Assembly: GCF_003265305.2 (NCBI RefSeq)
Contig: NZ_CP033459.1
Coordinates: 1,302,001-1,366,000 of the forward strand
Reading direction: 5' to 3'
From: Pseudoprevotella muciniphila
GTDB taxonomy: Bacteria; Bacteroidota; Bacteroidia; Bacteroidales; Bacteroidaceae
Length of the DNA stretch: 64,000 nucleotides
The stretch's first letter is position 1. Each line of letters begins with the position of its first letter. Shown piece after piece: positions 1-64,000 of the stretch. The translations under genes and the position numbers were made by a program. The notes beneath the pieces were generated by a model, which saw nothing but the letters and a program-made list of their open reading frames with translations, was not told where the DNA came from and ran no database searches.

Positions 1-454
1 ATGGGTCGTTCATGCTTTTCCGCACCTGCTCACTCTGCTTTGCCAGAATGAGAAAGTCCAAAATATCCGTTCTGCCATTCGACACAATCCATTTCAGGAA
101 CGAATTATCTTTAGCGGAATTGAGCGTCATGTTCCTGCGAATACCTTGCAGACCGGCTACGCCTGCTTTATATACGACGTGCTCAATATCCCCCAAACTG
201 ATGCCAGAAGAAGTTTGCTTCTGCCACAACTTTACATTTTCTTCCTTGTAATCCACCCTTTGATGCAGTATGGCGTCGCGCGCCCAATAAGGACAGGTAG
301 CGTCTTCTTTCTCGTATTCAGACTCATCGAGTGGCATGATTCTATAAAGCACCACCTCTCCGGAATGCTTTGGCCACCACCATGAACAGGCAGAAACACT
401 GTTGGCTATCAAAACCAACAAACTAACGGCGATATATATTCTCAATTTCATCAT
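1..454 (-). CDS. Lipoprotein, 3' part beyond window (partial)
   Basis: An open frame read on the minus strand from ATG ATG at 454/451 runs without a stop to base 2, so about 151 codons are visible and the C-terminus lies outside the window. The N-terminus is a lipoprotein signal: basic MMKLR, a hydrophobic stretch, then the lipobox-like NSVSAC, followed by SWWWPKHSGEVVLYR. The start lies inside the preceding gene (overlap of about 32 bases with the gene ending at 423), which indicates translational coupling. I do not recognise the family. The protein is probably anchored in the outer or inner membrane facing the periplasm. The frame is easily missed because it is cut by the edge. Confidence 0.75.
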   Translation of the reverse strand, partial: MMKLRIYIAVSLLVLIANSVSACSWWWPKHSGEVVLYRIMPLDESEYEKEDATCPYWARDAILHQRVDYKEENVKLWQKQTSSGISLGDIEHVVYKAGVAGLQGIRRNMTLNSAKDNSFLKWIVSNGRTDILDFLILAKQSEQVRKSMNDP

Positions 455-1403
455 AACTATATTTTGAAAGGTTTACAGAATCAAGATGGTATATAATATT
501 GGAAGAAGGATAGTTAATGTCCTTCAGTTCATTTCTTAAAATACGTTTCGTGGCTATTATCTCATTGTAATCACTTTGTTCATGGCGTAAGTCCCCTTCA
601 ACTTTCTTATTCTCGTCAGGTGAAATAATCCCCATAAACTTGTTATCCCTGAACCACAGCGTCCATTCGTAAGTTGGGTAGGCAAAATCAAGATGTTTGT
701 CGCTCGTTGCCTTACGCATGTATTCCTTTACAGCCTCGCTGCTCAGTATAGAATTCTTCACTTTCGGATTTTGCAGGCTCTCCGTGTTGTAAAGCATTAA
801 GACACCATAGTCTATATCAGGCAGAGTGTCTCGAAGTTGATGCAGTCGGATGGTTGCGCTTAACCCTTTCCCCTTTTTGTGCAACAGACGACGCTCTTCT
901 TGACATAGTCTATAGAACAAGTCCTTTGTCTCTTTTGTCCAGTCACAGTCCAACTGAATCTCTTTATACTCGATTTTATTCGCTCTGCACATATCGTCAA
1001 CCCGCTTAAGAATCCTTTCGCCAAGTGGTTTTCTTAATCGTAATGCTTCCACCGTAACAAACACTACCGGAACAATCTCTATACCATTCTGTGCAAACAC
1101 CTCCGGCGAGTTCTTGAAGATTGTCGTTGCAATAGGAACAGGCTGTTCGCCTTTGCCGTCGTACAGATTGTCAGTACTCACATCGAAGAATTTCACATAA
1201 ACCCTTTTCACCTTATGATTTTTCATAAATTCCATCTCATAGGCATTGGGGTTAAATGTCGTTTTCCAATGATAGACGGCATTAGCCTGTTCATGTTTGA
1301 AAACGAACGGTGTTTCAGAAGATGGCATCCTCTTGCAGCCGATTAACGACAACAAGCAGAGTGAAAGAAACCCTGTCATTGCTTGTTTCATAGTCTTTTT
1401 CAT
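423..1403 (-). CDS. Putative lipoprotein with TIM-barrel-like sequence
   Basis: Protein of about 326 residues. I start it at MKKTMKQAMTGF (1403) rather than the in-frame ATG at 1436, because this gives a normal lipoprotein signal ending in LLSLIGCKR. The mature part holds alternating hydrophobic strands typical of a barrel: RVYVKFFDVS, IEIVPVVFVTVEAL, EIQLDCDWT, LSATIRLHQL, GVLMLYN. The layout resembles uncharacterised glycosidase-like families such as DUF3142, but that is a guess. The 3' end overlaps the next lipoprotein gene, so the two probably form one operon and act together at the envelope. No catalytic residues could be assigned. Confidence 0.75.
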   Translation of the reverse strand: MKKTMKQAMTGFLSLCLLSLIGCKRMPSSETPFVFKHEQANAVYHWKTTFNPNAYEMEFMKNHKVKRVYVKFFDVSTDNLYDGKGEQPVPIATTIFKNSPEVFAQNGIEIVPVVFVTVEALRLRKPLGERILKRVDDMCRANKIEYKEIQLDCDWTKETKDLFYRLCQEERRLLHKKGKGLSATIRLHQLRDTLPDIDYGVLMLYNTESLQNPKVKNSILSSEAVKEYMRKATSDKHLDFAYPTYEWTLWFRDNKFMGIISPDENKKVEGDLRHEQSDYNEIIATKRILRNELKDINYPSSNIIYHLDSVNLSKYSYDEIENIYRR

Positions 1404-1521
1404 GTAGTCTCTGTTTTTGTATTTTTCAATAGTCACCTAATTCGCAGTAAAATTAATGATATTTCGGCAATAAATTGGATTATTGCCGAAATATTTTTCA
1501 AAAAAATTCATCAGTCCTCCG

Positions 1522-3180
1522 TCAGAACCCTATCCTGGCTCTCGGACGAGCCACATGGATGGGTACGATGTCCTCGGGAGTGAGCATGAGCAATTCGCGC
1601 TGACTCGCCGGCCGCTGTTTCATACACCGCTCTGCATGCCGGATGTAGATGCGTTCTAACTGGTTGGCGATGAAGCGGGCATTACCCCATGTGTCCGGGT
1701 CGCGTTCGCTATAGGCGCCTGAGATTATGCCGCAGAATTTTTCCCATGCCTCTGTGGTAAACTGATATTCGTAGTCCCTGATACGGCGACGGGTGATTTC
1801 AAGCAGTTCGGACACAGAAAAATCCTGAAACTCGAACATGTTAGGAAATCGCGACTGTAAGCCCGGATTACTATCAAGCATCTTCATCATGGGCTCCTTA
1901 TAACCGCAAAGCACAACGGCTATGTCGCGCTGCGTCTCGTCGGCAAGGATATTCATCAGCAGTGGCAGTACCAGTTTCCCGGGGTCGTGTTCGTGCTTGC
2001 CGTTCAGCAGATACGCCTCATCTATCATCAGCACACCACCCCTTGCCACCTCCAGCACTTGCCGTACCGACCGCTCTTCGTCGCCCCACAGCGTGCCTAT
2101 GAACGTACCGCGGTCGCACAATACCACATGCCCTTTCGACAGTGCGCCAGCCTGATGCAGCAGCGACCCATAAATCTTGCAGACAGTAGTCTTTCCTGTA
2201 CCCGGGCGTCCCAGAAAAACACTATGAAGCGACACGTCATGGCGCTTGCCATTCGGGAAGAGTTTACACATCATCTTGTTATAGTTGGTCAGCGCAACAA
2301 GTTCGTCCATCCTGCGCTTGATATCGCCACATCCCACCAAGTTGTCCAATTCCTCACGCGGGTTGTCAATAGGCTGCAGAATGTTCACCTTGACATTCAT
2401 GGTGGGGTTCTGCGAAATTGTTCCTTCAGGGAAGAGAAAATCATCAAAAACATTCTTGATATCTTTATTTTCTTCCTCATCATCATTGTCGCAACAGTTG
2501 TCAGATTCAGAGTTGGAATCCGACAGCAATCCATTGTTTTCATCAGGTGTCCTGAACAAGTCGTCAATATCGTCATCCACAACTTCTCCGACAGACGACA
2601 TCGATGTCGTAGCAATATCTACCGTAGCATCGTCGAGACTGAGATTGGAAATGACTCCCACGTACGACTTGCAACGCAAGGTGTCGTTCTCATTCACCTT
2701 TATCTTATGGCCTCTCAGCCGCCTGAAGTCGTCAATCACCCTGACATGATGAACATCCCACATCTCCTCCAAAGGATAGACATTGAGAATATTTGCTTCC
2801 GTCAGCAGCAATCCATACACATCCAAATTGGGACGGCTCTTCTCAAAGACCGTCTTTACCAAATCCACAGCCATCGCCACCTGCCATACCACACTTAAAC
2901 GCGGCGCTTGGTAGTCGGACAAAATGACAGCACTGAGATGCTTAGACTCGTCATAGATGCTCTTAGCACCATGACCGCAGTAATCAAGACATACGATGAC
3001 AACACTCGTATCGTTGCAATACATATAAGCGTCATAATCAGTCAGAAAGGGAGACAAGCCCTTCAAATGAGTAGAATATACGGCAGAGTCTGCCGCAAGA
3101 GCGTCCAGATGTTTCCAAACAGTATTCCGAGTCTGTTTCTTAATACCTTCAATCAGTCCATTTGCTTTCATAATCTTCAT
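1522..3180 (-). CDS. AAA+ ATPase, CbxX/CfxQ-like
   Basis: Protein of 552 residues. The C-terminal half is an AAA+ module of the CbxX/CfxQ (SpoVK-like) group: ...NLVGCGDIKRRMDELV, Walker A GRPGTGKTT near residue 327, Walker B VLMIDEAYLL, sensor region ADETQRDIAVVLCGY, and RFPNMFEF with an arginine-finger-like R. The first 230 residues are unlike known partners and are followed by an acidic low-complexity linker (SNSESDNCCDNDDEEENKD). Members of this group remodel protein complexes (Rubisco activases, EccA of type VII secretion); the substrate here is unknown. It is transcribed alone from a promoter about 360 bases upstream and lies just downstream of the HIRAN/J-domain cassette, so it may be a functional partner of it. 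Confidence 0.85.
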   Translation of the reverse strand: MKIMKANGLIEGIKKQTRNTVWKHLDALAADSAVYSTHLKGLSPFLTDYDAYMYCNDTSVVIVCLDYCGHGAKSIYDESKHLSAVILSDYQAPRLSVVWQVAMAVDLVKTVFEKSRPNLDVYGLLLTEANILNVYPLEEMWDVHHVRVIDDFRRLRGHKIKVNENDTLRCKSYVGVISNLSLDDATVDIATTSMSSVGEVVDDDIDDLFRTPDENNGLLSDSNSESDNCCDNDDEEENKDIKNVFDDFLFPEGTISQNPTMNVKVNILQPIDNPREELDNLVGCGDIKRRMDELVALTNYNKMMCKLFPNGKRHDVSLHSVFLGRPGTGKTTVCKIYGSLLHQAGALSKGHVVLCDRGTFIGTLWGDEERSVRQVLEVARGGVLMIDEAYLLNGKHEHDPGKLVLPLLMNILADETQRDIAVVLCGYKEPMMKMLDSNPGLQSRFPNMFEFQDFSVSELLEITRRRIRDYEYQFTTEAWEKFCGIISGAYSERDPDTWGNARFIANQLERIYIRHAERCMKQRPASQRELLMLTPEDIVPIHVARPRARIGF

Positions 3181-3540
3181 AATTCACCTTACAATCAAAA
3201 AATTAACAATGCAAAAATGCTCCATAAACCGGAGCGCAAGAGAGAAACAGGCAGATGTTTACACACCTGCCCATATAACACACATAGAGCAATCTTATGA
3301 AATTACCCTATCACAAAATCACAGAAAAAAAGTAACAAAAAGTCAAAGAACGAACCATTATTCAGGAGACAGAGCCTCATAGAACACAACGCACAGCAAG
3401 ACGCACGCAACTCGTCGATTCACAAACGGGGCACAAACTCCGTCTCAGAACCGTTCGGCATCTTGCTGCTGATTTTGTTACGTTCTTCATCCTTTTTTGC
3501 TACAATTATATTTTGTGATAGAATTGTGATTTTCGGGCTG
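3181..3540 (-). other. Long 5' leader of the AAA+ gene
   Basis: About 350 bases without a credible gene separate the AAA+ start codon from a good promoter at 3541-3572. The stretch contains A-rich runs near 3330 but no clear terminator or riboswitch that I recognise. Either the mRNA carries a long untranslated leader or a second promoter lies closer to the gene. Confidence 0.4.
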
Positions 3541-3572
3541 CAAATATAAACACGAACTTTTAAATTTCCAAA
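3541..3572 (-). promoter_or_regulatory. Bacteroidetes sigma-ABfr promoter for the AAA+ gene
   Basis: Read on the minus strand: TTTG at 3572-3569, exactly 20 bases, then TATATTTG at 3548-3541. This matches the TTTG/TAnnTTTG consensus in full. It lies between the end of the HIRAN cassette (3637) and the AAA+ gene. Confidence 0.65.
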
Positions 3573-3636
3573 AGAAACAAATCTTTTTTCAAAAAAATCA
3601 ACCGTTTCGTCCTCTTGTGCATATTTCCTTATCTGG

Positions 3637-4038
3637 TCAATAATCTATCTCTTTATGATTTTGAGCTGCATATTCCAGAATCTCGTCAGGACAAAAAATC
3701 TCATACACACCAAAACCCTCTAAATACTCACTATTTGGATGTTGTCTGCAAAACTGCTGATGTACTAACGATTGTATCTTGTCATATAAATGGGGTATAT
3801 GTTCTTTCAACAATTCGGTGTTGACAGTCTCTGAAATAGAATGTTCAAACCACAGATTATCCCAGGCCCAAATCATCATGTCAACTATGGATTGAATCTC
3901 GCTATCTGACAAATCTATAGATACTAAGAACTCTTGTCTTTCAAAATCTACACCAGTTATACTCATACTGATATCTATATCCGTCCAAGGCATTGTGTAG
4001 CACGGAAAAACATATTCCCCCGCTTTTAACTCCTTCAT
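3637..4038 (-). CDS. Hypothetical protein, last gene of the HIRAN/J-domain cassette
   Basis: Protein of 133 residues with no recognised domain and no signal peptide. It starts MKELKAGEYVFPCYTMPWTD and contains IQSIVDMMIWAWDNLWF and a helical C-terminal half with LYDKIQSLVHQQF. Only one base separates it from the preceding gene, so it is co-transcribed and probably coupled. Base composition is more AT-rich than in the HIRAN genes upstream. Function unknown; presence in the operon suggests a role alongside the HIRAN and EVE-like proteins. Confidence 0.7.
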   Translation of the reverse strand: MKELKAGEYVFPCYTMPWTDIDISMSITGVDFERQEFLVSIDLSDSEIQSIVDMMIWAWDNLWFEHSISETVNTELLKEHIPHLYDKIQSLVHQQFCRQHPNSEYLEGFGVYEIFCPDEILEYAAQNHKEIDY

Positions 4039-4039
4039 T

Positions 4040-4432
4040 TTATATAATTTCTATTAGTTTATCCTGATTGAAAAGACCGCCATCATCAGTATCTTCGGGT
4101 TTCACTTTCCATACTATTTGACCAACAGAGAAGTAATACAAATCTACATTAGTTGGCAACAAAGCCTTGACTTTATGAGCAAAATCTAATCCTTTTTCCC
4201 ACCATGCCTTCCATTGAGCATTTGTCCAGTGGTTTGTCTGATATAAGCTTTCATGATGCCAATCATAAAACCATTTTTCCAACCCATCAATACTGGATAA
4301 ATCTATTTCTGTTCCATTGTTATCTTCACCAAGCCAAATAGTGTCATAGCCACCAATGCAGCACCCCTCTTCATCCCAGAAGAGTGCTTCTCCATAATCA
4401 GGATACATTTCTATTCTATTTTTCTTTATCAT
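4040..4432 (-). CDS. Hypothetical tryptophan-rich protein in the HIRAN/J-domain cassette
   Basis: Protein of 130 residues, acidic and rich in aromatic residues (EKWFYDWHHESLYQTNHW, WKAWWEKGLDFAHK). It looks cytoplasmic, with no signal or membrane segment. The N-terminal part, MYPDYGEALFWDEEGCCIGG, is strand-rich and resembles the small barrels seen in many immunity-like or SUKH-like proteins, but I cannot assign a family. It is spaced 26 bases from the HIRAN gene upstream and 1 base from the next gene. Confidence 0.7.
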   Translation of the reverse strand: MIKKNRIEMYPDYGEALFWDEEGCCIGGYDTIWLGEDNNGTEIDLSSIDGLEKWFYDWHHESLYQTNHWTNAQWKAWWEKGLDFAHKVKALLPTNVDLYYFSVGQIVWKVKPEDTDDGGLFNQDKLIEII

Positions 4433-4458
4433 AAACTTTTTTCTTATTCCATCACCCG

Positions 4459-4845
4459 CTACTCAATCATAGAGATTTTAGCCTTGATGCGGAACCATTT
4501 GTTAATCCATTTTGTTTCTGTTACTCTGCAGACGAAGGCTTTTCCTGCGTCCATGAGGCGGGAGATGATGAGGTTGAGTTCCATGGGTACCCAGCCGATG
4601 CGTTCCTTGTCGAGATAGATGCCTATTGCCATTTCGTCGTGCTCGTTCTTGGGGTCGCGGAGCATGCGGAGGACGGTGCCCGTTGTTATTAGTGGTGCAA
4701 GTTCTTCCATATTGGTGCAATATGTGGTGCCTGCCACAACGATGTCGAGCAGGAATATCTCCCTCGTGAAAGGTGTAACTCCCCCACTACTTCCTCCAAG
4801 GAGCGCGAGGAGCGATTCGCTGATAGGTATGATTTGTCCTTCCAT
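4459..4845 (-). CDS. HIRAN-domain protein (copy 1)
   Basis: Protein of 128 residues. After a short helical N-terminus (ISESLLALLGGSSG) comes a HIRAN domain: EIFLLDIVVAGTTYC, GTVLRMLRDPKNEHDEMAIGIY, ERIGWVPMELNLIISRLMDAGK, then strands to the end (RIKAKISMIE). HIRAN domains bind 3' ends or damaged stretches of single-stranded DNA in HLTF/Rad5 helicases; here the domain stands alone. It is a paralogue of the gene at 5388-5786, sharing the N-terminal ISxSLLAL motif, FLxxxVxxTxY and the ISMxE end. Five bases separate it from the EVE-like gene. A partner helicase or nuclease was not found beside it. Confidence 0.75.
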   Translation of the reverse strand: MEGQIIPISESLLALLGGSSGGVTPFTREIFLLDIVVAGTTYCTNMEELAPLITTGTVLRMLRDPKNEHDEMAIGIYLDKERIGWVPMELNLIISRLMDAGKAFVCRVTETKWINKWFRIKAKISMIE

Positions 4846-4850
4846 AGTCG

Positions 4851-5363
4851 TTATTTACGAAGCCAATAGATGTAGTCGTTCTCGTAACGTCCGCACGTTG
4901 CCTTTTTCTCAAACTCTGCCCTATGTTCCTCCACGAAGGCTTCCCACAGCTTGTTCAGCAGTTCGCCATCGGCTTGGTCGAGCACCAAGCCTGAGTGTCC
5001 GTAATCCCATTCAAAGCCGGGTATCCTCGAAGCCAGGGTGGTTGTGGAGAGTATGGGTAGAGCATCAGGGTTTAGCATCATCGTAGGCTCATAGTTTACG
5101 TAGTATATTTTTCGTCCTTTACCACTCCAATCTTCACCTTTCATAGGGGAGGAATCAATAAAACCTGTGCCTATTATGCCCGTAGCACCCACACCGAGTT
5201 TTACCATATAATAGCGGTCGCCAATGGCTATCTTGTCGTAGTCCCACACACTCCAGTTGTTTTCCACTTCCTCGCCAAAGTTGAGATTGACAATATCATA
5301 AAGATAATTGAACATCGAATACGAAGAAAAATTCGGATTCCATTTTAATATTACAGTTGCCAT
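4851..5363 (-). CDS. EVE/PUA-like domain protein
   Basis: Protein of 170 residues without signal or membrane segments. The pattern ILKWNPNFSSY, a tryptophan loop, then KIAIGDRYYMVKLGVGATGI, IGTGFIDSSPM, W-x-G and YYVNYEP follows the strand order of EVE/PUA-like folds, which bind modified bases in DNA or RNA. This is a fold-level inference and no catalytic residue is expected. The gene sits between two HIRAN paralogues, 24 and 5 bases from its neighbours. A modified-base reader between two DNA-end-binding proteins suggests that the cassette senses unusual nucleic acid. Confidence 0.6.
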   Translation of the reverse strand: MATVILKWNPNFSSYSMFNYLYDIVNLNFGEEVENNWSVWDYDKIAIGDRYYMVKLGVGATGIIGTGFIDSSPMKGEDWSGKGRKIYYVNYEPTMMLNPDALPILSTTTLASRIPGFEWDYGHSGLVLDQADGELLNKLWEAFVEEHRAEFEKKATCGRYENDYIYWLRK

Positions 5364-5387
5364 AACCTTTGTATATCAGAGTTTCAT

Positions 5388-5786
5388 TTATTCTAACATA
5401 GAAATCTTAACAGTTATTTTTGCCATGGGGCGCTCTGTAAGGAATTCATTATATTGTTTCGCCCTGCTTATCCTGCATACAAAGCGTTTGCCCGCCGCCA
5501 GCAGGGCGGAGAAGATGCCGTCCTGCCCTTCCGGTAGCCAACCAAGCGAAGTGTCGTTCCATACCACCTCCACTGCCAACGGTCCCCTGTCGCTATCGGG
5601 CACAGCACGCATCTCTACTTCTGTCCCTTCTTTAAGCATGTAGAAGACGGACTCCGTCCTGTTGTAAGAGGTGTCTCTAAGCACAGTTTCCACGAGGAAC
5701 ACCTCTCTTGCCAAAGGCGGTCTTTCGTCCTTTCTTTCATCAATAAGTGCCAGCAACGAAGGGCTGATTTTTGCTAATTCGTTCAT
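5388..5786 (-). CDS. HIRAN-domain protein (copy 2)
   Basis: Protein of 132 residues, paralogous to the gene at 4459-4845. Visible elements are ISPSLLALIDE, REVFLVETVLRDTSYN, GTEVEMRAVPDSDRGPLAVEVVW, SLGWLPEGQDGIFSALLAAGK and a final strand KITVKISMLE. The canonical D-P-x-N-x-H-D segment is degenerate here (PDSDRG), so nucleic-acid binding may differ between the copies. Its start codon overlaps the stop of the J-domain gene by one base (5786), which indicates coupling. Confidence 0.7.
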   Translation of the reverse strand: MNELAKISPSLLALIDERKDERPPLAREVFLVETVLRDTSYNRTESVFYMLKEGTEVEMRAVPDSDRGPLAVEVVWNDTSLGWLPEGQDGIFSALLAAGKRFVCRISRAKQYNEFLTERPMAKITVKISMLE

Positions 5787-6574
5787 TATACTGTAAGCAG
5801 ATTTAGTCGTTCGGTGTACATCTGTTTCTGTTGCTCCAGTTCCTCACGCTCTTTTTTCAGTTCCTCTTTTTGTTCGTGGACCCAGGCTGGGTTGAGCAGT
5901 TGCTGCCTCATATTGAGCGGGAACGCAGCATGGAGTTCTTCTATGCATTGCTTCATGTCGTCTATCTGCTCTTTCAGGCGTTTGATAACCTCATCGATGG
6001 TTTCTTCCCGCAGGAGCACATCTTCCGCATCGTCTTCGAGGTCGAGTCGCATGATGATGTTGCGCAGCAGTGTGAGGTTGTGGGTTCTGTAGGCGGTCTG
6101 TCCCTGTATGAACAGGTCTTTCATTTTCTCAGACAAGTCGGGGTGGAGGTCGGGGTGCAGACGCTTGACAAGCACACGGAAAAGTTGCTGCATCTCGGCA
6201 GCGTCATATTTGTTGATAAGCCGTGCCTCCTCCGCCAACCTGATGGCTTCTGCCTGTTCATTGATTTGTTTGTAATAATCCTGAAGGCGCGCGTCCACTT
6301 CCATCTGTATGACAATCATGTTAGGACGTTCGTCACGGTTCAATGCCGCCTGCGCCATCTCCACTTTCATCTTCAGTGCCCGCACTTCTACAGAGAGCAG
6401 GAAATTCTCATACTTGTCCTTGCCTATAAGATTGACATACCTGACATAGAGGTCGTCGCGGTCTTCATTCAGCAGACGGTCCTTCTCGGTGTAAAGCGTG
6501 AGAAATTCCTGACGGAGACGCTCCACTTCGGCTTTCTTCTCTATTGTCGAGGGACTGATTACTATTGCTTCCAT
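5786..6574 (-). CDS. Coiled-coil protein with J-domain-like segment
   Basis: Protein of 262 residues. Residues 1-115 and 190-262 are predicted coiled coil (KKAEVERLRQEFLTLY; KKEREELEQQKQMYTERL). Between them, near residues 125-165, is a J-domain-like helix-loop-helix, LFRVLVKRLHPDLHPDL followed by KDLFIQGQTAYRTHNL. The HPD triplet that stimulates Hsp70 ATPase occurs twice (HPDLHPD). The helix I and IV parts of a full DnaJ are weak. It is the first gene of the six-gene cassette, with a promoter just upstream. It probably recruits DnaK to a complex with the HIRAN/EVE-like proteins; this last point is inference. Confidence 0.7.
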   Translation of the reverse strand: MEAIVISPSTIEKKAEVERLRQEFLTLYTEKDRLLNEDRDDLYVRYVNLIGKDKYENFLLSVEVRALKMKVEMAQAALNRDERPNMIVIQMEVDARLQDYYKQINEQAEAIRLAEEARLINKYDAAEMQQLFRVLVKRLHPDLHPDLSEKMKDLFIQGQTAYRTHNLTLLRNIIMRLDLEDDAEDVLLREETIDEVIKRLKEQIDDMKQCIEELHAAFPLNMRQQLLNPAWVHEQKEELKKEREELEQQKQMYTERLNLLTV

Positions 6575-6598
6575 GTCATTTCACTTTTTTTAATAATG

Positions 6599-6627
6599 CA
6601 AAGTTACAAGTCGTGTCGGCAAAAATA
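6599..6627 (-). promoter_or_regulatory. Candidate promoter(s) of the J-domain/HIRAN cassette
   Basis: Two -7 type boxes on the minus strand, TAACTTTG at 6606-6599 and TATTTTTG at 6627-6620, lie 25-50 bases before the J-domain start and after the WYL gene. No perfect -33 TTTG at 20 bases was seen for either box. The position fits a promoter controlled by the adjacent WYL regulator. Confidence 0.45.
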
Positions 6628-6649
6628 ATTCCGAGTAGAAAATTTTAGG

Positions 6650-7597
6650 TTATTTTTTTTCTGAATGATAGAAGTCGTCCATGATTTCTGCTTCGGTAGC
6701 CATGAGTTGACGCAACTCAGCAGGCTCGAGTACCTCGGCTTCAGCCCCGAACGAAAGGATGGCGCGAACGAAATCTATGGTAGGATGCAAGAAGAATTCA
6801 AATACGCTATAATCATCATAAACCTGCAGTTCTTTCTGCGAGGAGTGCAAAGGCAGTGTACGCAGATAGTCTCGCTGCTCGCCATCGAAACGGACCAGTA
6901 CACGCTGCAAAGGCACATCATAGCCTATACAGATGCCAAAGTGCGCGGCAAAAAACTCTTCCGGTGAAAATTCTTCTGGAAATACAAAGGTCTTATCTGT
7001 CAGTTCCAGATGATGTATGCGGTCCAAGGCATAGACTTTAAGGCTACCATACTGCCTGAATTCTGCAGGTGCAGAATTAGAGACCTTTTCCTTGGGATTG
7101 TGACAGAGAACGTACCAACGGCGATTGCACACCTTCACACAGTAGGGTTCCACCTCTATTGGCGTATTGTCGATCTCATCGCTGAATCTGCGGTAAGTCA
7201 GCCTGACCACCCTCCCATCCTCCATCGCCCCGATGATGTCGGTTAGGAAAGTGTCGCCCGAAGGGATGTTTTCCAACAATATACGGCTCTGCACATGCCG
7301 TTTGCGTTCCACCACATCGCTGACAGCGAGCGACTGTATCAACCAACGCTGAGGCGATTTGTAATCGAGCGAATCGTAGTTCTTCAGTTGATACGCGTCG
7401 TTGTCATACTTGATTTGTATGCCGAAGAGTTCATCGATTTTTGCCCGCCAGTTGTAAAGCGTACGCACCTGGAGCGGATGGTTCGACTCATAGAGCGAGG
7501 AGCGTTCAAAACTTTCTCTGAGTTCTGCGAACTTCATGGGGCGTTTGCTTAGTTTGTCAATCAGCCACAGATAGTGTTTCAAAGGTATTTTTGCCAT
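6650..7597 (-). CDS. WYL-domain transcriptional regulator
   Basis: Protein of 315 residues. An N-terminal winged-helix region (SKRPMKFAELRESFE, QVRTLYNWRAKIDELFGIQIKY) is followed from about residue 120 by a WYL domain: AMEDGRVVRLTYRRF, VEPYCVKVCNRRWYVLCHNP and YALDRIHHLELTDKTF. A WCX-like C-terminal part ends in AEIMDDFYHSEKK. WYL regulators bind nucleic-acid-derived or nucleotide ligands and often control phage-defence or DNA-repair loci. It lies 75 bases upstream of the J-domain/HIRAN operon in the same direction, with its own start, so it is the likely regulator of that operon. DNA-binding sites were not identified. Confidence 0.85.
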   Translation of the reverse strand: MAKIPLKHYLWLIDKLSKRPMKFAELRESFERSSLYESNHPLQVRTLYNWRAKIDELFGIQIKYDNDAYQLKNYDSLDYKSPQRWLIQSLAVSDVVERKRHVQSRILLENIPSGDTFLTDIIGAMEDGRVVRLTYRRFSDEIDNTPIEVEPYCVKVCNRRWYVLCHNPKEKVSNSAPAEFRQYGSLKVYALDRIHHLELTDKTFVFPEEFSPEEFFAAHFGICIGYDVPLQRVLVRFDGEQRDYLRTLPLHSSQKELQVYDDYSVFEFFLHPTIDFVRAILSFGAEAEVLEPAELRQLMATEAEIMDDFYHSEKK

Positions 7598-7785
7598 GGT
7601 ATTTCCGGATTTTCATGTTAAAAGGTTGTAAAGTTGGCGGCACACCATACTCTTTCCGACTACGAAGATAGTAAAAAAGTATTCCTTAAGTATGTAGTAG
7701 TTACAAATAAAATATTGAAGACCTTATATTACCGCAAAAAATGTATATTTTCGCTAAAAACCACGTATTGAATTGTTTTTTTAAC

Positions 7786-9141
<1,356 letters not shown>

Positions 9142-9180
9142 GAGGCACGCGCTGAGTCAGCGAAACTTAATTAAGCATAG

Positions 9181-9216
9181 AGGTGAACACCCGTCATAAA
9201 GGTGCTCACCTTTTTT
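9181..9216 (+). terminator. Rho-independent terminator after eno
   Basis: The stem AGGTGAACACC (9181-9191) pairs with GGTGCTCACCT (9201-9211) with one mismatch across a 9-base loop. It is followed by a T run to 9216. Confidence 0.85.
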
Positions 9217-9425
9217 GCGAATTCTTTTTTGAAAAACATCACAGATACCATAGGCGAGACGAAGAAAAACGCAGATTCATAACTCGATTACAATTTTTTT
9301 ATGCAATTTTGTAACGTACTTGCAACTTATTCCTAAATCAGTATTACAGGGACGTTCTATAAGAAAACAGTGGAACGATTAACCAAAGATTGCACAAACG
9401 TATTCAATAAGTATTAGTCCTGTTT

Positions 9426-10625
9426 ATGGCAAAAAAACATCTGAAGAAAGAAGAATTCTTGAATTTCGACGAATATATTCGTCAGGGCGAGCCTGCGCAA
9501 CGTGAACGTGCAGACGCCTGGCGTGTGGCTATAGGCTTGCAGGCTGTAGATGGACTGAAGACTTCCGAATATCTACAGCAGACCGCCCGTCGAAACATTG
9601 AAGGTGAGATTACCATAGACGAGGCACGCGAACTGGTAAAGACATACTATATTTCTAAAACACAGCGCGAGCCTGACGATGATGATAAGCAGGAGGCAGA
9701 TCAAGTGTCTGCCAACATCACCAAGATTCTCTCTGCCGACACACTGGACTTTAGCACGAAAGGATACGTTTCTCTGCATCGCAGAATTTTTGAAGGTGTA
9801 TTCAAACATGCCGGACGCATACGCGATTACAATATCACCAAGAAGGAGTGGGTGCTGGAGTATGACACAGTACATTATTTGAACTGGGAGGATTTGCGCA
9901 GGGCTATAGACTACGACATCGAACAGGAACGAAGTTTCAGTTATAAAGGACTTTCGTCAGATGAACTTATTGCCCATGTTACTCGTTTTGTGTCGGGAAT
10001 ATGGCAGATTCACGCCTTTGGCGAAGGGAACACCCGAACCACTGCCGTTTTCGCCATTCAGTACCTTCGCTCCTTGGGATTTAGCGTGGATAATAATGCG
10101 TTTGCCAAGCATTCCTGGTATTTCCGTAATGCTTTGGTGAGGGCAAACTATAAGAGTGCAGTGAAAGGCATTGACTACAGTCCTATATATCTGGAGCGAT
10201 TTTTCCGTAACCTGCTGCTGGGTGAACAGTGGGACTTGCGCAACAGATACCTACATATCCATCCTACGGAGGAATGGAGCGTGCAACCCAATCTCGGCAG
10301 CCCCACAAGTACCCCACAAGTACCCCGCAAGTACCCCACAAGTACCCCACAAGTACAGGACAAGTTGCATACAAGCAATCCTTATATTATAAGACTTTTG
10401 CAAGTAGTAGGAGAACGTGAACTTTCAGTAAAGGAAATTATGGAAGGTCTTGAACTAAAGGACAGGAAAAATGTTTTGAACCTTTACCTCAGCCCTGCCA
10501 TCTATGATGGATTTATTCGTTTGCTTTTTCCTGACTCTCCCCGTCATCCACGTCAGAAATACTTGCTGACAGTAAAGGGACTGGCACTCTATGATGAAAT
10601 CAACAAAACGAAGGAGAAACCATGA
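9426..10625 (+). CDS. Fic-domain AMP-transferase
   Basis: Protein of 399 residues. The Fic core near residue 195 reads HAFGEGNTRT, a recognised variant of HPFx(D/E)GNGR with the catalytic histidine; GLSSDELIAHVTRFVSGIWQ precedes it. The N-terminus (residues 38-72, NIEGEITIDEARELVKTYY) resembles the VbhA-like antitoxin helix that blocks ATP binding, although the S/T-xxx-E-G pattern is not complete. Residues 292-318 are a threonine/proline/glutamine linker coded by 12-base repeats. The C-terminus (SVKEIMEGLELKDRKNVLNLYLSPA) looks like a winged helix. Fic enzymes add AMP to hydroxyls of target proteins; the target is unknown. It stands alone between eno and a REP-like element. Confidence 0.88.
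   Translation: MAKKHLKKEEFLNFDEYIRQGEPAQRERADAWRVAIGLQAVDGLKTSEYLQQTARRNIEGEITIDEARELVKTYYISKTQREPDDDDKQEADQVSANITKILSADTLDFSTKGYVSLHRRIFEGVFKHAGRIRDYNITKKEWVLEYDTVHYLNWEDLRRAIDYDIEQERSFSYKGLSSDELIAHVTRFVSGIWQIHAFGEGNTRTTAVFAIQYLRSLGFSVDNNAFAKHSWYFRNALVRANYKSAVKGIDYSPIYLERFFRNLLLGEQWDLRNRYLHIHPTEEWSVQPNLGSPTSTPQVPRKYPTSTPQVQDKLHTSNPYIIRLLQVVGERELSVKEIMEGLELKDRKNVLNLYLSPAIYDGFIRLLFPDSPRHPRQKYLLTVKGLALYDEINKTKEKP
10301..10360 (+). repeat. 12-base tandem repeat within the Fic gene
   Basis: About five units close to CCCCACAAGTAC follow one another; one carries CCCCGCAAGTAC. They encode the Thr-Pro-Gln-Val/Lys-Tyr-Pro-Thr-Ser linker between the Fic core and the C-terminal helix-turn-helix. Because the unit is a multiple of three, gain or loss of copies would change only the linker length. 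Confidence 0.85.
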
Positions 10626-10649
10626 CAAATATGATACAACACAATAATA

Positions 10650-10890
10650 AAGATTTAGAGCAGAGTTTACTGTTTTATGGGCTTACTTTCGGGCTGAAAG
10701 TCCGATAAGCCCACAGCCCAAGGCAACGCCTTGTGTGAATAGGTGTGGTGTAGCACGTCCTGTAAGCTACATAACACACTATATCAATGGTTTTATCCTT
10801 TCAGGGCGCATGTTCGCTGACCTGATTTCCCAGAGCGTTGCTCTGGGCTATGAGTTATTGGGTCTTCAGCCCGTTTTTACCGAACACTGA
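10650..10890. repeat. REP-like inverted pair
   Basis: Two GC-rich palindromic segments face each other. The left (about 10655-10735) contains GGGCTTACTTTCGGGCTGAAAG, broken into two hairpins, and CCCAAGGCAACGCCTT. The right (about 10827-10877) contains CCCAGAGCGTTGCTCTGGGC and GTCTTCAGCCCG. The right half is an imperfect reverse complement of the left, as in paired REP sequences that move with TnpA-REP transposases. No transposase gene is in the window. No open frame is present, and the element lies between the 3' ends of the Fic and sufB genes. Confidence 0.65.
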
Positions 10891-10896
10891 TAGTTA

Positions 10897-12348
10897 TTAT
10901 CCCACACTGCCTTCGAGCGACACGCTGAGCAGTTTTGTGGCTTCCACGGCAAACTCCATGGGCAGTTTGTTGATGACCTCCTTGGCGTAGCCTCCCACGA
11001 TGAGCGCCACGGCATCCTCTACTGGTATGCCCCGCTGTGTGCAGTAAAGCAGTTGGTCTTCACTGATTTTCGATGTCGTTGCTTCGTGTTCCACTATGGC
11101 GTCAGGGTTGCCGCAGTCGATGTAGGGGAAGGTATGCGCTCCGCTTGTGTTGCTAAGCAGCAGGCTGTCGCACGAACTGTAGTTCCTTGCTCCTGCGGCT
11201 TTCTTGCCCATGTGAACAAGTCCACGATAACTGTTTTGGCTATACCCCGCAGAAATACCCTTTGAGATAATAGTGGAGCGTGTGTTTGGTGCGAGGTGTA
11301 TCATCTTGGTGCCTGTATCTGCCTCTTGATGGTGGTTGGTTACTGCCACACTGTAGAACTCAGCCTGTGCACCTTCGCCCATAAGTACACACGAGGGGTA
11401 TTTCCACGTGATGGCAGAGCCTGTCTCTACCTGTGTCCAGGAGAGTTTGGAATTGGCGCCCCTTAGTTGTCCGCGCTTGGTAACGAGGTTATATACCCCA
11501 CCCTTTCCTTCGCTGTCGCCAGGATACCAGTTCTGCACTGTGCTGTACTTCACCTCAGCGTCCTTGTTCACCACGATTTCCACAATGGCAGCATGCAGTT
11601 GGTTTTCATCGCGCATGGGTGCGGTGCAGCCTTCAAGGTAACTGACATAACCACCATCGTCGCACACGATGAGTGTACGTTCGAACTGCCCTGTATTGCG
11701 GGCATTGATGCGGAAATATGTGCTCAGTTCCATGGGACATCGCACGCCTTTTGGCACAAACACGAATGAGCCATCAGAAAAGACGGCACTATTAAGTGCT
11801 GCAAAATAGTTGTCGCGATAGGGCACCACAGAGCCGAGGTATTTCTTTACCAATTCCGGGTTTTCGCGCACTGCCTCGCTGATGGAAGAGAAGATAATGC
11901 CCTTTTCCTGCAGTTTCTCCTTGAACGTGGTCTTCACACTGACACTGTCCATCACAGCATCCACAGCCACGCCTCCTAATGCAAGGCGTTCTTCGAGCGG
12001 TATGCCGAGTTTTTCAAAAGTCTTTGCCAACTCCGGGTCGAGTTCTTTCTTGCCTTCCTTCTTCTTCGTGGGGTCTGCATAGTAAGAAATCGCCTGATAG
12101 TCTATTTTGGGCAGGTTGACGTGTGCCCAGTCGGGCTGTTCGAGTGTCTGCCAATACCGGAAAGCCTTCAACCTGAACTCCAGAAGCCATTCCGGCTCCT
12201 CCTTTCGTGTCGAAATCTGACGAATGATGTCCTCGTTGAGACCTTTCTCTATGATGTCGGTCTCCACATCGGTGGTGAAGCCGTACTCATATTGTTTATT
12301 CGCGTATTCCCGAAGTTCTTGATTGTCAGTATGCTTGTTTTCGCTCAT
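10897..12348 (-). CDS. sufB: Fe-S cluster assembly scaffold SufB
   Basis: Protein of 483 residues. It carries the SufB core: [74 protein letters not shown], and near the C-terminus [19 protein letters not shown] and [17 protein letters not shown]. SufB with SufC and SufD builds 4Fe-4S clusters in the cytoplasm; the conserved C-terminal Cys and His residues are in place. It is the last gene of the rimP-nusA-infB-cvpA run. In related genomes sufC and sufD follow directly, but here a REP-like element and the convergent Fic gene follow instead. A GAAGTTA palindrome lies just upstream. Confidence 0.96.
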
Positions 12349-12370
12349 AAGTGTGAGTCGTTCAAAGTAT

Positions 12371-12512
12371 GAAGTTATCGAAGTTATTGAAGTTATCGCT
12401 TCGCTCGAAGTTAACGACGTTACCTAATGTTGATGTATTATTCTTTCGTTATTTATCAGTCCAAAGTATCGTCATTAACTTCGTTAACTTCGATAACTCC
12501 GATAACTTCAGA
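12371..12512. repeat. GAAGTTA palindromic element, copy 1
   Basis: The left arm consists of iterated GAAGTTATCGAAGTTATTG units (12371-12414) and is answered by TTAACTTCGTTAACTTCGAT units (12475-12511), forming a long imperfect inverted repeat with a roughly 60-base centre. A second copy with the same centre and orientation is at 39145-39308. The element fills the space between cvpA and sufB. Confidence 0.85.
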
Positions 12513-12523
12513 ACGTTGAATTT

Positions 12524-13132
12524 TTACTTTTTTTCCGCTTTGCTTCCTTTCTTAGGTTGCGGCTTGGCATTCAGATCCACAATGATGGTGCTGTCGTTCA
12601 TTCTTCGGCTGCCGGGGCGTAGTTGGTCGTCGTAGGGGTGCTTTTTCTTTCCCCCTGCCACTTCGTCTGTTATAAAGTCCTTCGCCATGGAAAGCAGAGA
12701 TACTGTGGGGCTGAAAAGTCTTGAATCAGCAGTTTTGTCCTCGGGCAAGAGATTGATCTGCGGCAGCGTCATCACGTTGAATGCGAAACTCAGCAGCACA
12801 CCGAATTTCAGTACGCTCACAGCGGCTCCTGCCAGACTGTTTGCCCATCCGAGATGCAGCACCTTCAGCGTTTTGGTTGCCACCACAGCCACCTGTCCCA
12901 GCACGATAGGTATAATGATGCATAGTATGAGAAACGCCACGATGCTGGTACCTATATTAAGTTTGCTGCCATCCACCGAAAGGTAGGGCATCAGGAACTT
13001 ATAGCACAAGATTGCCAACACTATGCCCGCTATCCAGCCTCCTGCAGAGACGATTTCGCGCAACAGTCCCTGTCGCCAGCCGTTGAAGACTGCCCAGAGA
13101 AGCACTACGCCGATAAATATGTCGATATACAT
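12524..13132 (-). CDS. cvpA: CvpA family membrane protein
   Basis: About 202 residues when started at MYIDIFIGVVLLWAVFNGWR (13132); the upstream ATG at 13186 would add an unlikely charged extension. Four hydrophobic helices are visible, with the family's GWRQGLLREIVSAGGWIAGI near the N-terminus and the small-residue segment WANSLAGAAVSVLKFGVLL in the third helix. The C-terminus is a soluble lysine-rich tail (PQPKKGSKAEKK). CvpA proteins of the inner membrane were first linked to colicin V production and later to envelope stress and bile resistance. The gene lies between infB and sufB in the same direction, as in other Bacteroidales. Confidence 0.88.
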   Translation of the reverse strand: MYIDIFIGVVLLWAVFNGWRQGLLREIVSAGGWIAGIVLAILCYKFLMPYLSVDGSKLNIGTSIVAFLILCIIIPIVLGQVAVVATKTLKVLHLGWANSLAGAAVSVLKFGVLLSFAFNVMTLPQINLLPEDKTADSRLFSPTVSLLSMAKDFITDEVAGGKKKHPYDDQLRPGSRRMNDSTIIVDLNAKPQPKKGSKAEKK

Positions 13133-13237
13133 TACGGAATGTTCTGTTTTTGCTCCTTTAGATAAAAAAGGCAAAGAGAGACGCATTGTCCGTAGCCGCC
13201 CTCTCTTCGCCCTGAATCTGTTTGGGGAGCGAAGGTT

Positions 13238-16111
13238 TTACAATTTCTGTTTTACCTCTATTTCCTTGAATGTTTCGATGGTGTCGCCTTCCTTGATATC
13301 GTTGCAATTTTGCAGACTGATACCGCACTCGAAGTTGGTATTTACCTCCTTCACGTCGTCCTTGAAACGTTTGAGTGCCATGAGGCTGCCTGTGAAGACC
13401 ACGATACCATCGCGTATGAGGCGTGCCTTGTCCGTGCGCGACACTTTGCCGTCCACTACGTAGCAACCAGCCACAAGTCCCACTTTCGAGATACGATACA
13501 CCTGACGCACTTCCACCATTGCTGTAACCTCTTCCTTGATGATAGGCTTGAGCATACCTTCCATGGTGCCTTTGATTTCCTCAATTGCATCATAGATGAT
13601 GCTGTACTGGCGTATTTCCACACCTTCCTGATCTGCCAGTTTCCTTGCATTGGCAGAAGGACGTACCTGGAAACCGATGATAACAGCCTTGGAAGCGGCA
13701 GCGAGCGTAACATCGTTCTCGGAAATCTGTCCCACACCCTTATGAATGACATTGACCACGATTTTCTCTGTAGAGAGTTTGATGAACGAATCGCTGAGCG
13801 CCTCTACAGAACCGTCCACATCGCCCTTGACGAGCAGGTTGAGTTCCTGCACACCACCTACGGCAATTTCGTGCGCGATGTCGTCGAGTCCTCTGCGTCG
13901 TGTGGTGCGCAAGCCTTGTTCGCGTGCGAGTTGTTCGCGCTTGGTGGCAATCTCGCGAGCCTCTTGCTCTGTATTCATCGAGTGGAGTTGATCACCTGCC
14001 TGTGGAGCGCCGTTAAGTCCGAGCACCGTAGCCGCCTGCGACGGTCCCACCTCCTTGATGCGCTGTCCACGCTCGTTGAAGAGCGCCTTCACTCTACCAT
14101 AGTTGGTACCAGCAAGAATAATGTCGCCTTGACGGAGTGTACCGTTCGAAACGAGAACAGTAGCCACATAACCACGTCCCTTGTCGAGCGAACTCTCGAT
14201 GACCGTACCTGCCGCGTTGCGGTTGGGGTTCGCCTTGAGTTCGAGCATATCTGCCTCGAGGAGCACCTTCTCGAGCAACTCAAAGACACCGTCGCCCTTC
14301 TTGGCACTGATATCCTGGCTCTGATATTTGCCTCCCCATTCCTCGACGAGGAAATTCATCTGTGCAAGTCCTTCCTTGATTTTGTCAGGGTTGGCACCAG
14401 GTTTGTCTATCTTGTTGATAGCAAACACTATTGGCACATTTGCAGCCACGGCATGGGATATTGCCTCCTTGGTCTGCGGCATGATGTCGTCATCGGCAGC
14501 GATGATGATGATGGCGATGTCCGTTACCTGTGCACCGCGTGCACGCATAGCGGTAAACGCTTCATGCCCCGGAGTGTCGAGGAATGTGATGTGTCTGCCA
14601 TTTTTGAGCCGCACATTGTAGGCGCCAATATGCTGCGTGATGCCGCCTGCCTCACCTGCTATGACGTTGGCATTGCGGATATGGTCGAGAAGCGAAGTCT
14701 TACCATGGTCCACGTGTCCCATCACAGTAACGATAGGTGCGCGTTCCACCAGGTCTTCCTCGCTGTCCTCTTCTTCTGCCACAGCCTCCGACACTTCAGC
14801 ACTGGTATATTCCGTTTTGAATCCAAACTCATCAGCCACGAGGTCGATGGTTTCTGCATCAAGGCGTTGGTTGATACTTACCATGATGCCTATGCTCATA
14901 CATGTGGAAATAACCTGTATAACCGGCACATTCATCATGGTAGCCAACTCGTTTGCAGTAACAAACTCTGTCAACTTGATAATCTTGCTTTCAGCCATTT
15001 CGTCGCGCATCTGCTCTTCCTGCTGCTGACGCACCATTTCACGTTTTTCGCGACGATACTTGGCTCCCTTGGCATTCTTTCCTTTGCTGGTGAGACGTGC
15101 GAGCGTTTCGCGCACTTGCTTAGCCACATCTTCATCGCTCACTTCTTGCTTGAGCGGTTGCTGGTTGCGGTTTTTCTTCTTGCTGCGCTTGCTCTCGTTC
15201 TGGCTCTGCTGCTGTTGCGCTTGCTTGCGGTTACGGTCGTTAGCCTCAGCCTGTTTTGCAGCGGCATTCACGTCCACCTTTGCGCCATTGATGCGGTTGC
15301 GCTTCTTCTTCTCGCCTGAGCCCTGACGTTTCTTCTCGCGTTCCTTGCGCAGTTCTTCCTTCGACTTCTTCTTCGGCCGCATCTGCTCATTGATGGAAGA
15401 AAGGTCTATTGTACCAAGCACCTTTGGACCTTGGAGTTCAGGTGCTTTTGAGAAGCGGAACACATCGCTTTCTGCTTTTTTCTCTTCCTGCGGCTCTTCC
15501 TGCTTTTTGGTATCATCAACCGACGGGGCTTCCTCTGCGGGTACTTCTGCTTTCGCCAAAGGTTCTTCCTTCGCTGCAGGCACTTCTGCCGCAGGCTCTT
15601 TTGCCGCAGGCTCTTTTGCCGCAGGCTCTTCTGCTACAGGTTGCACGGGCTCCTCAACGGATTTCACAGGATCCTCAATGGGAGTATCTTCCGTTGGAAC
15701 GGCAACAGGTACTTCAGGAACTTGCTCTGCCACGGGCTCAGGTTTGGGCTCAGGTTTGGGCTCAGGTTTGGGCTTTTCCTTCTGTTTTTTCTTCTCGCCG
15801 AGATCTATCTGCCCCATGATTTTGAGTTGTGGCTTTTTCTCCTCCGGCACTTCTGTTGCTATTTCCTCCACTGGTTCCGGTGCAGGTTTTTCCGTTTTCT
15901 TCTCTTTCTGTCTGCTCTGCAAGAGTTGCTCCGCAGCATTTCTCAGGTTTTTATCGGCACCGAACATCGTCTTAAGCATTTCGTATTGCTCTTCCGTAAT
16001 TTTCTCGGAAGGCGATGACTTAACCTCTATGCCTTTGCTCGCCAATGCGTCAACCACAGTTTGCAGTCCGACATTGAATTCTTTGATTACTTTATTAAGT
16101 CTTATACTCAT
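13238..16111 (-). CDS. infB: Translation initiation factor IF-2
   Basis: Protein of 957 residues. An N-terminal IF2-N segment ([20 protein letters not shown]) is followed by a long charged linker with tandem repeats ([24 protein letters not shown], coded by 12- and 15-base DNA repeats near 15590-15775). The GTPase domain starts near residue 460: G1 [12 protein letters not shown]2 [10 protein letters not shown]3 DTPGHEAF, G4 NKIDKPGAN. Domains II to IV follow, ending [22 protein letters not shown]. It places initiator tRNA on the 30S subunit. The length is large but usual for Bacteroidetes. It lies in the rimP-nusA-infB operon, 126 bases after nusA. Confidence 0.98.
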
Positions 16112-16237
16112 TCGTTGTGTTTAATCTCAATGGATTTGTTTTTTGAGGGGAGAGTTATTCTTTCTCTACTGGCTGCACAGTGCTCTCCTTTCCTCATGCA
16201 GCAGCGCCCACACCTTGTGGGGCTGATTTATGCTCTG

Positions 16238-17500
16238 TTAATCTTTTTCGAATTCCGCCTTTATTACTCTGATGAGTTCATCAACGGTATCCTCCTCAAG
16301 GTCGGCCTTGTCGATAAGGAATTGTCTGTCGGCCTTGAGCACTTGCTTTCCTGTGTCGAGTCCGAGCGCCTTGACTGCATCAATGACCCAAGAATCTATT
16401 TCGTCTGCAAATTCGTCGAGATATACGTCATCGTTCATTTCCTCGTCGTAGTTCTCCCTGAACACGTCGATGGTGTAGCCCGTCAGTTTTGAAGCGAGTT
16501 TGATGTTCAATCCGCTCTTTCCGATGGCCATCGATACCTGGTCGGCAGCCATGTAAACATCAGCCCTGTGGTTTTCTTCGTCAATCTCCATATAACTTAC
16601 CTGTGCGGGCGAAAGGGCGCGTTGTATGAAGAGTTGTATGTTGGCAGTATAGTTGATGACATCTATGCTTTCGTTGCACAGTTCATGCACTATACCACGT
16701 ATTCTGCTTCCTTTCATACCTACACATGCTCCTACCGGGTCAACTCTGTCGTCGTAACTCTCAACCGCAATCTTGGCGCGCTCACCCGGTATGCGTGCTA
16801 TACGGCGCACGGTGATGAGTCCGTCTGCTATCTCAGGTATTTCAAGTTCGAGGAGTCTCTGCAGGAACACTTCCGACGTTCTGCTCAGATAGATTTTAGG
16901 ATTTCCATTGGCGTTATCCACACGGTCCACTATGGCGCGAACCGTTTCTCCTTTCTTGAAGAAATCTCTCGGTATCTGCTGGCTCTTGGGCAGGAGGAGT
17001 TCGTTTTCCTCGTCGTCCATGAGCAGGGTCTCATTCTTCCATGTCTGGTAAACTTCGCCTGAAACAATTTCGCCCACACGGTCACGATACTTATTATATA
17101 AGGCATCGTGTTCGAGTTCGAGGATTTTGCTGGCAAGTGTTTGGCGAAGCGTGAGTATTGCCCTGCGTCCGAAACTTGCGAAATCTATTTTTTCGCTCAC
17201 GTCCTCTCCCACTTCATAGTCGTCCTCTATCTTCAGCGCTTCGCTCAGGGCGATTTGCTTGTTTTCGTCCTCCACTTCACCATCTTCCACGACCTCTCGG
17301 TTGCGGTAGATTTCAAAGTCGCCCTTGTCGGGGTTCACAATCACGTCGAAGTTTTCGTCCGAACCGAAGATTTTTGCTATGACGCTTCGGAAACTTTCTT
17401 CGAGCACACCGACCATTGTTGTACGGTCAATGTTTTTGTTCTCCTTGAATTCCGCAAACGTATCAATAAGGCTTGCGGTTTCAACTTTTTTCTTAGCCAT
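16238..17500 (-). CDS. nusA: Transcription termination/antitermination factor NusA
   Basis: Protein of 420 residues. The N-terminal RNA-polymerase-binding domain (IDTFAEFKENKNIDRTTMVG) is followed by an S1 domain (EIVSGEVYQTWKNETLLMDD) and two KH domains with GACVGMKGSRIRGIVHEL and VSMAIGKSGLNIKLASKLTG. It ends in an acidic tail without the E. coli-type C-terminal repeats, which is normal for this phylum. NusA modulates pausing and termination. The gene is flanked by rimP and infB in the same direction, as in most bacteria. Confidence 0.97.
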   Translation of the reverse strand: MAKKKVETASLIDTFAEFKENKNIDRTTMVGVLEESFRSVIAKIFGSDENFDVIVNPDKGDFEIYRNREVVEDGEVEDENKQIALSEALKIEDDYEVGEDVSEKIDFASFGRRAILTLRQTLASKILELEHDALYNKYRDRVGEIVSGEVYQTWKNETLLMDDEENELLLPKSQQIPRDFFKKGETVRAIVDRVDNANGNPKIYLSRTSEVFLQRLLELEIPEIADGLITVRRIARIPGERAKIAVESYDDRVDPVGACVGMKGSRIRGIVHELCNESIDVINYTANIQLFIQRALSPAQVSYMEIDEENHRADVYMAADQVSMAIGKSGLNIKLASKLTGYTIDVFRENYDEEMNDDVYLDEFADEIDSWVIDAVKALGLDTGKQVLKADRQFLIDKADLEEDTVDELIRVIKAEFEKD

Positions 17501-17628
17501 TTATATTTATTTTTTAGTTTTTTCTTCGCTTTGTGGCGCAAACATAATGTAGTATAATGCCGACGAAGCAGAGCCTCTTATGCTACTGCTTCATTGAACT
17601 GCTCACGTCTGTTCCTCTGACGTCTTTT

Positions 17629-18096
17629 TTATTTGAAGTCGATGACGTATTTCACACTCTTCACGTCGTCGTATGCGAAAGTGTACTCACGCTCCTCAAT
17701 ATGCGGCCGCTTATCACCTTCGTTCTTCACTTTCTCCATAACACCAATAACGAAACCTTCGTCGCCGGCTTCCTTGAGTTCGCCTTGAAGTTTTTTTCCT
17801 TCACGCGTAAGGACTTCCACTGAGTCGCCGATATGAATCTCGTACTGTCGGCGTACCTTGAATGGTTGACCTATGCCGGCACTGCCCACTTCGAGTTCAA
17901 AGTCCTCCGTCTCGCGGTCAAGTCCTGCCTCGATGGATTTGCTGAGTTCTACGCAATCGTCTATCCAAACCCCATCTTGATGGTCTATTTCCACTACAAT
18001 GCGGTTGTCTGCACTGACGGAAAGGTCCGTCAGAAAATAGTCTTTACCTTCCAGCCATTTGGCCACCAGACTTTCTACTACTTTTTTTTCAATCAT
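17629..18096 (-). CDS. rimP: Ribosome maturation factor RimP
   Basis: Protein of 155 residues, needed for 30S subunit maturation. Family features are IVVEIDHQDGVWIDDCVELSKSIEAGLD, then FELEVGSAGIGQPFKVRRQY in place of the usual E-V-S-S-P-G-x-x-R-P-L motif, and a C-terminal SH3-like part with VLTREGKKLQGELKEAG. It is the first gene of the rimP-nusA-infB-cvpA-sufB run, with a -7 box about 105 bases upstream. Confidence 0.94.
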   Translation of the reverse strand: MIEKKVVESLVAKWLEGKDYFLTDLSVSADNRIVVEIDHQDGVWIDDCVELSKSIEAGLDRETEDFELEVGSAGIGQPFKVRRQYEIHIGDSVEVLTREGKKLQGELKEAGDEGFVIGVMEKVKNEGDKRPHIEEREYTFAYDDVKSVKYVIDFK

Positions 18097-18199
18097 TCTG
18101 AAAATTTGTGGATCTATCTTCTCTGCCTCGCTCTCGCTACGACAGGATTTTTTGTAAAAGAAAAGAGGAACTTTTCAGCCCCTCACACTCTTGCGACTG

Positions 18200-18207
18200 C
18201 AAAGGTA
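18200..18207 (-). promoter_or_regulatory. -7 box of the rimP operon
   Basis: CAAAGGTA on the plus strand reads TACCTTTG on the minus strand, matching TAnnTTTG. It lies about 105 bases before the rimP start and just after the end of the acetyltransferase gene. Confidence 0.5.
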
Positions 18208-18233
18208 AACATTATTTTTCAATTATTCCTAAT

Positions 18234-18893
18234 TTATTTTAAGTAGTTTTTTAGATAATCTGAAAAATTAGGATTTAATATATTTGGAAGTTCTTTGTTG
18301 ATTGTTTCTACATCCCAATCCCACCACTTTATCTGTTCTAACAATTCTATAGTCTCTTTAGGAAAACGATACCTAATTATTTTTATTGGATTACCTACCG
18401 CAATGGCATAAGGGGGAATATCTTTGCTAACAACACTACCAGCACCAATAACAACTCCATTTCCAATGTTCACTCCTCCTAATATAAGAGCATTCTTGCC
18501 AATCCAAACATCATTACCAATAACAGTATCGTTACATTCGCAATCCTTATACCCTTTGGCATTTGAAAAAAACTTAGTATTCTTACTATAAAATGGATAA
18601 GTGGAACACCAGTCCGTATGATGACACCCACCAAGAAGTATTTCAACTCCTTTAGCAATAGAGCAGTATTTGCCTATAAATAATTTAACTTGTTTGTCAT
18701 ATCTATAAATAGTTGGTACGCCATATGTATAATCTCCAATTACAATTTGAGAGTCATCTGAAAAATGATAACGCGTTGCGTCGCCATATTTTGCCCATAT
18801 TCTTGAATTTTTATATCTTCTAAGAAATTTGTTAAAATTATAGCGAAGAGATTCAACAAGATGCATTTCTAATTTACCTAAATTCCACAGCAC
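18234..18893 (-). CDS. CatB-type hexapeptide O-acetyltransferase
   Basis: Protein of 219 residues with left-handed beta-helix repeats: [35 protein letters not shown], then the catalytic-histidine loop [13 protein letters not shown], and [45 protein letters not shown]. This is the xenobiotic/CatB-related acetyltransferase pattern (acetyl-CoA to a sugar, or to an antibiotic such as chloramphenicol or virginiamycin). The true substrate cannot be read from sequence; sugars of surface polysaccharides are equally likely. The coding DNA is clearly more AT-rich than the flanking operons, a sign of transfer. The start could also be the ATG nine codons in (MHLVES). Confidence 0.88.
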
Positions 18894-19367
18894 TTTAGTT
18901 TAACTAACTTTATAAGTTCCTGAGGAGCTACAAAAGCTACTCAGGATCTTGCCATGTCAGATTCTTTCACTTACTTCAGTGCTGCAAATCAAGGCAAGCA
19001 AAAATCTTCAATGACAGGCAAAGATAAACATAAAATCAGAGAAAGTAACTCCTTTTTAGAAGAGTATTTCACGTGAGAGAGTTTTTTCGTGTTTCGTGGG
19101 TCCAACTATCGACAATGTGCTTGGTATTCACTGTGCGTCATGCGGCTATCAGCATAGTGAAATTGCAGGTTCGCTGTCAGGTATCTACTTCTGCGGCGGC
19201 AACTGCGTGGAGGGCGTGACGAGCCACCTGATGCCACATCTTACTTTTCATTCCTGATTTACCAGATGAAATGCCAAAAGAAGGAACTATCAATATATTG
19301 AGCAACCAAGAAAAATAGTGGTGAATTTTAGGATTTATATGTCTTACTAAGTATATAGATTTCTCTC
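18894..19367. other. Non-coding stretch with possible gene remnant
   Basis: About 470 bases without an intact gene. From about 19070 to 19257 a plus-strand frame of roughly 60 codons lacks a start codon but reads sensibly (GPTIDNVLGIHCASCGY, IYFCGGNC), with a cysteine pattern like a zinc ribbon. It may be the tail of a decayed gene. Nothing else is recognised here. Confidence 0.3.
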
Positions 19368-19399
19368 TTTGTCCTAAAAGAAAAAAAAACGTATTTTTG
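19368..19399 (+). promoter_or_regulatory. Promoter of the ArnT-like operon
   Basis: TTTG at 19368-19371, 20 bases, then TATTTTTG at 19392-19399, a full match to the Bacteroidetes consensus. Transcription would start about 10 bases before the TTG codon at 19416, which supports that start. Confidence 0.7.
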
Positions 19400-19415
19400 C
19401 CAAAAATTCCAAGAT

Positions 19416-20906
19416 TTGAGAAGATTTGCCTTACTGCTTGCGCTCTGCTGCGCCGTGTTCTTCGCTAATATCACGGCTTTGCAGCCCGACATCATGGAAT
19501 GCCGCAACTTGGTGACCGCCCATGAGATGGCAACCGATGGTAATTGGTTGGTGCCTACGATGAACGGCGAACTGCGTTTAGAAAAACCACCTTTGCCCAC
19601 ATGGATTGCGGCGGCAACAGAGACAGTTTTTGGCGAAAACCTCGCAGCACAACGCACCATACCCGCCCTGGCTGCAACGCTGCTGGTGGTATTCTTCTTT
19701 CTTTTCGCAAGGCGACTGACAAAGAGTAACACGTACGCCTTCATAGCGTCGTTACTATTGTTGTCGTGCTACAACCTTATTATGCTGGGGCGCACAGCAA
19801 CGTGGGACATCTATTGCCACTCATTCATGATGGGTGCCATCTATTTCCTGCACAGAGCCTTTGTGCCTTGCAAGAAAGATGATGACATAAGTTCTGAAGA
19901 AGATGTGAGCCACTGGGCAGATTTACTTGCCGCTGGCGGACTGATGGGGTTGTCATTCCTGAGCAAAGGACCCATTGCTTTCTATGCCCTGCTCCTACCC
20001 TATCTCATCTGTCTCTTTTGCTACTTCAGACCGCACACGAAAGGCAAATGGCTACCCATCACAGTTGCCATTGCCATTTGTGTGGTGATGAGTTCCTGGT
20101 GGTACATTTATCTGCATTTGCTCCATCCTGAAGTGACGCAGCAAGTGGTAGAAAAAGAGACTGGGGCATGGACAGGGCACAATGTCCGCCCGATATGGTA
20201 CTATTGGCGGTTCTTCACAGAAGTAGGTGCTGCCACACCTCTGATGCTCCTTGCGCTCGTCATACCTTATTGGAAGAAACGTATCCGCCTCAAACGTGAG
20301 TATCTTTTCGCCATCACATGGGTGCTCGTTACGCTCCTGCTACTCTCGCTCTTCCCCGAGAAGAAGTACCGCTATCTGCTGCCCATACTTCCCTCCTGTT
20401 GTCTCGCTATGTCGTTTCTGGTGCTCCACTGGAAAGAGCGTGGCATAAAATGGGTTTATCGGGCAGTAGTCATCGTGGCTGGACTGTGGGCTGTTGTTTG
20501 CATTGCCGCATTGCCTGCCATAGCGAAGATGTTTGGTGGCGAAAACTATCGCAGCATATCCGAAACGAGAAGCATGAAGCAGTTGGACAACATTCCCTTC
20601 TATTGCGACAAGAAAAACGGTCTTCGCATAGAATTCGTGTATTCGTCAGGACGGAAAATAAAGGAAATCAGTTTCAACGACACAACAAACATACAAGCCA
20701 TGCTACCATGCGCCGTGCTCACTCGGGAACGTATTGGCGAAGAACTTCCCGCTGACTATTGGCAATACGCAGACACCACCTATCTCGGACAATTCGACGA
20801 GAACCACCACAACAAGAAAGACAAACACTATACCAAAAACCTCATCTACCACCTGACATTGCTGACCAATAAGCATACAGGACAAGAAGCAAGCACACAA
20901 CAATAA
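19416..20906 (+). CDS. ArnT/PMT-family lipid-linked sugar transferase
   Basis: Integral membrane glycosyltransferase (GT-C fold) of 496 residues. It starts at TTG; the closest ATG would remove the first membrane helix and the conserved loop. The first periplasmic loop carries the family signature ECRNLVTAHEMATDGNWLVP followed by GELRLEKPPLPTWI, matching ArnT and its D/E-containing catalytic loop. About ten further hydrophobic helices follow. It moves a sugar from polyprenyl phosphate onto lipid A or another acceptor on the periplasmic side. The next gene makes the polyprenyl-phosphate donor and the third is a LAB_N membrane protein, so the three form one envelope-glycan operon. Donor sugar and acceptor are unknown. 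Confidence 0.88.
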   Translation: MRRFALLLALCCAVFFANITALQPDIMECRNLVTAHEMATDGNWLVPTMNGELRLEKPPLPTWIAAATETVFGENLAAQRTIPALAATLLVVFFFLFARRLTKSNTYAFIASLLLLSCYNLIMLGRTATWDIYCHSFMMGAIYFLHRAFVPCKKDDDISSEEDVSHWADLLAAGGLMGLSFLSKGPIAFYALLLPYLICLFCYFRPHTKGKWLPITVAIAICVVMSSWWYIYLHLLHPEVTQQVVEKETGAWTGHNVRPIWYYWRFFTEVGAATPLMLLALVIPYWKKRIRLKREYLFAITWVLVTLLLLSLFPEKKYRYLLPILPSCCLAMSFLVLHWKERGIKWVYRAVVIVAGLWAVVCIAALPAIAKMFGGENYRSISETRSMKQLDNIPFYCDKKNGLRIEFVYSSGRKIKEISFNDTTNIQAMLPCAVLTRERIGEELPADYWQYADTTYLGQFDENHHNKKDKHYTKNLIYHLTLLTNKHTGQEASTQQ

Positions 20907-20924
20907 AGACAACGACATATTCCT

Positions 20925-21659
20925 ATGCAACAGACCAGAAACTACGAATTCACCATCATCGTACCCGTATATAATGAAGAAGACAATCTCGCCAACGTGG
21001 AAGAGAAACTCGCCTGTTTCCTGCCCCATGCAGAAGCAAAAGCCTGTGTGTTGCTCGTGAACGACGGCTCAAAGGACAGCAGTCTTGAGAAGATTAAGGA
21101 AATTTGCGAACGACAGCCAGATTTCTTCTATATCAGCAGTTCGGAAAATCACGGACTGAGCACAGCCATGAAAGCCGGCATTGATGCTGCGGAAAGCACA
21201 TACATCGGCTACATTGACTCCGACCTGCAGACCGACCCGGAAGACTTCAACGAACTACTACCATTCCGCACTGATTATGAACTCGTTACAGGCATTCGTG
21301 CCAACCGGAAAGATTCCTTCTTCAAAAATTTCCAGTCAAAGTTTGCCAACGGGTTTAGAAGAATGATGACAGGCGACACTGCCACCGACACCGGTTGCCC
21401 GCTGAAAGTGATGCGCACCGAAGTGGCGAAGAAATTGCCGTTCTTCGACGGTATGCACCGCTTCCTGCCCGCCCTCATGCTCCTCGAAGGCGGCAAGATG
21501 AAGGAACTGCCCGTCCGCCACTATCCGCGCACTGCCGGTGTGTCGAAATACCACCTCTGGAACAGGCTTGCAGGACCTTTCAAGGACTGCTTTGCCTACC
21601 GCTGGATGAAGAAACGCTACATCCGCTATACCATTGATGAACAAAGTGTAGAGAAATGA
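20925..21659 (+). CDS. GT2 family polyprenyl-phosphate glycosyltransferase
   Basis: Protein of 244 residues with a DPM1/ArnC-like GT2 domain: FTIIVPVYNEEDNL, VLLVNDGSKDSS, GLSTAMKAGIDAAESTYIGYIDSDLQTDPEDF (DxD-type metal site), then TDTGCPLKVMRTEVAKKLPFF. It lacks the two C-terminal membrane helices of ArnC/GtrB. It transfers a sugar from a nucleotide donor to undecaprenyl phosphate on the cytoplasmic face, supplying the ArnT-like enzyme. It starts 18 bases after the preceding stop, and its own stop overlaps the next ATG (ATGA). Confidence 0.9.
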   Translation: MQQTRNYEFTIIVPVYNEEDNLANVEEKLACFLPHAEAKACVLLVNDGSKDSSLEKIKEICERQPDFFYISSSENHGLSTAMKAGIDAAESTYIGYIDSDLQTDPEDFNELLPFRTDYELVTGIRANRKDSFFKNFQSKFANGFRRMMTGDTATDTGCPLKVMRTEVAKKLPFFDGMHRFLPALMLLEGGKMKELPVRHYPRTAGVSKYHLWNRLAGPFKDCFAYRWMKKRYIRYTIDEQSVEK

Positions 21660-22336
21660 CCGTACAGACCTCATCACTTGCCGTCTATGCCATAGGGTTC
21701 CTTGCACAGGGATTCTTCTCCGCCCGTATGCTCATACAGTGGATCATGTCGGAGCGGCAGAAGAAAGTGGTTTCGCCCAACTGGTTCTGGTCGTGCAGCC
21801 TGATAGGTTCGGCACTGCTCTTCATCTACGGCTACTGCCGCCACGATTTTGCCATCATACTCGGGCAACTCATTTCCTACTATATCTACATCTGGAACCT
21901 TGACGTTAAGGACATTTGGCGCAAAATACCCCTCGCCTTCCGCATCATGCTCGCCTCGCTGCCAGTAGCGGCAGTAGCACTTATGCTGAGCGATGCTGGG
22001 CAGTTCTTCAACGACTTCTTCAACAACGACAGTGTGCCGTTCTGGCTACTCGTCTATGGTTCGGCAGGGCAAATCATCTTCACCATACGGTTCATCTACC
22101 AATGGTACTATTCCTATCGCCGCCACCAGTCCATCCTGCCTATCGGGTTTTGGATTATCAGTCTTGTAGGGTGCTTCATAATAGTAAGTTACGGCATATT
22201 CCGACTCGACCCCGTACTTATACTCGGGCAGTCGGTGGGATTCATCACCTACACGCGCAACATCATGATATACAAGAAAGACCATAAAGAACATCCTTCT
22301 CAACAGCAGGAAGACACCATCAGTGAAAACGCATAA
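21656..22336 (+). CDS. Membrane protein with two LAB_N domains
   Basis: Protein of 226 residues built from two copies of the LAB_N unit (named for the N-terminus of some lipid-A-disaccharide synthases). Copy 1, residues 9-80, contains FLAQGFFSARMLIQWI, VVSPNWFWSCSLIGS and GYCRHDFAIILGQLI. Copy 2, residues 128-208, contains GQIIFTIRFIYQWYYS, SILPIGFWIISLVGC and GIFRLDPVLILGQSVG. Each has about three helices and a PQ-loop-like Ser/Leu-Pro turn. The role is unproven. Coupling by a 4-base overlap to the GT2 gene suggests handling, perhaps flipping, of the polyprenyl-linked sugar. No ArnE/ArnF flippase is present in the operon. Confidence 0.85.
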   Translation: MTVQTSSLAVYAIGFLAQGFFSARMLIQWIMSERQKKVVSPNWFWSCSLIGSALLFIYGYCRHDFAIILGQLISYYIYIWNLDVKDIWRKIPLAFRIMLASLPVAAVALMLSDAGQFFNDFFNNDSVPFWLLVYGSAGQIIFTIRFIYQWYYSYRRHQSILPIGFWIISLVGCFIIVSYGIFRLDPVLILGQSVGFITYTRNIMIYKKDHKEHPSQQQEDTISENA

Positions 22337-22355
22337 CGAAAAAACAAACGATAAT

Positions 22356-24467
22356 ATGAAAAAGATCCTCATCTCTATCTGTCTGCTGCTCTGCGGCATG
22401 ACATTGCAAGCCCAACAACAACCAGCGCTCATCCCCTATCCGCAGGAAATCAAAATGACAGGCGGGAAACTACCCATCGACAAGCACCTGAAGAAAGACA
22501 TTTCCATCGCACTGTCGGCACAGGGGAACAGCGGAAATGTGCGCATGGTCAACGACAAAACGCTGCCGGAAGAAGGCTATCGCCTGAACATCACCACCGA
22601 AGGCATCACCATCACCTACGGAACTCCCAACGGATTGCTGTATGCCTTTAACACACTTCAGCAACTCGTGCAGACCAGCACCGACAAAACACTGCCCACA
22701 CTCGAAATCTACGACTACCCGCAGTTTGAGCACCGCGGCTTTATGCTCGATGTGAGCCGCCACTTCTTCAGCAAGGAAGAAGTCAAGAAACTGCTCGACA
22801 TCATGGCATACTATAAACTCAACCGCTTCCACTGGCACCTCACCGACGACCAGGGCTGGCGCATCGAAATTCCCGAATATCCCAAACTGACAAAAATCGG
22901 TGCTGTTCGAGATTCATCACTGACCAATAAGGGCAGCAAACCTTTCTTCTACGACGACACACCCTACGGAGAAGGTTGCTACTACACCCTCAAAGACCTG
23001 AAAGAAGTGGTGAAATACGCTCAGTCGCTCGGCATTGAAATCATACCCGAAATCGACCTCCCGGGACACATGGTGGCAGCCGTGGCAAGTTATCCCGAAC
23101 TGGGCTGCAACCCCGACCGCCAAGTTAAGGTGCGCGTGCATCAGGGCGTGTCGAAAGAAGTGCTCAACGTGGGCGACGACCGCGTCATCGATTTCCTGAA
23201 ATGCGTACTTGGCCACGTGGCAGAAGTATTCCCCTATAAGTACATCCACCTTGGAGGCGACGAATGTCCCACCGATGAATGGAAAACAAACCCCCTGGCG
23301 CTCAATCGCGTGAAGGAACAAGGGCTGAAAGGTGTGGAAGAACTGCAATCGTGGCTCGTAGAAGAACTCGGCACTTACCTTAAGGAAGAATACAATAAAG
23401 ACCTCGTAGTATGGGACGAACTCCTCGCCCATTGGAATGACGACAACAAGATACGCCCCGTCATCATGTGCTGGCGAGGACTCAAATACACCAACGAGGC
23501 AGGACGCCGTGGTTTCAAGTGCATCAGCGTACCCAACTACCACAACTACCTCGACCTCATACAGGTGGAAGCCGACAAGGCAGACATCAACGAAGTGTAT
23601 CAGGGTGGCTATGGCCCCAAAGACGTGAACACCGTAGAACACATCTACAACCTCAACCCCGTTTCGCAGATGCAGGGCAACGAGCAGCACTGTCTCGGTA
23701 CACAGGTCAATCTCTGGACAGAATCGTGCAAAAACAACGAACAGGCGGAATATCAAATGCTGCCACGCCTTCTCGCGCTTGCAGAAACAGCATGGCTACC
23801 AGCCAAGAAAAAGAATTGGAACAATTTCTACACCCGTCTCCAAAGCCATGACGAAATACTCGGTGCCTTAGGTTATACCTACGCAAAACACTATTTTGAG
23901 CCAACTCCCAAGACCGATGCCGAAAAGGCTTTAGATGAGGGCATAATACTTCAGAGAGATGGCAAACCCAATGCTGTGGGCTATCCTTCCATTAAGGCAT
24001 ATCAAACACTTTCCGAAGACCTCACACACAACAAAGCCATCAGTGGCATCAACACATTCAAGAAGCAGGACATCACGATGCCCAAGAATGGTAACACTTA
24101 CACGATTATCTCGGCATCCACATACTACCTTGCCAAATATGCTGGTTCCACTGTCTATGCCAAACCAGGCGAAGGACTGCACCTGCACTACACACCGCAA
24201 AACACAAAAAGTGAACTTTGGCACTGCAAGAAGATTAACAAAAACACCTTCACATTCACTAATGCAGAAGATCCCAACGTAGTCATCGGTCCTGTTACCA
24301 TTTCTAAGCCAACAGAGCCCGCAGCACAGTACGATTACGTGTCTGGCACACTCCTTATGCAGCGTGACGATGGTCTCTTCCTCAATGCCAACAGCAGTGG
24401 CTGTGTCACATGGGGCACAGAGCAAAAAGTATGCTTCCCAGGCACTTGGCGACTTGTGGAGAAATAA
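22356..24467 (+). CDS. Secreted beta-N-acetylhexosaminidase (GH20)
   Basis: About 703 residues, started at MKKILISICLLLCGMTLQAQ (22356), a classical signal peptide; an upstream in-frame ATG at 22323 would hide it. A GH20b N-terminal domain (LIPYPQEIKMTGG, LLYAFNTLQQL) leads to the catalytic barrel: FEHRGFMLDVSRHFFSKEEVK, NRFHWHLTDDQGWRIEI, EIIPEIDLPGHM and the catalytic Asp-Glu pair in YIHLGGDECP near residue 302. After about residue 560 comes a strand-rich C-terminal part with YYLAKYAG and GLFLNANSSG, like a carbohydrate-binding beta-trefoil. It removes terminal GlcNAc/GalNAc from host glycans or mucin. It starts 19 bases after the LAB_N gene. Confidence 0.95.
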   Translation: MKKILISICLLLCGMTLQAQQQPALIPYPQEIKMTGGKLPIDKHLKKDISIALSAQGNSGNVRMVNDKTLPEEGYRLNITTEGITITYGTPNGLLYAFNTLQQLVQTSTDKTLPTLEIYDYPQFEHRGFMLDVSRHFFSKEEVKKLLDIMAYYKLNRFHWHLTDDQGWRIEIPEYPKLTKIGAVRDSSLTNKGSKPFFYDDTPYGEGCYYTLKDLKEVVKYAQSLGIEIIPEIDLPGHMVAAVASYPELGCNPDRQVKVRVHQGVSKEVLNVGDDRVIDFLKCVLGHVAEVFPYKYIHLGGDECPTDEWKTNPLALNRVKEQGLKGVEELQSWLVEELGTYLKEEYNKDLVVWDELLAHWNDDNKIRPVIMCWRGLKYTNEAGRRGFKCISVPNYHNYLDLIQVEADKADINEVYQGGYGPKDVNTVEHIYNLNPVSQMQGNEQHCLGTQVNLWTESCKNNEQAEYQMLPRLLALAETAWLPAKKKNWNNFYTRLQSHDEILGALGYTYAKHYFEPTPKTDAEKALDEGIILQRDGKPNAVGYPSIKAYQTLSEDLTHNKAISGINTFKKQDITMPKNGNTYTIISASTYYLAKYAGSTVYAKPGEGLHLHYTPQNTKSELWHCKKINKNTFTFTNAEDPNVVIGPVTISKPTEPAAQYDYVSGTLLMQRDDGLFLNANSSGCVTWGTEQKVCFPGTWRLVEK

Positions 24468-24493
24468 AGCCTATAAATACAAGGATAACATAG

Positions 24494-24548
24494 AATATAG
24501 TTCCTTTGCCGTATCATAATTGATACAATATGGCAAAGGAACTATATT
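24494..24548. terminator. Long hairpin after the GH20 gene
   Basis: AATATAGTTCCTTTGCC (24494-24510) and its perfect complement (24532-24548) enclose a second stem, GTATCA/TGATAC. A T-containing tail follows. It probably ends the GH20 transcript and marks the left edge of the AT-rich cassette. Confidence 0.7.
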
Positions 24549-24618
24549 TATATAGATGGGAAGATATCGGATTATATCTAATTTGAAATAAAATTGTTAG
24601 TGAACAGAAAAACCCCCA

Positions 24619-24660
24619 TTGCAAAGTGAAGTTTGCAAAATAATTCATAACCTTGCAAAG
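24619..24660 (+). promoter_or_regulatory. Candidate operator of the GHKL cassette
   Basis: The palindrome TTGCAAA-(6)-TTTGCAA at 24619-24638 and a further CTTGCAAAG at 24652-24660 lie 30-70 bases before the first gene of the GHKL cassette. The repeated TTGCAAA could be a regulator site; a perfect TAnnTTTG box was not found nearby. Confidence 0.4.
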
Positions 24661-24690
24661 AAAATTTAATAATCTTGATTTCTAATATTT

Positions 24691-26691
24691 ATGGCTAATT
24701 TAGAAAAAAGTTGTTGTTGGCATTTTGCAGAGCAGGCTGGAGGTCGTGAAGATGGTCCAAACAATCCTATGGATGGAAACTTCAAAAAGACACCTTATGC
24801 TTCGCTTATTCGAGAGTCTATTCAAAATTCTTTAGATGCAGCACTAGATGATAATCAACCAGTACAAGTTAATTTTGAAATTGGCAGAATAAGAGCCAAC
24901 GAGTATGAGAGGTTTTTTGAATTAAAGGGTCATATACAGGGTTGCATTGATCATTATCCTTCGAACGATGATGCTAAGGAAACGTATAATCCCATGATTG
25001 AATATCTCACTAGTATGGAAAGGTTTGACAATCTTTATTACATAAAGGTTTCAGACTTCAATACAAAAGGTATGAATTACAAAAATAGAACTCAATCTGA
25101 TTATACTAGTGAACCCTTTTATGCGTTTGTTAGAGCAGCAGGAGTTTCTTCCAAAAACGACAGCTCAGCTGGTGGTTCATTTGGTTTCGGCAAGGCAGCA
25201 TATTTTTATATATCCCCATTGCGGACTATTTTAGTTTCAACGAAAACTCAATATGGTACACATTTTTTTGAAGGGGTAGCATCATTGTGTACACATCGAT
25301 TTATGAACGATGGTAAGAAGTATGTTGCTGTTGGATATTATGACAATAACGATGGAGAACCTATAACAAAATACGATGATATTCCAGAAAAGTTTAAGCG
25401 CGATGAAACAGGGACTGACATTTTCATTATGGGACTTAAACTATCAAAGGACAAGGAAGAAGCCAATGGCGAAAAAACTGCGATATATAAAGAAATGATA
25501 GAAGCAGTATTACGCAATTTTTGGCTTGCTATCGAATTCGGAAAATTGGAAGTTAAAGTTGAAGATACTATAATAAATAAAGAGAATCTTCCTACTATCA
25601 TGGAGGAGTATTTCCCAGATAAAGAAGATACAAAAAGGAGAGAAAGACAATATAATCCTCGCCCATATTGGGAAGCGGTTCATAATAAAGAATGTGATAG
25701 AAATCATGTTTATATAGAGAAGACATACCCCAAACTTGGTCTTGTTAAGTTCTATGGCTTGAAAGTTCGTGGAGCACAGGATAAAATTCTATATATGCGG
25801 CGCCTACACATGCTTGTTAAGGCTCGAAGGACTCAAAGTGCAAATGGAATATATGGACTTTTTCTCTGCGATAACAAATTCGGTAATAAAATTTTAAGAA
25901 ATACTGAAAATCCTGCCCACAATGAATGGGCTGCTGGTAATTGGCAGATTGACGGCAAAAAAGCTAAAGATGGAATAGATGCTATAGAAGAAGTTGATAG
26001 ATTTATTATAGACGTTCTTGAAGAAATATTTGCTGGTCGTGAGAAAAATGTCCAACAAATACAAGGATTGGAAGAATTTCTATATATACCTACCGAACCG
26101 ACTGAAGATGATGACTTAGATAATGACTCTTTAACTGGGGAGCCAGTAGACGAAAGTGATGACGGAAATTCGATGTCAACAGAATTGTCTGATCCTATCC
26201 ATACCCCAATTGAAGGAAAAACAGAATTAGGAAAGGTTCTGATATCAGATACAAGTGCCTACATACAACGTGACGAACATGGGAATGTTTTATCTGGTCA
26301 CGGCATTCGAAAGAGGAGAAATCAAGGTGGAGGTGGAACAGGCACACGCAACATTGATGGACGTTATAAATCAGAAGATAAAGGTGTGAATGGTGAAGTT
26401 CTCCACGAAATACCTGTAACTTATAGAAGTTTTGCACAAAAGATAAATGATCGTGTTTTTCACACATTAGTCATTCATTCGGAATATGAAGTTGAAAAAG
26501 GTAGAATTGATTTGATGGTAGGAGGTGAACAATCTGATGATGTTATTAACATTGAGTATTGCTCCAAAGGTGATGTGCGCGATAACACAATTTCAAATCT
26601 TACGATTTCAAAAGGAAAAAATCTTTTAACGATAAGGTTTGCTGACAACATGAAGCATGCCGTAAAGCTTGATGCATATGAATCTAAATAA
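24691..26691 (+). CDS. GHKL-type ATPase of an uncharacterised three-gene cassette
   Basis: Protein of 666 residues. The N-terminal 200 residues carry the Bergerat ATP-binding fold: N-box RESIQNSLDAAL at residues 41-52 (Glu and Asn in place), a G1-like YYIKVSDFNTKGM near 120, and G2 GGSFGFGKAAYF near 161. Residues 200-450 are mixed; an acidic linker (EPTEDDDLDNDSLTGEP) and a glycine-rich hinge (RNQGGGGTGTRN) lead to a C-terminal domain of about 120 residues. No histidine-kinase, MutL or topoisomerase partner domain is recognised. The DNA is AT-rich compared with flanking operons. The next gene overlaps its end, so the three genes form one unit, perhaps a phage-defence system; that role is inference. 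Confidence 0.75.
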   Translation: MANLEKSCCWHFAEQAGGREDGPNNPMDGNFKKTPYASLIRESIQNSLDAALDDNQPVQVNFEIGRIRANEYERFFELKGHIQGCIDHYPSNDDAKETYNPMIEYLTSMERFDNLYYIKVSDFNTKGMNYKNRTQSDYTSEPFYAFVRAAGVSSKNDSSAGGSFGFGKAAYFYISPLRTILVSTKTQYGTHFFEGVASLCTHRFMNDGKKYVAVGYYDNNDGEPITKYDDIPEKFKRDETGTDIFIMGLKLSKDKEEANGEKTAIYKEMIEAVLRNFWLAIEFGKLEVKVEDTIINKENLPTIMEEYFPDKEDTKRRERQYNPRPYWEAVHNKECDRNHVYIEKTYPKLGLVKFYGLKVRGAQDKILYMRRLHMLVKARRTQSANGIYGLFLCDNKFGNKILRNTENPAHNEWAAGNWQIDGKKAKDGIDAIEEVDRFIIDVLEEIFAGREKNVQQIQGLEEFLYIPTEPTEDDDLDNDSLTGEPVDESDDGNSMSTELSDPIHTPIEGKTELGKVLISDTSAYIQRDEHGNVLSGHGIRKRRNQGGGGTGTRNIDGRYKSEDKGVNGEVLHEIPVTYRSFAQKINDRVFHTLVIHSEYEVEKGRIDLMVGGEQSDDVINIEYCSKGDVRDNTISNLTISKGKNLLTIRFADNMKHAVKLDAYESK

Positions 26692-27517
26692 CATATCACT
26701 TCCATACCCAGTTTTGGGCATAAGCGATGATATTTCACCATTGCTGCCTACCGATTGCGTTTCTGTATCAATGGAGCAAGATTTAAGGGATTATACGTTT
26801 AGTATCAATCTCAAATTCCAAAACGAAGATATAGAGCGTTTGATAAAGGAGGAAAAGGCAGAATACACTTGCGAATATTCATGTGCTAGAACTATGCTAC
26901 GAATTTGTCTAAAATCAGATGAGCCTTCGTTCACAATAACTATACCAAGACGGAGTATTAACGCTCGCCTTGAATTTAATTGTTTCGTTTCTGTCAAGTC
27001 ACCGATAAGCCAGTACGCCAATTCGGGCTTTAACGATGACTATTTAGGTTTCACCTTTGACCTGGAAGAAGGCGACATATTAGTAGCTTTCCCACAATTC
27101 CACTATGACGCGGATATAAAGTTTGACAGACTGCAAACAGCAGGTTCGTTTATGCAAATTAAGGAAAGCAATCTACATACGGAAGTCTTTTACGATATTT
27201 CTGGTGACAAAATAGATATTTGTCTTCCGACATCACATTATCAGTTGTATTGTCATCCTAAAGTTAAAGGAGCCATGGAAATCATCCATTCGTCGCTTGT
27301 AATGAACGCTCTTACCTACGCTTTACAAAATATACATGATCATGAAAATACGATGTGGGCAAGAGCAATTGACACAAGACTAAGGACAGAGGATGGATTT
27401 TCAATCGATGAATTAGAAGACGTATCCAAAATTCCCAGTTTAGCCCAACGTCTACTTAAAGATCCTTATAATCGATTATTCAACCACTTAATTTTAACAT
27501 CAACTCCAGAGGACTAG
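26678..27517 (+). CDS. Unknown protein, second gene of the GHKL cassette
   Basis: About 279 residues, started at MNLNNISLPYPVLGISDD; an ATG two codons upstream and a TTG are alternatives. All of these lie inside the end of the ATPase gene (overlap of about 14 bases), so translation is coupled. The first 200 residues look all-beta (SVSMEQDLRDYTFSINLKF, SFTITIPRRSINARLEF, EGDILVAFPQF) and the rest is helical (HSSLVMNALTYALQNIHDH). No signal peptide or known motif is seen. It probably binds the ATPase or the third protein. Confidence 0.7.
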   Translation: MNLNNISLPYPVLGISDDISPLLPTDCVSVSMEQDLRDYTFSINLKFQNEDIERLIKEEKAEYTCEYSCARTMLRICLKSDEPSFTITIPRRSINARLEFNCFVSVKSPISQYANSGFNDDYLGFTFDLEEGDILVAFPQFHYDADIKFDRLQTAGSFMQIKESNLHTEVFYDISGDKIDICLPTSHYQLYCHPKVKGAMEIIHSSLVMNALTYALQNIHDHENTMWARAIDTRLRTEDGFSIDELEDVSKIPSLAQRLLKDPYNRLFNHLILTSTPED

Positions 27518-27519
27518 AT

Positions 27520-28287
27520 ATGCAACTTCAACGAACCTTTAAGGAAAGTTATAAGAATAAGCTTCGCGACGCAGTAAAGTCTGGCGAAGCGATTGAACTG
27601 TACTCAAAAGATTCTTTTGAAATAGACAACCACTTTGTAAAAAGACTGGCAAATGTATATGAACCAGACTTTGACATAGGTGAAAAGATGTTGGAAACGT
27701 ATGACGATGATTTCAAGTCCGCTATCACATTGTACGAAGCATATAAGGAAATTTCTCCACTTTTAGCTTCTAGCGAAACATTTTGGGTATATTTGACGCA
27801 TACTACTTTGTTTAATTATACTCAACAACGCTGGCCAAATGTTTTGCGAAAAACTGCAACATCAAGTTATATATTAGACCATTGGTTTATGGGAGGAAAT
27901 GGCTTGTTAAGAAATGCTGCCGCATCATTATGGTGGAGTATAAAGTGCACATATGATGAAGAACGAAATAATAGATATGAACTTTCCGAAATTTTATTTA
28001 ACAACTATACCTTAAGAGTTAATACGTTTGGAATATCTACTATCATTCGCCATAAGGAAGCAATGATAGGTATTTTGGAATATATAAAGGAAAACCCTGA
28101 AGTTATGTTGTCGTTTGAAAATAGAGGAAGATTTATTTCTAAATATTTCAATCGATTGGGGGGGAGTAAAAATCTTTCATCTTTAGATAGAAATTACTTT
28201 AAAAAGATTTGTTATTCTTTACATGAAACAATAATGAGTATTACAACAAGGGAACAAACTCTAGATGAAACTTTATATTATGAATAG
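27520..28287 (+). CDS. Unknown helical protein, third gene of the GHKL cassette
   Basis: Protein of 255 residues, beginning two bases after the preceding stop. It is mostly alpha-helical, with a conserved-looking centre ETFWVYLTHTTLFNYTQQRW, YILDHWFMGG, LLRNAAASLWWSIKCTYD. The R-N-x-x-x-S-x-L-W-W pattern reminds me of the uncharacterised family DUF6339, an assignment I cannot confirm. Catalytic residues are not evident. AT-rich like the other two genes. Non-coding repeat DNA follows its stop. Confidence 0.7.
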   Translation: MQLQRTFKESYKNKLRDAVKSGEAIELYSKDSFEIDNHFVKRLANVYEPDFDIGEKMLETYDDDFKSAITLYEAYKEISPLLASSETFWVYLTHTTLFNYTQQRWPNVLRKTATSSYILDHWFMGGNGLLRNAAASLWWSIKCTYDEERNNRYELSEILFNNYTLRVNTFGISTIIRHKEAMIGILEYIKENPEVMLSFENRGRFISKYFNRLGGSKNLSSLDRNYFKKICYSLHETIMSITTREQTLDETLYYE

Positions 28288-29429
28288 TAGTGATACTGTT
28301 TTAATACATGGTATTTCATATTCCTTAGTGAAAGTGTATCCTTATATAAAATTTCTAATCTAAAGTTAAGTATTAAGGTCATATTCAATATGGCCTTTAT
28401 GTTCTTCATTTAATCTTGAACTATCATTTTAGGAAATAACGTAAAATGAAATAAATAATTTTGAAATGTAAACTTGTCCCGTTTTTTGTTAACTCTTTAT
28501 TGTAAACTATATTCAGGGCAAGTCAGTTCGAGGGTGTTCACGGGTGTTCACAGTGTTCATGGGTATTCACGGTGTTCACGCGTTCACGATGTTCATTTCT
28601 CCATAGCGTGAACACGTGAATATTTTGGTGTTAAATCATCAAGGTGAAAATTTCTGCGAGCATCAAGTTTATTATTTTAATGATATCAGTATATATTTAT
28701 TTTGATAAGTATCAAGAAAAGAAATGCTAATACAAAAACGTGAATAGGCAGTATATCAAGAATAAAACCACTGATTTCGCGGATGACACAGATTTTTTCC
28801 TCCATAAATTATCCATAAATTAAACCACGAATTAATCACGTAACCGAGCTTTGCTCGCTTGCCTCAGCAAGAATTAAACATATAATTTTATGAATAATTT
28901 ATGGGCAATTTATGTCCATTCGTGGAGAACAAGCGTCACGTCCTTCATGTCCTTCGCGGGCAAGAAACTACTGAACTCACGTCAAGGTTATTAACTTGAT
29001 ATGATATTATTTATACTTGATACTATTTTATTCTTGATATTATCTCAAAGGCACCCGATGGAGAAAACGGCGATGTACTGTGTTTGATGAAAAGATTAAA
29101 ACACGTTTGGCAATAGAGTACGGTTAATAAATATCTTCTATAGGGATAGTCTAAAGAATATGTAAATTGATGATATAAGTTCATGTTCACGTGTTCACGC
29201 TATGGAGAAATGAACACCGTGAACGCGTGAACACCGTGAACACCATGAACGCTTACAGAAACAAAGAAAATGAAGAAGGGCGCAGACACCCGCGCTGAAA
29301 CGGTTTTATTGCAGGAACATGTTGTTCCCTTTATTTTTGATCTTTGCAAAATGTTCATTCAAAAAAGCATTTCCGTCAACTCGTGTTTATAAATTCTTAG
29401 TATTGTAAAAATTTTAAATAATTTTAAGT
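28288..29429. repeat. 1.1-kb non-coding island with 65-base inverted arms
   Basis: No gene is visible. Arms at 28556-28620 and 29186-29250 are near-perfect reverse complements, built of GTTCAC-type units and sharing the centre TTTCTCCATAGCGTGAACAC. Inside are further nested inverted pieces, such as TATCAAGAATAAAA near 28755 answered by TTTTATTCTTGATA near 29030. There is also repeat-like text (CACTGATTTCGCGGATGACA, AATTTATGTCCATTCGTGG) of the kind scattered through Bacteroidales genomes. It resembles a miniature mobile element or a composite of several. Confidence 0.75.
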
Positions 29430-29472
29430 ATGTTTTTACGATTTGTATCTGAATTGTTTAAACATATTTTGT

Positions 29473-29480
29473 TAATTTTG
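29473..29480 (+). promoter_or_regulatory. -7 box of the IMP cyclohydrolase gene
   Basis: TAATTTTG matches TAnnTTTG and lies 39 bases before the ATG at 29520. It excludes the longer in-frame start at 29430, which lies upstream of this box. Confidence 0.55.
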
Positions 29481-29519
29481 CAAACTGAACATTTTTATAA
29501 CAAAACAAGATATATTTTA

Positions 29520-30116
29520 ATGGCCGAAACAAAGAAAATCAAGACAGCCCTTATTTCTGTATTTCACAAGGACGGTTTGGATGACCTTCTGAGCGCTCTT
29601 CACGCCGATGGTGTGGAATTTTTGTCAACCGGTGGCACACAGCAGTTCATTGAATCACTGGGTTTCCCCTGCCGCAAGGTGGAGGACGTTACGGGCTACC
29701 CCTCCATTCTTGGTGGCCGCGTAAAGACGTTACACCCCAAGGTATTCGGTGGCATATTGGGTCGGCGCGGACTGGAAGGCGATGTGGAACAGATGGAGAG
29801 TTACGACATTCCTGCCATAGATCTTGTTATCGTTGACCTCTACCCCTTCGAGCAGACCGTTGCAAGCGGTGCGAGCGAGGCGGACATTATTGAGAAAATC
29901 GACATCGGCGGCATCAGCCTTATACGCGCAGGTGCAAAGAACTTCAACGATGTAGTCATCATTCCCTCCAAAGCCGAATATAAGCCATTGCTCGAGATTG
30001 TGAAGGCACAAGGCGCATCCACCACGCTGGAACAACGCCGCGAGTTCGCCACAAAGGCTTTTGGTGTGAGCAGCCATTACGACACAGCCATCCACAACTG
30101 GTTTTCCGGCAAATAA
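29520..30116 (+). CDS. Stand-alone IMP cyclohydrolase (PurH N-terminal half)
   Basis: Protein of 198 residues from MAETKKIKTALISVFHKDGL, equal to the MGS-like IMP cyclohydrolase domain of PurH: LSTGGTQQFIE, GYPSILGGRVKTLHPKVFGGIL, VIVDLYPFEQTVASG, IEKIDIGGISLIRAGAKNF and the closing KAFGVSSHYDTAIHNWF. It catalyses closure of FAICAR to IMP, the last step of purine synthesis. It stops exactly at the domain border; the AICAR transformylase half (about 300 residues in bifunctional PurH) is absent and does not follow. It lies 46 bases before mreB in the same direction. The clean end suggests a real split enzyme rather than a frameshift. Confidence 0.88.
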   Translation: MAETKKIKTALISVFHKDGLDDLLSALHADGVEFLSTGGTQQFIESLGFPCRKVEDVTGYPSILGGRVKTLHPKVFGGILGRRGLEGDVEQMESYDIPAIDLVIVDLYPFEQTVASGASEADIIEKIDIGGISLIRAGAKNFNDVVIIPSKAEYKPLLEIVKAQGASTTLEQRREFATKAFGVSSHYDTAIHNWFSGK

Positions 30117-30162
30117 GACACGTTAATCAAAAAACAGAAAAAGACTCTACCATCAAGATATT

Positions 30163-31251
30163 ATGGCAAAATTCAGCACATTCAAGATATTTGAGAAGTT
30201 TGAGAGCCTGAAGAACAGCCGCTTCCTCTCCAACCTCTTTTCGTTCACACAAGAACTCGCCATGGACCTCGGCACGGCGAACACCGTCATCATCAGCGAC
30301 GGCAAGATTGCCGTAAACGAGCCATCGGTAGTAGCCCTTGACGTACATACCGACAAGATGGTGTCCGTTGGCGGACAAGCCAAGTTGATGTATGAGAAGA
30401 CGAACAGCAAAATTCGCGTGGTCCGTCCGTTGCGCGATGGTGTGATAGCCGACTTCAACGCCTGCGAACAGATGATGCGCGGCCTCATCCGCATGGCTAA
30501 TGACGGCAAACACCTCTTCACCCCGAGCCTGCGCATGGTGATAGGCGTACCGAGCGGCTCAACAGAAGTGGAACTGCGCGCTGTACGCGATTCTGCGGAA
30601 CATGCCGGCGGACACGACATCTTCCTGCTCTACGAGCCTATGGCTGCCGCGATAGGTATTGGCCTCGACGTGGAAGCCCCTGAAGGCAACATGATTGTTG
30701 ACATTGGCGGTGGCACCACGGAGATTGCAGTAATTTCGCTCGGCGGCATCGTATCGAACAACAGTATCAAGATGGCTGGCGACGACTTCACCACCGACAT
30801 TCAGGAATACATGAGCCGCCAGCATAACGTGAAGGTCAGCGAGCGTATGGCAGAGCGCATCAAGATCAATGTTGGTGCTGCCCTGACCGACCTCGGTCCC
30901 AACGCACCTGAGGACTACCTCGTGCATGGTCCTAACCGCATCACAGCCCTCCCGATGGAGGTGCCGGTATGTTATCAGGAGATAGCCCACTGCCTGGAAA
31001 AATCCATTTCGAAAATCGAAGCCGCTGTGCTCAGTGCGCTTGAAAACACACCACCGGAACTCTATGCCGACATATACAACAACGGCATCTACCTCACCGG
31101 TGGCGGTGCTCTGCTTCGAGGTCTCGACAAGCGCCTCAAGGACAAGGTAGGCATCAACTTCATCGTGGCAGACGACCCATTGCTCTGCGTGGCAAAGGGC
31201 ACGGGCATTGCGCTGAAGAACACGGAGCGCTTCCAGTTCCTCATGCGATAG
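30163..31251 (+). CDS. mreB: Rod-shape determining protein MreB
   Basis: Actin-like ATPase of 362 residues that guides lateral wall synthesis. Visible motifs are phosphate-1 AMDLGTANTVII, PSVVALDVHTDKMVSVGG, VIGVPSGSTEVELRAV, phosphate-2 NMIVDIGGGTTEIAVISLGG and the adenosine loop IYLTGGGALLRGL. The N-terminal extension of about 30 residues before the first strand is longer than in E. coli. It is first in mreB-mreC-mreD-mrdA-rodA. Confidence 0.96.
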   Translation: MAKFSTFKIFEKFESLKNSRFLSNLFSFTQELAMDLGTANTVIISDGKIAVNEPSVVALDVHTDKMVSVGGQAKLMYEKTNSKIRVVRPLRDGVIADFNACEQMMRGLIRMANDGKHLFTPSLRMVIGVPSGSTEVELRAVRDSAEHAGGHDIFLLYEPMAAAIGIGLDVEAPEGNMIVDIGGGTTEIAVISLGGIVSNNSIKMAGDDFTTDIQEYMSRQHNVKVSERMAERIKINVGAALTDLGPNAPEDYLVHGPNRITALPMEVPVCYQEIAHCLEKSISKIEAAVLSALENTPPELYADIYNNGIYLTGGGALLRGLDKRLKDKVGINFIVADDPLLCVAKGTGIALKNTERFQFLMR

Positions 31252-31287
31252 AACACATATAATACTGAAAAAAGGTTTTGAAAAAGG

Positions 31288-31333
31288 GGTGGTTCCTCTA
31301 ATTGGCATATAGAAGACAATTAGCGGAATCACC
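31288..31333 (+). promoter_or_regulatory. Imperfect hairpin between mreB and mreC
   Basis: GGTGGTTCCTCTAATTG (31288-31304) pairs with CAATTAGCGGAATCACC (31317-31333) with two mismatches across 12 bases. There is no T run, so it may be an mRNA processing or stability element that lowers downstream expression relative to mreB. Confidence 0.45.
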
Positions 31334-31414
31334 CTCAAATAACAAAAAAAGAAGACATTCCTCTCTCTCCACTGACCGTGCTGCCTAAGCAGGCACATCC
31401 AGTAAAAATGCACG

Positions 31415-32290
31415 ATGAGAAATCTGATTGAGTTATTCCATAAGTACAACTACGTATTCCTCTTTGTCCTCTTGCAGGCAGTGAGCATGTTCATGTTGTT
31501 CAGTTTCAACGACTATCAGGGCAGTGTGGCACTGACATCTGCCAATTCTGCCGTGGCCACAGTTGACCGCCTGTATGGCGACATGGAAGCCTATTCCAAA
31601 CTTAAAGGCACCAATGCCTCGCTGACCGACTCCATCACCCGTCTTCAGATGGAAAACAGCGTGCTGCGTCGGGAACTGGCAGCCGCCAAGCGCGACACGG
31701 CAGCCACAGAGCGCGAGGTGCTCAACACGCTCAACAAATACAGGCTCATCCCCGCCCTCGTTGTGTCGAACAGCAATTCCGACGACCTGAACAACTACAT
31801 CATCATCGACAAAGGCGAGCGCGACGGCATCAAGGAATATTATGGCGTGGTGTCGGGCGGCGGCGTGATAGGCATTGTCAGCCTCGTAGGAGAGCGCTAT
31901 TCGCTGGTGATACCTGTAGTAAACAGAAAATCGAGCATCAGTTGCCGTATTCGCGGCAAGGACTATTTCGGCTACCTGGGCTGGGACGGCGGCAAGAAAC
32001 TCTACGGCTACGTGGACGACATTCCTCGCTATGCCGACGTGAAAGTGGGCGACTGCATAGAGACAAACGGCTACTCCGAGATTTTCCCACCGGGCATCTT
32101 CATCGGCAGGGTTACACGCATTGACGATGCCCCCGATGGTCAGTCCTACCGCCTCATCGTCAATCTGGGCATCGACTTTGCCAACCTGCGCAACGTTAAT
32201 GTCATCGCCTCGTCGTTCAGGGCAGAAGTTGACACCCTGCGCAATCATGCAGCCATCATAGACGGGTCGGCAGAAGAAAAGAAACCCTAA
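31415..32290 (+). CDS. mreC: Rod-shape determining protein MreC
   Basis: Protein of 291 residues with one N-terminal membrane helix (NYVFLFVLLQAVSMFMLFSF), a coiled coil at about residues 65-105 (LTDSITRLQMENSVLRRELAAAKRD is the heptad region) and a periplasmic beta domain containing GVVSGGGVIGIVSLVGERYSLVIPV, GYLGWDGGKKLYG and IFPPGIFIGRV. MreC links MreB filaments to the PBP2-RodA wall synthase. It lies in the mre operon. Confidence 0.93.
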   Translation: MRNLIELFHKYNYVFLFVLLQAVSMFMLFSFNDYQGSVALTSANSAVATVDRLYGDMEAYSKLKGTNASLTDSITRLQMENSVLRRELAAAKRDTAATEREVLNTLNKYRLIPALVVSNSNSDDLNNYIIIDKGERDGIKEYYGVVSGGGVIGIVSLVGERYSLVIPVVNRKSSISCRIRGKDYFGYLGWDGGKKLYGYVDDIPRYADVKVGDCIETNGYSEIFPPGIFIGRVTRIDDAPDGQSYRLIVNLGIDFANLRNVNVIASSFRAEVDTLRNHAAIIDGSAEEKKP

Positions 32291-32311
32291 AGCCATGAAG
32301 AAAGAAACAGT

Positions 32312-32839
32312 ATGATTAAAACCGTATTATATCGCGTCAAGTGGTTTTTCTTGCTGTATTTCCTGCAAGTCATCCTCTTCAACCATATCCACATCTTCGG
32401 ATATGCCACCCCCATGACGTACATCTTCTTCTTCATGATGCTCCCCAGCAACACACGTCATTGGATTTACGTGGCGCTCGGTTTTGCCATGGGTTTCCTA
32501 ATCGACCTCTTCACGAACACCCCCGGTGTGGGCGCTTCAGCGGTATGCATCACCGGTTTCTGCACCCCTTGGCTGCTCAAACTCTTCGCACCTTCGGGCT
32601 ATGCCTTTGAGGAGCCTTTCGAGCCATCATCGAGGACAATGGAATGGCTGCCGTTCATCCGCTTCACTGTGGCTATGGCATTGGTCAACACTTTTGCTTA
32701 TTATCTGATAGAATCCTTCTCGTTCTTCAACATCGGTTTCTTATTGCTCAGCACACTCCTAAGCACCTTAATTACTGTGGTTTTCGTCTGCGGCATAGAA
32801 TTCCTGAAGAACGGCACAAGCAAGAAGAAAGCCCCTTAA
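32312..32839 (+). CDS. mreD: Rod-shape determining protein MreD
   Basis: Protein of 175 residues with five to six membrane helices (FFLLYFLQVILFNHIHIFG, LGFAMGFLIDLFTNTPGVGAS, IGFLLLSTLLSTLITVVFV). The D-L-F-x-x-x-P-G-x-x-A pattern is typical of MreD. It lies between mreC (21 bases) and mrdA (12 bases), which supports the assignment of this poorly conserved family. Confidence 0.9.
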   Translation: MIKTVLYRVKWFFLLYFLQVILFNHIHIFGYATPMTYIFFFMMLPSNTRHWIYVALGFAMGFLIDLFTNTPGVGASAVCITGFCTPWLLKLFAPSGYAFEEPFEPSSRTMEWLPFIRFTVAMALVNTFAYYLIESFSFFNIGFLLLSTLLSTLITVVFVCGIEFLKNGTSKKKAP

Positions 32840-32851
32840 CAACACCTGCGA

Positions 32852-34765
32852 ATGCCAAACACGCTGAAATTCACGAATCGAAAGTATGTAATAGGCGGTA
32901 TTGCAATCTGCATCATCGCCATTTACGTCATCCGGCTTTTTGCCTTGCAGATGCTCGACAACACCTACAAGCAGTCTGCCGATTCGAATGCTGTGCGGCG
33001 CGACGTGTTGTTCCCTTCCCGCGGTCAGATACGCGACCGCAACGACTCCCTGCTGGTTTACGACGAATCGTCCTACAACATCATGGTCAACATGATGGAG
33101 CAGCATGGTGTGGACACACTCGAATTCTGCAAGACCCTCGGCATCACGAAGCAGGACTACATCAACAAGATGCTTGATATTAAGGACGACAAGAAGAACC
33201 CTTCCTACTCTCGCTACAAGCCACAGGTGTTCATGACACAAATCAAGCCTGAGGACATCTCCGTGCTCCGCGAAAAACTGTTCCGCTTCAAGGGCTTCTA
33301 CGTTGAGCGCCGCTCCATGCGCCACTATGCCGGCAGCGTTGGTGCACACATCCTCGGCGATGTGGGCGAAGCGAGCGAGAACGACATCCGCGAGGACTTC
33401 TACTATCAGAACGGCGACCTCATCGGCAAGTTGGGCGTTGAGCGTTCGTACGAAAAGGAACTGCGCGGCGAGAAAGGCGTACAACTCATGATGCGCGATG
33501 TGCGTGGCCGTACCCTCGGCCGCTATAAGGACGGGCTCTACGACACGAAGCCTGTGCCCGGAAAGGACATCAAACTGACCATCGACATCAAGTTGCAGGA
33601 GTTGGCAGAACGTCTGCTTCAGAACAAACTCGGCGCCATAGTTGCCATAGAACCCCAAACCGGTGAAGTGCTCTGCATGGCATCATCGCCCACATTCGAC
33701 CCACAGCGCATGGTGGGACGGGAACGCGGCAAATATGTGCAGGAACTGACCAAGGACTCCATGCGTCCGATGTTCAACAGAGCCATCATGGGTGCCTATC
33801 CCCCGGGATCGACGTTCAAACCCACACAAGGACTGATAGGTCTGCAAGAACACATCATCACGCCCAACACCTCCTTCTCCTGCAACCATGGTTTTGAGAT
33901 GAAAGGGCTTCATCTGAACTGCCACAGCCATCCCGCGCCGCTAAGCCTCGTGCCCGCGCTCGGCACATCGTGCAACGCCTTCTTCTGCTGGAACCTCTAC
34001 CGCATGTTTAAGGACCGCGAGCATTTCACCTCTCAGGACGAAGCGATGACACGCTGGAAGGACCACCTCGTCTCCATGGGCTATGGCTACCGTCTTGGCA
34101 TCGACCTGCCCGGCGAAAAGCGAGGCATGATTCCTAATGCGCAGTACTACGACAAATACCTGAAGAAATGGGGACCGCTGAGCGTCATATCCATCTCCAT
34201 CGGACAGGGAGAGGTAACAGCCACACCGCTACAGATAGCCAACCTGGCAGCAACGATAGCCAATCGCGGCTATTTCTACACGCCCCACGTGGTGAAGGAA
34301 GTGGCAGGCGGACGCATCGACCCCAAATTCAGCGAAAAGCGCAACACCACCATCGATGCAGGCTACTACCGCTACATTGTGGCTGGTATGCGTAGCGCCG
34401 TGATGAAAGGCACCTGCGTCAACGCTGCCATACCCGGCATCGAGGTATGCGGCAAGACCGGTACGGCACAGAACCACGGCAAGGACCACTCGGCATTTAT
34501 GGGATTTGCACCGATGAACGAGCCGAAAATCGCCGTGGCGGTATATGTAGAGAATGGCGGATTCGGGGCTGTATTCGGTGTGCCTATCGGGAAACTCATC
34601 ATGGAACAGTATCTCAACGGCGAACTCTCGTCCGAATCGAAGTCGCAAGCCTCCGAGATACAGCACAAGCGCATCGACTATTCCGCACAGAGCATGAGGC
34701 GCGAGCGCGAGAAAGAACGCCAGAAGAAAGCCGCCCGCGAGAACAAGCGCAGAAAACAAAACTAA
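32852..34765 (+). CDS. mrdA: Penicillin-binding protein 2 (elongasome transpeptidase)
   Basis: Protein of 637 residues. An N-terminal membrane anchor (GGIAICIIAIYVIRLFALQML) and PBP dimer domain (SRGQIRDRNDSLLVYDES, MRHYAGSVGAHILGDVGEAS) lead to the transpeptidase: active-site serine in YPPGSTFKPTQG, S-x-N in GTSCNAFF, and CGKTGTAQNHG. The C-terminal 30 residues are strongly basic (RREREKERQKKAARENKRR). It cross-links peptidoglycan during elongation with RodA, encoded next. Confidence 0.96.
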   Translation: MPNTLKFTNRKYVIGGIAICIIAIYVIRLFALQMLDNTYKQSADSNAVRRDVLFPSRGQIRDRNDSLLVYDESSYNIMVNMMEQHGVDTLEFCKTLGITKQDYINKMLDIKDDKKNPSYSRYKPQVFMTQIKPEDISVLREKLFRFKGFYVERRSMRHYAGSVGAHILGDVGEASENDIREDFYYQNGDLIGKLGVERSYEKELRGEKGVQLMMRDVRGRTLGRYKDGLYDTKPVPGKDIKLTIDIKLQELAERLLQNKLGAIVAIEPQTGEVLCMASSPTFDPQRMVGRERGKYVQELTKDSMRPMFNRAIMGAYPPGSTFKPTQGLIGLQEHIITPNTSFSCNHGFEMKGLHLNCHSHPAPLSLVPALGTSCNAFFCWNLYRMFKDREHFTSQDEAMTRWKDHLVSMGYGYRLGIDLPGEKRGMIPNAQYYDKYLKKWGPLSVISISIGQGEVTATPLQIANLAATIANRGYFYTPHVVKEVAGGRIDPKFSEKRNTTIDAGYYRYIVAGMRSAVMKGTCVNAAIPGIEVCGKTGTAQNHGKDHSAFMGFAPMNEPKIAVAVYVENGGFGAVFGVPIGKLIMEQYLNGELSSESKSQASEIQHKRIDYSAQSMRREREKERQKKAARENKRRKQN

Positions 34766-34792
34766 CAACTCATCCCACCAACGGACAGAACA

Positions 34793-36268
34793 ATGAGCAC
34801 ACCACTGCAAACACTCACCGCACGTAAGTCGACATTCTCGGTTGACTGGCTCGTCCTGTTGCTCTATCTGACACTTATCGTGTTCGGATGGCTCAGCGTG
34901 TGCGGTGCGAGCCATGAATTCGGCGATACCGACATTTTCAGTTGGTCGAGCCGATCAGGCAAGCAGTTGGTTTGGATTATATGCTCGTTCGGATTAGGTT
35001 TCTGCCTCCTCATGATTGACGAGAAATACTTCGACATGCTGGCAGCCTTCCTATATGTGTCGATGATGTTGCTGCTGCTTATCACGCCCTTATTGGCTAC
35101 CAACACCAAGGGGTCGCTCTCGTGGATAAAATTAGGCCCCGTTAGCCTTCAGCCGGCAGAATTTGCGAAATGTGCCACCTCTCTCGCTGTGGCAAAAATG
35201 TTCAGTCAGTTCGGTTTCTCTTTAGGCAAACGTAAAGACCTTCTCAGGGCGGTGGGGCTCGTTATGCTCCCGATGGTGCTCATCGTCATGCAGCGCGAAA
35301 CGGGTTCTGCGTTGGTTTACCTCGCTTTCTTCCTTGTGTTCTACCGCGAAGGCATGTATGGCAGTGTGCTATTCTGTGTGTTCGCCGCGGTGCTTTATTT
35401 TGTGGTGGGTCTGCGCTATGCCAACGACATCATGCCCGCCACTACTGCCTCTGTGGGCGAATACGTTGTGCTCGTACTGATATTCTTTTTCACCATAGGG
35501 TTTATCCACACCTACCTGCCGCGCGAAAGGCTGCGTAAGCCCTTAATATATGGTGTGGGCTGCTCAATAGCGGCTTATCTCTTCTCGTGGATAGTGAAGC
35601 CCTTCGATGTGAGTATCGTGCAGATCATCATTCTCGTTATGATGATATTCTATCTGCTTTGGCAGGGACTTACACTCCACAAACGCGCCTACCACCTCAT
35701 TGCCGTCTTTGCCATAGGGTCGGTATGCTTCCTCTATGCCTCCGACTTCGCGCTGAACAACGTGCTTCAGGAGCACCAGCAGCAGCGCATCAATGTGCTT
35801 CTCGGCATCGACTCGAGTGTAACCGGCGCGGGCTACAATGTGCATCAGAGCAAGATAGCCATCGGTTCGGGCGGCCTGCACGGGAAAGGCTTCATGAACG
35901 GCACTCAGACCAAACTGAAATATGTGCCCGAGCAGGACACCGACTTCATTTTCTGCACAGTGGGCGAAGAGCAAGGCTTCATCGGTTCGGCAGCGGTGCT
36001 CAGTCTGTTCCTGGCGCTGATACTTCGACTGATATGGCTGGCAGAACGACAAAGCACCATCTTCGGGCGAGTCTATGGCTACTGCGTGTTGAGCATATTG
36101 TTCTTCCACGTCTTCATCAATGTGGGCATGGTGATGGGCCTGACACCAGTCATCGGCATACCATTGCCGTTCTTCAGTTACGGCGGTTCCTCGCTATGGG
36201 GATTTACCATCCTGCTATTCATCTTCCTGAGAATGGATGCCTGCGACCGCGTGCGACTCCATGTATAA
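34793..36268 (+). CDS. rodA: RodA peptidoglycan polymerase
   Basis: SEDS-family glycosyltransferase of 491 residues with about ten membrane helices. Signature parts are WIKLGPVSLQPAEFAKCATSLAVA (with the family's Q-P-x-E-x-x-K), the large loop with GSGGLHGKGFMNGTQTKLKYVPEQDTDFIF and GLTPVIGIPLPFFSYGGSSL near the C-terminus; the catalytic aspartate lies in this class of loop. It polymerises glycan strands with PBP2. The protein is longer than E. coli RodA because of extra helices in the middle, usual for Bacteroidetes. Confidence 0.95.
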   Translation: MSTPLQTLTARKSTFSVDWLVLLLYLTLIVFGWLSVCGASHEFGDTDIFSWSSRSGKQLVWIICSFGLGFCLLMIDEKYFDMLAAFLYVSMMLLLLITPLLATNTKGSLSWIKLGPVSLQPAEFAKCATSLAVAKMFSQFGFSLGKRKDLLRAVGLVMLPMVLIVMQRETGSALVYLAFFLVFYREGMYGSVLFCVFAAVLYFVVGLRYANDIMPATTASVGEYVVLVLIFFFTIGFIHTYLPRERLRKPLIYGVGCSIAAYLFSWIVKPFDVSIVQIIILVMMIFYLLWQGLTLHKRAYHLIAVFAIGSVCFLYASDFALNNVLQEHQQQRINVLLGIDSSVTGAGYNVHQSKIAIGSGGLHGKGFMNGTQTKLKYVPEQDTDFIFCTVGEEQGFIGSAAVLSLFLALILRLIWLAERQSTIFGRVYGYCVLSILFFHVFINVGMVMGLTPVIGIPLPFFSYGGSSLWGFTILLFIFLRMDACDRVRLHV

Positions 36269-36298
36269 ATACAGCAACCTATCCGCAAAGCAAATGCC

Positions 36299-36811
36299 AT
36301 GACGCAACAAGATAACGACAAGAAAAAGAAGATATTCCTCATCATAGGTGTAGGCGCCGTCCTGCTGCTCTTCATACTGCCTGCAAAGTATGCAGCCAAT
36401 TCGAGACATACTGCTGCTGACAAATCTTCTGCCGAGAATGCACCGATAGCCATTCCCGACGTGGAAGAGACCGATACAGACAGCATACCCTTCGTCTCTT
36501 CTTCCATACCCGACTCCACACTCCACAACGATTCGCGCACTCCCGAGACCATGGGGCTTGAGGACGGCTATCGCAGCGGCATGGCAGACGGCAAGTCGCG
36601 GCTGTCGAGCGGGAAAAACGATGACAAAGGACCACAAAAGTCGCCGCAAGAGCAAAAGACATACACAGACAACTACCGCCGGGGCTATCAGGAAGGCATT
36701 GCTAAGAGCAAGGAGGGCGAACAGGCTCTCGATGCCAAAAATGACACACGAACCATAGAAGAAATGGCTGCAGAAGCCAGCAGTACCATACAAGGGGCTG
36801 TCATGGACTGA
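36299..36811 (+). CDS. Small membrane-anchored protein after rodA
   Basis: Protein of 170 residues with a lysine-rich start (DKKKKK), one membrane helix (IFLIIGVGAVLLLFILPA) and a soluble acidic domain. Two related motifs occur, LEDGYRSGMADGKSR and DNYRRGYQEGIAKSK, an internal Y-R-x-G-x-x-x-G repeat. No family is recognised. It starts 30 bases after rodA and is probably the last gene of the elongation operon. Confidence 0.75.
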   Translation: MTQQDNDKKKKIFLIIGVGAVLLLFILPAKYAANSRHTAADKSSAENAPIAIPDVEETDTDSIPFVSSSIPDSTLHNDSRTPETMGLEDGYRSGMADGKSRLSSGKNDDKGPQKSPQEQKTYTDNYRRGYQEGIAKSKEGEQALDAKNDTRTIEEMAAEASSTIQGAVMD

Positions 36812-36840
36812 ATACAGTGGATAGTGGAGAGTAATATTTA

Positions 36841-37128
36841 CGTATGAGCTCCGGCGGAGCGATACAGCATAGGCAGGGGTGAAAGGAGCAAAGCGACTGA
36901 AACCCCTGTTATATGCAGTGAGAGAATGTGAGCCCGGTATGGGCGGCACAGAAATGTGAGCCCGGTATGGGCGGCACAGAAAAGTAATCACCACTTTTTG
37001 CTCCATTCTGTATCGCTCCGCCGGAGCTCCAATTGACGTTGTCATCATAACAGGGGTTCCATTCACTCCGCTCCGCTCCGTTCATTTCACCCCTGCCTAT
37101 GCTGTATCGCTCCTCTGGAGCTCATACG
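36841..37128. repeat. GAGCTCCGG inverted-repeat element
   Basis: The left arm (36841-36884) starts CGTATGAGCTCCGGCGGAGC and ends GGCAGGGGTGAAA. It is the reverse complement of the right arm (37085-37128) with two mismatches. A third, inverted copy of the core GAGCTCCGGCGGAGCGATAC lies at about 37009-37030, and ACCCCTGTTAT near 36902 is answered by ATAACAGGGGT near 37047. Two adjacent copies of TGTGAGCCCGGTATGGGCGG are in the centre (36927-36978). It has the character of a REP/MITE element; no gene is inside. Confidence 0.8.
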
Positions 37129-37214
37129 TTATTTCCACTCTCAACTATCCTCGACACACTCCACTACAGCATCAGTAAGCCGGAGCTCATACATTATTTC
37201 CACTCTCAACTATC
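37118..37214. repeat. 33-base direct repeat at the edge of the element
   Basis: GGAGCTCATACGTTATTTCC... at 37118-37150 recurs at 37182-37214 with one change (G to A). It partly overlaps the right arm of the inverted element and ends just before the copA stop. Confidence 0.8.
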
Positions 37215-37227
37215 TCACGACTGTCAA

Positions 37228-39132
37228 CTATCTCAGTCTCAGGCTATTTGCCACGACGGAGAGGCTGGAGAGTGCCATCAGCGCTGCAGCCCACATGGGT
37301 GTTATCTGCAGATCTATGCCGAAGGCACAGAGTGCGCCGGCTGCGAGCGGTATGCAGACAATGTTGTAGATGAAAGCCCAGAAGAGGTTCTGGCGAATCA
37401 TGCTGACCGTGCGCCTCGACAGTGATACGGCGGCAGGTATGCTACGCAGGTCGTCGGTCATGAGCGTAACCTGTGCCACGTCCATCGCCACGTCCGTGCC
37501 CCGCCCCATGGCGATGCTGACGTCTGCACGTGCGAGAGCCTGCGTGTCGTTGATGCCGTCGCCCACCATAGCCACCACCTTGCCCTGACTCTGCAGTTCG
37601 CTGACCATTTTTTCCTTATCCTGCGGCAGGACCTGACTGCTATAGTGCGCCACACCTGCCTTCTCTGCCCAATATCTTGCGGCGTCTTCCTTGTCGCCGC
37701 TCATCATATACACTTCCACGCCTGCTTCCTGCAACTGCCGCATTGCCTCGGCTGCATGGGGTTTGAGCGACTCGCGCGCTTCGAGGGGCAGATTATCGGC
37801 TTTCGTAAAGTCAACGTTCTGGTTGGGAATGGTCAGTGTGCCTGTCTTGTCTATTACCACAGCATCCACCTTCCTCAGCAGTTCCAACGCCGCAGCATCT
37901 TTCACGAGCACCTGCCGCTCTGCCGCCTTGCCTATGCCCACCATGAGGGCAGTAGGTGTGGCAAGCCCCATGGCACAGGGGCATGCTATGACGAGCACCG
38001 ACACGGCAGAAAGTATGGCACGCGGCAGGACCGCCTGTCCGCCGATGCCCCACCAGAGGAGGAACGTGAGCAGCGTGATACCGATGACGACGGGCACAAA
38101 GACGAGTGCAGCCTTATCCACTATGCGTTGCACGGGAGCCTTGGAGTTCTGTGCCTCTTCCACCATGCGGATGATGTGTGCGAGCGTTGTGCCTTCCCCC
38201 ACTTCCTGTGCACGAAGGTGCAGCCTGCCCTGTGAAGGTATGGTGCCTGCAAGCACCCTGTCGCCCTTGCGCTTGGCAACCGGGGTGGGCTCGCCCGATA
38301 TCATGCTCTCGTCCACATACACGGCATCTTCGGTCATGAAACTCTCTGCTTCGACCACTTTGCCGTCAACGGGTATCTTCTCACCGGCACGCACTTCGAG
38401 CAAGTCGCCCTTCTCAATGGTGGAAATGGGTACGAGCACCCCACCTTCTGCCAGGCGTGCCGTCTTTGGCGAAAGTCCCATCAACAGGCGGATGCTGGCG
38501 GACGTGGCATCCTTTGCCTTCTCTTCCAACAGTCGCCCTGTAAGGACAAAGGCGATAATCATCGTTACGGCATCGAAATACGTATGCCACTCCATACCGC
38601 GCGCTCCCCACACGCGCTCGCCCCAAATGGTGTTGAACGCGCTGAAGCAGAACGCCACAAAGGTGGACATTGCCACGAGTACGTCCATGTTGGCTGAGAA
38701 ATGGCGCAACTGTCGCAAGGCAGAGACATAGAACTGCCTACCGCAGACCACAATGCAAGCCAAAGCAAAAACAAGGCACATCCAGTTCGCCATTGTTGCG
38801 TTACTCACAAATGCAGGAAGCATGGAAGTACACATTACCACCGCTGCAAACGTCCATGCGATAATCATCAGCCGCTTCAGACGGCGGTATGCCTGTGCCT
38901 CTATCTGTTCTGCAGAGCGGTCCGCCTCTATCACCATGTCGTAGCCTATGTCGCTCACGGCGGTTTTCATCTCCTCCGGTGTGATGACAGCAGGGTCATA
39001 GTCCACTGTGGCAGTGCGGCCCACGAGGTTCACTGCGGCATAAGAAATACCGTTGAGCGCATTCAGCCTGCGCTCCACATTGGCGGAACAGGCAGAACAC
39101 GCCATACCGGAGACTGGGAAGATTTGGTGCAT
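37228..39132 (-). CDS. copA: Copper-type P1B ATPase lacking a visible N-domain
   Basis: Protein of 634 residues. It begins with a metal-binding HMA domain (GMACSACSANV), then membrane helices, the actuator motif SGEPTPVAKRKGD, the Cu(I) motif VIACPCAMGLATP, phosphorylation site VVIDKTGTLT (near residue 430) and hinge MVGDGINDTQALA. From DKTGT to the next P-domain motif MMSGDKEDAARY there are only about 50 residues, where about 150 are usual. The nucleotide-binding N-domain with its His-Pro pair is therefore missing, in frame and without a stop. Total length is short by the same amount. It exports Cu(I) if active. A GAAGTTA palindrome and a CopZ-like gene lie upstream. Confidence 0.9.
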   Translation of the reverse strand: MHQIFPVSGMACSACSANVERRLNALNGISYAAVNLVGRTATVDYDPAVITPEEMKTAVSDIGYDMVIEADRSAEQIEAQAYRRLKRLMIIAWTFAAVVMCTSMLPAFVSNATMANWMCLVFALACIVVCGRQFYVSALRQLRHFSANMDVLVAMSTFVAFCFSAFNTIWGERVWGARGMEWHTYFDAVTMIIAFVLTGRLLEEKAKDATSASIRLLMGLSPKTARLAEGGVLVPISTIEKGDLLEVRAGEKIPVDGKVVEAESFMTEDAVYVDESMISGEPTPVAKRKGDRVLAGTIPSQGRLHLRAQEVGEGTTLAHIIRMVEEAQNSKAPVQRIVDKAALVFVPVVIGITLLTFLLWWGIGGQAVLPRAILSAVSVLVIACPCAMGLATPTALMVGIGKAAERQVLVKDAAALELLRKVDAVVIDKTGTLTIPNQNVDFTKADNLPLEARESLKPHAAEAMRQLQEAGVEVYMMSGDKEDAARYWAEKAGVAHYSSQVLPQDKEKMVSELQSQGKVVAMVGDGINDTQALARADVSIAMGRGTDVAMDVAQVTLMTDDLRSIPAAVSLSRRTVSMIRQNLFWAFIYNIVCIPLAAGALCAFGIDLQITPMWAAALMALSSLSVVANSLRLR

Positions 39133-39144
39133 GGGGGCTTCTCT

Positions 39145-39308
39145 TTGAAGTTAACGAAGTTAGTCCTTTGAAGTTATTGAAGTTATTGAAGTTATCGCTT
39201 TGCTCGAAGTTAACGACATTACCTTATGCTGATTTATTTATCGGTACAAAGTATCGTCGTTAACTTCGATAACTTCGTTAACTTCGAGCGTAGCGATAAC
39301 TTCAGAAA
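39145..39308. repeat. GAAGTTA palindromic element, copy 2
   Basis: The left arm has iterated GAAGTTATTGAAGTTATTG units and CGCTTTGCTCGAAGTTAACG; the centre contains ACAAAGTATCGTCGTTAACTT; the right arm is TTCGATAACTTCGTTAACTT. Centre and arms match copy 1 at 12371-12512 in the same orientation. It occupies the gap between the CopZ-like gene and copA. Confidence 0.85.
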
Positions 39309-39322
39309 TTTGAGTCAGGGAT

Positions 39323-39529
39323 TTATTCCACATAGAAGCGTCCTGCACCTTCGATGGCATCCACGATGGCATCCTGGCTCACTTCGTCGGCACATTCCAC
39401 CGACACCTGCTTCTTCTCAAGGTCGGCTTCAGCAGCACTCACACCGCCAATCGCCATAAGAGCAGCCTCCACACTCGCCTTGCAATGGGCGCACTTCATG
39501 CCTTGCACGTTGACTATCTTCTTTTCCAT
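39323..39529 (-). CDS. CopZ-like heavy-metal-associated protein
   Basis: Protein of 68 residues, a single HMA domain with the metal site GMKCAHCKASVEAAL, ferredoxin-like strand pattern (VSAAEADLEKKQVSVEC) and an end at EGAGRFYVE. It probably carries Cu(I) in the cytoplasm to the ATPase encoded next in the same direction. No signal peptide. Confidence 0.92.
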   Translation of the reverse strand: MEKKIVNVQGMKCAHCKASVEAALMAIGGVSAAEADLEKKQVSVECADEVSQDAIVDAIEGAGRFYVE

Positions 39530-39584
39530 AATAATACTTTAATACTTGTTATTTTTAAAAACAGGAATCTAAAAATATGGTCTT

Positions 39585-40139
39585 CTACATTCTGCCTGAA
39601 AAGTATTTCCAAAGCGGTGCCACCATGAGCGCCTGCCGAAACTCGCCACGCGAGAGCATGTCGTACACCTTTTCCTTGGGATAAAGAAACACATCGATGT
39701 CCTCTGTCTCGTCAAGATGCTGAGCATCGATTTTCTCTACATCTACAGCCAGAAAACTATAAGACAGATTTGTCATCGCGCTGGCATTTGGGGCTATACT
39801 CATCAGTTCTGTCCATCTGCCTCCGCCAAAGCCTGTTTCTTCCAACAGTTCCCGCTTTGCAGCATCGAGGGGTGCTTCGCCTTGCTCTACCACACCTGCC
39901 ACAAGTTCGAAGCATGTCTGCCTGATACCATAACGATATTGACGGACAAGAACGAAATCGTCATCCTTCGTAACAGCAATAACGTTTACCCAATCGGGGT
40001 ATTCCAGCACATAATACTCCGGATGTATTTTCCCATTTGGTAAAAGGAGTTTATCCCTCCTCGCTGTAAGCCACGGACGACGAAACAGATATTCCGTCTC
40101 AATTACTGTCCAGGATTTGTCTTTCAGTTCCATTTCCAT
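39585..40139 (-). CDS. NUDIX hydrolase, ADP-ribose pyrophosphatase-like
   Basis: Protein of 184 residues. The NUDIX box reads ...GEAPLDAAKRELLEETGFGGG with REL-x-EE-x-G intact, preceded by FVLVRQYRYGIRQTCFELVAG as in ADP-ribose/ADP-sugar pyrophosphatases (NudF group). The start may be the first or third codon (both ATG). It hydrolyses nucleotide-sugar or ADP-ribose diphosphates in the cytoplasm. It stands 55 bases from the CopZ-like gene in the same direction, with no functional link apparent. Confidence 0.9.
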   Translation of the reverse strand: MEMELKDKSWTVIETEYLFRRPWLTARRDKLLLPNGKIHPEYYVLEYPDWVNVIAVTKDDDFVLVRQYRYGIRQTCFELVAGVVEQGEAPLDAAKRELLEETGFGGGRWTELMSIAPNASAMTNLSYSFLAVDVEKIDAQHLDETEDIDVFLYPKEKVYDMLSRGEFRQALMVAPLWKYFSGRM

Positions 40140-40203
40140 TTAAAAAGCGAAAAAACAAATGGTCATGCCATTCGTCTTTTCGCCAATGATATTATTATCG
40201 CTT

Positions 40204-43200
40204 TTACTTCACGACAAATTTCTTTCCATTCTTGATATAAACGCCCTTTGGCAGTGCTGAACCGGCATTGACACGCTGACCGCTGATATTGTAAACAACA
40301 TTGTCTTCTGCGCTTTGCCGGTCTGTCGCTATAGTGGCAATAGCTGTTGTAGTACCACTGCCGTTAGCGATGCAGAGTTTCGGAGCACCGCTGCCTACCA
40401 TTTCTCCGTCGAAGAAGGCTCGGAAAGGCGATACTGATGCCGTTGCAGCAAGCACAAAGTTGGCACCTTCAGCATCGATGGCATAGGCATTGGAAGGCGT
40501 TGTGTTGTAGTAGCAACCCTTGTAGCAATATAAAGAAGTGTAGGCCTGTGCCAAGGAATTACCTTCTACTTGCGCATTTTGTGCAGCAAATTTGAGAGGT
40601 ACGTTCTGCAGATTCCATTTGCTACCCCATCTGTTGCCCGGAACAGCAATGATGTATGGCTGATTGGCTTCAAGTTCCTGCACAAAGTCGAAGTAAACAC
40701 TGTCGTTATCGTCGATACCTACGAATTTCTTAATCCAGAGGTTCTTTCCTGTTTCTGATTCGCTCTTGAACCATTCCAAAGCGGTTTCCGTATTATCTGC
40801 CACCTTGCTTACACTTGTTGCAGCAAACGGGAGTACGAGTGTTTCCCATCCTCCTACGCCGTTAGTGCCAAGCAGCGGGGTGCGTGTATAACTGATGTTG
40901 GTTGCCGTAAACGTTTCTGGTGCATAGAACGGCTGGCCATCGGTCAGCGTGATATTTGCAGCAGTACCGTCAATAATCACGTTCTTACCATTCAAGCCTG
41001 TCACGTTATCTGTCGATTTTATGTAGAAGAGACAGTTTGGATTGGCATTGGTTGCATTCACGCTGACTGTGCCGTTGCCTCGCAGGTCAACTGCGGCAGC
41101 AGATGCCGGCACGGTGTAGGAAGAAGTGAACGCTCCTTGTGTCAACGTGCCGTCGAAACCATAGATATTCCTGCCGGAAACGATATTGATTGCAGAACTG
41201 TTTGTACCAATAAAACCGGTCGTTGTACTGTAAAGATAGAGATAAATAGCATTATAGTCTGTGACTGTATAATCTACGTTAAACGTCTGCGAGCCACCCG
41301 GCGCTATGTTGACGTCTTCCAGAGAAGTGTTGTCAAAACTGTTGAGATAACCGCCATCCGGATAAAGATACAACAACACGAGCGGACTTACGAAGACTTC
41401 TGTACTGTTATTCGTTACCGTCATAGTGCCTTTCACCACGCCATTGTATGCCGTTGACGGCACGTTGTAGGAAACCGTAAGGGCAGAATAGTCGCTCTTG
41501 TTTTCAGAAATGGAGATTTGAGTGGTGTACAACACATTTTCTCCATTGGCGTCTGCCGTAATCCAAATGTTGTAAGTGGCTGCTGATGTTGGGGTGAAGA
41601 ACAGTTCAAATTCATCAGAACTGTTGCCCTTTATTGCTATACCTGTTCGGTTTACGGGATTGCCTTTTTCAGCAGTAGTGCTGGCAAAGAGATAAATCGT
41701 ACCTGAATATTCCTTATCGCTTGAGTTGTCAATGCTGACCTTCAGTTCCTGTTCGATATTCACGTATGCAGCACTCATGTCTCTCAAAGAAGAAACGGTG
41801 ATAGGCAAAGACACCACATGTACTTGCGGACTTGAATAGGTAACCGATCCGTTGTTCACGGTTACAGGCAGATAATAGTTGCCTTCGTTCCACAGCCAGT
41901 TTTCCGTACCTGATACGCGGCTGACCGGAATCACCCAATAGGTGCCGTTGGCTCTTGAAGAAAGATTGCTCAACGAATAGCCCCCTGATGAAATATAGGA
42001 TGACGGATAATATGAATTTACACCTATGCTCACATTGTTTCTGAGATTGCTGTAAGCATACTGCCCTATCATTTCTATAGCACCTGTCGTTTGGTCATAG
42101 ATACCGAATGCGATGTCAAATTCGCGCTGTCCGCCTGTTTCGTTGTAGATGCTGTAAGCAATGCGGTTGTTATTCACCACCATGTCTTTTGTTGTCAGTC
42201 GCAGCCCTGAAGTTGATGCATCAATGTCGCTTTCATACGAAGGCACCGTACCTACTCCTGCAGGACGCATTCCTAAAATACCGCCACGCGACATGGAATA
42301 CCCGTCGGAAGAACTACTGGCACCGGTACCGGCATTGCTATTAGGGCGTAGCGTTACGAGCCTGAAATACCCGTCGCAACTTCCTTTCCATCCCCAGTTG
42401 ATGTGGTACAGGCCTTCGCCGTCGTAGCCGTCGCATATAAAGGCATGACCGCCACCATCTGATTGACCTGAAAGGTAAACAGGTCTGCCTGCAGCGAGTT
42501 CACCATAAACAAGATTCTCCCATTTTGCAATGGAAAAGTTTGACGCGTTATGAAAAGTTGTGCTGGCATCAAATCCGAAATAATTCACGAGAGCACCGGG
42601 CACTCTCTCCGAAGATGCTCCCGAAGAATTAGCATAAGACATATTCACCGACTGCCCGCAATAGAGCATCAACTGTGCCACAGCCGTTGCACCGGCACCT
42701 GTAGCGCTGCTCGAATACGTGTCCTGCATATTTGCCCAATCTATCGCCGTACCTGCCGGAACAGCGGGTAGCGTTACGTCCTGACTGCCATTATAGGTGT
42801 TGGTCAATTCCGGGATAGCCGAAGTGGTGGCATTTGGAGTTTTCCAATAGTTGAGCAACTGAGCCATCGCTGTAGCCACACAACCCGTAACGGCATTTGT
42901 GCTGCTCTGCGTACCATTGGAATAATAGTATTTAGGACAAAGGTTGTTGTATGGCGCAGTTTGTCCCCATTTTGTAGTTATCAAGGGTGAGATGGATTTC
43001 TTTGCCGTTTCTGTTACTGCCATCAGTTTCGGTGCATTTGCCGTTGTGGTGGCGTCGTCCGTCGAAGCGGCTTCGCCAAGACTTTCCACGAAAGCGGCAT
43101 AACCATCAAGGACTTCCTGCAAGGCTTCAGGTATGTCGCCGGAGAGATTGCCCTGGTCGGAATAGCCCACAATTTCTTCGAGACGTTCGTCGCCACTGAC

Positions 43201-43419
43201 AATGACGAAACCGCCATTGTTCTTCACGTTGAAGATATAATATGGTGCCACTTCGCCTGCATCTTTCAAGTTTCCTGCATCTTTCAGTGATGCGCTGTGC
43301 CCTTTCGACTCAAGGAACTGTGTCGCCTTCTTGCGGGCGGCTGTGCGTGAGATGGTTTGTGCTTCAAGACCAAAGATAACCGCACTGCATAATAAGGTCA
43401 AAAGAAATTTTCTTATCAT
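40204..43419 (-). CDS. Secreted C10-family cysteine peptidase (streptopain-like)
   Basis: Protein of 1071 residues with a signal peptide (MIRKFLLTLLCSAVIFGLEAQ). An inhibitory propeptide (GGFVIVSGDERLEEIVGYSD) precedes the peptidase: catalytic Cys in NAVTGCVATAMAQLLNYW near residue 180 and His in GGHAFICDGYDGEGLYHINWGW near 327. Residues 400-950 are beta-sandwich repeats. The tail VYNISGQRVNAG...KGVYIKNGKKFVVK is of the type IX secretion/surface-anchoring kind. The C10 family includes SpeB and interpain A, which degrade host proteins. It follows a dockerin-like gene by 15 bases in the same reading frame, but with its own signal peptide. Confidence 0.93.
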   Translation of the reverse strand: MIRKFLLTLLCSAVIFGLEAQTISRTAARKKATQFLESKGHSASLKDAGNLKDAGEVAPYYIFNVKNNGGFVIVSGDERLEEIVGYSDQGNLSGDIPEALQEVLDGYAAFVESLGEAASTDDATTTANAPKLMAVTETAKKSISPLITTKWGQTAPYNNLCPKYYYSNGTQSSTNAVTGCVATAMAQLLNYWKTPNATTSAIPELTNTYNGSQDVTLPAVPAGTAIDWANMQDTYSSSATGAGATAVAQLMLYCGQSVNMSYANSSGASSERVPGALVNYFGFDASTTFHNASNFSIAKWENLVYGELAAGRPVYLSGQSDGGGHAFICDGYDGEGLYHINWGWKGSCDGYFRLVTLRPNSNAGTGASSSSDGYSMSRGGILGMRPAGVGTVPSYESDIDASTSGLRLTTKDMVVNNNRIAYSIYNETGGQREFDIAFGIYDQTTGAIEMIGQYAYSNLRNNVSIGVNSYYPSSYISSGGYSLSNLSSRANGTYWVIPVSRVSGTENWLWNEGNYYLPVTVNNGSVTYSSPQVHVVSLPITVSSLRDMSAAYVNIEQELKVSIDNSSDKEYSGTIYLFASTTAEKGNPVNRTGIAIKGNSSDEFELFFTPTSAATYNIWITADANGENVLYTTQISISENKSDYSALTVSYNVPSTAYNGVVKGTMTVTNNSTEVFVSPLVLLYLYPDGGYLNSFDNTSLEDVNIAPGGSQTFNVDYTVTDYNAIYLYLYSTTTGFIGTNSSAINIVSGRNIYGFDGTLTQGAFTSSYTVPASAAAVDLRGNGTVSVNATNANPNCLFYIKSTDNVTGLNGKNVIIDGTAANITLTDGQPFYAPETFTATNISYTRTPLLGTNGVGGWETLVLPFAATSVSKVADNTETALEWFKSESETGKNLWIKKFVGIDDNDSVYFDFVQELEANQPYIIAVPGNRWGSKWNLQNVPLKFAAQNAQVEGNSLAQAYTSLYCYKGCYYNTTPSNAYAIDAEGANFVLAATASVSPFRAFFDGEMVGSGAPKLCIANGSGTTTAIATIATDRQSAEDNVVYNISGQRVNAGSALPKGVYIKNGKKFVVK

Positions 43420-43434
43420 AACTTAACTGTTTTT

Positions 43435-43761
43435 TCAACTTTTGGTACCGGGATTCTGAATATCACCACCACCGGGCTCCGTTTCTTCGCCATTGAGAAT
43501 GATGTTCACCATAGCAACAAGGTCGCTCACACTGATGGTGTTGTCGCCATCCATATCCGCATTAGTCAGCACGAAATCTGCTGAATTGATGCCGAGGATA
43601 TAGTTTACTGCGGCTACAACGTCACTCACATTAACCACACCGTCATTGTTGGCATCTCCTTTTTTGGTGCTTTCTACCTGCGCAGTGTCAGCATAGGCAT
43701 CTAATGAGCCTACTGACAAAAAGGCTGATAATGCAAAAATAACTGTAAAAATTTTCCTCAT
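43435..43761 (-). CDS. Secreted stand-alone dockerin-like protein
   Basis: Protein of 108 residues. Signal peptide MRKIFTVIFALSAFLSVGS...AYA, then two calcium-loop repeats typical of type I dockerins: GDANNDGVVNVSDVVAAVNYIL and ADMDGDNTISVSDLVAMVNIIL. The tail GGGDIQNPGTKS is flexible. Dockerins normally sit at the end of enzymes and bind cohesins. Here the module is a protein on its own, co-transcribed with the C10 peptidase. It could pair with that peptidase or another surface protein; no cohesin is seen in the window. Confidence 0.85.
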   Translation of the reverse strand: MRKIFTVIFALSAFLSVGSLDAYADTAQVESTKKGDANNDGVVNVSDVVAAVNYILGINSADFVLTNADMDGDNTISVSDLVAMVNIILNGEETEPGGGDIQNPGTKS

Positions 43762-43770
43762 AAGTTTAAT

Positions 43771-43960
43771 GGTATGTTCTATTAATTCTGATTATTGTTT
43801 GTATACTTCAGATATGTTCCATGTTGGCCGTTTTACGTTTTGTTTCCGTATCTTGCTCTTTTTCACTCGGTCACGTAGCCCGCTACGCTCCCTCATTCAA
43901 GAAGGCAACCTACTGAAAACGAACCGGTAAAACGTCTCAACATAATTAATAGAACATACC
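43771..43960. repeat. 190-base element with perfect 17-base terminal inverted repeats
   Basis: GGTATGTTCTATTAATT at 43771-43787 is the exact reverse complement of 43944-43960. Inside, ATGTTGGCCGTTTTAC (about 43818) is answered imperfectly by GTAAAACGTCTCAACAT (43927-43943). No open frame. It lies wholly within the mRNA leader of the dockerin/C10 operon, between promoter and start codon. Confidence 0.8.
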
Positions 43961-44001
43961 TAATTAGTTTGTTTGTCTTTTCCTTTATTTATAATTTTTT
44001 G

Positions 44002-44033
44002 CAAAAATAAGGAAATGTCTTCTTTTTTGCAAC
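44002..44033 (-). promoter_or_regulatory. Promoter of the dockerin/C10 operon
   Basis: On the minus strand: GTTG at 44033-44030 (TTG of the -33 box), 20 bases, TATTTTTG at 44009-44002. The resulting leader is about 230 bases and includes the 190-base inverted element. Confidence 0.6.
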
Positions 44034-44187
44034 ATTTTGAATGATAAAAAAGTAACAACATGCTCCTGCAATAAAACCGTATCAACACGGATAGTTGTTT
44101 GCCAGTCTTCATTTTCTTTTATTGGTGCATTTTGGACCATATTAAAACTTTTTACGTTTTTTCTCTTTATATTTAAATTAAAATGTG

Positions 44188-44195
44188 TAAATTTG
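44188..44195 (+). promoter_or_regulatory. -7 box of the 1300-residue surface protein gene
   Basis: TAAATTTG, a full match to TAnnTTTG, 128 bases before the ATG. The -33 side is T-rich without a clear TTTG. Confidence 0.5.
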
Positions 44196-44322
44196 CAACA
44201 ATTTCGTACTTACTCACAACGAATAGACGATCAGACAGGAGTAGCACAAAAACATGAAGAAGATTCATATTTAAACTTTTTAATTAACTAATCAACATTA
44301 TTAACTAACTAAATCCACAACA

Positions 44323-47300
44323 ATGAAAAAGATTACATTTCTTTTGACATTCTTGCTGACAGCAGTTGTCGGCATGTGGGGTCAAACCGGACCAAACGGC
44401 TCTACGCAGGTTTCCAGCGCAGAGATTACAACCGGTTATTATTACCTCTACAACAATGGGGCTGCCAAGTTTTTGAGTGGTAGCACCGGCGCCTACCAAT
44501 GGGTGGACGAAACCAGCCTGACTGGCGATGCCGGTCTCTGGTACATCCAAAACGAGGGTGCAGGATCTGACGGAAACATCAGATATTATGTTCAGGTTAA
44601 GGGCAGTAACAACTACTTCGGTGGTGTTGGTCCCGAATGTCCGCTTAATTCATCGGGAGTTTACCAACGCATCAGTGTTCGAGAAAGCGGTGCCTATTAC
44701 ACACTCTCCGGTCATCAGGTAGTAAGTCAAATTGGTAACAAGACAGCCATTAAGTACAACGGTACATCAGGTAATCTGATTTATCGTAATGGCGGTGATA
44801 TAAATAGCTCCAGTTTCCCCACAGAAAGCCAGTGGGTAATATACAAGGCAGCTGTCTCCATCACTTACACCATTGCAGTGACAGGCACAAACGATGCAAA
44901 TGCCGGTGTTCAATATCAAGGCACCAACTATACTAACGGAAGCACTTTCTCTACGAGCGACGACATTTCTGCTTCTGATTTCACCGCCAATGAAGTAACC
45001 GGCTACAAAGCCACAGTTACCGTCAACGGCACAACAATCAAGGTCAACTACGTCGAAGCAAAATACGCCGTTGACTTCACGGATCTCTATGTAACCAATA
45101 CGTCAGTTGCTACAACGACAGATCCTATTGTAGAAGGTCAATGGTATGTGCTCACCCAGATTCGTAACGGCGAATCTCCCGCATACGACAATGGAACAGG
45201 AAACAACATAAAGCGTGCTCAAACATCTGTTACGGCAAACACTCTCTTGGTAACCAACACTCCTGCCAACGACATTAAGAAGTACTTAATCCGCTTCTTT
45301 AGCACGGGTGAAGGCAATGGCTACAAAATCCAGTTCGGAACAGGCAACTTCTGGTACGGCACAGGAAGCGGAAACGGTGCCCATTTGTACGCAAACGCTA
45401 CAAATTCCACTGCGTTCCTTGTATACAATGCTACACAGACAAGTGGTAACTCCACAGGTTGGGCTATTAATGAAACAACCAATGGCACGACATACGGCAG
45501 AAAAGTGGACAACAACGGAGCTGGTGAAACCGTCGCTTTCTGGGATAACGGCCAGACAAGCAGTGGCGGTAACAACGTATGGAAACTCTATCCTGTTGAA
45601 CTCGGTGCGCTTGTTCGCGATATTAATTTCAATCTTGAAATTACTGACGGCACTGTAACCAAGACATTCAGCAGTGTTACGAAGCCCGAAGGCACAACCA
45701 TTTCTGCTATGGACTTCTTAGGCATCTCTACTCAGTACGCCACTTCTACAAGCCACACGCTCACCACAGCCGATGATGGTCAAACCGTAACGCTTACCGT
45801 AACTCCAACGGCGGCATTACCAGTGGCGAATGGTGCATACTACGCATGGCAGACAGCAGTTGGAAACAATCCTTCATACATCCATGTTGACGAGAATGGC
45901 GCAGCAGTAAACCCGAACGGTTACTCTATCAACCTGACAAAGCCTGTTACAGTTGACCACGTATGGCAAATCGAGGGTAACATCATAAACGGTTTCTCTC
46001 TCAAAAACGACAAGACAAGCCAGTATCTCGGCGGCCGCACAGCAGCGGCTGGTTATATGGCAATGGAAGCTACTCCATCGCTCTTTGCTCCCGTTTACAA
46101 CAATGCAACGACTTTCAAATGGAAGAATGTTGATTACGGCTACTGGATTGACCGCGCCAGCGCAAAACCTTACGCACACACATCAGGTAATAACAACTCG
46201 CTGACACAACTCTACCCTGTAACGTTCGCGCTCTCTGACGCAACGGCTGGCAACATCATCGTAGGTGGCGACACCATCTCTGACTTCACACAAACTTACT
46301 ACATCTCCAGCGATGCTACAATTGCCCTTGTAGCGCAAGACTTCTCCATCCTCGATTACAACGGCTCAGCCACAGTTGCAGAAGCCCTTGCAGCCCTCGG
46401 CGCAGCAGGTGGCACACTGACCATCAACGTAACACAGGAAATGTCGAACGTGACCATCAACGTTGTTAAAGACGGACAGACTGTCAAGACCGTAACCGTT
46501 GAAAACGTTGCAGCAGGACGCGCTGTTGACGTAGCAGAAGCCATCGGTGATGTACCTTACGTAACAGGTTACGATCCCGCAACGATTACAGCAACTGCCG
46601 ACGATCAGACTGTGAATGTAACCTACACTTCTTCTCTGCCATTCACATTGGCAGCCGACCCGACAAGCAGCGAGGCACCGACATACGCAATGACGCTCCG
46701 TGAAAAATATGCTCACGGCAATATTGCCTTATCGACTTCTCAATACGACATCACAGACGAATACCTCTGGACGTTCGGCGGTGATGAGTTCAATGGCGTG
46801 ACCGTTTACAACAAGGACTTCGGCTACATGAACGTAGGCTCTGAATCAGATAACAGTGTTGCCACATTCAGCAGTACTCCGACGCTCTTCACCATCAAGC
46901 CTAACTCAAACCAGGCTAATGGTTTCAACCTCAACATTCCAAACACGAATGCCTATATCAATCTCCGCGGTGATTATGTCAGCACATGGCTCAGCGATTA
47001 TGCTGACGGTGAAGTAGGTTCTTGCCTCGTGGCTATACCTGAAGCAACTCATCTTGCAAACCTCATCAACAAACTGGAAGACTACTTCCATACAACAGAC
47101 TTCGTAGGTGCCCTCGCTTCTGCTGATACCGCTGCACTTCGCGTGGATTACGAAGCACTGAAGGCTAATCCTACAAAGGCAAACTATCAGACATTCAAGG
47201 CTGAACTTGAAGCCAACTTTATAGATATCACTCCCGGTGCATACTACATCGTACGCAGTGCATTCTCGGGCTTCTACACAAACCAAGGTGAATATAAAGC

Positions 47301-48225
47301 ATGGTACTACTCTGCTTCTACAGGTTCTGTGAAATGGAAAAACATGGATGCATCACCTGAATATCAGGTATTCCAAGTAGTTGCCAACGACAACGGCGAT
47401 AACGTATTCTATAACCCAATGGCAGGTGTTTATCTGACTGCTGCTGATGGTTCTGTTTCTTCCGACATCAATGCGGCCAAGGCATTCACACTCACGGCTC
47501 TCGGCGGTGGACAGCAAAACATCCTCTTGGATGGCATTACTACACCTATCCACGCTGCAGGTCACAACAATGGTCAAGGTATTAATGGCAATTTGACTAA
47601 CTGGTCAGGTAGTGCCAACTCTGCTTCTTCATGGTACATCATTCCACAAAACATTGAAGAAATCACACTGATTGCTCCCACAGGTGTGGCTGAAGGCGAA
47701 GAAGTAATACAAGGTTTTGCTAACGCAACAGATGCACAGTTGCCTACTTCCATCGGCGTATTCACCATTACAGAAGACCTCGCAGCAGGCGCACACCTCG
47801 ATACGATTGCTTCAGGTAAGATTGCAGCCGGTCAGGGTTATCTCATCAGCGGTGTGAAGGGTGCTAAAGTGCCTCTCCTGCCCGTAGCAAGCGCAGTTGA
47901 AGCACCTGTAGGTAACCTCCTCGTAGCAGGCCAAGGCACCATAGTGAACGGTGGTTACATCCTTGCATACAAGAAAGGCGACACAGAGGCTAAGTTCTAT
48001 CAGATAAATGGCCTTACAGTACCTGAGAACCGTTCATACCTGCCCGAAGGCACACCTACCCGCGGACTTGAATTCCTCTTCGGCGGTCTTGGTGACGATG
48101 TAACAGGCATCAACGGTATCACGACCGGTGCTGAAAACGGAGCCATCTACGACCTCCAGGGACGCCGCGTGAACAACGCTCAGAAGGGTGTTTACATCAT
48201 CAATGGTAAGAAAGTGATTAAGTAA
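44323..48225 (+). CDS. Large secreted surface protein with type IX-like tail
   Basis: Protein of 1300 residues. Signal peptide MKKITFLLTFLLTAVVGMWGQ. The mature part has recurring strand-rich modules with aromatic YYxW/YYL motifs: TGYYYLYNNGAAKFLSGS, EGQWYVLTQIRNGE, NGAYYAWQTAVGNNP and PGAYYIVRSAFSGFYTNQGEYKAWYY. These suggest repeated ricin-like or lectin-type domains, separated by short segments like FNLEITDGTVTKTF. The tail AIYDLQGRRVNNAQKGVYIINGKKVIK matches the other secreted proteins. No protease or glycosidase motif was found, so an adhesin or glycan-binding role is more likely than catalysis. A 60-residue gene follows on the same transcript. Confidence 0.85.
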   Translation: MKKITFLLTFLLTAVVGMWGQTGPNGSTQVSSAEITTGYYYLYNNGAAKFLSGSTGAYQWVDETSLTGDAGLWYIQNEGAGSDGNIRYYVQVKGSNNYFGGVGPECPLNSSGVYQRISVRESGAYYTLSGHQVVSQIGNKTAIKYNGTSGNLIYRNGGDINSSSFPTESQWVIYKAAVSITYTIAVTGTNDANAGVQYQGTNYTNGSTFSTSDDISASDFTANEVTGYKATVTVNGTTIKVNYVEAKYAVDFTDLYVTNTSVATTTDPIVEGQWYVLTQIRNGESPAYDNGTGNNIKRAQTSVTANTLLVTNTPANDIKKYLIRFFSTGEGNGYKIQFGTGNFWYGTGSGNGAHLYANATNSTAFLVYNATQTSGNSTGWAINETTNGTTYGRKVDNNGAGETVAFWDNGQTSSGGNNVWKLYPVELGALVRDINFNLEITDGTVTKTFSSVTKPEGTTISAMDFLGISTQYATSTSHTLTTADDGQTVTLTVTPTAALPVANGAYYAWQTAVGNNPSYIHVDENGAAVNPNGYSINLTKPVTVDHVWQIEGNIINGFSLKNDKTSQYLGGRTAAAGYMAMEATPSLFAPVYNNATTFKWKNVDYGYWIDRASAKPYAHTSGNNNSLTQLYPVTFALSDATAGNIIVGGDTISDFTQTYYISSDATIALVAQDFSILDYNGSATVAEALAALGAAGGTLTINVTQEMSNVTINVVKDGQTVKTVTVENVAAGRAVDVAEAIGDVPYVTGYDPATITATADDQTVNVTYTSSLPFTLAADPTSSEAPTYAMTLREKYAHGNIALSTSQYDITDEYLWTFGGDEFNGVTVYNKDFGYMNVGSESDNSVATFSSTPTLFTIKPNSNQANGFNLNIPNTNAYINLRGDYVSTWLSDYADGEVGSCLVAIPEATHLANLINKLEDYFHTTDFVGALASADTAALRVDYEALKANPTKANYQTFKAELEANFIDITPGAYYIVRSAFSGFYTNQGEYKAWYYSASTGSVKWKNMDASPEYQVFQVVANDNGDNVFYNPMAGVYLTAADGSVSSDINAAKAFTLTALGGGQQNILLDGITTPIHAAGHNNGQGINGNLTNWSGSANSASSWYIIPQNIEEITLIAPTGVAEGEEVIQGFANATDAQLPTSIGVFTITEDLAAGAHLDTIASGKIAAGQGYLISGVKGAKVPLLPVASAVEAPVGNLLVAGQGTIVNGGYILAYKKGDTEAKFYQINGLTVPENRSYLPEGTPTRGLEFLFGGLGDDVTGINGITTGAENGAIYDLQGRRVNNAQKGVYIINGKKVIK

Positions 48226-48231
48226 ATCAAA

Positions 48232-48279
48232 CCGGATTTTCCGGGAGTTCCGGTATCGCCGGAATTTCCGGAAAACCGG
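48232..48279 (+). repeat. CCGG-rich hairpin between two genes
   Basis: CCGGATTTTCCGGGAGTTCCGG (split by one mismatch and one bulge) pairs with 48259-48279 across a TATCG loop. It has no strong T run, so it may allow partial read-through into the small gene at 48308. Confidence 0.65.
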
Positions 48280-48307
48280 AAAATTCCAAAAAAAACAAAC
48301 AAAAACA

Positions 48308-48490
48308 ATGAAAAAGACTTATATCACTCCTGCTACAGCGATTTTCGAAATGCGCCACGAGAACGTCATCGCCACAACCATCCCTAAGGATAACAGCGGC
48401 GAAGGCATCGGCGACACCAACCAAGACGGTTTCGACTTCGCACCGAAAGATGACAACAGTTGGACCGACGGCAGTTGGACAAAGCCCTGA
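48308..48490 (+). CDS. Small protein of the MKKTYITP type
   Basis: Protein of 60 residues: a conserved-looking N-terminus MKKTYITPATAIFEMRHE followed by an acidic glycine-, aspartate- and tryptophan-rich tail with DTNQDGFDF and two SWT motifs. Small proteins with an MKK-x-Y-x-x-P start are frequent in Prevotella and Bacteroides, without known function. It has no classical signal peptide. It is transcribed after the 1300-residue protein and ended by a strong terminator. It could be a peptide precursor or a regulator of its large neighbour; both ideas are inference. Confidence 0.7.
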   Translation: MKKTYITPATAIFEMRHENVIATTIPKDNSGEGIGDTNQDGFDFAPKDDNSWTDGSWTKP

Positions 48491-48511
48491 GGCGAGCCCT
48501 CTTTCTAAAAT

Positions 48512-48541
48512 AAAAAACCACCGAGATCGGTGGTTTTTTTT
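48512..48541. terminator. Bidirectional terminator
   Basis: AAAAAACCACCG-AGAT-CGGTGGTTTTTTTT: a perfect stem with a four-base loop and an A run before and a T run after. It can serve the small gene on the plus strand and the convergent gene at 48561-48854. Confidence 0.92.
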
Positions 48542-48560
48542 ATGCTTTGATTGTCCTTGC

Positions 48561-48854
48561 TTATCTTCTGCGCTTCTTTGACACTTTGTCAACGCATGAA
48601 CCGCGGTTGACAGGTGCGCCATATACGCCATGCTGGGGAAGAGGTTGTCCTTTACGGTATTCCTGAGGACGAACACTTACCTTACGACGTGCCGGTGGCG
48701 GTGGCAACGGACGACGTGCACGGCGATATTTACTCTTACGATACTTACGGTTAGGAACCTGCATCACTTCATCCTGACTATTGGTTTCGGCTGATGTAAC
48801 AACGGGCATTCCGAACATCATAACCGCCAACAGAGCCAATAACATTTTTTTCAT
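48561..48854 (-). CDS. Secreted basic proline-rich protein
   Basis: Protein of 97 residues. Signal peptide MKKMLLALLAVMMFGMPVVTSA, then a very basic region (YRKSKYRRARRPLPPPPARRK) and a tail NRGSCVDKVSKKRRR. No known domain. It could bind LPS, nucleic acid or peptidoglycan through charge; that is a guess. It has its own -7 box (48913-48920) and shares the bidirectional terminator. Confidence 0.65.
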   Translation of the reverse strand: MKKMLLALLAVMMFGMPVVTSAETNSQDEVMQVPNRKYRKSKYRRARRPLPPPPARRKVSVRPQEYRKGQPLPQHGVYGAPVNRGSCVDKVSKKRRR

Positions 48855-48912
48855 GGTTTTGACGTTTTAAAGGGTTTAGTAGAAAGTTGTTAATTCACGA
48901 GTGATATTAGTG

Positions 48913-48920
48913 CAAATTTA
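48913..48920 (-). promoter_or_regulatory. -7 box of the basic proline-rich gene
   Basis: CAAATTTA on the plus strand, that is TAAATTTG on the minus strand, about 60 bases before the ATG at 48854. Confidence 0.45.
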
Positions 48921-48983
48921 ATAAAAAAAAAGTAAATCCATCTCTTCTGGGCATTTTTTCGAGGTTCGTAGGTAAAATTGTGG

Positions 48984-48991
48984 TAAATTTG
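48984..48991 (+). promoter_or_regulatory. -7 box of the peroxiredoxin gene
   Basis: TAAATTTG, 55 bases before the ATG at 49046. It argues against the longer in-frame start at 48980. Confidence 0.5.
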
Positions 48992-49045
48992 CACATAGTG
49001 ATAAATAAGCCGTTAAACCGCCACAAGGCACAACACAAAAACATT

Positions 49046-49498
49046 ATGCAAACAGGAGACAAAGCACCCGATATTCTGGGACGCAACGAAAAGGGCGAAG
49101 AAATACGCGTAAGCGACTTCAAGGGCAGAAAACTCGCCCTCTATTTCTATCCGAAGGACAACACCCCCGGCTGCACCGCTGAGGCTTGCAGCATACGCGA
49201 CAACTATGCCGCCCTGCAGGCTGCCGGCTATGCCATTGTCGGTGTGAGTGTGCAGGACGAGAAATCGCATCAGAAATTCATAGAAAAGCACGAACTACCC
49301 TTCCCCATCATCGCCGATACAGACCACACACTCGTGGAAGCATTCGGGGTGTGGCAAGAGAAGTCGATGTGTGGCAGGAAATACATGGGCACCGTGCGCA
49401 CCACCTTCATCATCAACGAGGAAGGCATCGTGGAAAAGATTTATGGTCCCAAGCAGATCAAGACGAAAATCCACGGCGAGCAGTTGCTGCAAGGTTAG
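49046..49498 (+). CDS. bcp: Thiol peroxidase, BCP-type peroxiredoxin
   Basis: 150 residues from MQTGDKAPDILGRNEKG; an upstream in-frame ATG at 48980 would precede the promoter. The thioredoxin-like fold shows the peroxidatic cysteine in YPKDNTPGCTAEACSIRDNY, with the second cysteine five residues on, as in atypical two-cysteine BCP/PrxQ enzymes. GVSVQDEKSHQKFIEKHELPF and GRKYMGTVRTTFIINEEG follow. It reduces hydrogen peroxide and organic peroxides in the cytoplasm. Single gene. Confidence 0.95.
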   Translation: MQTGDKAPDILGRNEKGEEIRVSDFKGRKLALYFYPKDNTPGCTAEACSIRDNYAALQAAGYAIVGVSVQDEKSHQKFIEKHELPFPIIADTDHTLVEAFGVWQEKSMCGRKYMGTVRTTFIINEEGIVEKIYGPKQIKTKIHGEQLLQG

Positions 49499-49610
49499 TG
49501 TGTCATATAGGCGACTTTCAGGACGCTAACGACACGGATTTAACACGAAGGCATTACCGCAGACTTTTGAAGCAAATTATATCTTCGCTTCGCTTGATGA
49601 CTACGCGAAT

Positions 49611-49655
49611 AAAAAGACGACCTCCGCTACACCTTATTTATATGTAGCGGAGGTC
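49611..49655 (-). terminator. Terminator of the nucleotide-sugar operon
   Basis: GACCTCCGCTACA (49619-49631) and its perfect complement (49643-49655) form a stem. Read on the minus strand it is followed by TCGTCTTTTTATTC. It lies 30 bases after the tviB-like stop. Confidence 0.85.
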
Positions 49656-49684
49656 GCTGTGTCTTATGTCTTGCAGAGTATTTC

Positions 49685-50953
49685 TTACAGTCTGCCGTCC
49701 ACGATTTCCTTGGGCAAGAAACTCTTGACGTCGAAAATCACATGATTTTCCTTCACGAGCGCCTTCACGTCGAGGTCGTCGAACTTGCTGTGTGCCACAG
49801 CGAGAATGGCTGCATCGAATTTACCTTCGGGCAGTTGGTTCGTTACCTTGATGCCGTATTCGTGCTCTACGATGGCTGGTACAGCCCATGGGTCGTAAAC
49901 GGTGATGTTCAGGTTGTACTCTTGGAGGGCTTTGTAGATGTCGATAACCTTCGTGTTGCGCACGTCGGGGCAGTTTTCCTTGAATGTGAAGCCAAGGATA
50001 ACGATTTCCGAGTTGAGCACCTGAATACCCTTCTTGAGCATGTGCTTCACAGTTTCGCTTGCCACATATTCACCCATACTGTCGTTCATGCGGCGACCGG
50101 CGAGTATGATTTCCGGATTGTAGCCATAGCGCTGTGCGCACTGTGCGAGGTAGTATGGGTCAACACCGATGCAGTGTCCGCCGACGAGACCTGGCTTGAA
50201 GGGCAGGAAGTTCCACTTGGTGCTGGCTGCTTCGAGCACGTCTGTCGTATCAATGCCCATCTTGTTGAAGATTTTGGAGAGTTCGTTGACAAAGGCAATG
50301 TTGATGTCGCGCTGCGAGTTTTCTATCACCTTTGCAGCCTCAGCCACCTTCATGGTCGGTGCCAGATGCGTTCCTGCGGTAATAACCGATGCATAGACTT
50401 CGTTAACCTTCTTGCCGATTTCGGGTGTGGAACCGGAGGTAACTTTCTTGATGTGCTCCACTGTGTGCTTCTTGTCGCCCGGGTTGATGCGTTCGGGGCT
50501 GTAGCCGGCGTAGAAGTCCACATTCATTTTCAGACCGCTGACTTTCTCCACCACGGGGATACACTCGTCTTCCGTTACGCCTGGATAGACCGTGCTCTCA
50601 TATACCACGATGTCGCCCTTAGAGATGACCTTGCCCACCGTGGTGCTTGCGCCGTAGAGCGGTGTGAGGTCGGGATTGTTGTTTTCATCTACCGGTGTGG
50701 GCACTGCCACTACATAGAAATTGCAGTCGCGTATTTTTTCGAGGTCGGTGGTGCAGATGAAGCCATGGTTGTTGATGGCATCCTGCAGGAGGTCGTCTGC
50801 CACTTCGAGCGTGGCATCGTGTCCTTTCATAAGGGCATCCACACGAGCCTGATTCATATCGAAGCCCACTGTTTCATACTTTGTTGAAAAAAGTCGTGCA
50901 AGCGGCAGGCCTACATAGCCAAGACCGATGACACAAATTTTAGTCTTTTCCAT
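49685..50953 (-). CDS. tviB: UDP-HexNAc 6-dehydrogenase (TviB/WbpA-like)
   Basis: 422 residues, started at MEKTKICVIGLGYVGLPLAR (50953), because an upstream extension to 51079 is unstructured and overlaps the neighbouring gene. Rossmann motif GLGYVGLPLA, SERINPGDKKHTVEHIKKV, catalytic Cys in LVGGHCIGVDPYYLA, and C-terminal NAD domain EIVILGFTFKENCPDVRNTKV. It oxidises UDP-GlcNAc (or the GalNAc/ManNAc form) to the uronic acid. Paired with the epimerase encoded 26 bases upstream, it supplies sugars for capsule or O-antigen. Confidence 0.9.
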   Translation of the reverse strand: MEKTKICVIGLGYVGLPLARLFSTKYETVGFDMNQARVDALMKGHDATLEVADDLLQDAINNHGFICTTDLEKIRDCNFYVVAVPTPVDENNNPDLTPLYGASTTVGKVISKGDIVVYESTVYPGVTEDECIPVVEKVSGLKMNVDFYAGYSPERINPGDKKHTVEHIKKVTSGSTPEIGKKVNEVYASVITAGTHLAPTMKVAEAAKVIENSQRDINIAFVNELSKIFNKMGIDTTDVLEAASTKWNFLPFKPGLVGGHCIGVDPYYLAQCAQRYGYNPEIILAGRRMNDSMGEYVASETVKHMLKKGIQVLNSEIVILGFTFKENCPDVRNTKVIDIYKALQEYNLNITVYDPWAVPAIVEHEYGIKVTNQLPEGKFDAAILAVAHSKFDDLDVKALVKENHVIFDVKSFLPKEIVDGRL

Positions 50954-50979
50954 TATATTTGTTTTTTCTTGTTTTGTTT

Positions 50980-51951
50980 TCAGAGATTTTCCCAATACCA
51001 GCGTACAGCCTCCCTGAGGCCCTCCCTCATGCTGTATTTGGGGTCGTAGCCCATGAGTTGGCGTGCCTTGTCGATACATGCCAGTGAATGCGGAATGTCG
51101 CCAGCGCGGTTTGGACCGTGGGTGGGTTCTATCTTCCCTATTTCAGGGTCGAACTCAGAGAGGAATTCACGGAGATAGGACACGAGTTGGTTGAGTGTGG
51201 TGCGTTCTCCGAATGCGGTGTTGTAGATTTGGTTCACTGCTTCGGGGTTTTCTGTAGAAATGGCGAGCATGTTCATCTGCACCACGTTGTCGATGTAGGT
51301 GAAGTCGCGGCTATATTCGCCATCGCCGTTGATGTTCGGCGCTTCGTGGTTCATGAATTTCTTGACGAAGAGCGGTATCACTGCTGCGTATGCCCCGTTG
51401 GGGTCCTGGCGGCGTCCGAACACATTGAAGTAGCGCAAGCCAATGTATTCCGTGCCGTATGTCTTAGCAAACACGTCGGCATAGAGTTCATCGACATACT
51501 TGGTAATGGCGTATGGCGAGAGGGGCTTGCCGATAACGTCTTCCACCTTTGGGAGCGACTTGCTGTCGCCGTAGGTAGAACTGCTTGCTGCGAAGACGAA
51601 GCGCTTCACTCCTGCGTCGCGTGCTGCCACGAGCATATTGAGAAAGCCGCCTATGTTCACACTGTTGGTCGTGATGGGGTCGTTGATGGAGCGCGGCACA
51701 GAGCCGAGTGCTGCCTCGTGGAGCACATAGTCCATACCCTCAACCGCCTTGCGGCAGTCGTCCATATTACGGATGTCGCCCACTATGAGCGTGAATCTGT
51801 CGGGATAGGCTTCTATCAGCGGTAAGAGATTTTCGATATGTCCCGTTGCAAAATTGTCAAGACACACCACTTGGTCGCCATTCTTAAGTAAATGTTCACA
51901 GAGGTTTGAACCTATAAAACCGGCACCACCGGTTACTAAAACTTTACGCAT
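50980..51951 (-). CDS. tviC: UDP-GlcNAc/GlcNAcA 4-epimerase (TviC/WbpP-like)
   Basis: Short-chain dehydrogenase of 323 residues: VTGGAGFIGSNLCEHLL, FAASSSTYGDSKSLPK, the Y-x-x-x-K pair in SPYAITKYVDEL and GLRYFNVFGRRQDPNGAYAAVIP. The last motif and the length are typical of WbpP/TviC C4-epimerases. First gene of the pair, with a -7 box about 70 bases upstream. It works with the dehydrogenase on the same UDP-HexNAc pool. Confidence 0.9.
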   Translation of the reverse strand: MRKVLVTGGAGFIGSNLCEHLLKNGDQVVCLDNFATGHIENLLPLIEAYPDRFTLIVGDIRNMDDCRKAVEGMDYVLHEAALGSVPRSINDPITTNSVNIGGFLNMLVAARDAGVKRFVFAASSSTYGDSKSLPKVEDVIGKPLSPYAITKYVDELYADVFAKTYGTEYIGLRYFNVFGRRQDPNGAYAAVIPLFVKKFMNHEAPNINGDGEYSRDFTYIDNVVQMNMLAISTENPEAVNQIYNTAFGERTTLNQLVSYLREFLSEFDPEIGKIEPTHGPNRAGDIPHSLACIDKARQLMGYDPKYSMREGLREAVRWYWENL

Positions 51952-52022
51952 GTGAGTATGTTCAGTTTATTCTAAAGCGTCTCGTCAAAACGGCCAGACA
52001 ATTATAGCTTAATTAAGTTTTG

Positions 52023-52030
52023 CAAAGTTA
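52023..52030 (-). promoter_or_regulatory. -7 box of the tviC-tviB operon
   Basis: CAAAGTTA on the plus strand reads TAACTTTG on the minus strand, 72 bases before the tviC start. Confidence 0.45.
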
Positions 52031-52130
52031 ATTATTTTTCAATAATTATTTAAAAATTATTGAAGAATATGTGTTTTGACAGGTGTGTAAGTTGCACATT
52101 TCAAACTATATATGACAATTTACAAAGAAA

Positions 52131-52169
52131 GGAGACACTCCTACCCACAAAATCGGGTGAAGTGTCTCC
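52131..52169 (-). terminator. Terminator of the C1A peptidase gene
   Basis: GGAGACACT (52131-52139) pairs with AGTGTCTCC (52161-52169), with an inner ACCC/GGGT pair. On the minus strand a T-rich stretch (TTTCTTTGTAAATTG) follows. Confidence 0.7.
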
Positions 52170-52207
52170 CTTGACAAATTGGTTGTTATTTATAACCTGC
52201 GGTCTGT

Positions 52208-55200
52208 TTATTTTACATAAACTTTCTTGCCTCCCTTGATGTAGAGTCCCTTACCTGGCTTGCTCACTCTGCGGCCTTGCAGGTCATACCATGCGTTTTC
52301 GTCAACAGTTACATTTCCGGCAGAAACGGTGTTGATGTCGGTTGCGATAAGTCCGCCGTAGAAGTAAATTTCGCTCAAGGCGAGGAATGAACCATAGCCT
52401 GTGGGGAACGTGATGCGCACATACTTCTTCGTTATCGGAGAAGTAAGGATGGCGCCAGTTTTTTCCTCATCTGTCAGGTTGAGGTTTTCTTCCACGATTT
52501 CCCAATTCTCATTGTCGTCAGACTGTTCTACAGTTACCTTCGAAGCACGGTAGTTCGTTCCGCGAGCGGGCAGATATTCGAATACCAAACTCTCGACGTC
52601 GATCAGGTCGGAACGTTCGATGGTAACACTGTGTGGATAGCCCGTTGACGTTGAATATTGTGAGTGCCAGAAGGAATTGACGTTGCCGTCGAGTACATTA
52701 GAAGCAGGAGAATTCTCTCTCGACGTCTCTTGGTCAGACCATGCTATTACTCTTCCACGCTTGCTGTTGTCTATCTTATCTCCGAGTGGTTCAAACACCT
52801 GAGACGTTCCAAAGTTGAGCGAGAACACACCCTTTGTGTCAACCCATGCATCGCCATCAGGACCGAAGCCTGTACGAACACCTGTCAGGTTGTTGCCACT
52901 ACGATCGATGGCATCACCGCTACTCTGATTGAAATCGTAATAAAGTTTCAAAGCACCCTCATCGAGCGATGACATCACGTCAAGAATCGGCGAGTTGCTG
53001 TAAATCTGGATGCGAGACTGCCCCAAACGCTTGTTCCATACACGGAGTTCATCGATGGTACCAGTCATTGGCGTGGCTTCACCACCCAATACCAGGGCAT
53101 TCCAATAACTGCTAATATCCGTAACAGTTGCTAATTTCTCATTGTTTATGAGATTACCGTCGCGATAATAGAAGATATTTCCTCTGAAGAAGCAGATGGC
53201 ATAATGGTGCCATCCTGTCGTGAGGTATCCGGATGCAGAATTAGATGTTTCACCATTCACTGTGGTCGTTACTGTTCCGTTAGCAGCGCTCGTAATGCTG
53301 TAATCATTCGCACCACCATTGATACCTAATGAGTTGTCGCTCACTGTACCATTAGGATTGAACCAGAATTCAATGGTCCATGCCTCTGTAACGTCGGCTG
53401 GTGCAGGAGCGGTCAGTTTCTGATTACCTGTGAAGAAAAGACCATTCTTAGAGTCTGCATTACATACCGTAAGTACTCTGTTTGCAGACGTTGTACCCAC
53501 ACCATATTCATTCATTGCCGAATAATTGAGGTTATAAACACCTGGCTCGCTTGGTGAGATAGTAGTATTCAGACCCATCGCAGCCGTCTTGAGTTGGTCG
53601 GATACAAAACGCCAACAAGCGCTCGTTGGATCATAACTACTCTCGTCAGTCAATGTGGCGGATTCACCCTTAACGATGATGCTTGGATAGATACTGAACT
53701 TCGCCACAGGTGCAGAAGGCGACACTGTTACTTTCTTTGTGCTACTATACTTAGTTCCGTCGGGACCTGTAACAGTCAGTTTTACGTCGTACGTACCTGC
53801 AGCAGAATATGTTACAGCAGTAGTTGACGTTGTTGCCACCGGATTATCGGCTCCTTCCATTTCCCAAAGGTATGAGCAGCCTGGAACAGTGTTGTCACTT
53901 ATAAGACTCAGACGATCGCTTCCATTGATTTGCCCGGCTGACATTCTGAATTCTGCAGATGGTGTTTCTCCCGCACCTACCTCGAATACGAGAGTGTCGG
54001 CAGCCGTTACTCCTTGTATATCAGCAACAGTAAGAATTGCAGTCTTTTCACCTGAAGTCAGGAAAGTAACAACGGGGCTTGCCACATTGTATGTCTTACC
54101 ATCAATGGTCCATGTCTTGCTTACGGCAGTGATGGCACTCACATCGGTGAAGGTTACAGGAATACCCACTGCAGCGTTCTCAACAGCATTTATCTTGGCA
54201 CGAAGTTTCGGTGGTGATGTACGGAAACCTGTGTCGCTTGTCCAATCAGAAGCTACTGTACCATTGGAGGTAATGAACGAGGCATGATGGCCTCCTACAC
54301 AGTCGCGGAACTTCGTTTCGCCATTTTCCTCGATGGTATCCATCTTGTAGTAAGCCAGAAGACCCGCATACTGACTCGGGTTAAGGAGAGGGTACTGATA
54401 TGCTGTAAGAAGCTCATTCCTTGTACGTGCTACGTTCCAAATACGCACTTCATCGATTTGTCCGTAGAGAGCATTGTTTGAACCACTATGTGAACCGAAT
54501 TCGAAAGAACTCGTGCTGGGAAAGCCGCTGTAACTGCTTGAAGTGAAAGTGCCTTTCTGAACGCCATTAACGTAGAATGTCATGGTTTTCCCATCTACAA
54601 CGATGGCAATATGTTTCCAAGATCCTACTGTCAAGACGTTTGATGTAGAACCACGTTCAGAACCGGTATTCCAACCCCAGGCCATGGAGCCGTCAGAATT
54701 TGCATGAGCCAGGAACTGTCCCCAGTTAGGACCAATCTGCTGATTATAGTTCTTAATTGTAGATGGCTTAATGCGGAACTCAATGGTACCTGTTGAAAGA
54801 CCATTTGCAAACACGTCGGGTATGGCAAAGCCACCATTATTGAATGTACCTACATAATTGTCAACGGCATTGTCTTCCACCCTTGTTCTGACTGCTGCCT
54901 TGCTCTCTGTTGACATCACATCATGTCCGTCAATGTTATAGAGCGCTTTTACGGTATAAAGCACACCTGTTTCTATTGCCGTAGCCAGTTCTGTGGTCGT
55001 AGTTTGTCCTATTTCCTGATCGCCTTTATAAACATAATATTTTACAGGTGTCTGACCGGTTCCTTGCGGAGCATCCCATGTCAGACCATTTCCCGTAATC
55101 GACAGGTTGGTGGGCGCTACAGCACCTGTACCATTAACAACTACACTCATTATTACCTGCTTGCCACCGCCAGGGATATTCACACTGTCCGTCTCTAATA

Positions 55201-56647
55201 CGAAAGGTGTTTCAATACCATTGGGATCGAGCGTGTAATCCATAATTGAAGCCTCATATACAGCACCCGTTCCTTCTGCATTGTTCTTTGTGTTTACAAT
55301 GAAGAAGTATTTCAAAGGCTGATTTAAGTCATAATTCTCACTTACGTCAGTCAAGTCATAACCGAACTCCATCGGCTCGTAGTGCAACTGGTTATCTGCC
55401 CAGCAGCCCAACATCGGAACCATAGGTTGTGGGTCATCACCCGGATAGCCCTGATAGTTGAAGTGAACAAACGCTGTACGGTCTTTCGGTGAAGTGGCAT
55501 TAAGGTCGTTAGAGACACCACCGCTAAGACTCATAGAAGAGCGCTGTGTATAAGTCATCTTCAATTTGATGACACGTTTCGGTTCATAATTCTTGCGGAT
55601 AGTGTAGATTTCCGGCCACCAGCCTTCGCCGCTGCTATAGACAGTCTTGCCGTTCAGTTCAATGGGATGATTCACGGCACCTGCCGTGGCATACGGATAA
55701 TACATGAAACCACCGTTGCCCCAGCCGGAACCCCAGGAATTGACGAAAATCCATGCGCCGGTCTCGTTCTGATTGAGAGCATTATTTTCTTCACCGTATT
55801 TGCCGTTGCCATCAAGGTCGAACTCAATGCGGTCGTCCCATCCGACAAGAGTAATAGCATGGTCAACCGACTCTCCCATATGAGTCAGATATTGCTTTCC
55901 TACCACGCCGGCAGCAGCATTAGCCTTTGTGTTGGCTATTGTTCCTGTACCGGCACCGCTGATGCCACAACCCAAACCGAGGATACCACCGGTTGCAAAA
56001 CTCTCGTCACCATTGTGGTTGTAGAGCCACCGCTTTACAGCGAGCATACCCTCTGGAGTGGCCGTACTGGTGGGGAAGTTACTGGTATGCTTCAAACGAT
56101 TCTTCATGGCAGCATACCATCTGTCATAACCTTGCATCCACCCACCGTCACCTGTAGCACCGGACTTAACTAATGCCTCCTCGAAACCATAGATTGAACT
56201 ATACGGGAAACCGCCGTATGTGGGAATGTTAGGCACACCCGTAGCTACAGCCATCTGGTCCTTCGAAGAGCCGTTGTATGAGAACGGATAGACGAAATTA
56301 GGGCAAAGACGGTTTTCATTCAACTTACCGCTTACATGACGATGAGCGTTAAGTTCGTGCGTCAGCATATAGCCAATGCGAGATGACGGACCACAAGAGC
56401 CACCCGCCTGATTGAACACTGTCGGGAAATACATTGTTTCGCCGTTGTTCCAATGATCAGGGAGAACAATCTCGTCCTTCAGACCACGAGCCTTGTTTCC
56501 ATCCACCATTACCGACCAATTCGGACGGAAGGTGTCATCATAATCGGGATATTTCGAACGGTCAACGTTATACTTGGGCGGCTGTGCCATACCACCCATA
56601 AACATACTGCCGAGCAAAAGTCCCAAAAGTAATCTTTTTGCTTTCAT
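52208..56647 (-). CDS. Secreted multimodular C1A cysteine peptidase
   Basis: Protein of 1479 residues with a signal peptide (MKAKRLLLGLLLGSMFMGGMAQ). A papain-like domain comes first: active-site Cys in FNQAGGSCGPSSRIGY near residue 85, His in GESVDHAITLVGW near 265, Asn in IFVNSWGSGWGNGGF near 303. A Fn3-like segment (TNLSITGNGLTWDAPQGTG), a LamG-type domain (600-750), PKD-like domains (820-1010), a second LamG (1030-1200) and a discoidin-like domain (ASNVLDGNVNSFWHSQYS) follow. The tail WYDLQGRRVSKPG...KGLYIKGGKKVYVK marks secretion and anchoring. Probably digests host or dietary protein while bound to glycans. Single gene with its own terminator. Confidence 0.92.
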   Translation of the reverse strand: MKAKRLLLGLLLGSMFMGGMAQPPKYNVDRSKYPDYDDTFRPNWSVMVDGNKARGLKDEIVLPDHWNNGETMYFPTVFNQAGGSCGPSSRIGYMLTHELNAHRHVSGKLNENRLCPNFVYPFSYNGSSKDQMAVATGVPNIPTYGGFPYSSIYGFEEALVKSGATGDGGWMQGYDRWYAAMKNRLKHTSNFPTSTATPEGMLAVKRWLYNHNGDESFATGGILGLGCGISGAGTGTIANTKANAAAGVVGKQYLTHMGESVDHAITLVGWDDRIEFDLDGNGKYGEENNALNQNETGAWIFVNSWGSGWGNGGFMYYPYATAGAVNHPIELNGKTVYSSGEGWWPEIYTIRKNYEPKRVIKLKMTYTQRSSMSLSGGVSNDLNATSPKDRTAFVHFNYQGYPGDDPQPMVPMLGCWADNQLHYEPMEFGYDLTDVSENYDLNQPLKYFFIVNTKNNAEGTGAVYEASIMDYTLDPNGIETPFVLETDSVNIPGGGKQVIMSVVVNGTGAVAPTNLSITGNGLTWDAPQGTGQTPVKYYVYKGDQEIGQTTTTELATAIETGVLYTVKALYNIDGHDVMSTESKAAVRTRVEDNAVDNYVGTFNNGGFAIPDVFANGLSTGTIEFRIKPSTIKNYNQQIGPNWGQFLAHANSDGSMAWGWNTGSERGSTSNVLTVGSWKHIAIVVDGKTMTFYVNGVQKGTFTSSSYSGFPSTSSFEFGSHSGSNNALYGQIDEVRIWNVARTRNELLTAYQYPLLNPSQYAGLLAYYKMDTIEENGETKFRDCVGGHHASFITSNGTVASDWTSDTGFRTSPPKLRAKINAVENAAVGIPVTFTDVSAITAVSKTWTIDGKTYNVASPVVTFLTSGEKTAILTVADIQGVTAADTLVFEVGAGETPSAEFRMSAGQINGSDRLSLISDNTVPGCSYLWEMEGADNPVATTSTTAVTYSAAGTYDVKLTVTGPDGTKYSSTKKVTVSPSAPVAKFSIYPSIIVKGESATLTDESSYDPTSACWRFVSDQLKTAAMGLNTTISPSEPGVYNLNYSAMNEYGVGTTSANRVLTVCNADSKNGLFFTGNQKLTAPAPADVTEAWTIEFWFNPNGTVSDNSLGINGGANDYSITSAANGTVTTTVNGETSNSASGYLTTGWHHYAICFFRGNIFYYRDGNLINNEKLATVTDISSYWNALVLGGEATPMTGTIDELRVWNKRLGQSRIQIYSNSPILDVMSSLDEGALKLYYDFNQSSGDAIDRSGNNLTGVRTGFGPDGDAWVDTKGVFSLNFGTSQVFEPLGDKIDNSKRGRVIAWSDQETSRENSPASNVLDGNVNSFWHSQYSTSTGYPHSVTIERSDLIDVESLVFEYLPARGTNYRASKVTVEQSDDNENWEIVEENLNLTDEEKTGAILTSPITKKYVRITFPTGYGSFLALSEIYFYGGLIATDINTVSAGNVTVDENAWYDLQGRRVSKPGKGLYIKGGKKVYVK

Positions 56648-56706
56648 AAGTTCTTGATATTTAACTGGTTTTACTTATTTCTATTAAACATAGTTATTCA
56701 AGATAG

Positions 56707-56714
56707 CAAAAGTA
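56707..56714 (-). promoter_or_regulatory. -7 box of the C1A peptidase gene
   Basis: CAAAAGTA on the plus strand reads TACTTTTG on the minus strand, 60 bases before the start. No perfect -33 box. Confidence 0.4.
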
Positions 56715-56868
56715 CAAACTATTTTTTCACTAAAAAAATTTTTACCTCAATTTTTAACCTCTACTTTTCAAAACCGCAACTTATCTCAAAAAAAACGAAA
56801 TAGTGCGCCCATGGATGTTGAATTTATAAAAAATAATTAAAGGTACTTATACACTCGGAAAAATTGCT

Positions 56869-56876
56869 TACTTTTG
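56869..56876 (+). promoter_or_regulatory. -7 box of the M60-like peptidase gene
   Basis: TACTTTTG matches TAnnTTTG and is 35 bases before the ATG at 56911. Confidence 0.5.
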
Positions 56877-56910
56877 CAGAAATTAAACGGAACTTAAAAA
56901 TTAAGATGTC

Positions 56911-59900
56911 ATGAGAAAAATTACCTCTCAACTATGCGCTCTCGTCGTTATCATGCTGGTAGCAATAAGCACCAGTGCTTATGCGGCAGACACGAAACTG
57001 ACGGTTACGAACGCAGTTGCAACGAGTTACCAGTCGGGTGAAGGCATAGAGAAAGCCTACGATGGCAACACTTCCACAATCTGGCACAGTGCCTACTCGG
57101 GAACTTCATTCCCCGTGAACGCCACGTTCACACTCTCCAGCACATCGCACGTGGACTACATCAAGTACACACCACGTTCGAGCGGTACGAACGGCAACTT
57201 TCAGGAAGTAACGGTGTACGTTTCTTCTGCAGCAACGACGACCTACTCGGACGTTACCACAGAAGTAACTACGGTCAATCTCCAAGGCAGCAGTAGCGAA
57301 GCCTACATTTACCTTGGCAAAACGGGTGTGGATAATGTACGCAGCGTCCGCCTGTGTATCAAAAGCGGACAAGGCGGATGGGCAAGTGCAGCAGAAATAT
57401 CCTTCTACAAGGCAGACAATACCATGCAGAATGAACTTGCCAACTATTTCGACGATGCACTCTGCACACAACTCAAAAGCACAGTTACAAGTGCAGACGG
57501 CATAGGGAACGAAACAGTGAAAACACTTGTAAGTTCATTGCTTTCTGACGCTGACGGCTACAAGAAATACCGTGTTGGAGAATTTGAGCCTTATGAAACT
57601 CTCTCTGTCCTTCGTTCTCGTCTGAAAATCTCTGCAGAATACTGCGCCTACGAGAACCCAACAGGTATTTATTTCAAACCCAACGAATCGATTTACATCC
57701 TTGCTCAAGACATACCTTCTTCCGAATCTGTGTCCCTGATTATAAAGAACTGGGGCAAGGCGAGTGACGACGAGGCACAGTCGCAGTCGAGTTTCATGCT
57801 GCACAACGGTCTGAATGTCATCACACCGACCCACAGAGGAAATGGCTATGTATCGTACTACAGCAACAATTACGCCACATTGTCCAACGTAAAACTTCAC
57901 TTCATCAACGCCACTGTAACAGGCTACTTCGACCTTGATCGCGGTGACACAAATGCAGACTGGAAGAAACTCCTGAGCAATGCTACGAGCGACATTCTCG
58001 ATGTACGCACCAAGCGTCTGCAAGTGGCTTTCCCACTCGAGACATTCAAAGCCAACTGCCCCAACAATGGTGTGGAACTGGCTAAAGCATACGATGAGAT
58101 TGTTCGCAGGGAACGCGAAGTGATGGGACTTCTCTATTACAATAAGGAACCAAAGAACAGACAATTCTTCCGCGTGGTACACAGCGGCTTCATGTTTGCC
58201 GACAACATAGGAGCAGCAGTGGTCAAGAGCAGTGTGGGAGCATGTATTTCAGGCACTCCTTCAAGCCTCGACTTCTGGGGAATGGCTCACGAACTCGGTC
58301 ACAACAACCAACTCACCCGCAGTTTTAAATGGAGTGGTTGCGGCGAAACAACGAACAACATCTACTCTGCATGGGTGCAATACAACCTGGGCAACAAGAA
58401 CAGCCTCCGCCTTGAAGACGAGAAATCGGGTATAGACGACTATGCAGGCATGAGAGGCGGACGTTTCGAGGCATATCTTGAAGAGGGTGTTCGCAAAGGT
58501 ATCAGTTGGCAACTTCAGGACGGACCCGACTATCATGGTGCAACACCAACAATAGTGAATGTTCAGAACGAAGATTATAACGGCAATAAGTTGTCCACCT
58601 ATTCTAATGTGGAGACACGCAACTATGACCACTTCCTGAAATGCGTGCCACTATGGCAGTTGCAACTTTACACACATCTTGCAGGCCGCTCACCTAACAT
58701 GTACGGAAAGGTAATGGAAGGCATGCGTAAATTATCAGACAACAGCCTAAGCAACGGAAGATTGCAAGTACAGTTCATGAAACTCGTTTGCGACAGCACA
58801 CAGATGAACTTCCTGCCTTTCTTTGAAAAAGCCGGCATGCTCCGCCCCATCAACGCATACATTGAGGACTACAGCAAAGGATGGCTGAAGATAAATGCAT
58901 CAATGATCAACACCCTGAAGAGACACGTCAGCAGTAAGGGCTATGCAGAAATAACCGACGAAGTAAACTACATCACGGCTCACAACTGGCAGACTTATGC
59001 CGAGCGCAAACCTTTGGAAGGCTCCACATTGGGCAGCGGTTGTACAGCAAGCGGCAGCACTGTCAGAGTGGATCACAGTGTATGGAAAAATGCCGTGGCA
59101 TTTGAAACCTATAACAGCGAAGACTCGCTCATACGCATCACCATGTACGGGCTCGGCAGCAACGACAGTCACAGTTTCACAACAGTGCTATATCCGCAGG
59201 CTGAAGATGCAGCATACATTATGGCTGTGGGATACGACGGTACACGCATCCGCTGCTACGAAGCGGTCAGCAAAACCTTCAAGCCAGGCAATAAAATCTA
59301 CCGCATTGTGAGCAACGTACGCAACAAGCCCATCACATCCGTTGCAGTTACTACCGACATCAATGGTAACTATTCAGACGACATGTTGAACAATGCCGCT
59401 ACTGCAACTACCACAAGTACGCTCACCGACGTACACCAACTCTGGCGCTTCGAGCCTGTGGGCGATGGTTCTTACTACCTCGTCAACCTCAACACAGGTC
59501 TTTCCATTGGTGGTTCTTCAAACAGCAATGCTAAATTTATGGAAAAAACCGCAGCAGGCGGATACACCCTCGTTAATCAAAGTGATGACGTTTGGGCACT
59601 CTACAACAAGACCAACGGACAATACCTCAACAACTATGGTGGTGCAAGCGGTACAAACCTTGGCTATTGGAGTGGCGGCACAGGCGACAACAACAACCTT
59701 TGGAAACTCGAAGAAGTGCCTGAGATTAAGTTGTCTGTTGCCTCATCATTACTCACCTCTGCATATCTCCCCTTCGCTATACGCATGCCAGAAGGTCTGA
59801 CTGCATACACAGCGATAGAAATGACAGTGAAGGACGGTACAGATGTACTCGTGCTCGAACCACTGCCAGGAGGACTCGTTCCGGCATACACGCCTGCAGT

Positions 59901-60306
59901 ACTTATTGGTGAGCGTAAAACACACACCATAGAAGTAGTGCCCGACGACAACACCGCAGCACCTTCGGGCAACCTGCTACGCGGCACACTCCTCAAGATG
60001 ACCGGCATCACAGCAGGCACTGTAGCCAACATTACGAATAATAGTACGAGCGGACAAGGTATCTATATAGGAACTGTTACCACAGTGCCCGCCAACCGCG
60101 CCTACATGCTTGCAAGCGACCTGCCGACACTGACATCGCCCGGAAACGGACTTGTCTTCTCGCTCAACACCACGGGCATTGAAAATGCTGTCATACTCGG
60201 CAATGGTGCAGACAACACGCTCTATAACCTGCAAGGTCAACGCGCGATGCGTCCAACGAAGGGTATCTACATCACAGGCAGTGGTAAGAAAGTTTATATT
60301 AAATAA
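56911..60306 (+). CDS. Secreted M60-like metallopeptidase (mucinase)
   Basis: Protein of 1131 residues. Signal peptide MRKITSQLCALVVIMLVAIST, then an F5/8 type C (discoidin) domain (GEGIEKAYDGNTSTIWHSAY, residues 25-170). The M60-like region holds the gluzincin motif WGMAHELGHNNQLTR near residue 460, with a glutamate in WSGCGETTNNIYSAW about 15 residues later, as in mucin-cleaving M60/enhancin enzymes. Later residues (850-930) carry a ricin-like stretch (TGLSIGGSSNSNAK, NGQYLNNYGGASG). The tail LYNLQGQRAMRPTKGIYITGSGKKVYIK is of the type IX kind. It likely cleaves O-glycosylated mucins and complements the GH20 enzyme. Confidence 0.92.
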   Translation: MRKITSQLCALVVIMLVAISTSAYAADTKLTVTNAVATSYQSGEGIEKAYDGNTSTIWHSAYSGTSFPVNATFTLSSTSHVDYIKYTPRSSGTNGNFQEVTVYVSSAATTTYSDVTTEVTTVNLQGSSSEAYIYLGKTGVDNVRSVRLCIKSGQGGWASAAEISFYKADNTMQNELANYFDDALCTQLKSTVTSADGIGNETVKTLVSSLLSDADGYKKYRVGEFEPYETLSVLRSRLKISAEYCAYENPTGIYFKPNESIYILAQDIPSSESVSLIIKNWGKASDDEAQSQSSFMLHNGLNVITPTHRGNGYVSYYSNNYATLSNVKLHFINATVTGYFDLDRGDTNADWKKLLSNATSDILDVRTKRLQVAFPLETFKANCPNNGVELAKAYDEIVRREREVMGLLYYNKEPKNRQFFRVVHSGFMFADNIGAAVVKSSVGACISGTPSSLDFWGMAHELGHNNQLTRSFKWSGCGETTNNIYSAWVQYNLGNKNSLRLEDEKSGIDDYAGMRGGRFEAYLEEGVRKGISWQLQDGPDYHGATPTIVNVQNEDYNGNKLSTYSNVETRNYDHFLKCVPLWQLQLYTHLAGRSPNMYGKVMEGMRKLSDNSLSNGRLQVQFMKLVCDSTQMNFLPFFEKAGMLRPINAYIEDYSKGWLKINASMINTLKRHVSSKGYAEITDEVNYITAHNWQTYAERKPLEGSTLGSGCTASGSTVRVDHSVWKNAVAFETYNSEDSLIRITMYGLGSNDSHSFTTVLYPQAEDAAYIMAVGYDGTRIRCYEAVSKTFKPGNKIYRIVSNVRNKPITSVAVTTDINGNYSDDMLNNAATATTTSTLTDVHQLWRFEPVGDGSYYLVNLNTGLSIGGSSNSNAKFMEKTAAGGYTLVNQSDDVWALYNKTNGQYLNNYGGASGTNLGYWSGGTGDNNNLWKLEEVPEIKLSVASSLLTSAYLPFAIRMPEGLTAYTAIEMTVKDGTDVLVLEPLPGGLVPAYTPAVLIGERKTHTIEVVPDDNTAAPSGNLLRGTLLKMTGITAGTVANITNNSTSGQGIYIGTVTTVPANRAYMLASDLPTLTSPGNGLVFSLNTTGIENAVILGNGADNTLYNLQGQRAMRPTKGIYITGSGKKVYIK

Positions 60307-60331
60307 AATTATTCACTTCACTGTCAATATT

Positions 60332-60366
60332 AAATCACCGACATGTTTGTGTCGGTGATTTTTAAA
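60332..60366 (+). terminator. Terminator after the M60-like gene
   Basis: AAATCACCGACA (60332-60343) pairs perfectly with TGTCGGTGATTT (60350-60361), followed by TTTAAA. Confidence 0.85.
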
Positions 60367-60383
60367 TACTAAATATTTCGTTT

Positions 60384-60399
60384 TGGCACGGTTTTCGCA
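60384..60399 (+). promoter_or_regulatory. Sigma-54-like promoter before groES
   Basis: TGGCACGGTTTTCGCA: the GG and GC pairs are 12 bases apart, as in the -24/-12 sigma-54 consensus TGGCACG-N4-TTGCA, with one change in the -12 element (TCGCA). It lies 82 bases before the groES ATG. No TAnnTTTG box was found in this gap. Confidence 0.5.
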
Positions 60400-60480
60400 T
60401 ATAACCCTTTCTGAAAGATAAAAAACATCTTTCTATATTCAGCAAGAAACAATAAAAACAACTATAAAAATCAAAACATC

Positions 60481-60753
60481 ATGACAATCAAACCATTGGC
60501 AGACCGAGTACTGATTAAACCGGCTCCTGCAGAAGAAAAGACAGTTGGTGGCATTATCATCCCCGACACAGCAAAAGAAAAACCGCTTCAGGGCGAAGTC
60601 ATTGCAGCCGGAAACGGCACCAAGGACGAAGAAATGGTGCTCAAAGCAGGCGACAACGTGCTTTACGGCAAATACAGCGGCACAGAAGTGGAACTCGATG
60701 GTGAGAAGTACCTCATCATGCGCCAGAGCGACGTTCTCGCCGTTATCTGTTAA
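60481..60753 (+). CDS. groES: Co-chaperonin GroES
   Basis: Protein of 90 residues, the lid of the GroEL cage. [40 protein letters not shown] includes the mobile loop ([10 protein letters not shown]), and it ends with [12 protein letters not shown]. It lies 67 bases before groEL. Confidence 0.98.
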
Positions 60754-60808
60754 TCATTCTTCCAAAGACAAACTAAAGAAAAGAAAAACAAAGTCAACAA
60801 ACTATTAA

Positions 60809-62449
<1,641 letters not shown>

Positions 62450-62480
62450 AGACCTTCATCAGATAGTCTGAACATATAAA

Positions 62481-62522
62481 CATAAAGCACCGCTACCAAC
62501 ATTCTGGCAGCGGTGCTTTATG
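62481..62522. terminator. Terminator after groEL
   Basis: CATAAAGCACCGCTACC and GGCAGCGGTGCTTTATG form a long stem with one mismatch across a loop of about 8 bases. A T-rich tail (TGTTTGG) follows. It may also serve the convergent gene ending at 62544. Confidence 0.85.
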
Positions 62523-62543
62523 TTTGGAGATTTCTGAAAACTT

Positions 62544-64000
62544 TCAATTCACAAACGTCTTCTTTCCATCCACAATGTAGAGTCCGCGTTTGGGTTTCAT
62601 AACACGGCGACCTTGCAAGTCGTAGATGCCTGCAGCCTTAGAGGTTTTTATGACAGAAGGCGTTTCGATACCTACTGTAGAATTATCCACATTGCGATAG
62701 ACTGTGTAGGATGCAAGATTTTTCGTGACGTTAATGCCGCTGAACGTGCCACTCTCGCCATAATTCTTCATTTGGAACACGATGCGGTCTTTGTATACAT
62801 AGATTACAAGAGCCTGCACAATTCGCGAGTTTGAGGTGTTTACCTGAGTATCAATGGTGTTCAAGGCATAGCGCATAGACCCCATGAAAGCCGAAATAAA
62901 CGAAGGTTCTCCTTCCGGTGCTTTTTCAATGTTCCATATCACTTTGTCATTTCGTGCCATGGTCAATTTGTCGCCCTCAGGCGTAATGCGCACACTCCTA
63001 AGCATCTGATAAGCGGTACCTTTGTTCACCAACTCGTTACCCATAGCATACGAATTGGTAGAATTGTTGACTACAACGATGTATTTTCCGCCTATTTTCA
63101 GAGCGCTGCAAAGATTTGCTGTGATAGTATCCGCCGAAGCATACTCCACCTCAAAGAATTTCACTGTTCCGCCATCAACACGGGTAACAGATCCGCTTCT
63201 GCCCAGACCTAAAGGCAGACCATCCAACTTCACTGTGGCAACAGTGCCGTTCATAGACAGTTCGCACAGCATTGGTTTGTCCGACATACAGGTGCTTCGG
63301 GAGTCGTAGGAAAGATACCTGCCATCTTCCTGATTGCGCAGACACACGATACCGTTCGTAATGGGGACTATCCCTGCAATCTGACCACTGTCTGCAGCCA
63401 ATTCCCAAACGGCTGTTTCACCAGGACTTAAGTCGAAATATACATTCGGACTGGTGATTGGGCTCAGCACTTTCACACCATTGAGACGTGAACTGTTTCC
63501 GCTTCCTGTTCCATCGCTACACAAAGCATAATAGAGGTTGTCCTTCGTTGCCTGAGCCACGAAAATAAACTTCTCACCAGGTACAAAATCGCTGAAATTC
63601 TGCACCCTTCTGCCATATACCCTCGTAGATGTGGAACGCACATATCTGTAAACATAGATGGGCACAGCAGATTCGCCGCCCGAGAATGTGGCAGAACTAC
63701 CGCAGAACAGGTATCTGTCCGCAAATTGAAGGATGAATGCATTTGCATTGTTCGATGCTGCAGAAATCATTACTTCTGTGGGCGCGTCTTGAGTTGACAG
63801 ATTGTTCTCAGTAGAATAGTTGAGATATTTGCCGCTCTGCATACTCTTGAAGGTAACCCGCGCGACACTGTCTGAACGGAGGTTCTCGAGAGGTCCATCC
63901 ACATGTGTGGAGTCTGTCGTAGAGATGATGTTACCGGCATTGTCGTAACGAGTGATTCGTTGCGACGTACGATAGCGCGAATAGGCATAGTCGGTATGAT
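62544..64000 (-). CDS. Secreted surface protein, N-terminus beyond window (partial)
   Basis: About 485 codons are open from the window edge to the stop. The frame continues upstream of the GTG at 63902 to base 64000 (HTDYAYSRY...YDNAGNIISTT), so the true start is outside. The sequence is strand-rich with ricin-like bits (SGKYLNYSTENNL, ADRYLFCGSSATF, DGRYLSYDSRST). It ends with IYDLQGRRVMKPKRGLYIVDGKKTFVN, the type IX-like tail seen in four other proteins here. No catalytic motif is visible in this part. Probably a carbohydrate-binding or surface enzyme. Confidence 0.8.
   Translation of the reverse strand, partial: HTDYAYSRYRTSQRITRYDNAGNIISTTDSTHVDGPLENLRSDSVARVTFKSMQSGKYLNYSTENNLSTQDAPTEVMISAASNNANAFILQFADRYLFCGSSATFSGGESAVPIYVYRYVRSTSTRVYGRRVQNFSDFVPGEKFIFVAQATKDNLYYALCSDGTGSGNSSRLNGVKVLSPITSPNVYFDLSPGETAVWELAADSGQIAGIVPITNGIVCLRNQEDGRYLSYDSRSTCMSDKPMLCELSMNGTVATVKLDGLPLGLGRSGSVTRVDGGTVKFFEVEYASADTITANLCSALKIGGKYIVVVNNSTNSYAMGNELVNKGTAYQMLRSVRITPEGDKLTMARNDKVIWNIEKAPEGEPSFISAFMGSMRYALNTIDTQVNTSNSRIVQALVIYVYKDRIVFQMKNYGESGTFSGINVTKNLASYTVYRNVDNSTVGIETPSVIKTSKAAGIYDLQGRRVMKPKRGLYIVDGKKTFVN

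What the first reader, a model, noticed from the sequence alone, without database searches (positions are those of the whole stretch)
3637..7597. WYL-controlled HIRAN / EVE-like / J-domain cassette: candidate undescribed system
Seven minus-strand genes are packed with gaps of 26 bases or less after the first: WYL regulator, coiled-coil protein with a J-domain HPD motif, HIRAN, EVE/PUA-like, HIRAN, and two unknown proteins. HIRAN domains bind DNA ends, EVE domains read modified bases, WYL regulators often control defence loci, and a J-domain implies Hsp70 recruitment. I know of no named system with this set. There is no obvious nuclease or helicase, so the effector may be one of the two unknown proteins or the AAA+ ATPase next door.
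Basis: partly seen in the sequence, partly recalled or inferred. Interest (0 to 1): 0.78.

Follow-up and report, generated by a model that had tools for sequence, protein, structure and literature searches.

The report
DNA-end sensor paired with chaperone helper
Inside this seven-gene cluster sits a two-gene unit, found side by side in many bacteria, that joins a protein likely to grip broken DNA ends with one likely to call in the cell's protein-unfolding chaperone; the pairing looks undescribed and could reveal a way bacteria clear proteins off damaged or cut DNA.

Summary
The seven genes are real and the domain guesses hold: WYL regulator, J-domain protein, two HIRAN proteins (one divergent) and an EVE/YTH-like fold. 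But the seven-gene set did not recur in any locus examined. What recurs is a pair: the J-domain gene upstream of one HIRAN gene, most often overlapping, in 75 of 80 HIRAN-selected loci (2 of the 5 exceptions lie at contig ends). HPD is kept in 76 of 76 J-proteins. HIRANs of other kinds lack the J-gene (0 of 73 viral loci, 0 of 14 other loci in the genus). WYL meets HIRAN, sometimes EVE, without the J-gene; EVE lies beside the pair in 4 of 75; the last two genes are near-orphans. Restriction genes lie just upstream in at least 7 of 75, but a near/far PADLOC comparison was not significant. More distant J-relatives (38 of 49 loci in a phylum sample) lack HIRAN; some adjoin WD40 proteins. Best reading: a DNA-end-targeted Hsp70 co-chaperone that clears proteins from exposed 3' ends during DNA damage or restriction; anatomy shown, mechanism inferred. 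Rows listed by eight library searches showed no such pair.

The parts
6650..7597 (-). WYL-WCX transcription regulator, first gene of the cluster
   Evidence: Pfam WYL 2.9e-10, WCX 6.9e-13; relatives in 42 of 61 genomes, own included, so a common family; HIRAN lies near its relatives in 3 of 14 WYL-first regions
5786..6574 (-). J-domain protein with long N- and C-terminal helices (JD), core gene 1
   Evidence: DnaJ in 47 of 52 relatives scanned; HPD in 76 of 76; model pLDDT 87.4, all helical, HPD (140-142) in the loop between helices 122-139 and 149-163
5388..5786 (-). HIRAN 1 (HIR1), divergent copy in the canonical position directly behind JD
   Evidence: Pfam HIRAN 0.0013, below cut-off; keeps 9 of the 19 columns invariant in the 11 HIRANs of A3 and loses 10, among them N67, D70 and R63; very long branch, placement unresolved
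4851..5363 (-). EVE/YTH/PUA-superfamily fold, probable modified-base reader, optional part
   Evidence: model pLDDT 82.1, pTM 0.81; Foldseek probability 1.00 to EVE, YTH and ASCH structures, best E 2.7e-4; relatives beside the pair in L031, L043, L086 and, weakly (1e-5), L087
4459..4845 (-). HIRAN 2 (HIR2), core gene 2 by sequence
   Evidence: Pfam HIRAN 5.9e-10; 80% identical to the JD-partner HIRAN of L027
4040..4432 (-). U1, unknown small protein; probably not part of the core
   Evidence: 2 of 151 family genomes, own included; GC 0.34-0.37 in this stretch against 0.42-0.52 in the rest of the cluster
3637..4038 (-). U2, unknown small protein; probably not part of the core
   Evidence: 1 of 151 family genomes, the own one; low GC
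1522..3180 (-). Neighbouring AAA+ ATPase of SpoVK/CbbX type, 456 bp beyond U2; not seen as a conserved partner
   Evidence: TIGR02881 3e-55 but below its cut-off; no match to it at E <= 0.001 in the 80 HIRAN loci; promoter-like site at 3541-3572, number of such sites not above chance

Best explanation
The core is a two-gene unit, JD + HIRAN, that works as a DNA-end-targeted Hsp70 co-chaperone. The HIRAN protein binds an exposed 3' DNA end (stalled fork, break or restriction cut); its J-domain partner recruits DnaK and triggers its ATPase, so that proteins stuck at that end (a restriction enzyme after cleavage, a stalled replication or phage protein) are pulled off or unfolded. In this strain the pair has gained a second, degenerate HIRAN, an EVE-type fold that could tell own from foreign DNA by its modified bases, and a WYL regulator that could switch the operon on when single-stranded DNA accumulates. 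Shown: anatomy, domains or folds, conserved linkage, conserved HPD. Inferred: that the two proteins form a complex, DNA-end binding, the client, the regulation.
For: JD upstream of HIRAN in 75 of 80 HIRAN-selected loci; commonest spacings are overlaps of 8 bp (24 loci) and 4 bp (11 loci). Other HIRANs lack JD: 0 of 73 viral loci, 0 of 14 other genus loci; both are more distant HIRANs. HPD 76 of 76 although JD was not used to select the loci. J-domain by profile. HLTF N91 corresponds to HIR2 N67, N in 81 of 81 rows and outside the scan patterns; N90A-N91A disrupts HLTF HIRAN function, and HLTF uses HIRAN plus its motor to eject Cas9 after cleavage (PMC11237066, passages). JD and HIRAN identities correlate, r 0.833 over 72 loci, 0 of 2000 permutations as high (shared ancestry alone can give this). 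Restriction genes just upstream in at least 7 of 75. WYL regulators that bind ssDNA: PafBC and DriD (title and abstract starts).
Against: No complex was predicted or tested. HIRAN positions equivalent to HLTF H110 and K113 (contacts recalled) are not conserved, so end binding may differ. Full-length but more distant JD relatives in 38 of 49 phylum-sample loci have no HIRAN; of the 11 with HIRAN, 8 come from one genus. PADLOC near/far comparison p 0.13. Many pairs sit among housekeeping genes. The full JD model has no Foldseek match at E <= 0.001.
Confidence: 0.45

Rival explanations
1. The pair is a phage-defence unit proper: HIRAN detects phage DNA ends or replication intermediates, and the J-protein guards or diverts the DnaK system to stop phage production or trigger dormancy.
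For: Patchy, accessory distribution: 0 of 36 congeners, 13 of 393 order genomes, own included; restriction enzymes, GmrSD and a type I R subunit among neighbours, one near gene matching HmaA; HIRAN-Hip kinase units already proposed as phage sensors (PMC8262856, passages); host DnaJ needed for phage sensing by bNACHT25 (PMC12169576, abstract).
Against: No toxin or effector domain recognised in the pair; no JD found by tblastn with the window protein in 50,697 phage or 72,556 plasmid records; JD matches no PADLOC family; near/far comparison p 0.13, and far genes also include defence matches such as PglZ, MzaC and AbiEii.
Confidence: 0.25
2. The HIRAN protein is a protein-binding adaptor here, not a DNA-end sensor; the pair is a dedicated folding helper for particular clients such as large restriction enzymes.
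For: 0-38 bp spacing behind Eco57I-type, type ISP and GmrSD enzymes in L045, L058, L091 and L071; a conserved N-terminal stretch with LL before the HIRAN fold; specialised J-proteins with dedicated roles exist (AtcJ, PMC6715715, abstract start).
Against: The residue needed for HLTF HIRAN function is kept in 81 of 81 rows; most upstream neighbours listed are not restriction genes by the partial scan made.
Confidence: 0.2
3. One reading: the seven genes form one integrated WYL-controlled system with the effector in U1/U2 or the AAA+ ATPase.
For: Co-directional and tightly spaced; WYL, HIRAN and EVE also meet in L132 and L144, and EVE beside JD-HIRAN in four loci.
Against: No other locus examined has the set; U1 and U2 in 2 and 1 of 151 genomes with low GC; no relative of the AAA+ protein in 80 loci.
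Confidence: 0.06

Closest known systems
HLTF/Rad5 HIRAN domain (eukaryotic fork remodeller)
   Same: HIRAN fold and the N91-equivalent asparagine; use of HIRAN to aim an ATP-driven remover at 3' ends (PMC4666394 and PMC11237066, passages)
   Different: HLTF carries its own translocase motor; here the proposed motor is host DnaK recruited by a separate J-protein
HipI-HipN and HipL (HIRAN linked to HipA-type kinases), and diDNase-HipA-HIRAN clusters
   Same: bacterial HIRAN next to or fused with a partner, suggested to sense DNA ends of phages (PMC8262856, PMC11706625, passages)
   Different: HipN joins HIRAN to a HipS-like domain with a kinase partner; the JD-type HIRAN is a 128-aa protein and its partner is a J-protein. 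PADLOC PDC-M03B matches HIR2 only over part of the model
AtcJ (Shewanella J-domain co-chaperone for cold adaptation)
   Same: a specialised J-protein working with DnaK (PMC6715715, abstract start only)
   Different: its partners (recalled: AtcA, AtcB, AtcC) are not HIRAN; role is cold adaptation
CbpA (curved-DNA-binding J-protein)
   Same: links a J-like domain to DNA (named in PMC7464499, passage; function recalled)
   Different: DNA binding lies in the same chain; here it would lie in a separate HIRAN subunit
EVE-HNH and EVE-AAA restriction-type proteins
   Same: a relative of the EVE-like protein is fused to HNH in L138; a protein with Pfam EVE and AAA_5 lies behind the pair in L045
   Different: in the window the fold stands alone without a nuclease

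Membership tests
HIRAN domain (PF08797) | profile score over the curated cut-off | tested here: met
   HIR2 39.3 bits against 24.7; HIR1 19 bits, not met for that copy
HIRAN domain (PF08797) | N91-equivalent asparagine needed for HLTF HIRAN function | tested here: met
   N in 81 of 81 rows, HIR2 included; HIR1 has S there in alignment A2
HIRAN domain (PF08797) | binding of 3' DNA ends | not testable with these tools
   needs biochemistry
J-domain proteins (PF00226) | HPD motif between two helices | tested here: met
   HPD 76 of 76; helices 122-139 and 149-163 flank it in the model
J-domain proteins (PF00226) | profile match | tested here: met
   47 of 52 members at E <= 0.01, best 1.3e-8; the window sequence itself only 0.024 and below cut-off
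J-domain proteins (PF00226) | stimulation of Hsp70 ATPase | not testable with these tools
   needs biochemistry
EVE/YTH/PUA superfamily | fold | tested here: met
   Foldseek probability 1.00, TM-score by query 0.42-0.55 for the top five
EVE domain (PF01878) | Pfam match | tested here: not met
   no EVE match at E <= 1; so the fold, not the Pfam family, is shown
WYL regulators | WYL and WCX domains over cut-off | tested here: met
   40.4 and 49.2 bits
Any system in PADLOC-DB 2.0.0 | JD and HIRAN both matched by models of one system | tested here: not met
   JD no match at E <= 1; HIRAN only PDC-M03B, over part of the profile

The most novel reading that the evidence does not exclude
JD-HIRAN is the bacterial, Hsp70-powered counterpart of HLTF: a widespread module that uses a DNA-end sensor to hand end-bound proteins to DnaK. 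The J family is modular, its targeting subunit swapped between lineages (HIRAN for DNA ends, WD40 propellers in other branches), so DnaK would have a dedicated DNA-repair or restriction role not so far recognised.
Probability: 0.3. Interest if true: 0.85.

Novelty: new variant of a known kind. Interest (0 to 1): 0.6.

Why it matters
If right, bacteria aim the general Hsp70 machine at broken or cut DNA through a small sensor protein, a job done in eukaryotes by a protein with its own motor. It would suggest how tightly bound restriction or replication proteins are cleared from DNA ends, and it gives a two-gene unit that can be tested directly in laboratory strains.

Tried and rejected
Seven-gene system: rejected because no other locus examined has it and U1/U2 are near-orphans. 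AAA+ as partner: no match to it in the 80 loci; in 58 genus genomes, 10 with a match, own included, the others only 30-36% alike; one relative, in L348, is fused to a HIRAN, noted but not counted as support. HIR1 derived from the WYL-type HIRANs: by path it lies nearer to JD-type HIRANs, but on a long unresolved branch, so its origin stays open. Foldseek with the full JD model: 0 matches at E <= 0.001. No JD in the phage or plasmid records; no EVE or U1 relative in viral contigs (single-protein queries reach close relatives only). PADLOC near/far: 4 members for the best type IIG model among 114 near genes, 0 of 87 far genes, p 0.13. The near answer lists only the first 25 of 146 redundant families, the far answer all 17 of its families, so 4 is a lower bound. 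9 of the 123 picked near genes were left out of A7 (EVE-like neighbours and short or doubtful ORFs; list). Restriction neighbours were picked for Pfam by eye, so 'at least 7 of 75' has no base rate. One of 22 J slices (L072) was left out because the script had cut it at the wrong place. Literature: eight searches were answered; none of the rows listed describes a HIRAN/J-domain pair, but only part of the matching papers is listed (for example 20 of 38, 25 of 64,165), and most subscription papers are not held. Iyer et al. 2006 on HIRAN was seen only as a reference.
Full report
What is there. The window lies in a 2.92 Mb single-contig genome; the closest named records for HIR2 are of Prevotella and Bacteroides. 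WYL and WCX domains are clear; HIRAN is clear in 4459-4845 (HIR2) and weak in 5388-5786 (HIR1); the J-domain and the EVE-like fold are not convincing from the window sequences alone. In PADLOC only the WYL and HIRAN proteins of the cluster match anything at E <= 1.

Testing the domains with relatives. Of 52 J-proteins scanned singly (52 of the 76 rows held), 47 match DnaJ at E <= 0.01, best 1.3e-8. An 81-residue slice around HPD from 21 sequences matches solved J-domains at 2.1e-8. The model of the window protein, built on those 52 sequences, is all helical with mean pLDDT 87.4; HPD (140-142) lies in the loop between helices 122-139 and 149-163, as in J-domains (recalled). The HIRAN profile matches solved 3k2y at 1.7e-11 and HLTF at 0.0035. 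The EVE-like protein, with only 5 sequences, gives pLDDT 82.1 and pTM 0.81; Foldseek ranks EVE-type (2p5d, 1wmm, 2eve; family names partly recalled), YTH, ASCH and THYN1 structures first, probability 1.00, best E 2.7e-4.

What recurs. In the order sample 13 of 393 genomes have a JD match, own included; of the 12 others, the 10 with E <= 4.3e-16 have a HIRAN gene directly behind JD, the 2 weak ones have none found. Among the genes called in the 5-18 kb held around these 10, no WYL, EVE or second HIRAN was found. A pattern scan of the genome collection with the HIRAN alignment gave 93 confirmed relatives, of which the best 80 were kept; JD lies upstream of HIRAN in 75. Of the 5 others, in L055 and L089 HIRAN starts within 42 bases of the end of the held contig; in L092, L099 and L104 no JD was found. 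Commonest spacings are overlaps of 8 bp (24 loci) and 4 bp (11); the extremes are -121 and +447 bp, the larger overlaps partly due to my start-codon choice. By record title the pair loci span Bacteroidota, Chlorobiota, Acidobacteriota, Bacillota, Spirochaetota and Actinomycetota, many of them MAGs. Other HIRANs lack JD: 0 of 73 viral loci and 0 of 14 further loci in the genus; these HIRANs are more distant, so they are controls for HIRANs at large, not for this subfamily. HPD is kept in 76 of 76. JD and HIRAN identities correlate over 72 loci, r 0.833, 0 of 2000 permutations as high, though shared descent alone can do this. JD is less conserved than HIRAN in 99.8% of pairs (mean identity 0.32 against 0.49); in the 8 of 12 close pairs with usable estimates for both genes dN is below dS.

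Results that limit the pair. A JD profile run over 395 phylum genomes hit 49, own included. Of 49 loci fetched, the 11 best-scoring (E <= 4.7e-53) have HIRAN adjacent, one of them (L276) as a shortened ORF, and the other 38 have none found; 8 of the 11 come from one genus. HPD is present in 36 of those 38; the exceptions are a 75-aa fragment and a stop-interrupted match. Over 37 of these loci (L281-L317; in L281 the gene caller missed the J-gene), a WD40 cluster occurs in 8, a 495-aa family without Pfam match in 12 and an M61 peptidase cluster in 11 (each cluster named from one or two scanned members). So the J family is broader than the pair, and HIRAN is the partner of one branch.

The other genes. 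WYL relatives occur in 42 of 61 genomes, own included. Of 14 WYL-first regions fetched, 3 (L144, L151, L152) have HIRAN nearby and 1 (L144) EVE; none has JD. Further cases came in through other searches: L132 (WYL, HIRAN, SIMPL, EVE fragment) and L326 (WYL, HIRAN). EVE relatives occur in 13 of 393 order genomes, own included; they lie beside JD-HIRAN in L031, L043, L086 and, weakly, L087, but none of the 11 EVE-first regions fetched (of 12 other matches) has JD; 1 has HIRAN and 2 have WYL. WYL, HIRAN and EVE thus keep company in more than one combination. HIR1 takes the canonical place behind JD but has lost 10 of the 19 columns invariant in the 11 HIRANs of A3, among them the HLTF N91 equivalent; in the 80 loci no second full-length HIRAN was found. 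U1 and U2 occur in 2 and 1 of 151 family genomes, own included, with lower GC. None of the cassette genes was found among the genes called in the roughly 4-12 kb held upstream of enolase in six congeners, and JD is absent from all 36 congeners: the locus is accessory.

Defence setting. Just upstream of JD lie an Eco57I enzyme (L045, 38 bp), a type ISP enzyme (L058, 0 bp), DUF7149-Eco57I enzymes (L091, 30 bp; L090 as fragments), GmrSD (L071, 18 bp; L038, one small ORF between) and an Eco57I fragment (L063, one small ORF between): at least 7 of 75. L046 has a type I R subunit about 0.9 kb upstream, L028 a UDG-family protein 75 bp upstream. Many other loci are flanked by ordinary housekeeping genes.

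How it most likely works. HLTF recognises a 3' end with its HIRAN domain; the N90A-N91A mutant is impaired in this, and HLTF then drives Cas9 off cleaved DNA with its motor (PMC11237066, passages). Y72 and Y93 border the nucleotide pocket in HLTF (PMC4666394, passage). Y93 corresponds to HIR2 position 69 (Y, H or F in 76 of 81) by the HMMER alignment, and by motif (my reading) Y72 to position 42 (Y, F or H in 78 of 81). The bacterial pair keeps the sensor and replaces the motor by a J-protein, whose established general job is to engage Hsp70. I therefore propose a DNA-end-targeted Hsp70 co-chaperone. WYL regulators that sense ssDNA (PafBC, DriD; title and abstract starts) fit an operon switched on by DNA damage. 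No biochemical step was tested.

Novelty. None of the rows listed by eight library searches describes a HIRAN/J-domain pair; the lists are partial. Known bacterial HIRAN settings seen are Hip kinases and diDNase clusters (PMC8262856, PMC11706625, passages). I file it as a new variant of a known kind, a specialised J-protein with a separate targeting subunit, not as a member of a named defence system.

Noticed in passing
9426-10625 +: Fic protein beyond enolase matches the PADLOC candidate PDC-S72 at 7.9e-125; a candidate defence gene close by.
   Followed up: no
L348:3533-5587 (-), with WYL at 1041-1586: A 684-aa protein with an N-terminal HIRAN and a C-terminal AAA domain like the window's AAA+ neighbour, and a WYL fragment about 2 kb away.
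   Followed up: partly
L065:1046-8393: SNF2-type helicase, a protein with an Hsp70/actin-like start (my reading; no Pfam match), a 544-aa protein, then JD and HIRAN, all in one direction.
   Followed up: partly
L138:7466-8281 +: EVE-like domain in one protein with an HNH nuclease domain (Pfam 1.9e-7).
   Followed up: no
L099:443-3121: JD-type HIRAN without JD, directly behind what looks like DNA topoisomerase III (name from reading the sequence, no search).
   Followed up: no
L282, L283, L286, L287, L288, L290, L291, L294: Distant J-proteins in other branches of the phylum sit between a roughly 495-aa family without Pfam match and an M61 peptidase (one member of each scanned in full context).
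   Followed up: partly
4040-4432 -; G496:C26:7671-8867: U1 has two tandem relatives inside one 434-aa frame in G496, perhaps a repeated immunity-type protein (guess).
   Followed up: no
L169:649-1560: A viral contig carries a WYL protein like the window's (3.7e-44) and a HIRAN gene 3.4 kb away.
   Followed up: no
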